Part shown: one piece after another, positions 1 to 41,604 of the stretch
Layout of the letters: each line of letters begins with the position of its first letter
Numbering within the stretch: position 1 is the stretch's first letter
Origin: Candidatus Saccharimonadota bacterium
GTDB taxonomy: Bacteria > Patescibacteriota > Saccharimonadia > Saccharimonadales > Saccharimonadaceae
Direction: 5' to 3'
Length of the DNA: 41,604 bases
Assembly: GCA_017511925.1 (NCBI GenBank)
Contig: JAFWHS010000013.1
Span: 1-41,604 of the forward strand
Program-made: the position numbers and the translations under genes
The notes under the pieces: model-generated
What the model was told of the DNA's origin: nothing
Databases searched by the model: none
Seen by the model: only the letters and a program-made list of their open reading frames with translations

Positions 1-41
1 TGGTCTGTATTGGTGGTCCTACTTTGTCCTTTCTTTACCAT
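1..41 (-). CDS. 5' end of an unidentified gene, cut by the window edge
   Basis: An ATG at 41-39 on the minus strand is preceded by a perfect AGGAGG (51-46) with four bases between. It opens a frame reading MVKKGQSRTTNTD that runs off the window edge without a stop. Thirteen residues are too few to name a family. The strong ribosome-binding site is the main support. The region upstream is a long gene-free stretch, so this gene would have a long leader if transcribed from further right. A chance SD/ATG pair is possible. Confidence 0.35.
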   Translation of the reverse strand, partial: MVKKGQSRTTNTD

Positions 42-330
42 ATATCCTCCTGGGTTGCTAATGCTCTTGGTTGCTCAGATGAAGCAAGCTTCACTCTGAC
101 CCTACCCTACTGCATAGAGTGTTCTATGTTTCTTTGTTAAGAGTCTACTAAAAAGCTATCTATACTAACCTCTGGCGAGTATAGGATATACTTCAGTTCT
201 CTCAGTTCATCTATAACTTGGTTCCATTGAATTTCAGGTGGGTCCACCAACACCTTGATACTTCACTAGCGTTCAGCATCCAAAGCGGGGCTCCAGGCTT
301 CGCCAACGGAGTAGTCAGATTATATCCAAC
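42..330. other. gene-free, hairpin-rich stretch of unknown function
   Basis: No convincing reading frame is seen on either strand. Several short inverted repeats are visible: an AGAGTG/CACTCT pair around 92-122, GAAGC/GCTTC at 81-94, and GGTGG/CCACC near 237-247. Read on the minus strand this would be the leader of the gene starting at 41. Read on the plus strand it would be an RNA ending at the terminator-like hairpin at 331-352. I looked for hallmarks of tmRNA, RNase P RNA, SRP RNA, T-box, group II intron domain V and a DGR template repeat and did not find them. Confidence 0.4.
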
Positions 331-352
331 TCGGCACTTTCGCCGATTTTTT
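331..352 (+). terminator. Rho-independent terminator-like hairpin
   Basis: TCGGC (331-335) and GCCGA (342-346) form a 5-bp stem with a 6-base loop, followed at once by six T on the plus strand. On the minus strand the stem is followed by GTTGG, not a U-tract, so it fits a plus-strand transcript, although no plus-strand gene is visible before it. Confidence 0.45.
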
Positions 353-370
353 AGTGAAAAGTCTAAAATC

Positions 371-763
371 CTATTTTTTTGAATATTCGTCTGTTTGAAT
401 TTTATTTTCTTCTTCAAGATTTAAACTAACATTTTCATGAGTCGTATCTTTTACTTCTTCCATAGTTATAATTTTTGCCCCAGACTCACTATGTGTATTA
501 TTTTTCTTTAAAGCTCTACGCGATAAACTTAAACAAATAGCACCAACGACAAACAACAAAATAAACTGCCAATCTCTCAGTATACTTGGTATTATATTCC
601 CAACACCATTTATACTCTCACCAGTATCGGGATTAACTGTGATCAATAAATTTCCTACTATTGTTACGATAGTCATCAAAACTGAAAAAGAAATCAAAAC
701 AATTCCAACCGTACGCAAAATCGCCGCAACAGACAATATCTTTAAATTTTCTCTATTGTTCAT
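371..763 (-). CDS. small two-TM membrane protein, unknown function
   Basis: The 130-residue protein has two hydrophobic segments, about residues 14-42 and 63-82. A short polar loop lies between them, and a charged, Glu/Lys/Thr-rich tail runs from about residue 83 to the end. No catalytic motif is seen. Its start overlaps the end of the upstream GrpB-like gene by 11 bases, so the two are probably one transcript and translationally coupled. No family recognised. Confidence 0.75.
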   Translation of the reverse strand: MNNRENLKILSVAAILRTVGIVLISFSVLMTIVTIVGNLLITVNPDTGESINGVGNIIPSILRDWQFILLFVVGAICLSLSRRALKKNNTHSESGAKIITMEEVKDTTHENVSLNLEEENKIQTDEYSKK

Positions 764-1310
764 CTTTATATACTTCCTTTTTCAACCCAGGGTTCGTCGT
801 CGCTATCAAAATTCGCTTCCTAGCTTTTTCCAAAAGTTCCGTCACATATACCGATTTTAAAGTCTTATATTTCTTACGATCAAAACCTGCAAGCTTAGCA
901 AACTCATACTTTTTCTCGAAATATTTCTCCGCCTCTTTAGGATTTCTCCTAAGGTAATCTCTTAAAATAATAAAATCCTTATATGAATTCTCGTTTACCG
1001 GACAAATATGTATATGAAAATCTCCTTCGCCCGTCTCCTCTAGGCTAGTCGCAAGAAAAATTCTATCAGCATGACTATCGTTTCTCTCAAAATAACCATT
1101 TTTAGTCAAAATATCACGCACCCTTACCATTTCATCAGCATCTTTTACGCCCACCAAAATATCAACGATATTCTTGCCACCAATGCCTACCGCGCTACTT
1201 CCTACATGCTCAATTTTTACATGACCCGGCAAAAAATTCCGTATTCGGCTTTTTTCACTTTCAAACCGCTCCACTAAATCTGTAAAATATTTATTTATTT
1301 CAACCACCAT
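753..1310 (-). CDS. GrpB/UPF0157 family nucleotidyltransferase-fold protein
   Basis: The 185-residue protein resembles the GrpB/UPF0157 family, which has a nucleotidyltransferase fold. The family hallmark is seen near residues 34-52: EHVGSSAVGIGGKNIVDILV, in which the GS..G...K..(V/I)D pattern is conserved. HIHICPVN at about 98-105 matches the family's second conserved block. Length is normal for the family. In vivo substrate is unknown; some relatives are fused to dephospho-CoA kinase. The ATG follows an AT-rich TATATA/TATAAT-like stretch within a few bases, with no SD, suggesting a leaderless message. It is first in a two-gene unit with the membrane protein ending at 371. Confidence 0.85.
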   Translation of the reverse strand: MVVEINKYFTDLVERFESEKSRIRNFLPGHVKIEHVGSSAVGIGGKNIVDILVGVKDADEMVRVRDILTKNGYFERNDSHADRIFLATSLEETGEGDFHIHICPVNENSYKDFIILRDYLRRNPKEAEKYFEKKYEFAKLAGFDRKKYKTLKSVYVTELLEKARKRILIATTNPGLKKEVYKDEQ

Positions 1311-1403
1311 ATATTATATATCTTATCATATATATCTAAAAATCAATGAAGGAACAAAAGTATTCCAATGCCAAAATCAACAGTACCATTTTTCTAAATA
1401 ATA

Positions 1404-1412
1404 TGTTATAAT
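1404..1412 (+). promoter_or_regulatory. extended -10 promoter of tRNA-Lys
   Basis: TGTTATAAT (extended -10, TGnTATAAT) lies 16 bases before the tRNA-Lys 5' end. The same nine bases precede tRNA-Glu (24863-24871) and tRNA-Cys (32713-32721). tRNA-Gly and tRNA-Leu instead have TGATATAAT followed by TTAGGGT on the minus strand. Confidence 0.65.
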
Positions 1413-1428
1413 GACAATATACCTTCGT

Positions 1429-1505
1429 GGGTCGGTAGCTCAGCTGGTTAGAGCACGGGCCTTTTAAGCCCGGTGTCGAGGGTTCGAGCCCCTCCCGACT
1501 CACCA
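1429..1505 (+). tRNA. tRNA-Lys (UUU)
   Basis: Complete cloverleaf of 77 bases with CCA encoded. Acceptor GGGTCGG pairs with CCGACTC (one G-U). D-arm GCTC/GAGC has GG in the loop. The anticodon stem CGGGC/GCCCG holds loop CTTTTAA (anticodon TTT). T-arm GAGGG/CCCTC has loop TTCGAGC. Discriminator is A. It is probably cotranscribed with tRNA-Val downstream, as no clear -10 is seen before the latter. Confidence 0.96.
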
Positions 1506-1515
1506 AGTTTACGAG

Positions 1516-1590
1516 AAAAAGAAAGCTTGCTTTCTTTTTAGAATAAACGCAGGTGAGGCAGAATTTTACGAAGTAAAATTCGTACTCACC
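1516..1590 (+). repeat. two consecutive hairpins between tRNA-Lys and tRNA-Val
   Basis: The first is an 11-bp A/T-rich inverted repeat, 1516-1526 against 1529-1539, ending in five T, so it could act as a weak terminator or processing hairpin. The second is a nested hairpin: GGTGAG (1552-1557) pairs with CTCACC (1585-1590). Inside it GAATTTTAC (1561-1569) pairs with GTAAAATTC (1573-1581) around a GAA loop, leaving a symmetric GCA/GTA internal loop. Confidence 0.6.
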
Positions 1591-1599
1591 ATTAGAATT

Positions 1600-1676
1600 G
1601 GGTTGTTAGCTCAGTTGGCTAGAGCGTCTCCTTGACGTGGAGAAGGTCGGGGATTCGAGTTCCTCACAACCCACCA
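1600..1676 (+). tRNA. tRNA-Val (GAC)
   Basis: Complete 77-base cloverleaf with CCA encoded. Acceptor GGGTTGT/ACAACCC, D-arm GCTC/GAGC with GG in the loop, anticodon stem TCTCC/GGAGA with loop TTGACGT (anticodon GAC), T-arm GGGGA/TCCTC with loop TTCGAGT. The DUF167 gene on the other strand stops at the base right after its CCA. Confidence 0.95.
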
Positions 1677-1901
1677 CTACTTTATAACTTCCACCAACTT
1701 CTGGTGGCTTTTTTGTCCCTTTTTTATCACTATGCAACTCTTCGCCACACCATAATAATCCGCCAACATTTTCACAAGAGCCTCATTTGCTTCCCCATCG
1801 TGCGGTTTTTCCCGTAAATACACTACGATTTCATCCGAAGATATTGCATCCACCAATGGTCCCTTTTTAAACCCTGGTTTCACTAAAACTTTCACTATCA
1901 T
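1677..1901 (-). CDS. DUF167 / UPF0235 (YggU-like) protein
   Basis: The 74-residue protein belongs to the YggU/UPF0235 family, small alpha/beta proteins of unknown function. The family signature is visible at about residues 32-48 (KPHDGEANEALVKMLA), preceded by the short beta strands expected for the fold. Length is slightly below the usual 80-100. It is divergent from murI with only 23 bases between the two start codons. A minus-strand TATAAT (1914-1909) ends seven bases before its ATG, so the mRNA is probably leaderless. Confidence 0.85.
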   Translation of the reverse strand: MIVKVLVKPGFKKGPLVDAISSDEIVVYLREKPHDGEANEALVKMLADYYGVAKSCIVIKKGQKSHQKLVEVIK

Positions 1902-1924
1902 ATATTTTATTATATAATATAATA
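1902..1924. promoter_or_regulatory. 23-bp divergent leaderless promoter
   Basis: TATAAT on the plus strand (1913-1918) ends six bases before the murI ATG. TATAAT on the minus strand (1914-1909) ends seven bases before the DUF167 ATG. The boxes overlap, no SD is present, and any -35 element must lie inside the opposing gene. Confidence 0.7.
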
Positions 1925-2572
1925 ATGAAAATCGGGATTTTTGACTCCGGCAAAGGCGGCACTACCACTATGTCCGCCATCAAAGAACTTCTACCAAACG
2001 AAGAATATTTTTATATCAGCGACCACGAAAATTGTCCTTATGGCGATAAAACCGACGAAACCCTCTACGAAATCGTTAACGCAAACGTTCTAAAGCTAAA
2101 AAACTGGGGTGCAAAATTAATCGTCATCGCCTGCAATACCGCTACCACAAAATGTATCAAAAAGCTCCGCCTAGACTACCCAGACATTATTTTTGTAGGT
2201 ATAGAGCCGGCCATTAAAGTTGCTACAGACTCTAACGCCAAAAACATTCTGGTTTTGGCAACCTCCAACACCGTCAATTCCAAACGCGCACATACTCTAA
2301 TCAACGAAAATCTCAAGCCAAATCAAAACATCACACTTTTGGCTTGCCCCGGCCTCGCCGACGCTATAGAAAAAAATTCACTCTCCGAAATATATAATAT
2401 TCTAGATACTCTTCTTAAAAATTACAATAATATCGACGCCGTCGTACTTGGCTGCACTCATTATTCTCTCATCAAAAATAAAATCCAAACTTATTTCCCC
2501 ACCGCAAAACTCATAGACGGCAATGACGGCGTAGCTCGTTATGTATACAAACTCATCAAAAATCTCCCCTAA
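1925..2572 (+). CDS. murI: glutamate racemase
   Basis: MurI interconverts L- and D-glutamate in the cytoplasm, supplying D-Glu for peptidoglycan. The N-terminus IGIFDSGKGG is the substrate-binding loop. Both catalytic cysteines are present, in IACNTATT (about residue 70) and VLGCTHYSLI (about 178). At 215 residues it is 40 or more shorter than most MurI proteins, yet both active-site motifs and the C-terminal DGNDGVARYVYKLI helix remain, so it is probably functional. The start is fixed by a TATAAT ending exactly six bases before the ATG. A hairpin overlapping the stop codon terminates the transcript. Confidence 0.93.
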   Translation: MKIGIFDSGKGGTTTMSAIKELLPNEEYFYISDHENCPYGDKTDETLYEIVNANVLKLKNWGAKLIVIACNTATTKCIKKLRLDYPDIIFVGIEPAIKVATDSNAKNILVLATSNTVNSKRAHTLINENLKPNQNITLLACPGLADAIEKNSLSEIYNILDTLLKNYNNIDAVVLGCTHYSLIKNKIQTYFPTAKLIDGNDGVARYVYKLIKNLP

Positions 2573-2588
2573 CAAGGGGAGATTTTTT
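2558..2588. terminator. bidirectional terminator, murI / DUF4282 gene
   Basis: AATCTCCCCT (2561-2570) pairs perfectly with AGGGGAGATT (2575-2584) around a 4-base loop, with A bases before and six T after. It overlaps the murI stop codon and also serves the minus-strand gene ending at 2597. Confidence 0.9.
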
Positions 2589-2596
2589 ATAACGGA

Positions 2597-3025
2597 TTAT
2601 TTACTTTTCTTTGTATTGTCTGCAATATTTTGTGTATTACGCCAGATCATGATAAACATCATTATGCCTTCATAAGTCAAACGAATCAAAATCGGACCAC
2701 AAATTAGTAAGATCACAAACGTCAAGAAACTAGTACTAATAAATGCAAATGACGCCAAAATACAAAAGATTGTACCAATATAGTAAATCACCTTCATGAT
2801 TGGTTCAATCCACATAATCTTAAAGGCTAAGAAATCCTTCAACCACTTCAAGAATTTACCTTTTGGCTCATCTTTACCCTTTACAAACAAAAAGTGCACC
2901 AAAATCCCACCAATTAACGCTAATACTGCAGCAATAATAATCCATATGCCAGCACCGGCATCTACGCTGCCCGACAAATCTACAGTCGTAGGACTTGTCA
3001 AATCATTGTAAGTATACGTATACAT
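2597..3025 (-). CDS. DUF4282-like membrane protein
   Basis: The 142-residue protein has three hydrophobic segments, about residues 27-49, 78-104 and 105-128. The pattern of a short hydrophilic link with an F-K-I-x-W-I-E-P-x-M-K-V-I-Y-Y block, two TM helices and a final RxTYEGxMMxxMIWRNTxxIADN helix resembles DUF4282 proteins, whose function is unknown. The extra N-terminal TM and the polar 20-residue start are not typical of that domain. The ATG is preceded by AAGGAG at good spacing, so this message has a conventional leader. It is convergent with murI and divergent from rarA. Confidence 0.7.
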   Translation of the reverse strand: MYTYTYNDLTSPTTVDLSGSVDAGAGIWIIIAAVLALIGGILVHFLFVKGKDEPKGKFLKWLKDFLAFKIMWIEPIMKVIYYIGTIFCILASFAFISTSFLTFVILLICGPILIRLTYEGIMMFIMIWRNTQNIADNTKKSK

Positions 3026-3092
3026 TTATAACTCCTTTACTTTTTATACCTCAATAATAACATAAAAATTTTCAAAATCCACTATTTTAAAT

Positions 3093-3098
3093 TATAAT
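3093..3098 (+). promoter_or_regulatory. -10 box of leaderless rarA
   Basis: TATAAT, then TGCCTT, then ATG: a six-base spacer and no ribosome-binding site. Confidence 0.7.
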
Positions 3099-3104
3099 TG
3101 CCTT

Positions 3105-4277
3105 ATGAATAGAGTTCCATTGGCAGAACGTATGCGCCCAACAAAGTTATCTGAAGTTCTTGGCCAAGACGAAATTATAGGCGACGGCAAAATTCTCACC
3201 GAAATCGTCAAAAAAGGCGAGCCTGTCAATTTGATTTTTTGGGGTCCTCCCGGCACCGGCAAAACTACTCTCGCCCGCATCCTCGCCCACGAATTTAAAG
3301 CCGATTTTATAGAGATTTCCGCTGTAACAGCCGGTAAAAAAGATGTAGAAGAAGTTGTAGTTCGAGCCAAGACTAACTGGAACCTCAAAATACGCACCGT
3401 ACTCTTCGTAGACGAAATTCATCGCTTCAATAAAGCTCAACAGGATGCTTTTCTCCCGCATGTAGAATCTGGCCTTATCACCCTGATTGGCGCAACTACC
3501 GAAAACCCGTCATTTGAAGTTATATCGCCACTTCTATCCCGCTCCCGCGTCGTAATCGTATCGCCACTCTCAAAAGACGCCATTTTAAAAGTCTTAAAAC
3601 ATGCCGCTAAAGCTGAAAAATCTACCAACCGAATTACAAAAAAAGCCCTCGACTGCCTCGCCGAACTTTCTGGTGGCGATGCCCGCTCTGCTCTCGGCGA
3701 TCTAGAACTCGCCCTTTCGCTTTCCGACAAAGTTGACGAAAAAACAGTTCTCGAAGCTGCTGGGCGCAAAATGCCCGGCTACGACAAAAAAGGCGACAAA
3801 CACTATGACACTATTTCAGCATTCATCAAATCTATGCGCGGTTCAGATGTTGATGCGACTTTATATTATCTTGCCCGCATGGTCGAAGCCGGTGAAGATC
3901 CCAAATTTATTGCCAGACGTATGGTAATTTTTGCTTCCGAAGATATTGGCCTCGCTGGCAATGGCGCCCTTTCACTTGCCACGGCTTGTTTTCAAGCCGT
4001 CGAACGCGTCGGAATGCCAGAGTCTGGTCTTATATTGGCTCACGCCGCAGTTGCCCTAGCTAAGTCAAAAAAATCTCGTGCCACTACCGATGCTTGGTAT
4101 GCTGCGCTAGACCTAGCTCGCAAAACCCCAAACGAACCAGTACCAGTCTGGCTCCGTAATGCTCCTACTAAACTCATGAAAGATCTTGGTTTTGGTAAAG
4201 GCCAAAAATGGGAAGCTGGTTTTCATCTCGACAAAAACTACCTACCAGACAGCATAAAAGACACACATTTATTTTGA
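3105..4277 (+). CDS. rarA: RarA/MgsA-type AAA+ ATPase (replication-associated recombination protein)
   Basis: RarA (MgsA/WRNIP1 family) is a clamp-loader-like AAA+ ATPase acting at stalled forks. The 390-residue protein shows Walker A GPPGTGKT (47-54), Walker B VDEIHRFNKAQQDAFLPHVE (102-121), sensor 1 GATTENPSFE, and the RarA C-terminal tetramerisation region (YDKKGDKHYDTISAFIKSMRGS, EDPKFIARRMV, SEDIGLA). A short N-terminal LAERMRPTKLSEVLGQ block is also typical. The end FHLDKNYLPDSI is normal for RarA. Length is slightly below the usual 410-445. Its last nine bases overlap the convergent ABC-transporter gene with no terminator between. Confidence 0.95.
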   Translation: MNRVPLAERMRPTKLSEVLGQDEIIGDGKILTEIVKKGEPVNLIFWGPPGTGKTTLARILAHEFKADFIEISAVTAGKKDVEEVVVRAKTNWNLKIRTVLFVDEIHRFNKAQQDAFLPHVESGLITLIGATTENPSFEVISPLLSRSRVVIVSPLSKDAILKVLKHAAKAEKSTNRITKKALDCLAELSGGDARSALGDLELALSLSDKVDEKTVLEAAGRKMPGYDKKGDKHYDTISAFIKSMRGSDVDATLYYLARMVEAGEDPKFIARRMVIFASEDIGLAGNGALSLATACFQAVERVGMPESGLILAHAAVALAKSKKSRATTDAWYAALDLARKTPNEPVPVWLRNAPTKLMKDLGFGKGQKWEAGFHLDKNYLPDSIKDTHLF

Positions 4278-6050
4278 TTCGTCTAGAAAAGCACCACTTT
4301 GTCTAGACCAAAGTTTTGCATATTCACCGCCCCTCGCAAGTAGTTCCTTATGAGAACCTTGCTCCACAATTTTACCGTCATTCAAGACTACGATTTCATC
4401 TAACCCAGCAATCGTAGAAAGCCTATGCGCTACCACGATTGACGTACGTCCTCTCATCAAATTCACTAAAGCCTCTTGTATTGCCGCTTCCGACTCCGAA
4501 TCAAGAGCCGAAGTAGCTTCATCAAGCACTAATATTGGCGCATTCTTCAAAATAGCTCGCGCAATCGCAATTCTCTGCCTTTGCCCACCCGAAAGTTTTA
4601 CGCCCCTTTCCCCCACCAAAGTTTCATACCCATCCGGCAAATCACGGATAAACTCATCCGCATTTGCCAATTTAGCTGCCTTTAATACCTCGTCTTTAGT
4701 TGCACCAAGTTTACCATACGCAATATTTTCATATATACTACGATGAAATAGTGATGATTCCTGCGGTACATACGCAATCTTCTCACGCAAGCTCCGTTGA
4801 GTCACATCACGAATGTCTTGTCCATCAATATAAATTGCTCCCGCCTCCACATCGGCAAACCGAAGCAATAATTTCGTCAAAGTCGACTTGCCAGACCCAG
4901 AAACACCCACAAGTCCTACCGACTTCCCCGGTGCAATTTCCAAAGTAAAATCTTTAAATAATTTTTCTTTTTGTTCCTCATGTTGGAAATTAATGTGTTC
5001 AATATCAATCGCGGCATTCGTTATTACTAACGGCTTATCAGTTTTATCATCAATAATATAAGGCAAATCCAAAATTTCAACCATCTCCTTCGCATTACCA
5101 AACGATCGGTTCATCGTCCTAAGCACATGGCTAATCTCCCACAAACGACTCATTAAAGTTGACGCCATCGCATACAAAAATACTACTTCCGCCACTCCAA
5201 GTCCAAACCATTGATGACTTAAAACAATCAGAATTATCACCATAACAAAAGCTGTTGTTTCCACAACATTCAGTGAAAAATTACGAGTAAATGATGCTTT
5301 GGCCAAACCAAAAATTGCAGACTTAGTTCTCCCAGTCGCTCGCGCAAAACGCGACTTCTCATAACTCTCCCTAGCATAAGATTTCACGCTTATCACATTT
5401 GTAATTGAATCCGCAAGTTGACCAGTCTGTTTATTTTCAGCGCTCGCCATCTCTTCCTCACGATAAGCAGTTTTACGATATAGAACAATCGCCACCGTTA
5501 CAAATGAAGCCGTAAAGATTGCCAACACCAACGCAAATGGTGGACAAACTAAGAAAGTTGCCACCAATGCATAGATTGCCGTCAAGATTAATGGGTACAA
5601 ATCCCAAACTATATTAGACTTAAAATCTATAAATGCCCCCGAGAGTTTATTCGCTTGAGATGTTAAAGACCCCGAAAAATGATTTGCATGAAATGTCATG
5701 GATTGATTAATCACCGCATTAAATGCCATTTGCGACAAATATTCACCGCATTTTGCGTCTAAAGACCAATCGAGCCAATCTAATGCCCTCATCAAAAACA
5801 AATTATTTAAAACCATTGGAATCAAAGTAGCCATCAAAACTCCAGTATAATTTGCCATTTCGAAATCCCCTGCCGAAATCTTCCCAACAATTTCACTCAC
5901 TCCAGCAGAGACAACGACACTTTGCACGAAAACATTTATAGGAATAAGGATAATCAAAAGTATCGTCCGTACCTTTTGCCGCATTAACGCCTTCCAAAAA
6001 TAGTACAACGTTCTCCTTACACTACCTGGCTTCTTTTTATTTTTTCCCAT
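4269..6050 (-). CDS. ABC exporter, fused TM and ATP-binding domains
   Basis: A half-transporter of about 593 residues. An N-terminal six-helix exporter domain (about 1-320) is followed by an ATPase with Walker A GVSGSGKST, Q-loop YVPQESSLFHRS, signature LSGGQRQRIAIARAIL, Walker B LVLDEATSALDSES and H-loop VVAHRLST. It would work as a homodimer or with a partner encoded elsewhere; the substrate cannot be told from sequence. I place the start at the ATG at 6050, seven residues inside the longest frame, because the upstream ATG falls in the -10 region (TATAAT ending seven bases before 6050). It converges on and overlaps rarA by nine bases. Confidence 0.92.
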   Translation of the reverse strand: MGKNKKKPGSVRRTLYYFWKALMRQKVRTILLIILIPINVFVQSVVVSAGVSEIVGKISAGDFEMANYTGVLMATLIPMVLNNLFLMRALDWLDWSLDAKCGEYLSQMAFNAVINQSMTFHANHFSGSLTSQANKLSGAFIDFKSNIVWDLYPLILTAIYALVATFLVCPPFALVLAIFTASFVTVAIVLYRKTAYREEEMASAENKQTGQLADSITNVISVKSYARESYEKSRFARATGRTKSAIFGLAKASFTRNFSLNVVETTAFVMVIILIVLSHQWFGLGVAEVVFLYAMASTLMSRLWEISHVLRTMNRSFGNAKEMVEILDLPYIIDDKTDKPLVITNAAIDIEHINFQHEEQKEKLFKDFTLEIAPGKSVGLVGVSGSGKSTLTKLLLRFADVEAGAIYIDGQDIRDVTQRSLREKIAYVPQESSLFHRSIYENIAYGKLGATKDEVLKAAKLANADEFIRDLPDGYETLVGERGVKLSGGQRQRIAIARAILKNAPILVLDEATSALDSESEAAIQEALVNLMRGRTSIVVAHRLSTIAGLDEIVVLNDGKIVEQGSHKELLARGGEYAKLWSRQSGAFLDESK

Positions 6051-6071
6051 ATATGTTATTATATAATACAT
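6051..6071. promoter_or_regulatory. 21-bp divergent leaderless promoter
   Basis: Plus-strand TATAAT (6062-6067) ends four bases before the glyQS ATG. Minus-strand TATAAT (6063-6058) ends seven bases before the ABC-transporter ATG. Nothing else fits between the two coding regions. Confidence 0.65.
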
Positions 6072-7415
6072 ATGAATAAATTAGAAGATATAGTAAGCTT
6101 ATGCAAACGTCGCGGATTTATTTTTCCGGGCAGTGATATTTACGGCGGTATGGCTGGTACTTGGGATTTCGGCCCACTCGGCGTCACCTTAAAGAAAAAC
6201 CTCATGGATGCCTGGTGGAAATTTTTCGTCGAAGATCGTAACGACATGTATGGCATCGATGCTGCTATTCTCATGAATCCTCGCACCTGGGTAGCTTCCG
6301 GACACACAGCCACTTTTGCGGATCCACTCGTCGAGTGTAAAGAATGTAAATCCCGTTTTCGTGCTGATAAAATCGCCGACGGTATTTCCGAATCCGTTAC
6401 TACCGAAGAATTCTTAGCGACCCACACTAAGTGTCCAGTTTGTGGCAAAGAAAATTGGGGACCAATCCGCAAGTTCAATATGATGTTTTCTACACACGTC
6501 GGCGCCGTTTTGCCAGACGACGATCAGGAGCTCATGAGCAAAAACATCGCTTACCTTCGCCCCGAAACCGCCCAAGGCATTTTTACAAACTACAAAAACG
6601 TCGTTGATACTTTTTATCCAAACCTTCCATTCGGCCTAGCCCAACAAGGCAAAGCCTTCCGCAATGAGATCAGCCCTCGCGATTTCATTCTTCGCGACCG
6701 CGAATGTTCGCAAATGGAAATTGAATATTTTGTCGCTCCAGATACTTGGGAGGACAACTTTGAAAAAATGCGTACCTTACAACATGATTTCCTTACAAAC
6801 ATTTGTGGCCTTCACGCCGAAAACATTCATGAACTTGAAGTCCCCGCCGAAGATCGCGCTCATTATAGCAAGCGCACGATTGATTTTATGTTTGATTATC
6901 CAAACGGCAAAGAAGAACTTATGGGTCTTGCCTATCGCACCGATTTTGATCTTGCAAACATTGCTCGCGAATCTGGTAAATCTATGGAATATCGTGATAA
7001 AATCACCGGCGAAACTTTCATCCCACATGTTATCGAACCATCCATCGGTGTTGAACGTTTATTCTTAGCCGTCCTCGCTACTGCATATACAGAAGAAGAT
7101 ATTGACGGCGAAAAACGCACAATTCTAAAACTACCAGAAAACCTTTCTCCATATAAATTCTGCGTTTCACCACTACTCAAAAATAAACCAGAACTAGTAG
7201 AAAAAGCCCACGAAGTTTATGATAAACTCAAAAACAAATATACTTTTGTTACTTGGGACGACTCCGGCAACATCGGCAAACGCTACCGCAAACAAGACGA
7301 AATTGGTACACCAAAGTGCGTTGTCGTCGACTTTGACACCTTGAGCGATGACACTGTCACAGTTCGCGACCGCGACACTACTAAACAAATCCGAGTCAAA
7401 ATTTCTGATCTCTAA
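6072..7415 (+). CDS. glyQS: glycyl-tRNA synthetase, alpha2 (single-chain) type
   Basis: Class II synthetase charging tRNA-Gly, of the archaeal/eukaryotic-like homodimeric type rather than the bacterial alpha2beta2 GlyQ/GlyS type. Motif 2 is FRNEISPRDFILRDRECSQMEIEYF (residues about 197-221; described in parts elsewhere as FRNEISPRDF and FxQMExEYF in the family). Motif 3 is EPSIGVERLFLAVL. An insertion carries two Cys pairs, C89/C92 (CKEC) and C121/C124 (CPVC), a likely zinc site. The C-terminal anticodon-binding domain starts near residue 355. At 447 residues it is on the short side but complete. tRNA-Gly(GCC), one of its substrates, lies at 30638-30714. Confidence 0.95.
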   Translation: MNKLEDIVSLCKRRGFIFPGSDIYGGMAGTWDFGPLGVTLKKNLMDAWWKFFVEDRNDMYGIDAAILMNPRTWVASGHTATFADPLVECKECKSRFRADKIADGISESVTTEEFLATHTKCPVCGKENWGPIRKFNMMFSTHVGAVLPDDDQELMSKNIAYLRPETAQGIFTNYKNVVDTFYPNLPFGLAQQGKAFRNEISPRDFILRDRECSQMEIEYFVAPDTWEDNFEKMRTLQHDFLTNICGLHAENIHELEVPAEDRAHYSKRTIDFMFDYPNGKEELMGLAYRTDFDLANIARESGKSMEYRDKITGETFIPHVIEPSIGVERLFLAVLATAYTEEDIDGEKRTILKLPENLSPYKFCVSPLLKNKPELVEKAHEVYDKLKNKYTFVTWDDSGNIGKRYRKQDEIGTPKCVVVDFDTLSDDTVTVRDRDTTKQIRVKISDL

Positions 7416-7471
7416 ATAAGCTTAAAGACTTTAATTTTATGCTATAATAAATCTATAAATAGGAGATTATT

Positions 7472-7993
7472 ATGGCTGAAAAAGCTAAAAAAGAAAATAA
7501 AAGCACCATAATTGGTATATGCATAGCGGTAGTTGCCGTAATTATTATTATAATTGCCGCAATTATTAGCGCAAATGGCAAACAAGCACTAGGCGATTCG
7601 TATTTCGTATCAGACGGCTCCAAATATGTTCTCACCATAGAATCAGATTCCAACGAAGATGAAACCGCACCAGTCAAAACCCATGTTGTCTACTTCTACT
7701 CCGGCGAAGAAATAACTGGCGCTAAAACTTACTATGAATTCGCAAATGCCGAAACCGCTCAAGCCGCCTATGATTCACTCAAAGATTCCGTCAACGAAAT
7801 TAACTCTCTTTCCGTAGATGGTAAATATGTCATTATCGTAGCTGACGAATCTGAATACGCTGACATCACCGCTTCAGAAGTTAAACAACAAATCGAATTC
7901 ATGGAAAGCCTCCAAAATCTCAATTACGAAGATTCTGGCGACAGCACAGAAGAAAGCGATATTGAAATAGTCGAAGTCAACACAGAAGAATAA
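7472..7993 (+). CDS. membrane-anchored acidic protein, unknown function
   Basis: The 173-residue protein has a Lys-rich start, one very hydrophobic Ile/Val/Ala helix at about residues 14-34, then a polar domain and an acidic tail (SGDSTEESDIEIVEVNTEE). It looks like an anchored protein with its C-terminal part outside the membrane. No family recognised. The start is supported by AGGAG seven bases upstream, and TATAAT lies in the gap after glyQS, giving its own promoter. It ends at a strong terminator. Confidence 0.8.
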   Translation: MAEKAKKENKSTIIGICIAVVAVIIIIIAAIISANGKQALGDSYFVSDGSKYVLTIESDSNEDETAPVKTHVVYFYSGEEITGAKTYYEFANAETAQAAYDSLKDSVNEINSLSVDGKYVIIVADESEYADITASEVKQQIEFMESLQNLNYEDSGDSTEESDIEIVEVNTEE

Positions 7994-8000
7994 AACACAA

Positions 8001-8034
8001 AAAAATAACTCCTCTTTAAGAGGAGTTATTTTTT
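8001..8034. terminator. bidirectional terminator
   Basis: AATAACTCCTCTT pairs with AGAGGAGTTATT around a short loop, with A-run before and six T after. It sits between the plus-strand gene ending at 7993 and ppa ending at 8042 on the minus strand. Confidence 0.9.
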
Positions 8035-8041
8035 GATCTAA

Positions 8042-8578
8042 TTATTTATAAGCTTTATCAAAACGCTCAATCGAAGCAGCAATTATTTTCTTGGCCGACT
8101 CAGCATCCTCAAACGCCTTTACCTCAGTCGTACCTGGCTTCTTCAAATCCTTATAATGATTAAAATGGAACTCAATTTGCTTCAGAGTCTGCTTTGGTAA
8201 ATCTTCAAGCTTTTGATACGCATCACCATTGTTGCGATCATCCGCCGGTACACAAATCACCTTATCATCTACTTCGCCACCATCCACAAATCTCATTACG
8301 CCAAGAATCTTAGCTTTCATCCAAATACCCGTCGTAAGTGGCTGATCGGTAATCATAAGTACATCAAGTTCATCACCATCTTCGTCTAATGTCTGCGGAA
8401 TAAAACCATAGTTGCAAGGCTTAGCAAAAGCCATTGGCTCTACTCTGTCCAACATAAAACAAGCGTGCTCACGATCCCATTCAATCTTATGATTTGATCC
8501 AGTTGGGATTTCAATCACTACATTTAATTCACCATTTTCATAATCCCCCGGGGTCAAAACTTTATTAAAGTCTGCCAT
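8042..8578 (-). CDS. ppa: inorganic pyrophosphatase (family I)
   Basis: Soluble Mg-dependent PPase that hydrolyses pyrophosphate and pulls biosynthetic reactions forward. The 178-residue length is typical. Family features: EIPTGSNHKIEWD near the start, NYGFIPQT, and DEDGDELDVLMI, the metal-binding acidic motif (D-x-D-x-x-D-V type). VICVPADDRN and the C-terminal HFNHYKDLK are also as expected. It follows recO by 28 bases but has its own extended -10 (TGATATAAT, box at 8606-8601) and an AAGGAG SD seven bases before the ATG, so it has a normal leader, unlike many neighbours. Confidence 0.95.
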   Translation of the reverse strand: MADFNKVLTPGDYENGELNVVIEIPTGSNHKIEWDREHACFMLDRVEPMAFAKPCNYGFIPQTLDEDGDELDVLMITDQPLTTGIWMKAKILGVMRFVDGGEVDDKVICVPADDRNNGDAYQKLEDLPKQTLKQIEFHFNHYKDLKKPGTTEVKAFEDAESAKKIIAASIERFDKAYK

Positions 8579-8606
8579 TTTTTCTCCTTTTTATCCTACT
8601 ATTATA

Positions 8607-9293
8607 TCATATCTTATTTACCGCTCGCGCAATTCTAAGTATCGTCGGCAAATATTTTTCAATACCCTTTACCCTACATGACACGTCAAGCCCAACCGTC
8701 AACATCAATCTCATACTTTTTATTGCCCCCGCGTCCACTTCGCCATCAGGATTTCTAAATAATGCCCCCTCCATAGTGTCCCAGCTATACCTTTCATTCT
8801 CACTTAATTTATCTCCATTTAGATCAAAGAATAAATTCACCTGTTCGCCAGTAGCTTTTGCAAAATTCAAATAAAACCATGCCTCAACCAACTCATTTGT
8901 TATACCAGAATTTAACGCTTTCATTATTTGATCTACAATTTTAAAATATTCTACACTATCCGAATGTTCTGCCGCCAAACTCACTTTTTTTAAAATTGTG
9001 GCTACAAGTTCCATCTTTCCCAAATCCACCAACAAGTTATTATAATATTTCAACATTTTTGCACTAGTAATTGTATATAAATCACTTTTACCTTCGTGGA
9101 TATTCAATTCTACTAATGAAAACATTTCTATACCGCCAGCTAATTTAGATTTTTCTTTTCGTGCACCCTTAGCAATCGCCGATATCTTACCGTTTGGTGT
9201 AATAATATTCAAAATTCTATCCGCCTCACCATAATTAGTTCGACGCAAAACATAAGCCAAAGTCTTTATATCATTTCGCGTACTCTTCGACAT
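8607..9293 (-). CDS. recO: DNA repair protein RecO
   Basis: RecO loads RecA with RecR and anneals single strands during gap repair. The 228-residue protein shows the N-terminal OB-fold block AYVLRRTNYGEADRILNIIT (residues 13-32) followed by GKISAIAKGARKEKSKLAG. A helical C-terminal domain follows. The usual C-terminal zinc-binding cysteine pattern of many RecO proteins is not seen. The gene start overlaps the end of the response-regulator gene by 23 bases, tying it to the two-component genes. Confidence 0.9.
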   Translation of the reverse strand: MSKSTRNDIKTLAYVLRRTNYGEADRILNIITPNGKISAIAKGARKEKSKLAGGIEMFSLVELNIHEGKSDLYTITSAKMLKYYNNLLVDLGKMELVATILKKVSLAAEHSDSVEYFKIVDQIMKALNSGITNELVEAWFYLNFAKATGEQVNLFFDLNGDKLSENERYSWDTMEGALFRNPDGEVDAGAIKSMRLMLTVGLDVSCRVKGIEKYLPTILRIARAVNKI

Positions 9294-9618
9294 ACTTCCT
9301 CACATCATCAGGCCGCATCTTATCTTTATTCAAAACACCCACTACCCCATATGTAGATAAATCTCTTTCACCAAAATCCAACGAACTCACTATCACTACC
9401 GGAATTTCCACCGTATCCTTATAAGAAATCGTCTCATTTAAAAACGTAAATCCATCAGGCCCAGTCAAAAGGATGTCCAAAAAAATCAAATCTGGCAACT
9501 CACCATCCGCAATTGCACTCATTGCTTCAATTGCATTACCAAAAATCTTTACCGTCCCACCAGCAGCTCGCGCCACACATTCCGCCATTATTTCATCATC
9601 ATCAATTATAAATATCAT
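9271..9618 (-). CDS. receiver-only response regulator
   Basis: A CheY-like receiver domain with no output domain. From the ATG at 9618 it has 115 residues. MIFIIDDDEIM carries the acidic pair, LIFLDIL gives the phospho-accepting Asp (about residue 48), VVIVSSLD gives the conserved Ser/Thr, and LNKDKM gives the conserved Lys. A longer frame begins further upstream but lies inside the kinase gene; the ATG at 9618 comes one base after the kinase stop and starts the domain correctly. Its target is not evident; it may signal by protein contact or to a separate partner. Confidence 0.9.
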   Translation of the reverse strand: MIFIIDDDEIMAECVARAAGGTVKIFGNAIEAMSAIADGELPDLIFLDILLTGPDGFTFLNETISYKDTVEIPVVIVSSLDFGERDLSTYGVVGVLNKDKMRPDDVRKYVEEYAK

Positions 9619-9619
9619 C

Positions 9620-10300
9620 TCAAAATAAACTCGCTTGTTTAGAACTAGGCAATTCCACATAAAAACTTGTCCCATCGCGATGCCGAACCGCACCCACCGC
9701 CGCGTTCATATATCTCGAAAATCTCGACGCAATAAATAATCCCAACCCACTAGATCCTGGCCGCATTGCAATAGAGGTGGGCTTAGCCACCCATCCTCTT
9801 TTCATTTCGCGCCACACATCCATCGGTAAAGCCGGGCCATAATCTCGCACCATAATCCTAACCTTGTCATAACAATCTCTTACCACTAATTCAGCCCTCG
9901 TTCCCTCGCCCGAATAATGCATTGCGTTCAGTAAAAAATTATATACCACACTATATAGCAAATCTTTATTCGCCACCACTAACTGCGAACGATTTGAATA
10001 TTTAATAAATAGTTCCCGCTTATTATGATTAAACAAATATTCCAGCTCTCTCGTTACCGCATCACATACCACCCTTACCGATACGGGTTCCATTTCAAAC
10101 AAACCGTCCTCAAGCCTTCTAATTTTAGCTAGATCATTTACTTGTTTAATCGCCCGTTCCGAAACACTAATCATTTCAGACCTAATATGCTCATCCTTTT
10201 CATCCATTTCGCCAAACGACAAAGCCAACTGTCGAAGTACCGCAAGTGGAGCCTTTAGCTCATGCGCCGCCACCAAAATACCATTCACCTCCTCATCCAT
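9620..10300 (-). CDS. soluble histidine kinase without sensor domain
   Basis: A 226-residue protein made only of the kinase core. The H-box AHELKAPLAVLRQL puts the phospho-His at about residue 13. The ATPase domain shows the N-box NFLLNAMHYS, G1 DYGPALP and G2 GSSGLGLFIASRF. There is no TM segment and almost nothing before the H-box, so the signal must come from an unseen partner or from direct binding. The start is supported by TATAAT (10312-10307) ending six bases before the ATG. It forms a unit with the receiver protein (one base apart) and recO. Confidence 0.9.
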   Translation of the reverse strand: MDEEVNGILVAAHELKAPLAVLRQLALSFGEMDEKDEHIRSEMISVSERAIKQVNDLAKIRRLEDGLFEMEPVSVRVVCDAVTRELEYLFNHNKRELFIKYSNRSQLVVANKDLLYSVVYNFLLNAMHYSGEGTRAELVVRDCYDKVRIMVRDYGPALPMDVWREMKRGWVAKPTSIAMRPGSSGLGLFIASRFSRYMNAAVGAVRHRDGTSFYVELPSSKQASLF

Positions 10301-10306
10301 GCCCCC

Positions 10307-10312
10307 ATTATA
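10307..10312 (-). promoter_or_regulatory. -10 box of the leaderless kinase-regulator-recO unit
   Basis: Minus-strand TATAAT, six bases (GGGGGC), then ATG. The spacer is G-rich but too close to the ATG to serve as a standard SD. Confidence 0.65.
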
Positions 10313-10317
10313 ACATA

Positions 10318-11127
10318 CTATTCGTTAAAGGAGACGCTCGTAAGTAGAGTTGTGAAATCATCGATAAACTGAGTGGCATCCGTCTGCAATATCACAGTCT
10401 TATCACGAATCTTAAATATCACAATCTGGCCATTCAATTCTGTATTTGGAATAGTGCCAGTGTATCTATTTGCTGCTGTGCCAGCCACAGTTATAGACTC
10501 TACACTCAAATTAGAATCTTTTCTATCTAATGCCCTTTGGTATTCTTCAGTCACAGCCTCAAAAGATTTATTAGCAATAGTCACCCTCAATGAATTCACC
10601 GTATCGTTAGAAACCGGATTTACCTCTATTGGATTAAAATAAGCTTGATAATCTCCACCTTTAGCGGCATCCGATGCTACATACAAACTCCAAGTTTTTG
10701 GATATTTAAACGACAATCCACCATAATCAATCGGACCTGAAAAATCTCGATATGGCTCTTTCTCACGCTCTGCGAACTCAGTTTCCATTTTCATAGAATT
10801 TTCTTCTATCGCCTTGCCGACCGCAAGCTCAATTTGTCCGTTCACATCATCATTTACTTCATTATATTGTACTGTCATCCAAATAAACAGGCCAATAAAC
10901 GTCACCGACACCAAACTAAGCACCACTATTACAATAGTTTTTACTAAACTAGCCACATCTTTTTTTGGCGTGTAAGCATTAGTCTGGCCAGTACCCGAGC
11001 CAATCACTCCAGTCCCTCCAGGAGTAGTAGGGGAAGACTGATATGGCGACATCGGACCAGGCGTCGGCCCCGTCATATCTTGACCCGATTGATAAGGCTG
11101 CACTGGTGGCATCTGTATATTATCCAT
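10318..11127 (-). CDS. single-TM anchored protein with Pro/Gly-rich N-terminus
   Basis: The 269-residue protein starts with a cytoplasmic Pro/Gly/Ser/Thr-rich stretch (1-52). One TM helix follows at about 63-86, then a short coiled segment and an outer domain (about 120-269). The outer domain begins YGGLSFKYPKTWSLYV, reminiscent of PsbP-like/DUF1795-type folds found in surface proteins, but this is a weak resemblance. Binding partner unknown. TATAAT (11139-11134) lies six bases before the ATG, overlapping the last codons of the space behind xseB. Confidence 0.8.
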   Translation of the reverse strand: MDNIQMPPVQPYQSGQDMTGPTPGPMSPYQSSPTTPGGTGVIGSGTGQTNAYTPKKDVASLVKTIVIVVLSLVSVTFIGLFIWMTVQYNEVNDDVNGQIELAVGKAIEENSMKMETEFAEREKEPYRDFSGPIDYGGLSFKYPKTWSLYVASDAAKGGDYQAYFNPIEVNPVSNDTVNSLRVTIANKSFEAVTEEYQRALDRKDSNLSVESITVAGTAANRYTGTIPNTELNGQIVIFKIRDKTVILQTDATQFIDDFTTLLTSVSFNE

Positions 11128-11133
11128 AAGCTC

Positions 11134-11139
11134 ATTATA
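11134..11139 (-). promoter_or_regulatory. -10 box of the leaderless anchored-protein gene
   Basis: Minus-strand TGATATAAT (extended -10), six bases (GAGCTT), then ATG at 11127. It abuts the xseB stop codon at 11140. Confidence 0.65.
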
Positions 11140-11340
11140 TCACTTTTTACTAAAATCTTCAGCTAAAACTTCAATTTCATTTTTTAAATTATCTAAATCT
11201 TTTTCAATTTCTTTTGCCAACTTTACTGCGTCTTTATAATTACTCACTGCTTCTTCCAAATTAAAATCATCCGAATAAAACCATTCCGCTTTTTTGTCTA
11301 AATTTTCAATCTTTTGGTTTAAGCTCATCTTTTCTGTCAT
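11140..11340 (-). CDS. xseB: exodeoxyribonuclease VII small subunit
   Basis: XseB is the small helical subunit that binds XseA to form exonuclease VII, which degrades single-stranded DNA. The 66-residue protein is one long helical hairpin with the family pattern: NLEEAVSNYKDAVKLAKEIEKDL corresponds to the conserved LEE(s)LxxYExGxxLxxxCxxxL helix, with Cys replaced by I/E. It sits 13 bases behind xseA on the same strand. Confidence 0.88.
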   Translation of the reverse strand: MTEKMSLNQKIENLDKKAEWFYSDDFNLEEAVSNYKDAVKLAKEIEKDLDNLKNEIEVLAEDFSKK

Positions 11341-11353
11341 TTATTTTCCTTTC

Positions 11354-12514
11354 TTATTTATTACGCAATCGCACATTTTTAATTTCTGCATTTATCTCCT
11401 GGTCAAATGTTGTAATTTTTACAACATTACCGGGAGATATCTTACCATTCAATATTGCATAACCTTGCTTTAAAACTTTTTCTGGGTTTAAAGCTTCTAA
11501 CATTATTATTTTTTGTTTTAAATTTTCTCGACCTAAATTTATTCCGTTTTTTACTCTTTCATAAATCCGCATCATTTTATTTTTATTCTCGCTTATCATG
11601 GGTTCAATATATTTTGTCATCAAACCTCGCGAAATTTTTTCACATTTATCAACATTCACAAAACTAGCATTATCTATTTCTTGCAAAATAGCTTGCTTGA
11701 CGACCTTCATATTACGCCACAATTTTTCTTTCTCTTCTCTACGATCCTTAGTTAATATTTCGGCCGCATTAGAAGGCGTAGAAGCTCTTACATCCGCTGC
11801 GAGATCCACCAAAGATTCATCTATTTCATGTCCAATACCAGTAATTACTGGTATACGCGAAGCCGCCACCTCCCTAGCCAGCATTTCATCATTAAAGCAC
11901 GATAAATCATCCGCGCTACCGCCGCCTCGCAAGATCGCTATCATCTGCACATCGCTTTTTTCGTTGAAATATTTAAGAGCCCTTATAATCTGATCCGGCG
12001 CATCAACTCCTTGTACTTGCGTGTGCGCCACTTGCACTCTTATGCCACCCCATCTCGCATTTATTATTTTTATAAAATCTGCATACCCCGCCGCTCCAGT
12101 TGAAGAAATCACACCCAATTTAGTTAAATCTCCTGGTATTGACCGCTTTCTACTCGCATCAAATAAACCTTCTTTTTGCAACTTATTTTTCAACATTTCA
12201 AAAGCCTTTTTGATACTTCCCTCACCTACTGGCCTTACAGCATTTACTGTCAAAGAAAACTTTCCCCATTTTGTTAATTTAGGTATACCTTTAATCATTA
12301 CCTTCATACCGTCCTCAAGTGGCATCCTAAGCTGATACAGCGTCATAAAACATGACACCGAAGCCTCGGCATCTTTCACGTCAAAAAATATCCATTTCCC
12401 CTGATTAACTTTAAAACTTGCTACTTCGCCTTCGATCACTACCTCGGAATACGCATATTCCAAAGTCTGATTTACCGTCGCGATAAACTCACTCGGCGTA
12501 AAACTATTGTTCAC
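11354..12514 (-). CDS. xseA: exodeoxyribonuclease VII large subunit
   Basis: Catalytic subunit of exonuclease VII. The 386-residue protein has an N-terminal OB-fold (about 1-95; YAYSEVVIEGEVASFKVNQGKWIFFDVKD). The catalytic domain follows, with GVISSTGAAGYADFIKIINAR, AILRGGGSADDLSCFNDEMLAREVAASRIPVITGIGHEID and RASTPSNAAE, all typical of XseA. A coiled region (about 250-340) and the ending GYAILNGKI follow. It is shorter than E. coli XseA, mostly in the coiled part. It overlaps the preceding membrane-protein gene by 11 bases and precedes xseB by 13. Confidence 0.95.
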   Translation of the reverse strand: MNNSFTPSEFIATVNQTLEYAYSEVVIEGEVASFKVNQGKWIFFDVKDAEASVSCFMTLYQLRMPLEDGMKVMIKGIPKLTKWGKFSLTVNAVRPVGEGSIKKAFEMLKNKLQKEGLFDASRKRSIPGDLTKLGVISSTGAAGYADFIKIINARWGGIRVQVAHTQVQGVDAPDQIIRALKYFNEKSDVQMIAILRGGGSADDLSCFNDEMLAREVAASRIPVITGIGHEIDESLVDLAADVRASTPSNAAEILTKDRREEKEKLWRNMKVVKQAILQEIDNASFVNVDKCEKISRGLMTKYIEPMISENKNKMMRIYERVKNGINLGRENLKQKIIMLEALNPEKVLKQGYAILNGKISPGNVVKITTFDQEINAEIKNVRLRNK

Positions 12515-13547
12515 TCTTACCCCGTATCACTTTATAATATGGAGCCGTACCGGTGAGAATTGTGAATATCAACGTAAACACTCTCGTCATTACCGTAATA
12601 ATAGTAGCCGTCGGAAAATCTACGCCTAGTGCAATCATCACTCCGGCCATGCCAAGTTCGTACAACCCATACGGCACAATCCCATCAAATACCGATCCTA
12701 TCGCTTCGCCTACCAAAATAAATGGCAAAAGCTCTGGCCTACCCAATGATATAGCCACTAACCAATAAGTTGCAACTTCAAAAAAACTATAACAAAAACC
12801 CCACAAAAGTGGCTTTTTTAAATATTTTTTATTTTGCTTTGCAATTTTTACACTCTCATGAATATCCGCAAAATATTCACTAATCTTTGCATATTGCATC
12901 AATCTCTTTTTTCGCCCAAATGTTACCACTTTCGTAGATGCGTTTATCACCAAAGCTACGGTTTTAGAGAAAAATTCAATTCTTTTTTTACTAACCGCTA
13001 CATATACAACCAACGATAGCATAATAAATACACCCAAATTCATCAGTAGTGATACTGGTATTACCCATTTTGCTTCTTCTGGTATCAAATTCAAAGCAAG
13101 CAACACCATAATAGCGACTAAAGCCTGCGCATAATTAACCACCGTAGTTACCGCATAACGAAAAATATACAAAAAACTCGCCTGACCAGCCGGCACCCCA
13201 AAAGGTCGCAACCTATAAGTAAGATAAGCCAATCCACCCAAACCACCCGCTGGAACTGCATGATTCACAAAATTTAACTCTGTAGATATTAAAAGAATCT
13301 CTTTATTGCTAAATTTCTGCACATTTTTTTGCGTCCTTAAATATGAAAAGAAAATCTGCCCACAAGCAAAATACATAAATAATTGTTCCGGTATTAATAA
13401 AAGCAACACAAAAATATTAGTATCACTAAGATGATAAAAAGTATCTACCATATCCGGCCAATTTTGATACACTACATAGCCCACCAATACCGCAGTTAAA
13501 ATTGACAAAACCGTCCGAAAAGAAATCCACTTACGTTTCTTAGCCAT
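12504..13547 (-). CDS. LPG-synthase-TM / YbhN-like flippase-domain membrane protein
   Basis: The 347-residue protein has about eight TM helices and resembles the UPF0104/lysylphosphatidylglycerol-synthase TM domain family (YbhN, AglD, N-terminal part of MprF), linked to lipid or glycolipid movement. Typical features are NFVNHAVPAGGLGGLAYLTYRL near residue 95-115 and the late ELGMAGVMIALGVDFPTATIITVMTRV block. TATAAT (13559-13554) ends six bases before its ATG, so it starts an operon running into xseA and xseB. Substrate unknown; host-derived lipids are an obvious possibility in this lifestyle, but that is inference. Confidence 0.85.
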   Translation of the reverse strand: MAKKRKWISFRTVLSILTAVLVGYVVYQNWPDMVDTFYHLSDTNIFVLLLLIPEQLFMYFACGQIFFSYLRTQKNVQKFSNKEILLISTELNFVNHAVPAGGLGGLAYLTYRLRPFGVPAGQASFLYIFRYAVTTVVNYAQALVAIMVLLALNLIPEEAKWVIPVSLLMNLGVFIMLSLVVYVAVSKKRIEFFSKTVALVINASTKVVTFGRKKRLMQYAKISEYFADIHESVKIAKQNKKYLKKPLLWGFCYSFFEVATYWLVAISLGRPELLPFILVGEAIGSVFDGIVPYGLYELGMAGVMIALGVDFPTATIITVMTRVFTLIFTILTGTAPYYKVIRGKSEQ

Positions 13548-13553
13548 AGCACA

Positions 13554-13559
13554 ATTATA
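13554..13559 (-). promoter_or_regulatory. -10 box of the leaderless flippase-xseA-xseB operon
   Basis: Minus-strand TGATATAAT, six bases (TGTGCT), then ATG at 13547. Confidence 0.65.
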
Positions 13560-13618
13560 TCACGTTCAATCCGCTAGTTATAGCATAAAAACGCAGTTTA
13601 CGCTATAATATATAATAT

Positions 13619-14725
13619 ATGTATTTATCTGTATTAGGGCGTCAAAGTGATATATCCATGGCTGAACTAGAGGCATTATATTCTAATGTCAAAAAAATCG
13701 GCCTTTGCCTTGCAACTTTCGATAGTAAAGAAACTCCAAACATTGATAAGCTAGGCGGCAGCATTAAAATCGCTGAAAAGTTGCCACAAAACCCTCTAGA
13801 CTATTTACGCCAACTACCAGAAGGCAAAATTACCCTAGGAATTAGTGATTACTCAAAAAATGCTACCAAAAAATCGGCCGCAATTGAAGCCCTAAAGCTC
13901 AAAAAAATCCTATCAAGGCACAATCGCAGCGTTCGCGTCGTTGAAAATAAGGAAGCTATCCTTTCTACAGCCACCTCTTTGCATAATGGCCTCAGTGGCA
14001 AAAATATCCGCAAAATAGAATTCATCAAAACTAATAGTGCATGGTATAAAGTGATCGGCATACAAGATATCGATGCCTATTCAAAACGCGACCAAGCTCG
14101 CCCAGCGCGTGACGCCAAGGTTGGTATGCTCCCACCAAAACTTGCTCAAATTCTAATTAACCTCTGCGGACCACTACCAAAAGATTCTTGCATCCTTGAT
14201 CCCTTCTGCGGCACCGGAGTAGTCTTGCAAGAAGCCTTACTTATGGGTTATCACGCCTACGGCACCGACATAAATGAACGTATGGTGGATTATTCTGAAA
14301 AAAACCTGAAATGGCTTGAAAAACTTGAAAAAAGAACTTCTGATGCTTTTTTTCAAGTTACCCATGGCGACGCTACATCTTTCAAATGGACCCCGCCTAT
14401 CGATGCCGTCGCTTGCGAAGGCTACCTTGGTAAACCTATGTCTAAGATCCCCACCGAAATCAAATTAAAAACCGAAAAACAAGAATGTAGCACGATAATC
14501 CTTGGTTTTCTAAAAAACCTAGCAAACCAAATAGAACCAAATACGCCTGTCGTCATAGCTTGCCCCGCATGGCTCCGCGAAGATGGTGCATATTCACGCC
14601 TTGAAATCATTGACAATATTCTTAAACTGGGGTATAATGTTAACAATAAATCGCGCGAGGGGCTTCTTTATCATCGAGAAAAGCAAATCGTAGCGAGAGA
14701 TATAATAATATTAAGGAAAGATTAA
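13619..14725 (+). CDS. TRM11-like SAM-dependent RNA methyltransferase
   Basis: The 368-residue protein has an N-terminal region of THUMP-related type (about 1-165; MYLSVLGRQSDISMAELEAL) and a Rossmann methyltransferase domain. Motif I is LDPFCGTGVVLQEAL (about 194-208) and motif II is AYGTDINERMV. The expected N-methylation motif (N/D)PP(Y/F) after DAVA is replaced by CEGYLG. The closest known group is the Trm11/TrmG10 family that methylates guanine N2 in tRNA; the substrate here is unknown. It ends one base before rpmA starts, so both share a transcript. Confidence 0.8.
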   Translation: MYLSVLGRQSDISMAELEALYSNVKKIGLCLATFDSKETPNIDKLGGSIKIAEKLPQNPLDYLRQLPEGKITLGISDYSKNATKKSAAIEALKLKKILSRHNRSVRVVENKEAILSTATSLHNGLSGKNIRKIEFIKTNSAWYKVIGIQDIDAYSKRDQARPARDAKVGMLPPKLAQILINLCGPLPKDSCILDPFCGTGVVLQEALLMGYHAYGTDINERMVDYSEKNLKWLEKLEKRTSDAFFQVTHGDATSFKWTPPIDAVACEGYLGKPMSKIPTEIKLKTEKQECSTIILGFLKNLANQIEPNTPVVIACPAWLREDGAYSRLEIIDNILKLGYNVNNKSREGLLYHREKQIVARDIIILRKD

Positions 14726-14998
14726 ATGTCACACGTAAAAGCTGGCGGTACCGCCAAGAACGTCCATAACAATGCTGGCCAGCGCCTAGGCGTTAAGCGC
14801 TTTGGTGGCCAAAAAGTCAAAAACGGCGAAGTATTAGTTCGCCAAACCGGAGCCACAAAGATTGCTGGCCCAGGCACCTATATGTCGCGCAACTTTACCA
14901 TTCACGCTGCTAAAGACGGTGTTGTCACATTTGTTAAAACCAAAAAGACACATTTCTCCGGCAAAAGCTTACCAAGAGTACGCGTAGAAGTTCGTTAA
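14726..14998 (+). CDS. rpmA: 50S ribosomal protein bL27
   Basis: bL27 lies near the peptidyl-transferase centre. The 90-residue protein shows the conserved core NNAGQRLGVKRFGGQ...VRQTGATKIAGPGTYM...FTIHAAKDGVVTFVK. The N-terminus is short (MSHVKAGGTAKN) and begins directly with the mature-type sequence, without the cleavable extension known in Firmicutes. The ATG comes right after the methyltransferase stop, with AAGGAA inside that gene as SD. The usual partner gene rplU (bL21) is not beside it in this window. A strong terminator follows. Confidence 0.96.
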   Translation: MSHVKAGGTAKNVHNNAGQRLGVKRFGGQKVKNGEVLVRQTGATKIAGPGTYMSRNFTIHAAKDGVVTFVKTKKTHFSGKSLPRVRVEVR

Positions 14999-15000
14999 AT

Positions 15001-15028
15001 AAAAAATAGCCCCGAGGGGCTATTTTTT
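15001..15028. terminator. bidirectional terminator, rpmA / tyrS
   Basis: AAATAGCCCC pairs with GGGGCTATTT around a 2-base GA, flanked by A-run and T-run. It lies between rpmA (ends 14998) and tyrS (ends 15027, so it covers the tyrS stop codon). Confidence 0.9.
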
Positions 15029-16292
15029 ATTTAACAATTGCAAATTTATTTTTACCCTTCTTTATTATCGCAACTTGATTTACTGCAATATCTTCCATTA
15101 CCTTTGCACCATTAATAGATACCGCGCCCTGCGCCACGAACTCACGCGCCTTCTTTTTCGACTCAGCAAGTCCAGTATCCACCAATATATCCACCAACAT
15201 TGCGCCTCTAGCAACTACTGGAAGATATGCCGCGAACTCCGTAATTTCATCCTCTGAAAAATCCTCAAAATCTGTATTTTTATCAAACAACGTACGTGAT
15301 AAATTTTCCACCGCTTCCGCATTCTCTCTCCCATGAACCACACTAGTCACGCCAAACGCCAACGCTTTCTGCGCAATACGCTTTTCTGGAGCCTCACGGT
15401 GTTCGGCTAAAATTCGCTCGATCTCATCTTTATCTAATAAGGTATATATTTTGACCAAATACTCTACTGCTTGATCTGGTTGCCCCAACCAAAATTGATA
15501 GAAATCAAATATTGAAGTGTAGTTACCACCGCCATTGTCAGAAGCAGCCAACCATATAGCATTGCCCTCAGACTTACCAAACTTCCGTCCCGTCACCGGG
15601 TCAATTATAAGTGGCGTAGACCACACATCTGCCCTAGCATCTTCTAAGCGACGAATTAAATGTATACCAGATGTACAATTTCCATATTGATCAGCTCCAC
15701 AAAGCTGCAAATCTACTCCATATTCCCTATACAAATGCAAAAAATCATAACCCTGTATCAAAGTATACGAAAACTCCGCATAACTTATGCCAGAACCACC
15801 CTCACCAATCCGATTTTGTACAAATTGCCGATCCAAAAGCTGCGTCATCGAAAAATTCTTTCCTACTTCACGCAAAAACTTCAAATAGTTCATATCTCGG
15901 AACCAGTCATAATTATCCACCATCACCAAACCTGGCGTCTCGAAATCCTTCACGTCGCCATCACCAGCATTGATAACTTTTTCTATCTGACTTTTAATGC
16001 AAGCCTTATTATGCTCAACTTCTGCTAAAGTTTTCAAATCCCTTTCGCCGTTTTCTTTTGGATCACCAATCTGACCAGTCGCACCACCTACTAATAAATA
16101 TGGTTCATAGCCATGCCGCGTAAAACACGCGCACATCATCAATGCTGCCAAATTGCCAATTGTCAAAGAGTCCGCCGACGGATCCGCTCCCCAATAAAAT
16201 TTCTTTGGCTCCCGGCTATCCAGCTCCTCTGGATTATCAATAGTCGTTTCAGCTATAAAGCCCCGGTAAATCAATTCTTCAGATAATTTCAT
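15027..16292 (-). CDS. tyrS: tyrosyl-tRNA synthetase
   Basis: Class I synthetase charging tRNA-Tyr. The 421-residue length and domain order are bacterial: Rossmann catalytic domain, anticodon-binding helices, and a C-terminal S4 domain (about residues 355-421, AESKKKAREFVAQGAVSING). The KMSKS loop reads KFGKSEGNA, normal for bacterial TyrRS. The HIGH motif, expected after ADPSADSL, reads TIGN, so both histidines are absent. VGGATGQIGDP and QGYDFLHL(Y) with LQLCGADQYGN are standard tyrosine-site segments. TATAAT (16304-16299) ends six bases before the ATG. Confidence 0.94.
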   Translation of the reverse strand: MKLSEELIYRGFIAETTIDNPEELDSREPKKFYWGADPSADSLTIGNLAALMMCACFTRHGYEPYLLVGGATGQIGDPKENGERDLKTLAEVEHNKACIKSQIEKVINAGDGDVKDFETPGLVMVDNYDWFRDMNYLKFLREVGKNFSMTQLLDRQFVQNRIGEGGSGISYAEFSYTLIQGYDFLHLYREYGVDLQLCGADQYGNCTSGIHLIRRLEDARADVWSTPLIIDPVTGRKFGKSEGNAIWLAASDNGGGNYTSIFDFYQFWLGQPDQAVEYLVKIYTLLDKDEIERILAEHREAPEKRIAQKALAFGVTSVVHGRENAEAVENLSRTLFDKNTDFEDFSEDEITEFAAYLPVVARGAMLVDILVDTGLAESKKKAREFVAQGAVSINGAKVMEDIAVNQVAIIKKGKNKFAIVK

Positions 16293-16298
16293 ACCTCA

Positions 16299-16304
16299 AT
16301 TATA
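16299..16304 (-). promoter_or_regulatory. -10 box of leaderless tyrS
   Basis: Minus-strand TGATATAAT, six bases (TGAGGT), then ATG. It overlaps the rnhA stop region. Confidence 0.65.
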
Positions 16305-16730
16305 TCACAACTCTTCACCCAACCTAGCTTTGTTTGCCCATTCGTCAGCCATTTCATTGAGCTCTGTGCCTACATGCCCTCTGACCCACACTAATTTCAC
16401 GTTATATCTGTGATATAGATCATAAAGCTCCTGCACTAAATCTAAATTTTTTATTGCTCCACTTTTCTTTCGCCAATTATTCTTTTCCCAAACAGGCGCC
16501 CATTTAGTTAATACATTTATCCAAAATTCAGAATCCGTATGGATCTCACAGCCTTCATCACCGGCATATTTTATTGCGGCAATCAAAGCCAAACCTTCCA
16601 TTCGAATATTAGTAGTATCCTTATCCTTCCCGAGCACCACCGGAAAGCCACCGTTTGCGTCTTCTATTACGGCAAAGCCACCTGGACCAGGATTTGGCTC
16701 AGCACTACCGTCAGTCCATAATATCTTCAT
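16305..16730 (-). CDS. rnhA: ribonuclease HI
   Basis: RNase HI cleaves RNA in RNA-DNA hybrids, for example primers and R-loops. The 141-residue protein shows all four catalytic acidic positions: TDGSAEPNPGPGG (first Asp), IRMEGLALIAA (Glu), IHTDSEFWIN (Asp) and ADEWANKA (final Asp). The conserved His sits in WVRGHVGTELNEMAD. The start codon lies inside the last 20 bases of the upstream surface-protein gene, which suggests coupling. It is followed within 13 bases by tyrS, which has its own promoter. Confidence 0.95.
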   Translation of the reverse strand: MKILWTDGSAEPNPGPGGFAVIEDANGGFPVVLGKDKDTTNIRMEGLALIAAIKYAGDEGCEIHTDSEFWINVLTKWAPVWEKNNWRKKSGAIKNLDLVQELYDLYHRYNVKLVWVRGHVGTELNEMADEWANKARLGEEL

Positions 16731-18237
16731 ATATCTGATATTCAGTGATCATCCAAGGATCATCATTACTGCCATTCCCTCTCAAAACCACCGTATCATG
16801 GCTGAGTATCCTCATTAAATCTTCTTCTTCCTCACCCTCTTCTTCATCCACTTCTTCACTCTCCTCTTCTACTAGGTCCACACAAACGCCAGCCTCGTCA
16901 TCATACATACCACTCTTTTCAACTTTTATCTCGCCATCCTCAGTAATTTCAATCACCCTCCAACACGTATACTTTTCGTCGTCATCTTCATCACCGAACC
17001 TCACATAGTAAACTTCCTCTTCTTCCGACCCATCCTCTTCAGAATTTACTTCCAGCTCCTCCATCACCGACTCCTCGATGATATCAGAATTCTCATTCTC
17101 CTCTTCATCTCCTTCGGCCAAATCCATCAATAAATCATATAATAACACCTTGTCTTCAGACTCATCAATCTCGTCATTTAGTTCGGCCGCATCCACCTCT
17201 TCAGCCCTCCATAAGGCATAAAGAGTAACATCGTTGGCCGTGGTCTGATTTATGTTATATTTATCACCAGGCAAATAAACCATGCTAGCTACGCTATTTG
17301 AGTCAATACACTCAGAAACGCCATTACTTAGGACCGGCTCTACCACACACCAACCAACAAATTCAAAACCGCCCCGTGTTGGAATATCGCTAGAAATCCT
17401 TATACTATCACCACTTGTATTGCCGGCTTGAGTCTCCGGCAAGCCAGTCACCGCATCGTCCCCAGTATTATCGGCATAGTTTACAATATAGTTTATTGGA
17501 TTAGCCACATATTCCAAAACAAATGTAGCACCATCACCATTGTTGCTAAACGTATAAACGCCTTTTGGATTGGCATAATCTGCACGCACACCTAAACCAA
17601 TCGTGTAAATATCCGCATTTTCTACCCCATTACTGCTATTGGCCGAATCAGTCACCCTAAGCGTTGTGGCCACAGCCGTAGGAGCTGGCAAATATACGTC
17701 ATTATTCGAAATATTCACATCACCATCCCTATAATAATTTGGCAAATATCCCCATTTATTGTTCAATGCACTACTAACGCGTCCTACACCATTAAAATCA
17801 TCATACGAAACAGCGTCCGCAACAGACGACAATCTATTGACGCCATCCGTAAGATCCGTACTGTCGCTATTTGACCTTATCATCAAAGTATATCCGGTAT
17901 AGTTATTCGTAGAAATCGAAAAACTTGCCTTTTGATCCTCTTCACTAGTCGCAAAAGAACCATCCGGAGATGAAACATTAAGACTAACGCTGGCAACACT
18001 ATTGATGCTATCAAAAGTTAACGTGCTCGAAACAAAACTATCAGAAATCGCCTCTGTAGAAATCGGGCTAATACTTAACGGGTGCACCGTCAAAGCTACA
18101 AGAGATGAAAAAGCGATAAATGATGAAAAAGCTAAAGTTCTCAAAGCTCCACCTTTTATTGCAAGATGTTTTTTGTTACATTTTTGTTTTGCTGCACCTC
18201 CCCGAAAAGAGAAGGTACACTTATGACCTTTGTTCAT
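16711..18237 (-). CDS. secreted surface protein with InlB-type B repeat and acidic tail
   Basis: The 508-residue protein has a long Lys/Arg-rich start and a hydrophobic export segment (about residues 30-58, ALRTLAFSSFIAFSSLVALTV). A Ser/Thr/Asn-rich beta domain (about 60-255) follows. Then comes a Listeria-Bacteroides (InlB B) repeat, about 256-345, with GGFEFVGWCV and a closing NDVTLYALWRAEE. The region 345-480 is extremely rich in Glu/Asp. No LPXTG and no C-terminal TM are seen, so how it stays on the surface is unclear. A likely role is contact with the host cell. Promoter TAGACA-17-TAACAT ends six bases before the ATG. Confidence 0.85.
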   Translation of the reverse strand: MNKGHKCTFSFRGGAAKQKCNKKHLAIKGGALRTLAFSSFIAFSSLVALTVHPLSISPISTEAISDSFVSSTLTFDSINSVASVSLNVSSPDGSFATSEEDQKASFSISTNNYTGYTLMIRSNSDSTDLTDGVNRLSSVADAVSYDDFNGVGRVSSALNNKWGYLPNYYRDGDVNISNNDVYLPAPTAVATTLRVTDSANSSNGVENADIYTIGLGVRADYANPKGVYTFSNNGDGATFVLEYVANPINYIVNYADNTGDDAVTGLPETQAGNTSGDSIRISSDIPTRGGFEFVGWCVVEPVLSNGVSECIDSNSVASMVYLPGDKYNINQTTANDVTLYALWRAEEVDAAELNDEIDESEDKVLLYDLLMDLAEGDEEENENSDIIEESVMEELEVNSEEDGSEEEEVYYVRFGDEDDDEKYTCWRVIEITEDGEIKVEKSGMYDDEAGVCVDLVEEESEEVDEEEGEEEEDLMRILSHDTVVLRGNGSNDDPWMITEYQIYEDIMD

Positions 18238-18243
18238 AACACC

Positions 18244-18272
18244 ATGTTAACACAACCATTTTCATCTGTCTA
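18244..18272 (-). promoter_or_regulatory. promoter of the surface-protein gene
   Basis: Minus-strand -35 TAGACA (18272-18267), 17-base spacer, -10 TAACAT (18249-18244), then six bases and the ATG at 18237. Another case of a leaderless layout, here with a recognisable -35. Confidence 0.6.
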
Positions 18273-18298
18273 GTGCTTTTTTAGAATTTTATTTCAAC

Positions 18299-20272
18299 TT
18301 ATTCCCACACGGGCAAGTCATCCGGAAATGGATCAAAATCTTCATCATCAAAATCAGTGAAACCATCACCGTCCTCATCTTTATATCCAGAAGAACCATA
18401 TGGATTATAGCCTAGTTCTGTCAAAAATCGTGATGGCATATTATAATTTCTGCTACCAAAAGAATACCTAGAAGCAGCATAAGTTAAAAATAACCTCTTC
18501 ATTGCTCTCGTCATGCCAACATAAGCTAAGCGCCTCTCTTCTTCTAAAGACTCTTCGTCTTCAATCCTTCCGCTCGGGAAAAGCCCGTCTTCCATCCCAA
18601 CCATAAACACTACCGGAAATTCCAAACCCTTAGCCGCATGCAATGTCATTAAAGTTACCGCATCCTTCCCGCTCGCCTCATCTGCCGATGACATCAACAT
18701 CGCATCCGCCAAGAAATCTTCAATCCTATCATATTCTGCAGCATTCGCTTTTAATACTTCTAGATTCGCCATTCTATCATCTACGCTCGGGGTACCGTCA
18801 TCCATCAAAGACCTAAAATCAAAATATTCCACAATTTCACCAACCAAATCCCCGGGGTTATCGTCCGGCTTCACTTTTCTAACAAATTCCACCAACTTCG
18901 CCACGGCATTCCTAGCCTTAGCCGCATTCAAAATTTCCGGTAAATCTATATTTTTTAATGGCTCATTTTCTATAGAATCTATTGCTGATAATATTTTAGT
19001 TAGTGAAGCTTCGCCCACTCCAGACAATACGTTTTTTACCACTCGCGCCAAACTTACTTTGTCTCTCTCATTTACAACTAATTTCATAATCGCAAGTACA
19101 TCTTTTACCTCCTTGCGATCATAAAATCTTACGCCGCCCACAATTTTGTAAGGTACGTGCAAATTTATAAAAGCTTTTTCAAAAGCATATGATTGCGCAT
19201 TCGTTCTATAGAGCACAGCAAAATCGCCAAAATTTGGAAATTCTACCCTCATGTTTAAAATTTTTCGCGCTACAAAATTCGCCTCTTCCGTTTCATCTCT
19301 CAAACTTTCAATATCCACCGGTTCACCATCGCCAGCTTCTGTAAATAAAACCTTATCCGTCCGAGTCTTATTTTTATTGATCACTTTTTGTGACGCCGCT
19401 AAAATATTTCCAGTGGAACGATAGTTTTGTTCCAATTTAATCACTTTTGCTCCGGGAAAATCTCTCTCAAAATTTAAAATATTTGTAAAATCCGCCCCTC
19501 GCCAAGAATAGATAGATTGCCAATCATCCCCCACTACACAAATATTTCGTTCTTCTCCTACTAGTAATTTCACCAACTGATATTGTATGGTATTAGTATC
19601 CTGATACTCATCAATTAGGATATATTTAAATTTCTGCTGCCATTTTTTTCTAATTTCCAAGTTTTTACTAAATAATTCCAAAGCCTTGAGCAACAAATCA
19701 TCAAAATCTAACGCACCGGCTTTTCTTTTCTCTTCCTCGTATCTCAAAAATACTTTCGCTATTTGTTTTTGATTTGGATAAAATGCCTTCGCGGCATATT
19801 CTTCCGGCATATTACCTTGATTTTTTTCATTCGATATGATCGACTGGATTGATTTCGGTTTCAAATTTTTATTATCTGATAAATTTAAGTCCCGCATCAC
19901 TCTCCGAATCAAAGATATTTGATCATCCATATCATAAATTACGTAATTCCGGTCCAAACCCGCTGCATCCGCCTCGATACGCAAAATCTTCACGCATATA
20001 CCATGGAAAGTTCCCATATATGGCATAAATGACCTCGATGGAATCGTGCCAAGCAATTTCGCCAATCTTTCCCGCATTTCATTTGCGGCCTTATTAGTAA
20101 AAGTTACCGCCAAAATATCGCTCGGCTGTACCCCATGCGCAATCAGATTCGCAATTCTATGCGTTAATGTCTTGGTTTTACCACTTCCTGCCCCCGCCAA
20201 AATCAACAGTGGCCCCTCAAGCGTTTCCACCGCCTCTTTTTGCATGCTATTTAATCCACTAGTAACATCCAT
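18299..20272 (-). CDS. uvrD: UvrD/PcrA/Rep-family DNA helicase
   Basis: SF1A 3'-5' helicase acting in excision repair and at stalled forks. The 657-residue protein shows the Q-motif LNSMQKEAV, Walker A AGAGSGKT (about 27-34), motif Ia VTFTNKAANEMRERL, motif II LIDEYQDTN, motif III VVGDDWQSIYSWRGAD, motif IV LEQNYRST, motif V TLMTLHAAKGLEFPVVF and motif VI LAYVGMTRA. The acidic C-terminus (DEDGDGFTDFDDEDFDPFPDD) replaces the usual PcrA RNA-polymerase-binding tail. UvrD versus PcrA naming cannot be settled here. It starts six bases after the murA stop. Confidence 0.94.
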   Translation of the reverse strand: MDVTSGLNSMQKEAVETLEGPLLILAGAGSGKTKTLTHRIANLIAHGVQPSDILAVTFTNKAANEMRERLAKLLGTIPSRSFMPYMGTFHGICVKILRIEADAAGLDRNYVIYDMDDQISLIRRVMRDLNLSDNKNLKPKSIQSIISNEKNQGNMPEEYAAKAFYPNQKQIAKVFLRYEEEKRKAGALDFDDLLLKALELFSKNLEIRKKWQQKFKYILIDEYQDTNTIQYQLVKLLVGEERNICVVGDDWQSIYSWRGADFTNILNFERDFPGAKVIKLEQNYRSTGNILAASQKVINKNKTRTDKVLFTEAGDGEPVDIESLRDETEEANFVARKILNMRVEFPNFGDFAVLYRTNAQSYAFEKAFINLHVPYKIVGGVRFYDRKEVKDVLAIMKLVVNERDKVSLARVVKNVLSGVGEASLTKILSAIDSIENEPLKNIDLPEILNAAKARNAVAKLVEFVRKVKPDDNPGDLVGEIVEYFDFRSLMDDGTPSVDDRMANLEVLKANAAEYDRIEDFLADAMLMSSADEASGKDAVTLMTLHAAKGLEFPVVFMVGMEDGLFPSGRIEDEESLEEERRLAYVGMTRAMKRLFLTYAASRYSFGSRNYNMPSRFLTELGYNPYGSSGYKDEDGDGFTDFDDEDFDPFPDDLPVWE

Positions 20273-20278
20273 TTTCGA

Positions 20279-21829
20279 CTATATCCCAGTCAACGGAGTA
20301 ATGTCCGCACCAAGATGCCTCAATCTTGCCGCAAAATCTTGATATCCACGATTAATTGGGTAAACGTTTCTCAAAATCGAAATGCCAGGCGCAGCCAACA
20401 TCCCAATAAGCACCACCACAGCCGGCCTCAAAGCCTGTGGCGCCACTAATTCAGCAGATCGCCAATTCGTCGGCCCCTCAATATACAGCCTATGTGCATC
20501 CAATAATTCCACTTTCACATTCAAATTAGCCAATTCCGTAGTATAAATAGCTCGATTCTCAAATACCCAATCATGTATCATAGTGCGTCCATCAGCTACA
20601 GCTGCAATTACAGAGAAAAATGGCAAATTATCAATATTTAAACCCGGAAATGGCATTGGATGAATCTTATCCACTGGCGCCACCAATTCTGACTTATGTA
20701 TTGTAAGATCCACCAACCTAGTCCTACCATTTGCTGAAAGATATTCTGGAGATTTTGTATATTTAGCACCCATTGTCTTCAAAATTTCTAACTCTATCTC
20801 AAGAAATTCTATCGGCGTACGAAGCAGCGTAATCTCCGAATTAGTCACAAGCGCCGCAGCAATGAAACTCATAGCTTCTATCGGATCCTCAGATAAGTTA
20901 TAATCCACCTCCTCATCAATTTGAGATTTTCCTCGTACTACCAAAGTAGTCGTACCAATTCCAGAAATTTTAACACCTAATTTTTCCAAAAAGAAACAAA
21001 GATCTTGTACCATATAGTTCGGCGAAGCACCTACGATGGTAGTTCTGCCGGGCGACAACGCTGCCGCCATTAATACATTCTCTGTAACTGTATCGCCTCT
21101 TTCTGTTAAAACTATATAACGATCCTCGTACTTAGTGAGCGTCTCTTGATTGACTTCTACTTCATAATAACCGCTATTCTTCTCAGCATCCACCCTTAAG
21201 CCAAACGATTTCAAAGCTTGAAGATGCGGCTCTACCGTCCTAGTACCTAGTGAGCACCCACCAGCATATGGTAACTCAAATTTCTGGAAACGATGCAGAA
21301 GCGGACCCAAAAACATAATAATCGAACGAGTTTTACGTGCTGCTTCAATATCCATTTCGTCAAGCTTTAATTCGCGTGGTGATATAATTTCTAAGTCACG
21401 ATGGCGATTCTGCCAATGGCATTTCACACCTATGGACTCTAATACTTCAATAATCCGAAAGACTTCTTCAATCCTCGCCACTCGGTGCAATATCGTCCTG
21501 CCTGAATTCAAAAGTGCCGCACAAAGAAGCGCCACCGCCGCATTTTTTGAAGTATTCACAGTAATCTCACCGTGTAGTTCCTTACCGCCACGAATCCTAA
21601 AACTCTGCGATACAGAATCATTTATAGAGAGAATCTGATTCCCCAAAGCCTCAGAAAGCTTTTTGATCATTTCAAGTGAAATATTTTGTCCACCTTTTTC
21701 TATGCGGTGAATCGCAGATTGACTTGTACCCGCAGCCCTAGCCAACTCTTCCTGAGTCCAGCCTTTTTCAAGCCGCATTTGTTCTACGGTCTCGCCAATT
21801 ACCTGCTGATATGTCTTTACTTTTGCCAT
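20279..21829 (-). CDS. murA: XRE-type HTH fused to UDP-GlcNAc enolpyruvyl transferase (MurA)
   Basis: A 516-residue fusion. Residues about 8-70 form an XRE/HTH_3 DNA-binding domain (GWTQEELARAAGTSQSAIHRIEKG). Residues about 78-510 are a MurA/EPSP-synthase domain, which adds enolpyruvate to UDP-GlcNAc in the first committed peptidoglycan step. Key MurA residues seem kept: Lys in NTSKNAAVALLCAALL, the catalytic Cys in AGGCSLGTRTVEPH, Asp in FPGLNIDNLP and Arg in QALRPAVVVLIG. It may therefore be an active enzyme that also binds DNA. TATAAT (21841-21836) ends six bases before the ATG. The helicase gene follows six bases downstream. Confidence 0.92.
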   Translation of the reverse strand: MAKVKTYQQVIGETVEQMRLEKGWTQEELARAAGTSQSAIHRIEKGGQNISLEMIKKLSEALGNQILSINDSVSQSFRIRGGKELHGEITVNTSKNAAVALLCAALLNSGRTILHRVARIEEVFRIIEVLESIGVKCHWQNRHRDLEIISPRELKLDEMDIEAARKTRSIIMFLGPLLHRFQKFELPYAGGCSLGTRTVEPHLQALKSFGLRVDAEKNSGYYEVEVNQETLTKYEDRYIVLTERGDTVTENVLMAAALSPGRTTIVGASPNYMVQDLCFFLEKLGVKISGIGTTTLVVRGKSQIDEEVDYNLSEDPIEAMSFIAAALVTNSEITLLRTPIEFLEIELEILKTMGAKYTKSPEYLSANGRTRLVDLTIHKSELVAPVDKIHPMPFPGLNIDNLPFFSVIAAVADGRTMIHDWVFENRAIYTTELANLNVKVELLDAHRLYIEGPTNWRSAELVAPQALRPAVVVLIGMLAAPGISILRNVYPINRGYQDFAARLRHLGADITPLTGI

Positions 21830-21835
21830 AAAAAG

Positions 21836-21841
21836 ATTATA
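21836..21841 (-). promoter_or_regulatory. -10 box of leaderless HTH-murA
   Basis: Minus-strand TGATATAAT, six bases (CTTTTT), then ATG. If the HTH domain regulates its own gene, its operator should be near here; no clear dyad is seen. Confidence 0.65.
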
Positions 21842-21856
21842 TCACGGCACGAATAT

Positions 21857-22903
21857 TTATTCAATCACATTTAAGCCTGGTAGATCTCTCCCTAGCAAAA
21901 ATTCAAGAGCCGCTCCACCACCAGTAGATACTAGTGAATATTTCAAATTTTTATGATCATCCATTAAATTTTCCACAAATCCAGTCGTATCGCCACCACA
22001 TATTACCGTTTCAGCATCTTCTTTTTCACCCAACATCTCTGCCACAATCGTAGAGGCTGTCGCATAGGCTGGATCCTCGGCCTTGCCAAGTAGCCCATTC
22101 CAAATTATAGTCTTTGCATCCGTAATATATCCCGCTATCTTAGTGGTGGCAACCGGGCCCACATCTAATTTTGCGCCCGTTTCGTCTATATCAAAATCCT
22201 CTGCCACATACACCTTATCATTGCCGCTATACCCATCTGCTGCAATTTTGCCACCTACCACAACCTGATCCGCCAGTTTGGCAAATTTTTCAATCAATAA
22301 AGCCTTGTCTTCACCTTTTGACCCGCCAATAATAAACAGTAGCGGCCTTGTTGGATTTTTAGTTACTTTTTCTAAATTCTTTACCTCTTTTTCCAACAAA
22401 AGCCCTGCATAAACCGGTAAATAATCCGCCACCGCAGCAGTTGAAGCGTGCGCTCTATGCACAACTGCAAAACCATCTTGTACATATACCTCGGCTCCAG
22501 TAGAATCAATAATTTCCCTTATGAAATCTGCCGAGTTTGCCTTCTCTCCTGGGTAAAAACGCAAATTTTCCAATACCAATATCCCGCCTTTTGGCATCTT
22601 GGCCACCGCTTCCTCCACATCTGGCCCAGAAACATCGTCCACAAATGCCACATTTTGCATTTTTTTACCTAATAATTCGGCTACTGGCCCTAGTGAAAGC
22701 TTTTTGTCTCTACCCTCTGGCCTGCCTAAATGCGAAATCACTATTATTTTTGCTGCGCCCTTTTCCCTTAAATATTCCAAAGTCGGCAGGCTTGCCCGTA
22801 CTCTTAAATCATTCGTGATCTTTCCGTCTTCCATCGGCACGTTAAAATCCGTTCGTACCAAAACTACTTTACCTTTTATTTTTGCATCGCGTACAGTTTG
22901 CAT
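21857..22903 (-). CDS. pgk: phosphoglycerate kinase
   Basis: Glycolytic enzyme making ATP and 3-phosphoglycerate from 1,3-bisphosphoglycerate. Features: VLVRTDFNVPMEDGKITNDLRV, VISHLGRPEG, LENLRFYPGE, then GGSKGEDK in the hinge region, WNGLLGKAEDPAYA, GGDTTGFVE and the closing STGGGAALEFL. At 348 residues it is about 45 shorter than most bacterial PGKs. I chose ATG 22903, with AGAAGG five bases upstream, over a GTG six codons earlier. It directly follows pyk, with 20 bases between, in one glycolysis unit. Confidence 0.95.
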   Translation of the reverse strand: MQTVRDAKIKGKVVLVRTDFNVPMEDGKITNDLRVRASLPTLEYLREKGAAKIIVISHLGRPEGRDKKLSLGPVAELLGKKMQNVAFVDDVSGPDVEEAVAKMPKGGILVLENLRFYPGEKANSADFIREIIDSTGAEVYVQDGFAVVHRAHASTAAVADYLPVYAGLLLEKEVKNLEKVTKNPTRPLLFIIGGSKGEDKALLIEKFAKLADQVVVGGKIAADGYSGNDKVYVAEDFDIDETGAKLDVGPVATTKIAGYITDAKTIIWNGLLGKAEDPAYATASTIVAEMLGEKEDAETVICGGDTTGFVENLMDDHKNLKYSLVSTGGGAALEFLLGRDLPGLNVIE

Positions 22904-22923
22904 ATTTTCCCTTCTGCTCACCC

Positions 22924-24357
22924 TTAAATGTACCTTACTTGTATCGTATCGGTACCTATTTTATCCTTATCGCCAGAAACAATTACCGTTAGCAAATCTT
23001 TTTCTCCATCTTTTACCCGAAGATATCCATTATTTTTCAATTCCTCGGCTAATCTATATCCTACATCCTCAGAATACGGTCTCACGAAAGCCGAATTCGC
23101 ATAAATTAATGCCAACTGATTTGCCACCCTTGGGTTCGAAGTCACAGAAATAATTGGTACATTGGGCCGCTGCGATGCCATAGCAAATGCAGTCGTCCCA
23201 GACGCCGTCTGACAAATTATCACATCTGCGTTTATCTTCTCAGCTAATCTCGCCGCTGTGTTGGAAATCGCACCATAAACTTCAGACTCACTCTCTGCTT
23301 TTTTCGAAATCTGAGCTACGCGAGAATGATTTTGTGCATACAAAATTACTTTTTTCATCTCTTTTACGGCCTCTACCGGATACTTACCGTTTGCCGTTTC
23401 ATCCGAAAGCATTACTACATCCGCTCCCTGCACTACAGCAGTCGCCACATCGGATACCTCTGCTCTAGTTGGCTCCGGTGAATCCACCATTGATCCCATC
23501 ATCTGAGTAGCCACTATACATGGCTTACCGTGCGCTCTACACATAGCTATCAATTTTCGCTGAACTATCGGTACTACCTCAGCCCCAGCTTCTACTGCCA
23601 TGTCGCCACGAGCTACCATTATACCATCCGCCATTTTTACTATTTCTTCTAGATGTTCGTCGGACGAAATCGCTTTTTTAGTCTCAATTTTTGCGATCAC
23701 CTTCGCTGTCGAGCCAAAAGACAAGAGTATTTGCTTCAATCTTTCTATATCGCTAGCGGACTGCACAAAAGATAATGATACATAATCTATGTCCCGGCTC
23801 GCCCCATATTCTATGTCTGCCAAATCTTTCCCTGTTAAAATATCCCCCCCAAAATCTGTATCAGGCAAATTCAGCCCTTTTCGCGACATTATAAAACCGT
23901 CATTTAATATTTCCACTTTTATAGCTGTACCTGAAATTATCTCCTTTACAATAGACTTCACCTTGCCATCAAACATCGATAATGGCTCTCCTACACGCAC
24001 TTTTTCGGCTAAATTATACTGTACCGGCACCGCCATGCCACCATCATGCACAAAATTCGGATCAGCCTCAAGTATCAGCTCATCCCCCTTATACAAATCT
24101 AAGTGATTATCTTTTATCTCCCCCAATCTAATCTTCGGACCCTGCAAATCTTGCAAAATCGCCACACTACGCCCCTTTTTTGCTGCTGCCGCCCTAATCC
24201 ATTCAATGTGTTTATCACGCTCTTCATTGGAACCATGTGAACAATTCATTCTACAGCCATTCACACCCGCCATAATTACTTCCTCTACTAACTCCGGCGT
24301 ATTTGTTGCTGGCCCAATCGTTGCCAATATTTTTGTTCTCTTAAAAAGTTTACTCAT
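22924..24357 (-). CDS. pyk: pyruvate kinase
   Basis: Converts phosphoenolpyruvate and ADP to pyruvate and ATP, the last ATP-yielding step of glycolysis. The 477-residue protein has RTKILATIGPA at the start, the substrate loop NCSHGS, LQDLQGPKIRLGE, a beta-barrel B domain, the catalytic block AKIETKKAI with GIMVARGDMAVE, and ATQMMGSMVDSPEPTRAEVSDVA. The C-terminal allosteric domain (about 350-477) is present; no extra PEP-utiliser domain. It leads into pgk. Confidence 0.96.
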   Translation of the reverse strand: MSKLFKRTKILATIGPATNTPELVEEVIMAGVNGCRMNCSHGSNEERDKHIEWIRAAAAKKGRSVAILQDLQGPKIRLGEIKDNHLDLYKGDELILEADPNFVHDGGMAVPVQYNLAEKVRVGEPLSMFDGKVKSIVKEIISGTAIKVEILNDGFIMSRKGLNLPDTDFGGDILTGKDLADIEYGASRDIDYVSLSFVQSASDIERLKQILLSFGSTAKVIAKIETKKAISSDEHLEEIVKMADGIMVARGDMAVEAGAEVVPIVQRKLIAMCRAHGKPCIVATQMMGSMVDSPEPTRAEVSDVATAVVQGADVVMLSDETANGKYPVEAVKEMKKVILYAQNHSRVAQISKKAESESEVYGAISNTAARLAEKINADVIICQTASGTTAFAMASQRPNVPIISVTSNPRVANQLALIYANSAFVRPYSEDVGYRLAEELKNNGYLRVKDGEKDLLTVIVSGDKDKIGTDTIQVRYI

Positions 24358-24402
24358 ATACTCTATATTACCATATTAAAGTTTTTATGGTAATATGTAG
24401 TT

Positions 24403-24855
24403 ATGACAACTACCAAAAATAAAAGGGTGCGCCGAACTTTAAATTCCAAAGCCAGCCCCGCCATTAAATACACTGTCTTGACAATCATTGTCTTATCGAT
24501 GATGGCAGTCATTTTAGCCGCACTCTCCGCTATGCTTTCCAACCCAGAACGAGTAGTTAAACAAAAAATTACCGATATCGCATCTGATTATTACGAAAAT
24601 TACCTCTACAAAAAAGCTCTCGCCCCCACCGACACACAATCTACCGCCGAACTAGCCGAACGCTACGCAAACTCCGGCTTTCCAATTATCACCCTACGCC
24701 AACTTCTCCTTTTTAACAACGGACGCTATGCCGAATCTGCCAATATTATCACCTCTTTTTGCGACGAAAACGACACCATTATTACTATTTACCCAGAATC
24801 TCCATTTTCCTCTAAAAATTATCACATAGATTACCACTACGCTTGCACATTTTAA
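24403..24855 (+). CDS. small single-TM protein, unknown function
   Basis: The 150-residue protein has a basic start (about 1-22), one TM helix (about 24-46) and an outer domain with two cysteines (about residues 123 and 148) that could form a disulfide. No family recognised. A TAATAT box ends six bases before the ATG, with no SD, so it fits the leaderless pattern. It is divergent from pyk. Confidence 0.75.
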   Translation: MTTTKNKRVRRTLNSKASPAIKYTVLTIIVLSMMAVILAALSAMLSNPERVVKQKITDIASDYYENYLYKKALAPTDTQSTAELAERYANSGFPIITLRQLLLFNNGRYAESANIITSFCDENDTIITIYPESPFSSKNYHIDYHYACTF

Positions 24856-24892
24856 GTTTTTTTGTTATAATTAAACGGTATTTGCATTTTAT

Positions 24893-24967
24893 GGTCTCGT
24901 AGTATAACGGTTAGTACATCGGGTTTTCATCCCGACAACGCGGGTTCGACTCCCGCCGAGATCACCA
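24893..24967 (+). tRNA. tRNA-Glu (UUC)
   Basis: Complete 75-base cloverleaf with CCA encoded. Acceptor GGTCTCG/CGAGATC (one G-U), anticodon stem TCGGG/CCCGA with loop TTTTCAT (anticodon TTC), T-arm GCGGG/CCCGC with loop TTCGACT. TGTTATAAT (24863-24871) is its promoter. Confidence 0.96.
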
Positions 24968-24977
24968 GAATCAGAAG

Positions 24978-25009
24978 AAGACTCCAAAGGAGTCTTATTT
25001 TGATTTTTT
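24978..25009 (+). terminator. terminator of tRNA-Glu
   Basis: AAGACTCC (24978-24985) pairs with GGAGTCTT (24989-24996) around AAA, followed by a T-rich stretch. Confidence 0.85.
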
Positions 25010-25021
25010 ATGTCTTAAATA

Positions 25022-25050
25022 TTGACTTTTTAGCATAAGTGTGCTATAAT
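25022..25050 (+). promoter_or_regulatory. classical sigma70-type promoter, shared type
   Basis: -35 TTGACT (25022-25027), spacer of exactly 17, -10 TATAAT (25045-25050). The whole element, including the spacer, differs at only two positions from the promoter at 40984-40956 on the other strand. Confidence 0.9.
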
Positions 25051-25118
25051 TAGAAGTATCTGAGGGGGCAAAGTATACAGAAGCTCTTTAAAAAATTTGA
25101 GGAATTGAGGTGTTTAAT

Positions 25119-26159
25119 ATGAAGAAATTTTTAGCATTTACAACGGTACTGGTGATCGCAATCTGTATGTCCACGGTTCCAGCCTTGGCGTTAGCCGGAT
25201 ATTCCGGCTACTGTTACGACGTTGACGCTCGTAACAACCAAACAATTCAGTCCTACCACGGCGGTTGGATCGAAGATGGAAATGGCGCTAAGTTTGTCTG
25301 TGATGACAATTCGTTCATCACAGGTTGGTGGAAAATCGGACAAAGCGCACAATCGTCAACTTGGCGATTCTTTGACGAAAATGGATATCTTGTCAAAGGA
25401 TGGGCCGGATTCGACGCGGCAGACAAGAGAGTTTGGGATAACTCACAAGTCGTTAGACAAAGGTTCTTTGACTTAAACGACGGACATCTTTACGAAGGTT
25501 ACCAAACCATTTCCTGGGGCGGAGTAAACTACAATTACTACTTTGCACCCTCCGGTAACGGAAATTACAGGAATGGTATCCTCGTAAAGAATGCGCAGGC
25601 TCCGAACGGCGCTTGGGCGGACGCAAATGGCGTCCTCCAGTGGAATAACCCTAACTTTGTTGGACAAGTCGTAATAGATCCTTCACAACAGGGTTGTCCT
25701 ATAGGTCAAAATGGCACCGCCATGAACAACCAGAGTTATCTGGGGACATGGACAATGCCCTACCAGACTACTGCTCAAACAGTATACCCTGGGCAAACTC
25801 CTGAAGTAGTAACCAATGGCAACACCGGTTGGATCAAAACTGGTAGCTATTACCGCCATTACACAAATGGCAAGCTAGATAAAGGCTTGACAGTGATTGG
25901 CGGATACAGTTACTACTTCGATAGTAGTGGCAATATGGCAACCGGCTGGCGCACCGTTGGAAGTAGCCATCGATACTTCGACAAGCAAACCGGAATTATG
26001 TATTTCGGCGGCTGGGCGGAAATTGACGGATACAGCCATTACTTCGACGCCAACGGTGTCAATTTGCGTGATACCATCACCCCTGATGGCTATTACGTAG
26101 GGACAAACGGCAGATGGGACGGAAAAACCCGCCTATCGGCATATGGTCCCGGATTTTAA
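25119..26159 (+). CDS. secreted protein with choline/glucan-binding-like repeats
   Basis: The 346-residue protein has a signal peptide (MKKFLAFTTVLVIAICMSTVPALALA). The rest is aromatic- and Gly-rich with repeats of cell-wall/glucan-binding type (PF01473-like): GWWKIG..., YYFAPSGNGN, GWIKTGSYYRHYTNGKLDKG, YYFDSSGNMATGWRTVG, HRYFDKQTGIM, HYFDANG. Such repeats bind choline or glucans on cell walls in Gram-positive bacteria. No catalytic domain is seen, so it may be an adhesin for host wall polymers. I chose ATG 25119, with GAGG eight bases upstream, over a GTG three codons earlier. It has a 60-base leader and a strong -35/-10 promoter, unlike most neighbours. Confidence 0.88.
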   Translation: MKKFLAFTTVLVIAICMSTVPALALAGYSGYCYDVDARNNQTIQSYHGGWIEDGNGAKFVCDDNSFITGWWKIGQSAQSSTWRFFDENGYLVKGWAGFDAADKRVWDNSQVVRQRFFDLNDGHLYEGYQTISWGGVNYNYYFAPSGNGNYRNGILVKNAQAPNGAWADANGVLQWNNPNFVGQVVIDPSQQGCPIGQNGTAMNNQSYLGTWTMPYQTTAQTVYPGQTPEVVTNGNTGWIKTGSYYRHYTNGKLDKGLTVIGGYSYYFDSSGNMATGWRTVGSSHRYFDKQTGIMYFGGWAEIDGYSHYFDANGVNLRDTITPDGYYVGTNGRWDGKTRLSAYGPGF

Positions 26160-26170
26160 ACACCCCTCAG

Positions 26171-26205
26171 AAAAAAGCCTCGGGCTCTTGCCCGGGGACT
26201 TTTTT
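26171..26205. terminator. bidirectional terminator
   Basis: AAAAAAGCCTCGGGC pairs with GCCCGGGGACTTTTTT around TCTT, with minor mismatches. It serves the secreted repeat protein (plus) and ligA (minus, ends 26215). Confidence 0.88.
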
Positions 26206-26214
26206 ATGCAAAAA

Positions 26215-29012
<2,798 letters not shown>

Positions 29013-29032
<20 letters not shown>

Positions 29033-29891
29033 GTTCCAATCTTTCAATTCTTTTTTCAATCGGCGGATGCGTACTAAGTAAATTATTAAAGAAACCTTTC
29101 CTTAAAGGATCATTAATATACATTGAAGCCGCCGCCACATTTTGGTTTTTCATTGGCCGACTATGCGATTGTAATTTTTTTAGTGCATCAATCATCCCTT
29201 CTGGATATCTAGTAATATTCACCGCCGAAGCATCCGCAAGATATTCTCGCTCCCGTGACACCGCCATTTGCGCCAAAGCCGCAATTATCGGCGCAAATAT
29301 CGCCGCCAACATAATTAAAAGATACCCCATCGGGCTACCCTCATCATTGCGACGCCGGTTTCCATAAAACACCATCCGAAAAGCCACATCCGAAATCAAA
29401 CCAACTACACACACAAGCCCAAACACTATCATCGACACCCTAATGTCGTAATTTTTCACATGTGACATCTCATGCGCCATCACCGCAGTTAATTCCTTAT
29501 CGTTCATGATATCTAGAAGTCCAGTAGTCGCCGCTACTACTGCATGCTCCGGGTCACGCCCCGTCGCAAAGGCATTTGGTGCCGGATCATCAATGATATA
29601 AACTTTCGGCATTGGCAAACCTGTAGTAATGCTCAAATTTTCCACAATATTATAAAAACGCGGGTTATCTTTTTTAACAATTTCATGCGCACCAGTCATC
29701 ATCGTTGCAAGCGAACCAGATGCAAAATATTGTATAACCGCATAGATTATAGCTACCACAATTGTCCACACCGCAACCCACGGGTCTTTAAAATAAACCG
29801 CAAAAACCGCCGCAATTACGCCAATCATCACCACAAATGCCAACATAATCAGCACGGTTCTACGTTTATTCTGCGCAATTTGTTTATACAT
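29013..29891 (-). CDS. htpX: HtpX-like M48 membrane zinc metalloprotease
   Basis: HtpX degrades damaged membrane proteins. The 292-residue protein has two N-terminal TM helices (about 14-32 and 37-54), the zinc motif HEMSH (in AVMAHEMSHVKNYDIR, about 138-153) and two more TM helices. The third zinc ligand is the Glu in REREYLADASAVNITRYPEGM. PAPNAFATGRDPEHAVVAATTGLL before the active site is also typical. GGATG lies near the start codon. It follows lemA by 38 bases, an association common in bacteria. Confidence 0.94.
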
Positions 29892-29929
29892 TATTTCATC
29901 CTAAATTGGGGAGAGAAACTCCCCAATCT

Positions 29930-30505
29930 TTAAAATTTCACTTCCGGAGCTTTTTCAATTTTAGCTTTTTCGGCTTCCGCTACTTCAAAATATTCGCGCT
30001 TCTTAAAATGTCCAAACATATTATTCACAATATTTGAAGGAAAAGTCATAATTTTCGTATTTAATTCTTTTGCTCCAGAATTATAGAATCTTCTAGCTGC
30101 CTGAATTTTATCTTCTACATCCTGAAGTTGAGTCTGAAGAGTTTGAAAATTTGTATTTGCTTTAAGTTCCGGGTAAGCTTCTGCGATTGCAAAAATCCGC
30201 CCCAATGCGTTTTGCATAGCATTCTCAGCATCAGCCGCTTGCTTTACGGTCTTAGCGCCCATCACCGCCGAACGCGCACTAGTCACCATCTCAAAAGTTT
30301 CTTTTTCGTGCTTCGCATAACCCTTTACGGTCTCAACTACATTCGGGATCAAATCTGCCCTATATTTAAGCTGTACAGTAATATCACTCCAAGCTTCATT
30401 TACGCGTTCATTCAAGCTAACCAAACTATTATAAGCACCCACAATTATAATCACCAGCAAGATGATAAACGCTAGCACAACTAATATTATTCCAATTGGA
30501 CTCAT
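29930..30505 (-). CDS. lemA: LemA family protein
   Basis: The 191-residue protein has an N-terminal TM helix (about 5-27) and a helical outer domain. LemA features: YNSLVSLNERVNEAWSDITVQLKYRADLIPNVVETVKGYAKHE (residues about 25-67, given as the family's first block), then AEAYPELKANTNFQTLQTQLQDVEDKI and RRFYNSGAKELN. The function is unknown; LemA genes often sit with htpX, as here. AAGGAG lies seven bases before the ATG. Confidence 0.94.
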   Translation of the reverse strand: MSPIGIILVVLAFIILLVIIIVGAYNSLVSLNERVNEAWSDITVQLKYRADLIPNVVETVKGYAKHEKETFEMVTSARSAVMGAKTVKQAADAENAMQNALGRIFAIAEAYPELKANTNFQTLQTQLQDVEDKIQAARRFYNSGAKELNTKIMTFPSNIVNNMFGHFKKREYFEVAEAEKAKIEKAPEVKF

Positions 30506-30555
30506 TACCGCTCCTTATGTTAAATATAAGTACATTATATCATAAAAAACAAAAA

Positions 30556-30585
30556 TGGTGCGAATGAAGAGACTCTGACTCTCGA
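30556..30585 (-). repeat. 30-base copy of the 3' end of tRNA-Gly
   Basis: Matches 30638-30667 (CCA end, acceptor 3' strand and T-arm of tRNA-Gly) at 29 of 30 bases. The difference, at 30577, falls in the T-loop (TCAGAGT instead of TTAGAGT). The two copies are 82 bases apart in direct orientation, downstream of the tRNA. CTCTCG...CGAGAG (30579-30600) adds a small hairpin at its end. Confidence 0.9.
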
Positions 30586-30610
30586 TACGAAGTACGAGAG
30601 TTAGCCAACG

Positions 30611-30629
30611 AAAAAAGGCCTTCGCGGCC
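30611..30629 (-). terminator. terminator of tRNA-Gly
   Basis: On the minus strand GGCC-GCGAA-GGCC is followed by six T. It lies between the tRNA-Gly gene and the duplicated tRNA end. Confidence 0.8.
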
Positions 30630-30637
30630 CTGTAATG

Positions 30638-30714
30638 TGGTGCGAATGAAGAGACTCTAACTCTCGACCTCTTCCTTGGCAAGGAAGCGCTCTAAACAAC
30701 TGAGCTACATTCGC
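30638..30714 (-). tRNA. tRNA-Gly (GCC) with unusual D- and T-loops
   Basis: 77 bases with CCA encoded. Acceptor GCGAATG/CATTCGC, anticodon stem CTTCC/GGAAG with loop TTGCCAA (anticodon GCC), T-stem GAGAG/CTCTT. The T-loop is TTAGAGT, with A where C56 is expected. The D-loop is AGTTGTTTA, with T where G19 is expected. The two changes could pair with each other. Promoter TGATATAAT lies at 30733-30725. Confidence 0.93.
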
Positions 30715-30795
30715 ACGTACCCTAATTATATCATATATTTACATTTTTTGAAAAAAATAATATAATAATTTTATAAACTTAACCAAAATAAACAT

Positions 30796-31770
30796 ATGGA
30801 CATATTTTTACAAATCTTGTTACTTATCGTCGGATTTGCACTTTTGATTAAAGGTGCCAATTGGCTCGTGTCCGGAGCTTCGTCTATCGCTACAAATTTC
30901 AAAGTTTCAAAAACTCTTATCGGCCTCACCGTTGTGGCTTTTGGCACCAGCGCTCCAGAGCTCGCCGTGTCAATCAGTTCGCTCGCTTCTGGCTCTACAG
31001 ATATGCTTCTCGGCAACGTCATCGGTAGCAACATTATAAATGTCCTACTCCTAATTGGTGTCGCGGCACTCATTTGTCCGATCAAAGTCAGTAAAGACAC
31101 CGTCAAAAAAGAATTGCCCATCTTGCTCCTTATTTCCACCGCACTGGTTGTATTATTCCTAGATATTTCTCTAGCTAACGGTATTACAAACGAAATCACC
31201 CGCGGCGATGCTATTATTTGTTTGTTATTCTTCTGTATCTTTCTTTATTACCTCATCGTCATGGCCAAAAGAAATCGTGATGCCAAATCAAAAAAAACCG
31301 AAAAACCAAAATACAAACTCGGTAAATCTTTCCTTATTACAATTATCGGCTTAGTTGGTCTTGTCATCGGTAGCCAATTCGTCGTCAACAGTGCCTCATT
31401 TATAGCATCTAGTATTGGCGTATCGGAGCGTATTATCTCGCTCACTGTCATAGCCCTCGGTACATCCTTACCAGAGTTAGTCACGACCATCGTAGCCGCC
31501 CGCCGCAAAGAAACCGATCTCATCGTGGGTGACATTATCGGCAGTAATATTTTCAACATTTGCATTGTCATGGGGTTACCAGTTGCTATTTTTGGCACTA
31601 TCACACCCGAAAGTTTTCAAATGATCGATTTATTTATGTTGGTTTTCTCATCAATTCTACTTTTTACCCTCACTCGTCACGATCATAAAATTTCCCGTTC
31701 AAACGGTCTCCTCATGTTGGCTATCTTTGCCCTATATTATGGCTTTATCATTTACGGAGCTCTAGCATGA
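30796..31770 (+). CDS. calcium/sodium (CaCA family, YrbG-like) antiporter
   Basis: The 324-residue protein has about ten TM helices in two halves. Each half carries the alpha-repeat of CaCA exchangers: AFGTSAPELAVSIS with GNVIGSNIINVLL in the first, ALGTSLPELVTTIVAA with GDIIGSNIFNICIVMG in the second. The Glu residues in these repeats bind cations. Likely extrudes Ca2+ in exchange for Na+ or H+. A basic loop (about 155-175) divides the halves. No SD is seen. It overlaps the next gene at ATGA (31767-31770). Confidence 0.93.
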   Translation: MDIFLQILLLIVGFALLIKGANWLVSGASSIATNFKVSKTLIGLTVVAFGTSAPELAVSISSLASGSTDMLLGNVIGSNIINVLLLIGVAALICPIKVSKDTVKKELPILLLISTALVVLFLDISLANGITNEITRGDAIICLLFFCIFLYYLIVMAKRNRDAKSKKTEKPKYKLGKSFLITIIGLVGLVIGSQFVVNSASFIASSIGVSERIISLTVIALGTSLPELVTTIVAARRKETDLIVGDIIGSNIFNICIVMGLPVAIFGTITPESFQMIDLFMLVFSSILLFTLTRHDHKISRSNGLLMLAIFALYYGFIIYGALA

Positions 31771-32702
31771 ACTGGCTCATATTAGTTGGTGTCGCAGTAC
31801 TATTCGATGTCTTTCGTATTTTTATTGACAACTACATTTCAGATGTTTATTATAAAGGTCGCGAAGTCGCTGCCCAAAAACTATTTTCCGCCTACGCCAA
31901 AACAATCATTGGTATCATAATCTTAATCGCTGTTGGCTTTAATTTTAGTCAATTCGATCCACTAACCATGTTTTTGTTATTCCTGTCCGGCGTGCTTTCC
32001 AGTATCGCCGAAATCCCATACTACGTAGCCCTTGGCATCGAAAATTCTACCAACTTGGGCATTTTCATCCAACTCGCACCGATTTTTTATCTCATACTTG
32101 GCTGGCTCTTCCTTGGCGAAACCTTTTCACTTATTCAGCTTATAGCTATCGCCATCATCCTCGTCGCGCCAATTCTTATAGTTCTTACCTCGCGCAAGCG
32201 TAGCCGTAAAGTCAAAATGCACGCCATTTTTCTAGCTTTTCTTTACGTACTAATCAGTGTCATAGGCAACCTGCTATTCACCAGCGTCAATGCTGGCAGA
32301 CTCGAAACCGACATTTTAATAGAAGAAATCGCCATCGTAGTCTTTGGTGTTGGTATCATGGATCTTATCATTATGTACATAATCTTTCCCAAATGGCGCA
32401 AACGCTATCTCCATGTTCAAAAAGCCAGCAAAAACAAAGTCCTCGTCCCGCTTAGCGCCAGCTTAGTAGTCGGTGTTATCAAAACTTTTGCCTACCGCAT
32501 GGCGCTCATTGCCGCCCCAGCTGTCGCTTTAGCTTCCGCCGCCTCAGATTCAGTCGAACCAATTGTGATTTTCTTTATGGGTATCGTTCTTACTCTCATA
32601 TGGCCAAAGTTTGGGCGCGAAAAGCTCGACAAAAAAACCGTCCTTGTTCATCTCATTGCTACCGTAATTGTAGTAGTTGGCATCGTTTTGATGCAAATGT
32701 AA
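31767..32702 (+). CDS. EamA/DMT superfamily transporter
   Basis: The 311-residue protein has about ten TM helices in two EamA-like halves. The end of the first half shows the typical helix SIAEIPYYVALGIENSTNLGIFIQLAPIFYLILGWLFLGETFS (residues about 75-117 in family pattern: proline, then FLGE). A Lys/Arg-rich loop follows (SRKRSRKVK). Substrate unknown; DMT members move amino acids, nucleotides or sugars. It overlaps the antiporter gene by four bases, so the two are translated together. Confidence 0.88.
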   Translation: MNWLILVGVAVLFDVFRIFIDNYISDVYYKGREVAAQKLFSAYAKTIIGIIILIAVGFNFSQFDPLTMFLLFLSGVLSSIAEIPYYVALGIENSTNLGIFIQLAPIFYLILGWLFLGETFSLIQLIAIAIILVAPILIVLTSRKRSRKVKMHAIFLAFLYVLISVIGNLLFTSVNAGRLETDILIEEIAIVVFGVGIMDLIIMYIIFPKWRKRYLHVQKASKNKVLVPLSASLVVGVIKTFAYRMALIAAPAVALASAASDSVEPIVIFFMGIVLTLIWPKFGREKLDKKTVLVHLIATVIVVVGIVLMQM

Positions 32703-32731
32703 GATATTCTGTGTTATAATAATCCCAGGTG

Positions 32732-32805
32732 GTGCTTTGGCGGAGTGGTTACGCAGCGGTCTGCAAAACCGCGTACACCGGTTCAATTCCGGTAGGCACC
32801 TCCAT
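32732..32805 (+). tRNA. tRNA-Cys (GCA)
   Basis: 74 bases with CCA encoded. Acceptor GGTGCTT/AGGCACC (one G-U), anticodon stem GCGGT/ACCGC with loop CTGCAAA (anticodon GCA), T-loop TTCAATT. The discriminator is T, the identity base of tRNA-Cys. TGTTATAAT (32713-32721) is the promoter. Confidence 0.96.
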
Positions 32806-32819
32806 TTTTTCTGCGAAAA

Positions 32820-33791
32820 TTATAATTGTATTAGCGGCTTCTTAGTTTTAGCTAACTTTGCCGCTTTTTTGATCAGAGCATCCACCTTTGCATGATCTTC
32901 GTCTTGCTTTTTCTCATCAAAAGCCTGTTGTTGACGCTTCAAATCACCATAAAAACCAGTACCTCTAGCCGCATTCCAAAACAATTTTTCACACGGAACA
33001 TCCGTGTACCGCCACGGCTTATTAAACAAATTAAAGTGTATCAATTTAGCTTCTTTTGGCAATTCACCATCCACCGGCTCCATATTCCACCATTTAGAAA
33101 GATGCTTTATCTGCCCTTTTAAAATCACGTTCAGATAATCCTGATCTGGCGCCACTAAATCCGCGTCGTATTTGTCGATCAACTCAACCATAGTGGACAA
33201 ATAATGCATTTTGCGCATCTTTTTTAGATCCATTACCATCACGCCAGAATTAACATACTCGTCATGTGGCACGCCCACTGCATTATCTACATAATCACGA
33301 AACTCTGGTACCACCGTCACTTTCGGGTCCACCATCGCTGCTACCACTTTTTCACCAAGCTCAGTATCAAATAATTCACCGATATCGCCCAACAAAATTG
33401 TGTCACTATCTATATACACAGCCTTTTCATACATTGGGAAAAGTCGCGGAATAAAAAATCTATAATAATACACTGCTGCCGAAAAGAAATCACCCATCCC
33501 TCGCCGCCGAGAGCAATATTTTATCACCGCTTTTAAATACAAATTATTGCTAATTTTTCTAAATTGCAAAGCAACATTATTTGTTACCAAACTCCTTAGC
33601 CTAATCCTGTTTGGTAAATTCATCCCATCGTGTAAAATTATCACACGATAATACCTATTCGGATCCACTTTCCTCGTCAATGAATGAATCGCTGCCGCCG
33701 CGTAAGGAACATATTCGTTATTTATGGCAAGAAACACCGGTACTACTTTTGTATATTTATTTAACGGATTCCCCGTTGCAAAAATACTCAT
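32820..33791 (-). CDS. glycosyltransferase family 8 protein
   Basis: The 323-residue protein fits GT8: N-terminal VPVFLAINNEYVPYAAAAIHSL, the metal-binding DxD in KAVYIDSDTILLGDI (about 124-138), EYVNSGVMVMDLKKM, the DQDYLN active-site block and LIHFN with KPW near the end. Such enzymes transfer glucose or galactose from UDP-sugars, in many bacteria to lipid or surface glycans. The C-terminus is Lys-rich and may bind membrane. It overlaps plsC by four bases (ATGA). Its last codons approach the convergent tRNA-Cys. Confidence 0.92.
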   Translation of the reverse strand: MSIFATGNPLNKYTKVVPVFLAINNEYVPYAAAAIHSLTRKVDPNRYYRVIILHDGMNLPNRIRLRSLVTNNVALQFRKISNNLYLKAVIKYCSRRRGMGDFFSAAVYYYRFFIPRLFPMYEKAVYIDSDTILLGDIGELFDTELGEKVVAAMVDPKVTVVPEFRDYVDNAVGVPHDEYVNSGVMVMDLKKMRKMHYLSTMVELIDKYDADLVAPDQDYLNVILKGQIKHLSKWWNMEPVDGELPKEAKLIHFNLFNKPWRYTDVPCEKLFWNAARGTGFYGDLKRQQQAFDEKKQDEDHAKVDALIKKAAKLAKTKKPLIQL

Positions 33792-34618
33792 TTTTTCTCT
33801 TTCTTTTTATACTGAAAATATTCGTAACTATTTTTCTTACTATATTTTACCATAGAATCATAAGCTTCTTTGGCTAATTTTGCCCTGCATTTATCTTCGT
33901 CAAGCTCAATATCCGGATAAAAAGGCCCATCTACATAAATATCCATCCTCGGCAAATCACCATGTTTCTTGTCTTTACGTTTATGATATGTGGTAATCAT
34001 CGTAAAAATCGGCAAATTATTCCGCACGGCATATTTAAATGACCTATCGCCTGCCGGAAACTTCCGCGCTTTCGTCGCATATGGCCAAACATGTGCCTCC
34101 GGATAAATCACCAAACAATTTTTCTGCTTCAACCTTTTATCTACAGCGTCATTAAAGGCCTTCTTCTCTTCCTTAGTTTTGCCAAGCGGCATTCCACCAA
34201 TCAGTGGCAAAAATTTCCCTATCCCAGGTACTTTCAAATTCACTGGGTTGATAATTGTAAAAATCCTGCGATCCGCCGCAATCGCCGGCCCGAATACATC
34301 ATGAAATGGATTTGTATGATTCGCATAAATCACATAGCCTTTACCTTTGGCTTCCTTCAATTTCTCACGCCCATAGACTTTTACCTGCCAATACCCCCGC
34401 TCATAGTACTGCCCAAATAATTTAAAAGCCCGGTATAATACCGATGAATACATCCGCACAAAAATATTCCTTGGAATAAATTCATAACCTTCAGGTAATC
34501 CAACTTCTTTTTTGTTTTCTTGCTCGCTAGTTTTTATTGGATCGTCTTCTTCAGACTCATAATAAAACACTCGTTCATCTTTAGGGATGTCTTTTTGAAA
34601 TAATTCTGCTTTTGCCAT
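33788..34618 (-). CDS. PlsC-like lysophospholipid acyltransferase
   Basis: The 276-residue protein has the acyltransferase motifs of the PlsC family: motif I NHTNPFHD (about residues 106-113), motif II region GGMPLGKTKEEK and motif III YPEAHVWPY. The spacing H-x5-D and PEAH in place of PEGT fit a subgroup of PlsC-like proteins, not damage. It probably acylates a lysolipid or glycolipid at the membrane. It lies between two GT8 genes, with overlaps of one base (TAATG) and four bases, so all three are coupled. No other lipid-synthesis gene is in the window. Confidence 0.9.
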   Translation of the reverse strand: MAKAELFQKDIPKDERVFYYESEEDDPIKTSEQENKKEVGLPEGYEFIPRNIFVRMYSSVLYRAFKLFGQYYERGYWQVKVYGREKLKEAKGKGYVIYANHTNPFHDVFGPAIAADRRIFTIINPVNLKVPGIGKFLPLIGGMPLGKTKEEKKAFNDAVDKRLKQKNCLVIYPEAHVWPYATKARKFPAGDRSFKYAVRNNLPIFTMITTYHKRKDKKHGDLPRMDIYVDGPFYPDIELDEDKCRAKLAKEAYDSMVKYSKKNSYEYFQYKKKEKK

Positions 34619-35439
34619 TATAAATTATCTTTTAAATTATTATATTCATTTAATATATTATCATATTCAGTAATTTTCAATATTTCATGAATCTTCTCCA
34701 CCTCAAATGGTTTTACTTTTTGTACTCTAAAATATGGCCAAAACTTAAAATTATTTGAAAAATGATGCAGCACCGTATCATACCTTGGTCGCTCGCCTTG
34801 CTCATTATATTTTCTTGGCATCAATTTACGCTTTTTAATAGATTTATTAAGTGCTGCCTGATCTGCCAACATCATCCACCTTTTAGCGCAAAGCCTCACC
34901 GCTTTTTCAAACATCTTCGTTTTTTTACATTCTTGCATATTAAATAACATCACGCCAGAATTCATATAATCAAAATTAAATAATCCATTGTAATGATAAA
35001 AATTCTTCCCATAGATATCGAGTACTCCCGCCGCTTCAATTCCATCTAAATCCATCTCATAAAACTCTGACAAATCTTTGCGGCACACTACGTCGTAATC
35101 CAAATACAATACTCTATCTAATTTCGCCAATTCTGGTATTTTATCCGCATAAAGTCTCAGCATTGAGCAAGGCGTAAAATACGAACCCATATTTTTCTTC
35201 GGCAAATTCTCCACAAACGCATCTGTCGCATCAATCAGTTTCACGAAACTCTTCGCATTTTTTTCCTTCACTAATTTATTCAAAAAATCCGCCGACTTTT
35301 TTGTAAAAGCCCGCGTATTGTCATAATTTATTGTCAAAATATAAATGTTTAACGGCTTGTTGTTATTTTCAACTAGTGACAAAATGGAAACCAGCACACC
35401 ACGCTTAATCCCCTCATCACCGCAATATAATATATTCAT
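34618..35439 (-). CDS. glycosyltransferase family 8 protein
   Basis: The 273-residue protein starts MNILYCGDEGIKRGVLVSILSL. It shows the GT8 DxD in RVLYLDYDVVCRKDL, NFDYMNSGVMLFNM, the LADQAALN block and VLHHFSN near the end. The donor is probably a UDP-hexose. A longer frame extends 30 codons upstream, but that part is the tRNA-Leu gene, so the ATG at 35439 is the start. It comes 11 bases after the tRNA CCA, without an SD. The tRNA promoter is the only one visible, so tRNA processing would release the mRNA of this operon. Confidence 0.9.
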   Translation of the reverse strand: MNILYCGDEGIKRGVLVSILSLVENNNKPLNIYILTINYDNTRAFTKKSADFLNKLVKEKNAKSFVKLIDATDAFVENLPKKNMGSYFTPCSMLRLYADKIPELAKLDRVLYLDYDVVCRKDLSEFYEMDLDGIEAAGVLDIYGKNFYHYNGLFNFDYMNSGVMLFNMQECKKTKMFEKAVRLCAKRWMMLADQAALNKSIKKRKLMPRKYNEQGERPRYDTVLHHFSNNFKFWPYFRVQKVKPFEVEKIHEILKITEYDNILNEYNNLKDNL

Positions 35440-35450
35440 ACAAAATCCAT

Positions 35451-35535
35451 TGGTGCCCGAGATGGGACTTGAACCCATATGGTTTTCACCATTCGATTTT
35501 AAGTCGAACGCGTATACCAATTCCGCCACTCGGGC
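35451..35535 (-). tRNA. tRNA-Leu (UAA)
   Basis: 85 bases with CCA encoded and the long variable arm of a class II tRNA. Acceptor GCCCGAG/CTCGGGC, anticodon stem TTCGA/TCGAA with loop CTTAAAA (anticodon TAA), T-loop TTCAAGT. Promoter TGATATAAT at 35552-35544 on the minus strand. Confidence 0.96.
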
Positions 35536-35549
35536 ACACCCTAATTATA

Positions 35550-36068
35550 TCACATTCTTCCCGAAAGACCTATCACTAACCAGATTATTTCATAACCTCC
35601 GCCCACGGCAAGCGCTACAATTGCAGACCTCAACGCATCCTTCGCTCTTATCTGATATTTTCTATTTGTCCAAATCACTGCCCCCACCGTAAAAATTGCC
35701 ACAAACAACGCCACCGGGATCATCGCAGTGCCCACTCCGCCAATTATTCCGATCATCGTAGCTCCAGATGTTCCCAAACCACTAACGTCAGTCATCCTTC
35801 CCAGAAAATCTATAATTACCCCCGCTGTTACCACAACCGAACTAAAGTTCGCCAACCTCTCACAACTCTGGCGCATGGCTTCTTGTCCTCTGCTAAAACC
35901 TTTAATCTTTGGCATACCAGAAAAATCCAAATAAGCTGAATTTAATCTTACTTGTTTTTTATTCTCTTCTTCTATCGCTCGCGCAGCCTTTTCGCGTTCT
36001 TCCTTTATTCGTTCCTGCTTCCTGTATTCTTCGTTCTTCAAATCATCCTCTGTCAAATTTTCCATCAT
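35550..36068 (-). CDS. membrane protein with charged N-terminal coil, unknown function
   Basis: The 172-residue protein opens with about 40 strongly charged residues (Glu/Lys/Arg), probably a coiled coil. After a linker there are three hydrophobic segments (about 76-90, 98-128 and 146-170). No family recognised. The start has GAGGT five bases upstream. It follows trxB by three bases, so they are likely cotranscribed. Confidence 0.75.
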   Translation of the reverse strand: MMENLTEDDLKNEEYRKQERIKEEREKAARAIEEENKKQVRLNSAYLDFSGMPKIKGFSRGQEAMRQSCERLANFSSVVVTAGVIIDFLGRMTDVSGLGTSGATMIGIIGGVGTAMIPVALFVAIFTVGAVIWTNRKYQIRAKDALRSAIVALAVGGGYEIIWLVIGLSGRM

Positions 36069-36071
36069 TTT

Positions 36072-36854
36072 TTACCTCAAATATTTTACTGCTTCGCTTG
36101 CTGCCACTGCACCATCAGCCGCCGCTGTCACCAGCTGACGCAAATCTTTTGTCCTACAGTCCCCCGCTACAAAAACACCCCGACAAGACGTATGGCAATC
36201 TTCTTCAGCCACTATATAACCATCTCTGTTTAATTCCACCAATTCAGAAAAAATCCTTGTATTTGGTACTCGCCCAATCGCTACAAATACCGCCACCGCA
36301 TCCTCCGGCACCGGATCATCGTGATGAATATGATAAACTTTTGAAGCAATATTTTCTAAATACTTTATCTCATGTTTTGCCGTGTTTCCACTCCCCACCA
36401 CGACCACTGGCTTATCTTTATAAAGAGTACCGTCACAAGTGGCACAATACGAAATCGGCCTCTCGCCCACATCCTTCATTTGCTTTTCACTCAACTTCCT
36501 CGGCTCCGTACCTGTCGCAATAATTATCGCACCGCATGAATATTCAGAATCGTCAGTTTTTACCCAAAAACCAGAAACTCCATCTTTACTATCCCTATTA
36601 TGCGAAACTTCGATTACCTCTTCATACTTAACTTCCGCACCGAAATTATTCATCTGGTGATATATTTTTTGCGAAAATTCCTCCCCAGACACCCCTGGAT
36701 CACCTGGCCAATTCGCAATACTAGAAGTATTAACAATTTGCCCACCGCATATCTTATTTTCCAAAACTAAAACAGACTTCCCGGCACGACTCGCATAAAT
36801 CGCCGCCGTCATCCCAGCAACCCCCGCCCCGATAATAATCACATCGTAATTCAT
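36072..36854 (-). CDS. trxB: thioredoxin-reductase-like flavoprotein with shortened NADPH domain
   Basis: The 260-residue protein has the FAD-binding start IIIGAGVAGMTAAIYASRAG, IIATGTEPRKL, the redox pair C137/C140 (CATC) and the C-terminal FAD block GVFVAGDCRTKDLRQLVTAAADG. The NADPH part begins with VVVVGSGNTAKHE, but after HIHHDD the sequence jumps straight to DAVAVFVAIGRVPNT. About 50 residues are missing compared with E. coli TrxB, including the HRRxxxR that binds the NADPH phosphate. The frame is intact. Electron donor uncertain. TATAAT (36866-36861) ends six bases before the ATG. Confidence 0.88.
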   Translation of the reverse strand: MNYDVIIIGAGVAGMTAAIYASRAGKSVLVLENKICGGQIVNTSSIANWPGDPGVSGEEFSQKIYHQMNNFGAEVKYEEVIEVSHNRDSKDGVSGFWVKTDDSEYSCGAIIIATGTEPRKLSEKQMKDVGERPISYCATCDGTLYKDKPVVVVGSGNTAKHEIKYLENIASKVYHIHHDDPVPEDAVAVFVAIGRVPNTRIFSELVELNRDGYIVAEEDCHTSCRGVFVAGDCRTKDLRQLVTAAADGAVAASEAVKYLR

Positions 36855-36860
36855 AAAGTT

Positions 36861-36866
36861 ATTATA
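36861..36866 (-). promoter_or_regulatory. -10 box of leaderless trxB
   Basis: Minus-strand TGATATAAT, six bases (AACTTT), then ATG at 36854. The box abuts the palindromic element at 36868-36943, so the -35 side lies inside that element. Confidence 0.65.
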
Positions 36867-36867
36867 T

Positions 36868-36943
36868 CATAAGATTGTTTACTCTCGGGAGTGCTCAAGG
36901 CCGCTAGGCCAAGCTTCACTCCCTCAAGTTAAACAATCTTATG
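36868..36943. repeat. 76-bp palindromic element between rnj and trxB, copy 2
   Basis: Outer arms CATAAGATTGTTTA (36868-36881) and TAAACAATCTTATG (36930-36943) pair at 14 of 14. After a small internal loop, GGGAGTG (36887-36893) pairs with CACTCCC (36917-36923). Inside lies the 23-base core (36894-36916), starting CTCAAGGCCG and ending AGCTT, with GGCC/GGCC. The core matches copy 1 in ligA at 20 of 23 positions, while the outer arms are unrelated. It could also act as a terminator or processing hairpin for rnj. Confidence 0.88.
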
Positions 36944-36944
36944 T

Positions 36945-39101
36945 TTATACCTTATTAATTACAGGTATCACAATCGGCGTATGACCAGTGGCGTCAAAGA
37001 GAATATGCGTAATATCTTCCTTGATCTCTTCCTTCAATACCTTCATCTCTGGATCAGTAGAAATAGATTTATCCGTTTTTTGTCTGAGATAATGACGAAT
37101 CTTTCCAATCAACTCCTCAGAATTATCAAGATAAATAAATGCACGCGACACGATATCTGGCGTCTTCATCAAATGCCCAGTTTTCTTATTTAAAGTCAAA
37201 ACAATCACAAAAATGCCTTCACGCGAAATATGAATCCTATCCTTCACTACTGCTTCATGTACCGGTTGATCAGCATCATCATACAATTTGTTTCCTACCT
37301 GGATCCGCCCACTCTTACGAATGGTCTTATTTGGCATAAGTTCCACGATATCGCCATCATCAGACACCAAAATCCTCTCCCTAGGTATACCTAGTACATT
37401 TTCCGCCATCTCAGCATTATGTTCAAGCATGTAAAATTCACCATGGTAAGGCATATAATTCGTTGGGTGAAGCCTCGTCACAAATTCCACATGATCTTCA
37501 TAATAAGCATGTCCCGAAAGATGCAAAGGCCCAATATTCGTAAGGTGCGTCTTACCATTTTGAATTACCTGCGCACCCTCGCGGAGTAGCCCATCCACCG
37601 TCGAAACCACATGTGGCTCATTGCCAGGAATTGGGTTAGATGAAAACACTATCGTATCCGTAGATTTTATCTTTATATACTTATGCGCCCCTGTTACCAT
37701 TCTATTCAAAACTGCATTCAGCTCGCCCTGAGACCCAGTGCACACAATACAAACTTTATCGTCCGGAAGTTTAATAATGTCTTCCATTTTCATGATCGTG
37801 TCTTTTGGTACTTTAATGGACTTCGCACGCAAAGCCACTTCTACGTTATTGATCATCGAAAATCCTGAAAACGCTACTTTACGCCCCCTAGCAGCTGCCT
37901 CTTTCAAAATCAATTCAATACGCAAAATTTGCGAAGAAAAGCACGAAATAATCACCCGGCCATTCGCATAATGATCCATCACGCGACCCAAATTTTCACC
38001 CACATCATACTCAGAATGCGGATGTCGCCCAGGCGAATCAATATTAGTAGACTCATTCAACATCAAATCTACACCTTCTTTTGCCACAATTTCATCTATC
38101 CTGGCGTAATCAGTCTGAATTCCCATTGGCTTTTCCTCATGACGCCAGTCGCCAGAAAGATAAATCAAGCCATTTGGTGTCCTCACCACTATCGCCGCAT
38201 TCCCAGGAATAGAGTGCAAAGTATGAATAAATTCCACTGATAAATGCTCAGAAACCTGGATTTTCTCATGTTTAAACGGATCTACCACCTGATAATTCAT
38301 TTCTGGCACATCTTCAAGCTCGCTCATCTGTTTCTTGATCATCCCTATCGTAAAATCAGTTGCATAAATCGGCGTCAAATGCGAAAATTTCGGCAAAAGA
38401 TGCCTACAAGCCCCAATATGATCAAGGTGCGCATGAGTAAAACAGATCGCTTTCACCTTGTCACGATTATCTTCAAGATATTTAATATCAGGTATCATGT
38501 AATTTACACCAGGATAATCTTCCCCCGCAAACAACACTCCCATATCCACCACTATCATCTCTGACTTATATTCTATAATGGTCATATTTTTACCAATACC
38601 AAACTCGCCCACGCCACCGATCGGAATAACCCTCACCGCTTCCGGATCCGGACGCATCTGCTTCAACTTAGCATTAGTCACTTGCTCACCACCATAGCCA
38701 TTGTAGCGAGATTTATTTACCGGCACTCCTATAATGTGCTGCGTAGCCTGCGCATTTACATCTTGAGACAACATTCTCTGGTGATGTACCATATCGCCTT
38801 TTTTCACTGATACAGATAGATTCACCTTTCTCTTTTCAGCCTCCTTTTTTGCACCCTCCTTTGTGGCTTTTGCACTTTTACCTGCAGCCTTTTTGCCATT
38901 AGAGGCATTTTTTACCGCTTTTCCAGCGTTTTTGGCTTGACTAGGCTTACTAGCCACCAATTTCGCATCCTTGCCTCCAGGGGCAAAATTTGAGTTAAAA
39001 TTCCGTTTTTGCGCTTCTTCAAACTGCCTTTTTATATCTGGTAAACGCTCAGCCCTAGACTGTAAAAGCCGCGCACGACGCTCTTCCTCTCTTAAATTCA
39101 T
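36945..39101 (-). CDS. rnj: ribonuclease J
   Basis: RNase J is a metallo-beta-lactamase/beta-CASP enzyme with 5' exo- and endonuclease activity in mRNA decay and rRNA maturation. The 718-residue protein is long because of an N-terminal extension of about 150 residues, rich in Lys/Ala/Asn (about 45-90), probably disordered and RNA-binding. The catalytic core starts at RVIPIGGVGEFGIGKNMTIIEY. It holds HAHLDHIG, LHSIPGN, SGDWRHE, FSSNPIPGNE and HLSGHAYYEDH, with HPTNYMPYHGEFYML, all family motifs. The start has AAGGAAA as SD and a TTGAAA-17-TATAAT promoter. No RNase E is in view. Confidence 0.95.
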   Translation of the reverse strand: MNLREEERRARLLQSRAERLPDIKRQFEEAQKRNFNSNFAPGGKDAKLVASKPSQAKNAGKAVKNASNGKKAAGKSAKATKEGAKKEAEKRKVNLSVSVKKGDMVHHQRMLSQDVNAQATQHIIGVPVNKSRYNGYGGEQVTNAKLKQMRPDPEAVRVIPIGGVGEFGIGKNMTIIEYKSEMIVVDMGVLFAGEDYPGVNYMIPDIKYLEDNRDKVKAICFTHAHLDHIGACRHLLPKFSHLTPIYATDFTIGMIKKQMSELEDVPEMNYQVVDPFKHEKIQVSEHLSVEFIHTLHSIPGNAAIVVRTPNGLIYLSGDWRHEEKPMGIQTDYARIDEIVAKEGVDLMLNESTNIDSPGRHPHSEYDVGENLGRVMDHYANGRVIISCFSSQILRIELILKEAAARGRKVAFSGFSMINNVEVALRAKSIKVPKDTIMKMEDIIKLPDDKVCIVCTGSQGELNAVLNRMVTGAHKYIKIKSTDTIVFSSNPIPGNEPHVVSTVDGLLREGAQVIQNGKTHLTNIGPLHLSGHAYYEDHVEFVTRLHPTNYMPYHGEFYMLEHNAEMAENVLGIPRERILVSDDGDIVELMPNKTIRKSGRIQVGNKLYDDADQPVHEAVVKDRIHISREGIFVIVLTLNKKTGHLMKTPDIVSRAFIYLDNSEELIGKIRHYLRQKTDKSISTDPEMKVLKEEIKEDITHILFDATGHTPIVIPVINKV

Positions 39102-39142
39102 AAGTTTCCTTTTTTATTATTACAAGTAAATTCGTTACCTCT

Positions 39143-39186
39143 ATTATAGCAAAATTCTTGCATTTTTTCAACCCATTTGCTATAAT
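39143..39186. promoter_or_regulatory. overlapping divergent promoters of rnj and nusA
   Basis: Minus strand: -35 TTGAAA (39171-39166), 17-base spacer, -10 TATAAT (39148-39143), for rnj. Plus strand: -35 TTGCAT (39158-39163), 17-base spacer, -10 TATAAT (39181-39186), for nusA. The two -35 regions interleave, so the polymerases should compete. Confidence 0.85.
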
Positions 39187-39245
39187 AAGACTATACATAA
39201 TTGACCGGCTCGAAAAGAGACGGTTATTTTAATATAAGGAGTAAA

Positions 39246-40352
39246 ATGGAAAATCTAGATTTGAAGCAGATGTCCACCATGGTAGACATCATCGCCGAAG
39301 AAAAAGGCTTACCAAAAGATACCGTCATTGATGTCATCGAACAAGCCATCGCTGCCGCTTGGCGCAAAGATAATGGCGATCGCGAAATGAATGTTCGCGC
39401 CGTATTAAACACCAAGACCGGCGACGCTGACGTTTTCGTAGCTCGTGAAGTAATCGAAGATGGCCTAGCATACAACCCATCCACCGAAATTCCTCAATCC
39501 GAAGCCGGTAAAGACGCTAAACTCGGCGACATCGTAGAAGAAAAATTCAAAGTCAAAGAATTTGGTCGCGTTGCAGCACAAACCGCTAAACAAGTTGTCA
39601 TCCAGCGTCTCCGCGAAGCTGAAAACAATGCAGTCCTTACTGCATTTGAAGACAAACTCGGCACCGTAGTTACCGGTATGGTTTCCCGTGTTGAGCCTAA
39701 ACTAGTCCGCATCGACCTTGGTCGTGCCAATGGCATCATGCCGCGTTCCGAACAAATCGACGGCGAATATTACACTGTAGGTAGCCGCATTAAAGTTTAC
39801 ATCAAAAATATTGAGCGCAACGACCGTGGCGCACAACTTATTTTATCTCGTGGTTGCGCAGAATTCGTCGAATATCTCTTCCGTCAAGAAGTTCCTGAAC
39901 TCGAAAACGGCACCGTAGAGATCAAGGGTATCGCCCGCGAAGCTGGTCGCCGCACCAAAATCGCCGTTACTAGCACCGTGCCAGGTGTAGACCCAGTTGG
40001 CACCTTCGTAGGCGGCCGCGGCATCCGCGTCCAGGCCGTCATGAACGAAATCGGCGATCGTGAAAAAATCGACATCGTCACCTGGAGTGACAATCCATCC
40101 GAGTATATCAGAGAAGCGCTCTCTCCAGCTGAAATCAATAAAGTCGAAATAGACGGTAAAAAAGCCAAAGTTTCAGTATCCGAAGATCAACAATCTATCG
40201 CTATTGGCAAACAAGGCCAAAATGTTCGCCTTGCTTCTAAACTCACTGGTTACGATATCGACATCGAACTAGTCAAATCTACCCCGAAGAAAAAGAAACA
40301 AAACGTTGAAGATTCACTCCTCTCCGCTTTGGAAGAAACCGAAGAAGAGTAA
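39246..40352 (+). CDS. nusA: transcription termination/antitermination factor NusA
   Basis: NusA binds RNA polymerase and modulates pausing, termination and rRNA antitermination. From the ATG at 39246 (AAGGAG five bases upstream; an in-frame TTG 15 codons earlier lacks one) it has 368 residues. Order: N-terminal polymerase-binding domain (about 1-115), S1 domain (GTVVTGMVSRVEPKLVRIDLG), KH1 (around GRRTKIAVTS...GRGIRVQAVMNEI) and KH2 (SIAIGKQGQNVRLASKLTGYDIDI). It lacks the acidic repeats of E. coli NusA, as many bacteria do, and ends in a short Lys/Glu tail. The rRNA operon it may act on is nearby. Confidence 0.96.
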   Translation: MENLDLKQMSTMVDIIAEEKGLPKDTVIDVIEQAIAAAWRKDNGDREMNVRAVLNTKTGDADVFVAREVIEDGLAYNPSTEIPQSEAGKDAKLGDIVEEKFKVKEFGRVAAQTAKQVVIQRLREAENNAVLTAFEDKLGTVVTGMVSRVEPKLVRIDLGRANGIMPRSEQIDGEYYTVGSRIKVYIKNIERNDRGAQLILSRGCAEFVEYLFRQEVPELENGTVEIKGIAREAGRRTKIAVTSTVPGVDPVGTFVGGRGIRVQAVMNEIGDREKIDIVTWSDNPSEYIREALSPAEINKVEIDGKKAKVSVSEDQQSIAIGKQGQNVRLASKLTGYDIDIELVKSTPKKKKQNVEDSLLSALEETEEE

Positions 40353-40371
40353 TCATCTTATTGCGAAATGG

Positions 40372-40400
40372 AAAAATCCCCGCTTGAAGCGGGGATTTTT
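40372..40400. terminator. bidirectional terminator after nusA
   Basis: AAAAATCCCCGCTT pairs with AAGCGGGGATTTTT around a very small loop. It lies between nusA and the minus-strand gene ending at 40411. Confidence 0.9.
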
Positions 40401-40410
40401 GTGTGATTAG

Positions 40411-40917
40411 TTAATGTTGGCGCCAATGAATCTGATTTAAAATAGGTATATCAACCGACGTTATTATCTCTACCCTAGCCCGACGATGCTTATAATATTT
40501 CTTTAGTGTCATAAACCTCGACCCAGATATACAAACAGAGTGTATAGATAGCATTATCCAAACAATCGCATGTGCTAACAGAGACACAACGGCCGCCCCA
40601 AACATCTGCCAGAAAGAGCACTCTCCAAAAATCTCTGAAGAAACCGTAGTTAAAAGTCCTCCAACGACAAATACAGTCCACGCCGTAAGCATAAAAACGG
40701 CTACAATTATACAGTTCACTTTTAAGCTATATCTCTCCGTTATCTCTACAACAGGATTATTCCGATATATAATATCCCCCTCATAACCCCTTTCGGTCTC
40801 AAGCCATTTTAGCTTATCCTTAGTATCCTGCGATATGCAAGGATGACAAAGGCCCGCCACTATTGCCGCTACTGCAGCCAAAAACACCAACATAATCCAC
40901 ACTGTTAAAGTACTCAT
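40411..40917 (-). CDS. three-TM membrane protein, unknown function
   Basis: The 168-residue protein has TM helices at about residues 5-24, 67-91 and 102-128. A charged loop of about 40 residues lies between the first two, and the C-terminal tail is basic (KKYYKHRRARVE). Five cysteines are scattered. No family recognised. A GGGGG-type SD lies eight bases before the ATG. Its promoter (40984-40956) nearly copies that of the secreted repeat protein at 25119, so the two may be expressed together. Confidence 0.75.
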   Translation of the reverse strand: MSTLTVWIMLVFLAAVAAIVAGLCHPCISQDTKDKLKWLETERGYEGDIIYRNNPVVEITERYSLKVNCIIVAVFMLTAWTVFVVGGLLTTVSSEIFGECSFWQMFGAAVVSLLAHAIVWIMLSIHSVCISGSRFMTLKKYYKHRRARVEIITSVDIPILNQIHWRQH

Positions 40918-40955
40918 TTTTATTCCCCCTTAATAAATTTTTAGGATATATCATT

Positions 40956-40984
40956 ATTATATCACACTTATGCCAAAAAGTCAA
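40956..40984 (-). promoter_or_regulatory. classical sigma70-type promoter, shared type
   Basis: -35 TTGACT (40984-40979), spacer 17, -10 TATAAT (40961-40956). The spacer contains GCATAAGTGTG, the same 11 bases at the same place as in the promoter at 25022-25050. Confidence 0.9.
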
Positions 40985-41004
40985 TATACCACCCCTGTGG
41001 ACAA

Positions 41005-41034
41005 GAAAAAACCACTCCGTAAAGAGTGGTTTCT
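41005..41034 (-). terminator. terminator of the rRNA operon
   Basis: On the minus strand AACCACTC and GAGTGGTT form an 8-bp stem around a short loop, followed by a run of T. It comes just after the 5S 3' end. Confidence 0.88.
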
Positions 41035-41040
41035 CCATAA

Positions 41041-41147
41041 TTTGGCACCTTCCTAGTTTCCCGCAGAGCAGTATAATCGGCGCGACTGGGCTTGACTTCT
41101 GTGTTCGGAATGGGAACAGGTATTTCCCCAGCGCTATGGGCACCAAA
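41041..41147 (-). rRNA. rrf: 5S ribosomal RNA
   Basis: About 107 bases. The ends TTTGGTGCC and GGTGCCAAA pair as helix I. The conserved CCCATTCCGAACACAGAAGTC block (split by helix III in the structure) is present in the first half, and the GGGAAACTAGGAAGGTGCC type end in the second. Ends are estimated from the terminal helix. Confidence 0.95.
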
Positions 41148-41326
41148 TCGTAATAACACGTCAATATTATTACTATTGATGTCCATAAGATGCTTTAATG
41201 ATTTTAATGACGTCGCGACGTTTGCATTAAACGTCGGTTGCTAGCCATGTCTCCCATGTTCTCGCCGTAAACTACCCGCCGCGTCGCCGCAAAGGCACAT
41301 AGTTATAATGAGAACATGGAACATAA
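41148..41326 (-). other. 23S-5S spacer with processing-type stems
   Basis: About 180 bases without tRNA. CCATGTTCTC (41254-41263) pairs with GAGAACATGG (41310-41319), extended by ATGT/ACAT outside a small loop. This is probably a processing stem for the 23S 3' end. ACGTCGCGACGT (41210-41221) is a perfect 12-bp palindrome, overlapping a hairpin CGACGTTT-GCATT-AAACGTCG (41216-41236). Confidence 0.7.
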
Positions 41327-41604
41327 AAAGGCGATGGACCTATTAGTACTTCTCAGCTCCACATGTTACCATGCTTCCACTTAAAGCCTATCAACCAGAT
41401 CTTCTTTCTGGAGTCTCCTTGGGAATTCTTATCTTGGAGTGGGCTTCGCGCTTAATATGCTTTCAGCGCTTATCTCTTCCGAATATAGCTACCCGGCGAT
41501 GCAGTAGGTGACCACAACCGGTACACTAGAGATTCGTCCATCTCGGTCCTCTCGTACTAGAGACAGATCTCCTCAAAATTCCTAACGATCATGCCGGATA
41601 TAAA
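41327..41604 (-). rRNA. rrl: 23S ribosomal RNA, 3' end (partial)
   Basis: The minus strand shows the 3' part of 23S rRNA: AGTACGAGAGGACCG (sarcin-ricin-adjacent region), GGTGTACC-type helices and the final AAGCATGGTAACATGTGG and GAGAAGTACTAATAGG segment. The gene continues past the window edge to the right. The exact 3' end is estimated. No intron is seen in this portion. Confidence 0.95.

Follow-up and report, generated by a model that had tools for sequence, protein, structure and literature searches.

A 76-base palindrome in a Candidatus Saccharimonadota genome is one copy of a hairpin family with hundreds of copies in related genomes, in one genus of Saccharibacteria (tiny parasitic gut bacteria) and in Bifidobacterium. 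The family, whose copies often lie in frame in essential genes, appears to be selfish DNA that had gone unrecognised. The copy is probably (probability about 0.6) a non-autonomous selfish hairpin that resembles the Rickettsia palindromic elements (RPE) and is moved, in the form of a folded single strand, by an enzyme acting in trans.

The window analysed is the whole 41,604-nucleotide stretch of contig JAFWHS010000013.1 (assembly GCA_017511925.1). Its GC skew is very strong, about -0.2 to -0.35 throughout. The right end carries 5S and 23S rRNA, and several tRNAs lie in the window. Strand C denotes the strand that carries the core as first noted, and strand F denotes its complement.

The palindrome and its insertion site

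The palindrome CATAAGATTGTTT...AAACAATCTTATG and its core were confirmed at the positions in Table 1. The copy folds much better than dinucleotide shuffles (z about -7 to -8), and no U-tract lies beside it. It forms an ~80-bp insertion between an RNase J family gene and a trxB-like gene. Among the 30 best-matching loci read, the element is at this junction in this genome only, and six relatives (G034, G003, G107, G071, G143, and G189) have ~10 nt between the stop and trxB; the copy is therefore an insertion in this lineage. Two relatives (L457 and L458) have an unlike short perfect hairpin, AAATGAAATGGAA...TTCCATTTCATTT, downstream of RNase J at the same junction.

A sequence-only reading of this DNA had linked the palindrome to a similar one in ligA. 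The two cores are identical at 20 of 23 positions (the exceptions are 11, 13, and 18), and both have CTCGG five bases 5′ of the core. With three or fewer mismatches allowed, the core has exactly 2 matches in the window, against 0.00 expected. The similarity stands with one small correction: the cores lie on opposite strands, antisense to the flanking RNase J and trxB genes at this site and sense in ligA.

Table 1. Features of the palindrome, its flanking genes, and the ligA copy in the window
Feature	Position	Strand	Basis
Reported copy, subtype GGGAG/CTCCC	36868..36943	core strand +, folding strand F = -	sequence, covariance model, fold
Left arm, copy-specific, pairs with 36926-36943	36868..36884	+	fold, arm alignment
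TC of the conserved TC/TC mismatch; tandem GA/GA on strand F	36885..36886	+	profile over 112 copies
GGGAGTG, 5′ side of inner stem, pairs with CACTCCC at 36917-36923	36887..36893	+	sequence, fold
Near-invariant 23-nt core, CTCAAGGCCGCTAGGCCAAGCTT	36894..36916	+	pattern searches, alignment of copies
Right arm, copy-specific	36926..36943	+	arm alignment, fold
RNase J family gene, end adjoins element	36945..39101	-	named from sequence
trxB-like thioredoxin reductase gene, start just past element	36072..36854	-	named from sequence
ligA copy, in-frame insertion encoding about 31 residues; core 27716-27738 (-)	27681..27773	-	sequence, orthologues
ligA, NAD-dependent DNA ligase, bears the in-frame copy	26215..28275	-	named from sequence and family knowledge

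Copy number and distribution

The sequence-only reading would have been refuted had the genome contained these two copies and no others, which is not the case. The 832-kb genome has 13 pattern matches for the core and 0 for a reversed control. Covariance model R1 gave 14 strong and 2 weak matches. The genus was surveyed with one genome per species at E 1e-8 or better; 97 of 174 species had matches, with 1–21 in each genome that had any, and 77 had none at that threshold. Across the class, the core was found in 30 of 295 genomes, all in this genus, one of 128, and none was found in the other 127 genera. No copies were found in 24 genomes from other families of the order.

The exact core was also searched across bacterial and archaeal species, with one genome each. 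All of the matches listed fall in Bifidobacterium or in Candidatus Saccharibacteria, the latter largely genomes from gut and rumen. Eleven of 12 Bifidobacterium genomes checked carry 2–42 copies of a longer 35-nt centre, with 42 in Bifidobacterium santillanense. No Rfam family reached its gathering score over the copies. No earlier report of the element was found in the literature searched, which is not proof of absence.

Anatomy of the hairpin

A centre of ~41 nt is nearly invariant. Its strand C consensus over 112 distinct Saccharibacteria copies is TC GGAC ACR CTCAAGGSCGYTCGSCC RAGCTT AYG GTCC TC. Outward from the centre, Saccharibacteria copies have a pyrimidine/purine stem, three free pairs, AAW/WTT, and a free outer arm. 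The paired arm beyond the TC mismatch has a median length of 20 bp (quartiles 19–23). Bifidobacterium has the same centre on arms of 28–29 bp, and the whole element is about 93 bp there and about 80 bp in Saccharibacteria. Arm G+C content tracks the genome, at 39% in Saccharibacteria and 61% in Bifidobacterium, and the centre is 63% in both. Arm sequence varies from copy to copy, and complementarity is kept. The original description of unrelated arms that still pair, made from two copies, holds over 112.

Copies in genes and empty sites

Of 114 Saccharibacteria copies, 75 lie inside long, mechanically called ORFs, 40 with strand C as sense and 35 with strand F. The genes that carry copies in this genome are ligA and those that we take, from sequence and established knowledge, to be tsaD, an RluB-type pseudouridine synthase gene, mnmA, miaA, and prmC. 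In Bifidobacterium most copies lie between genes, frequently where two genes converge or after the end of a gene.

In many congeners the ligA site spans about 9 residues, and a filled copy adds about 25 amino acids with the frame kept. Among the species shown, four have a copy in the same orientation, two have a reversed copy, and five have a different, larger hairpin. Arm changes are mirrored in ligA orthologues. In tsaD, a filled copy adds about 26 amino acids relative to empty orthologues, again in frame; this hairpin type is found in G000 (this genome), G081, and G177, and the larger type in G088. Such filled and empty sites bear out the suggestion of a dispersed, mobile-looking palindrome.

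The larger hairpin has a centre with two sub-hairpins, one with loop CCCGTCGYYACGGG, and is found at these ligA and tsaD sites in other species. It was seen in L028 (1501–1600), L029, L050, L052, L103–L106, L165, L169, and L445 (18800). There are 24 copies in Saccharibacteria loci, oriented 17:2 to the G-rich strand. In L165 and L169 it fills a second hot spot for insertion in tsaD, near HHLKSH. Matches of many congeners break near tsaD residues 122–130. In G014 (L109), the ligA site is taken up by EYD-type repeats in frame, EYDFSSPEYDGESSEYDSGLAEYDF, and not by a hairpin.

The folding strand

Arm mismatches differ between the strands. On strand C, A.C mismatches (G.U on strand F) outnumber G.T mismatches 69:33 in Saccharibacteria (p 5e-4) and 43:16 in Bifidobacterium (p 6e-4). 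Cytosine deamination would predict the reverse bias, because the DNA strand on which C mostly lies is strongly enriched in G. The TC/TC mismatch of strand C is a tandem GA/GA on strand F. In an alignment of 53 F strands, 95.5% of cells pair and 14 pairs have changed on both sides. Columns 27 and 42 are U.G in 39 of 53 copies and C-G in 13. Columns 34 and 45, which join the terminal loop to an internal loop, are GC in 29 copies, AU in 23, and GU in 1, and are unpaired in none of the 53; another possible partner for column 45 fails to pair in 16. Strand F is the folding strand, the one whose fold is maintained. The mismatch asymmetry and the covariation of columns 34 and 45 are evidence for one specific folded strand, either RNA or single-stranded DNA.

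The covariation on strand F supports the earlier proposal of selection on hairpin structure with compensating arms. From the three options then offered (mobile palindrome, protein-binding hairpin, or RNA element), the mobile element is favoured, and the folded strand is opposite to the core that had been noted.

An alternative is that the hairpin is a cis element useful to the host, such as a terminator, an mRNA-stabilising hairpin, or a processing site selected in transcripts. The strong folds and the placement of most Bifidobacterium copies between or after genes would suit such a role. It is nonetheless unlikely, as two thirds of Saccharibacteria copies are inside ORFs in both orientations, 77 of 174 congeners had no copy at the threshold used, and the reported copy lacks an adjoining U-tract. 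The F fold is also kept in copies in genes whose mRNA carries strand C, where A.C and G.T mismatches stand at 29:7. mRNA structure in cis was rejected as contradicted by the strand of the mismatches.

Pairing could also arise from mutation and not selection, if template switching during replication grew or corrected palindromes in place. The mirrored arm changes of the ligA orthologues fit this process, and flips of core orientation at one site would come easily by it. We consider it improbable: arm length is fixed rather than open-ended, the unpaired positions of the centre and the 34–45 loop contact are conserved, and symmetrical correction does not predict strand-asymmetric mismatches.

Orientation to replication

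By local GC skew, strand C is on the G-rich strand in 88 Saccharibacteria copies and strand F in 7, with 19 ambiguous (p 6e-19); this count includes some orthologous, non-independent copies. The ratio of C to F on the G-rich strand is 35:0 and 21:3 (F-sense genes) in genes read either way, and 32:4 between genes. Saccharibacteria copies are oriented to the replication fork, not to transcription. With a window skew of about -0.25, the reported copy, with its core on the plus strand, goes against this rule, and the ligA copy follows it. No orientation bias was seen in Bifidobacterium (6:11), where skew is weak.

The 88:7 bias would be expected of a replication-oriented chromosomal signal resembling KOPS, Chi, or uptake sequences and kept for its orientation. 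Genomes have only 0–21 copies, however, and many congeners have none; Bifidobacterium shows no bias, a long folded stem is needed, and essential genes are interrupted. A signal of this kind is very unlikely.

Origin of the arms

Copies within one Saccharibacteria genome rarely have arms in common. Bifidobacterium arms have a weak consensus, with greater likeness within a genome than between genomes. Most simply, all copies descend from one ancestral hairpin, arms included, and have since accumulated compensating changes. Construction of the arms from target sequence, suspected from the mirrored ligA arms, was rejected on the fixed arm length and on the relatedness of Bifidobacterium arms within genomes.

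The arms, fixed in length, specific to each copy, and well paired around a constant folded loop, also recall hairpin small RNAs whose arms are guides or spacers aimed at other sequences. In a comparison with 435 kb of their own genome the arms matched essentially nothing else, most Saccharibacteria copies lie within genes, and the weak within-genome consensus of Bifidobacterium arms is what diverged copies would have. A guide function has accordingly a very low probability. TIGR arrays, which occur in parasitic bacteria, were rejected since the elements are mostly single dispersed hairpins and not guide arrays.

Recent duplicates with the same arms are rare, except for a long-armed type found in several copies in G117. 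Given so few arm-sharing duplicates, most copies may be old. The long-armed version, TAAATGGGG...GCGCGAC centre GTCGCGC...CACCCATTTA, was seen in L002 (about 1450–1575) and L199–L202. It occurs as near-identical repeats in G000 and four times in G117, with differing flanks, and is possibly the most recently mobile form.

Some flanking features were also recorded. In Bifidobacterium santillanense (L410–L429), constant sequence lies just beyond the arms, GYGDCC on the left and TCCGTT on the right, and may mark the true element ends. Similar 190–270 bp repeats with the element lie near contig ends in G161 (L404–L407), where a longer multicopy repeat may carry it. Several Bifidobacterium genomes have inverted pairs of copies about 120–210 bp apart, and a cluster of full and partial hairpin copies follows dnaE in Bifidobacterium erythrocebi (L268, 6800–7160).

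Candidate mobilising enzymes

The sequence-only reading had suggested a search for a gene of the REP-type transposase (RAYT) kind. The RAYT domain Y1_Tnp (PF01797) was detected in 8 of 170 congeners; the other 162, this genome, and all 12 Bifidobacterium genomes gave no match. RAYT was rejected as the mobiliser on its absence from this genome and all 12 Bifidobacterium genomes. REP or BIME palindromes moved by RAYT are thus the least probable explanation, despite the dispersed palindromes and the spacing of the Bifidobacterium inverted pairs; neither copies in frame within genes nor free arms are characteristic of REP.

Reverse transcriptases are present in 95 of 170 congener genomes, and RVT_1 was not found in the element-rich genomes G009, G017, G062, and G082. 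A reverse transcriptase was rejected as a general mobiliser because it was not found in several element-rich genomes and is not required; it may be supplied from elsewhere. A search for phage, plasmid, or viral contigs carrying the element gave no match.

Proposed mode of spread

No transposition or excision event was seen in the comparison of genomes, one per species. As a selfish hairpin, the element would spread as strand F, in the form of RNA or single-stranded DNA, and an enzyme provided in trans would recognise it by its folded centre and the length of its stem. The strand would be joined into DNA at replication forks, the probable entry point. Insertions in genes would survive only if in frame in tolerant protein loops, and the arms would then drift with compensating changes. 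The invariance of the centre suggests continued recognition. We infer that the element has passed between the Saccharibacteria genus and Bifidobacterium, a pair that may be epibiont and host. A further reading, possible although doubtful, makes the hairpin a new kind of mobile element, a folded strand of RNA or single-stranded DNA that requires no more than a conserved folded centre and a stem of set length, enters DNA at replication forks, and moves between an epibiont genus and the actinobacteria that neighbour or host it.

Palindromes inserted in frame in essential genes have been described from Rickettsia, Wolbachia, and an archaeon, and to our knowledge their spread is unexplained. The mechanism of spread becomes testable here, as the family has hundreds of copies, sites that are empty in relatives, a folded strand that is defined, and an orientation bias to replication. 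The element links the genomes of one Saccharibacteria genus to those of Bifidobacterium and so offers a lead to the hosts of uncultured gut Saccharibacteria. The short peptides that it adds to conserved enzymes matter for annotation.

Comparison with known systems

Like MITEs, the elements are short, non-autonomous, multicopy, and palindromic. They appear to differ from MITEs in having no constant terminal inverted repeat across copies, and no parent transposon was found; arms are copy-specific, yet the long-armed L002 type has constant arms in several copies. They share with REP and BIME sequences the form of small dispersed palindromes, in inverted pairs in Bifidobacterium, and differ in having no RAYT gene, a long stem of fixed length and variable sequence, and frequent location in coding frames. 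Extragenic location is a REP/BIME criterion, and 75 of 114 Saccharibacteria copies are in ORFs.

Integron attC sites are folded single strands with unpaired bases and a stem that is largely free in sequence but paired. The element has a similar folded single strand and sequence-free paired stem, a likeness that draws on general knowledge of attC and serves as a lead only. Its variable part is at the base of the stem and not the tip, and there is no cassette arrangement.

The palindromic elements of Rickettsia and Wolbachia are dispersed in the reduced genomes of parasites, lie in frame in unrelated housekeeping genes, and are typically found in unstructured protein segments (PMC10969869, PMC2996958). 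The element differs from RPE in its length, about 80 bp against about 150 bp, in arms whose sequence varies freely while pairing is compensated, in the tertiary loop contact of one strand, and in its orientation bias to replication. It is also shared with a free-living actinobacterial genus, where most copies lie between genes. The likeness to RPE lies in shared features: a repeated palindrome is in frame in several unrelated genes (75 of 114 copies in ORFs), and in ligA and tsaD the site is empty in relatives and the frame is kept through the insertion.
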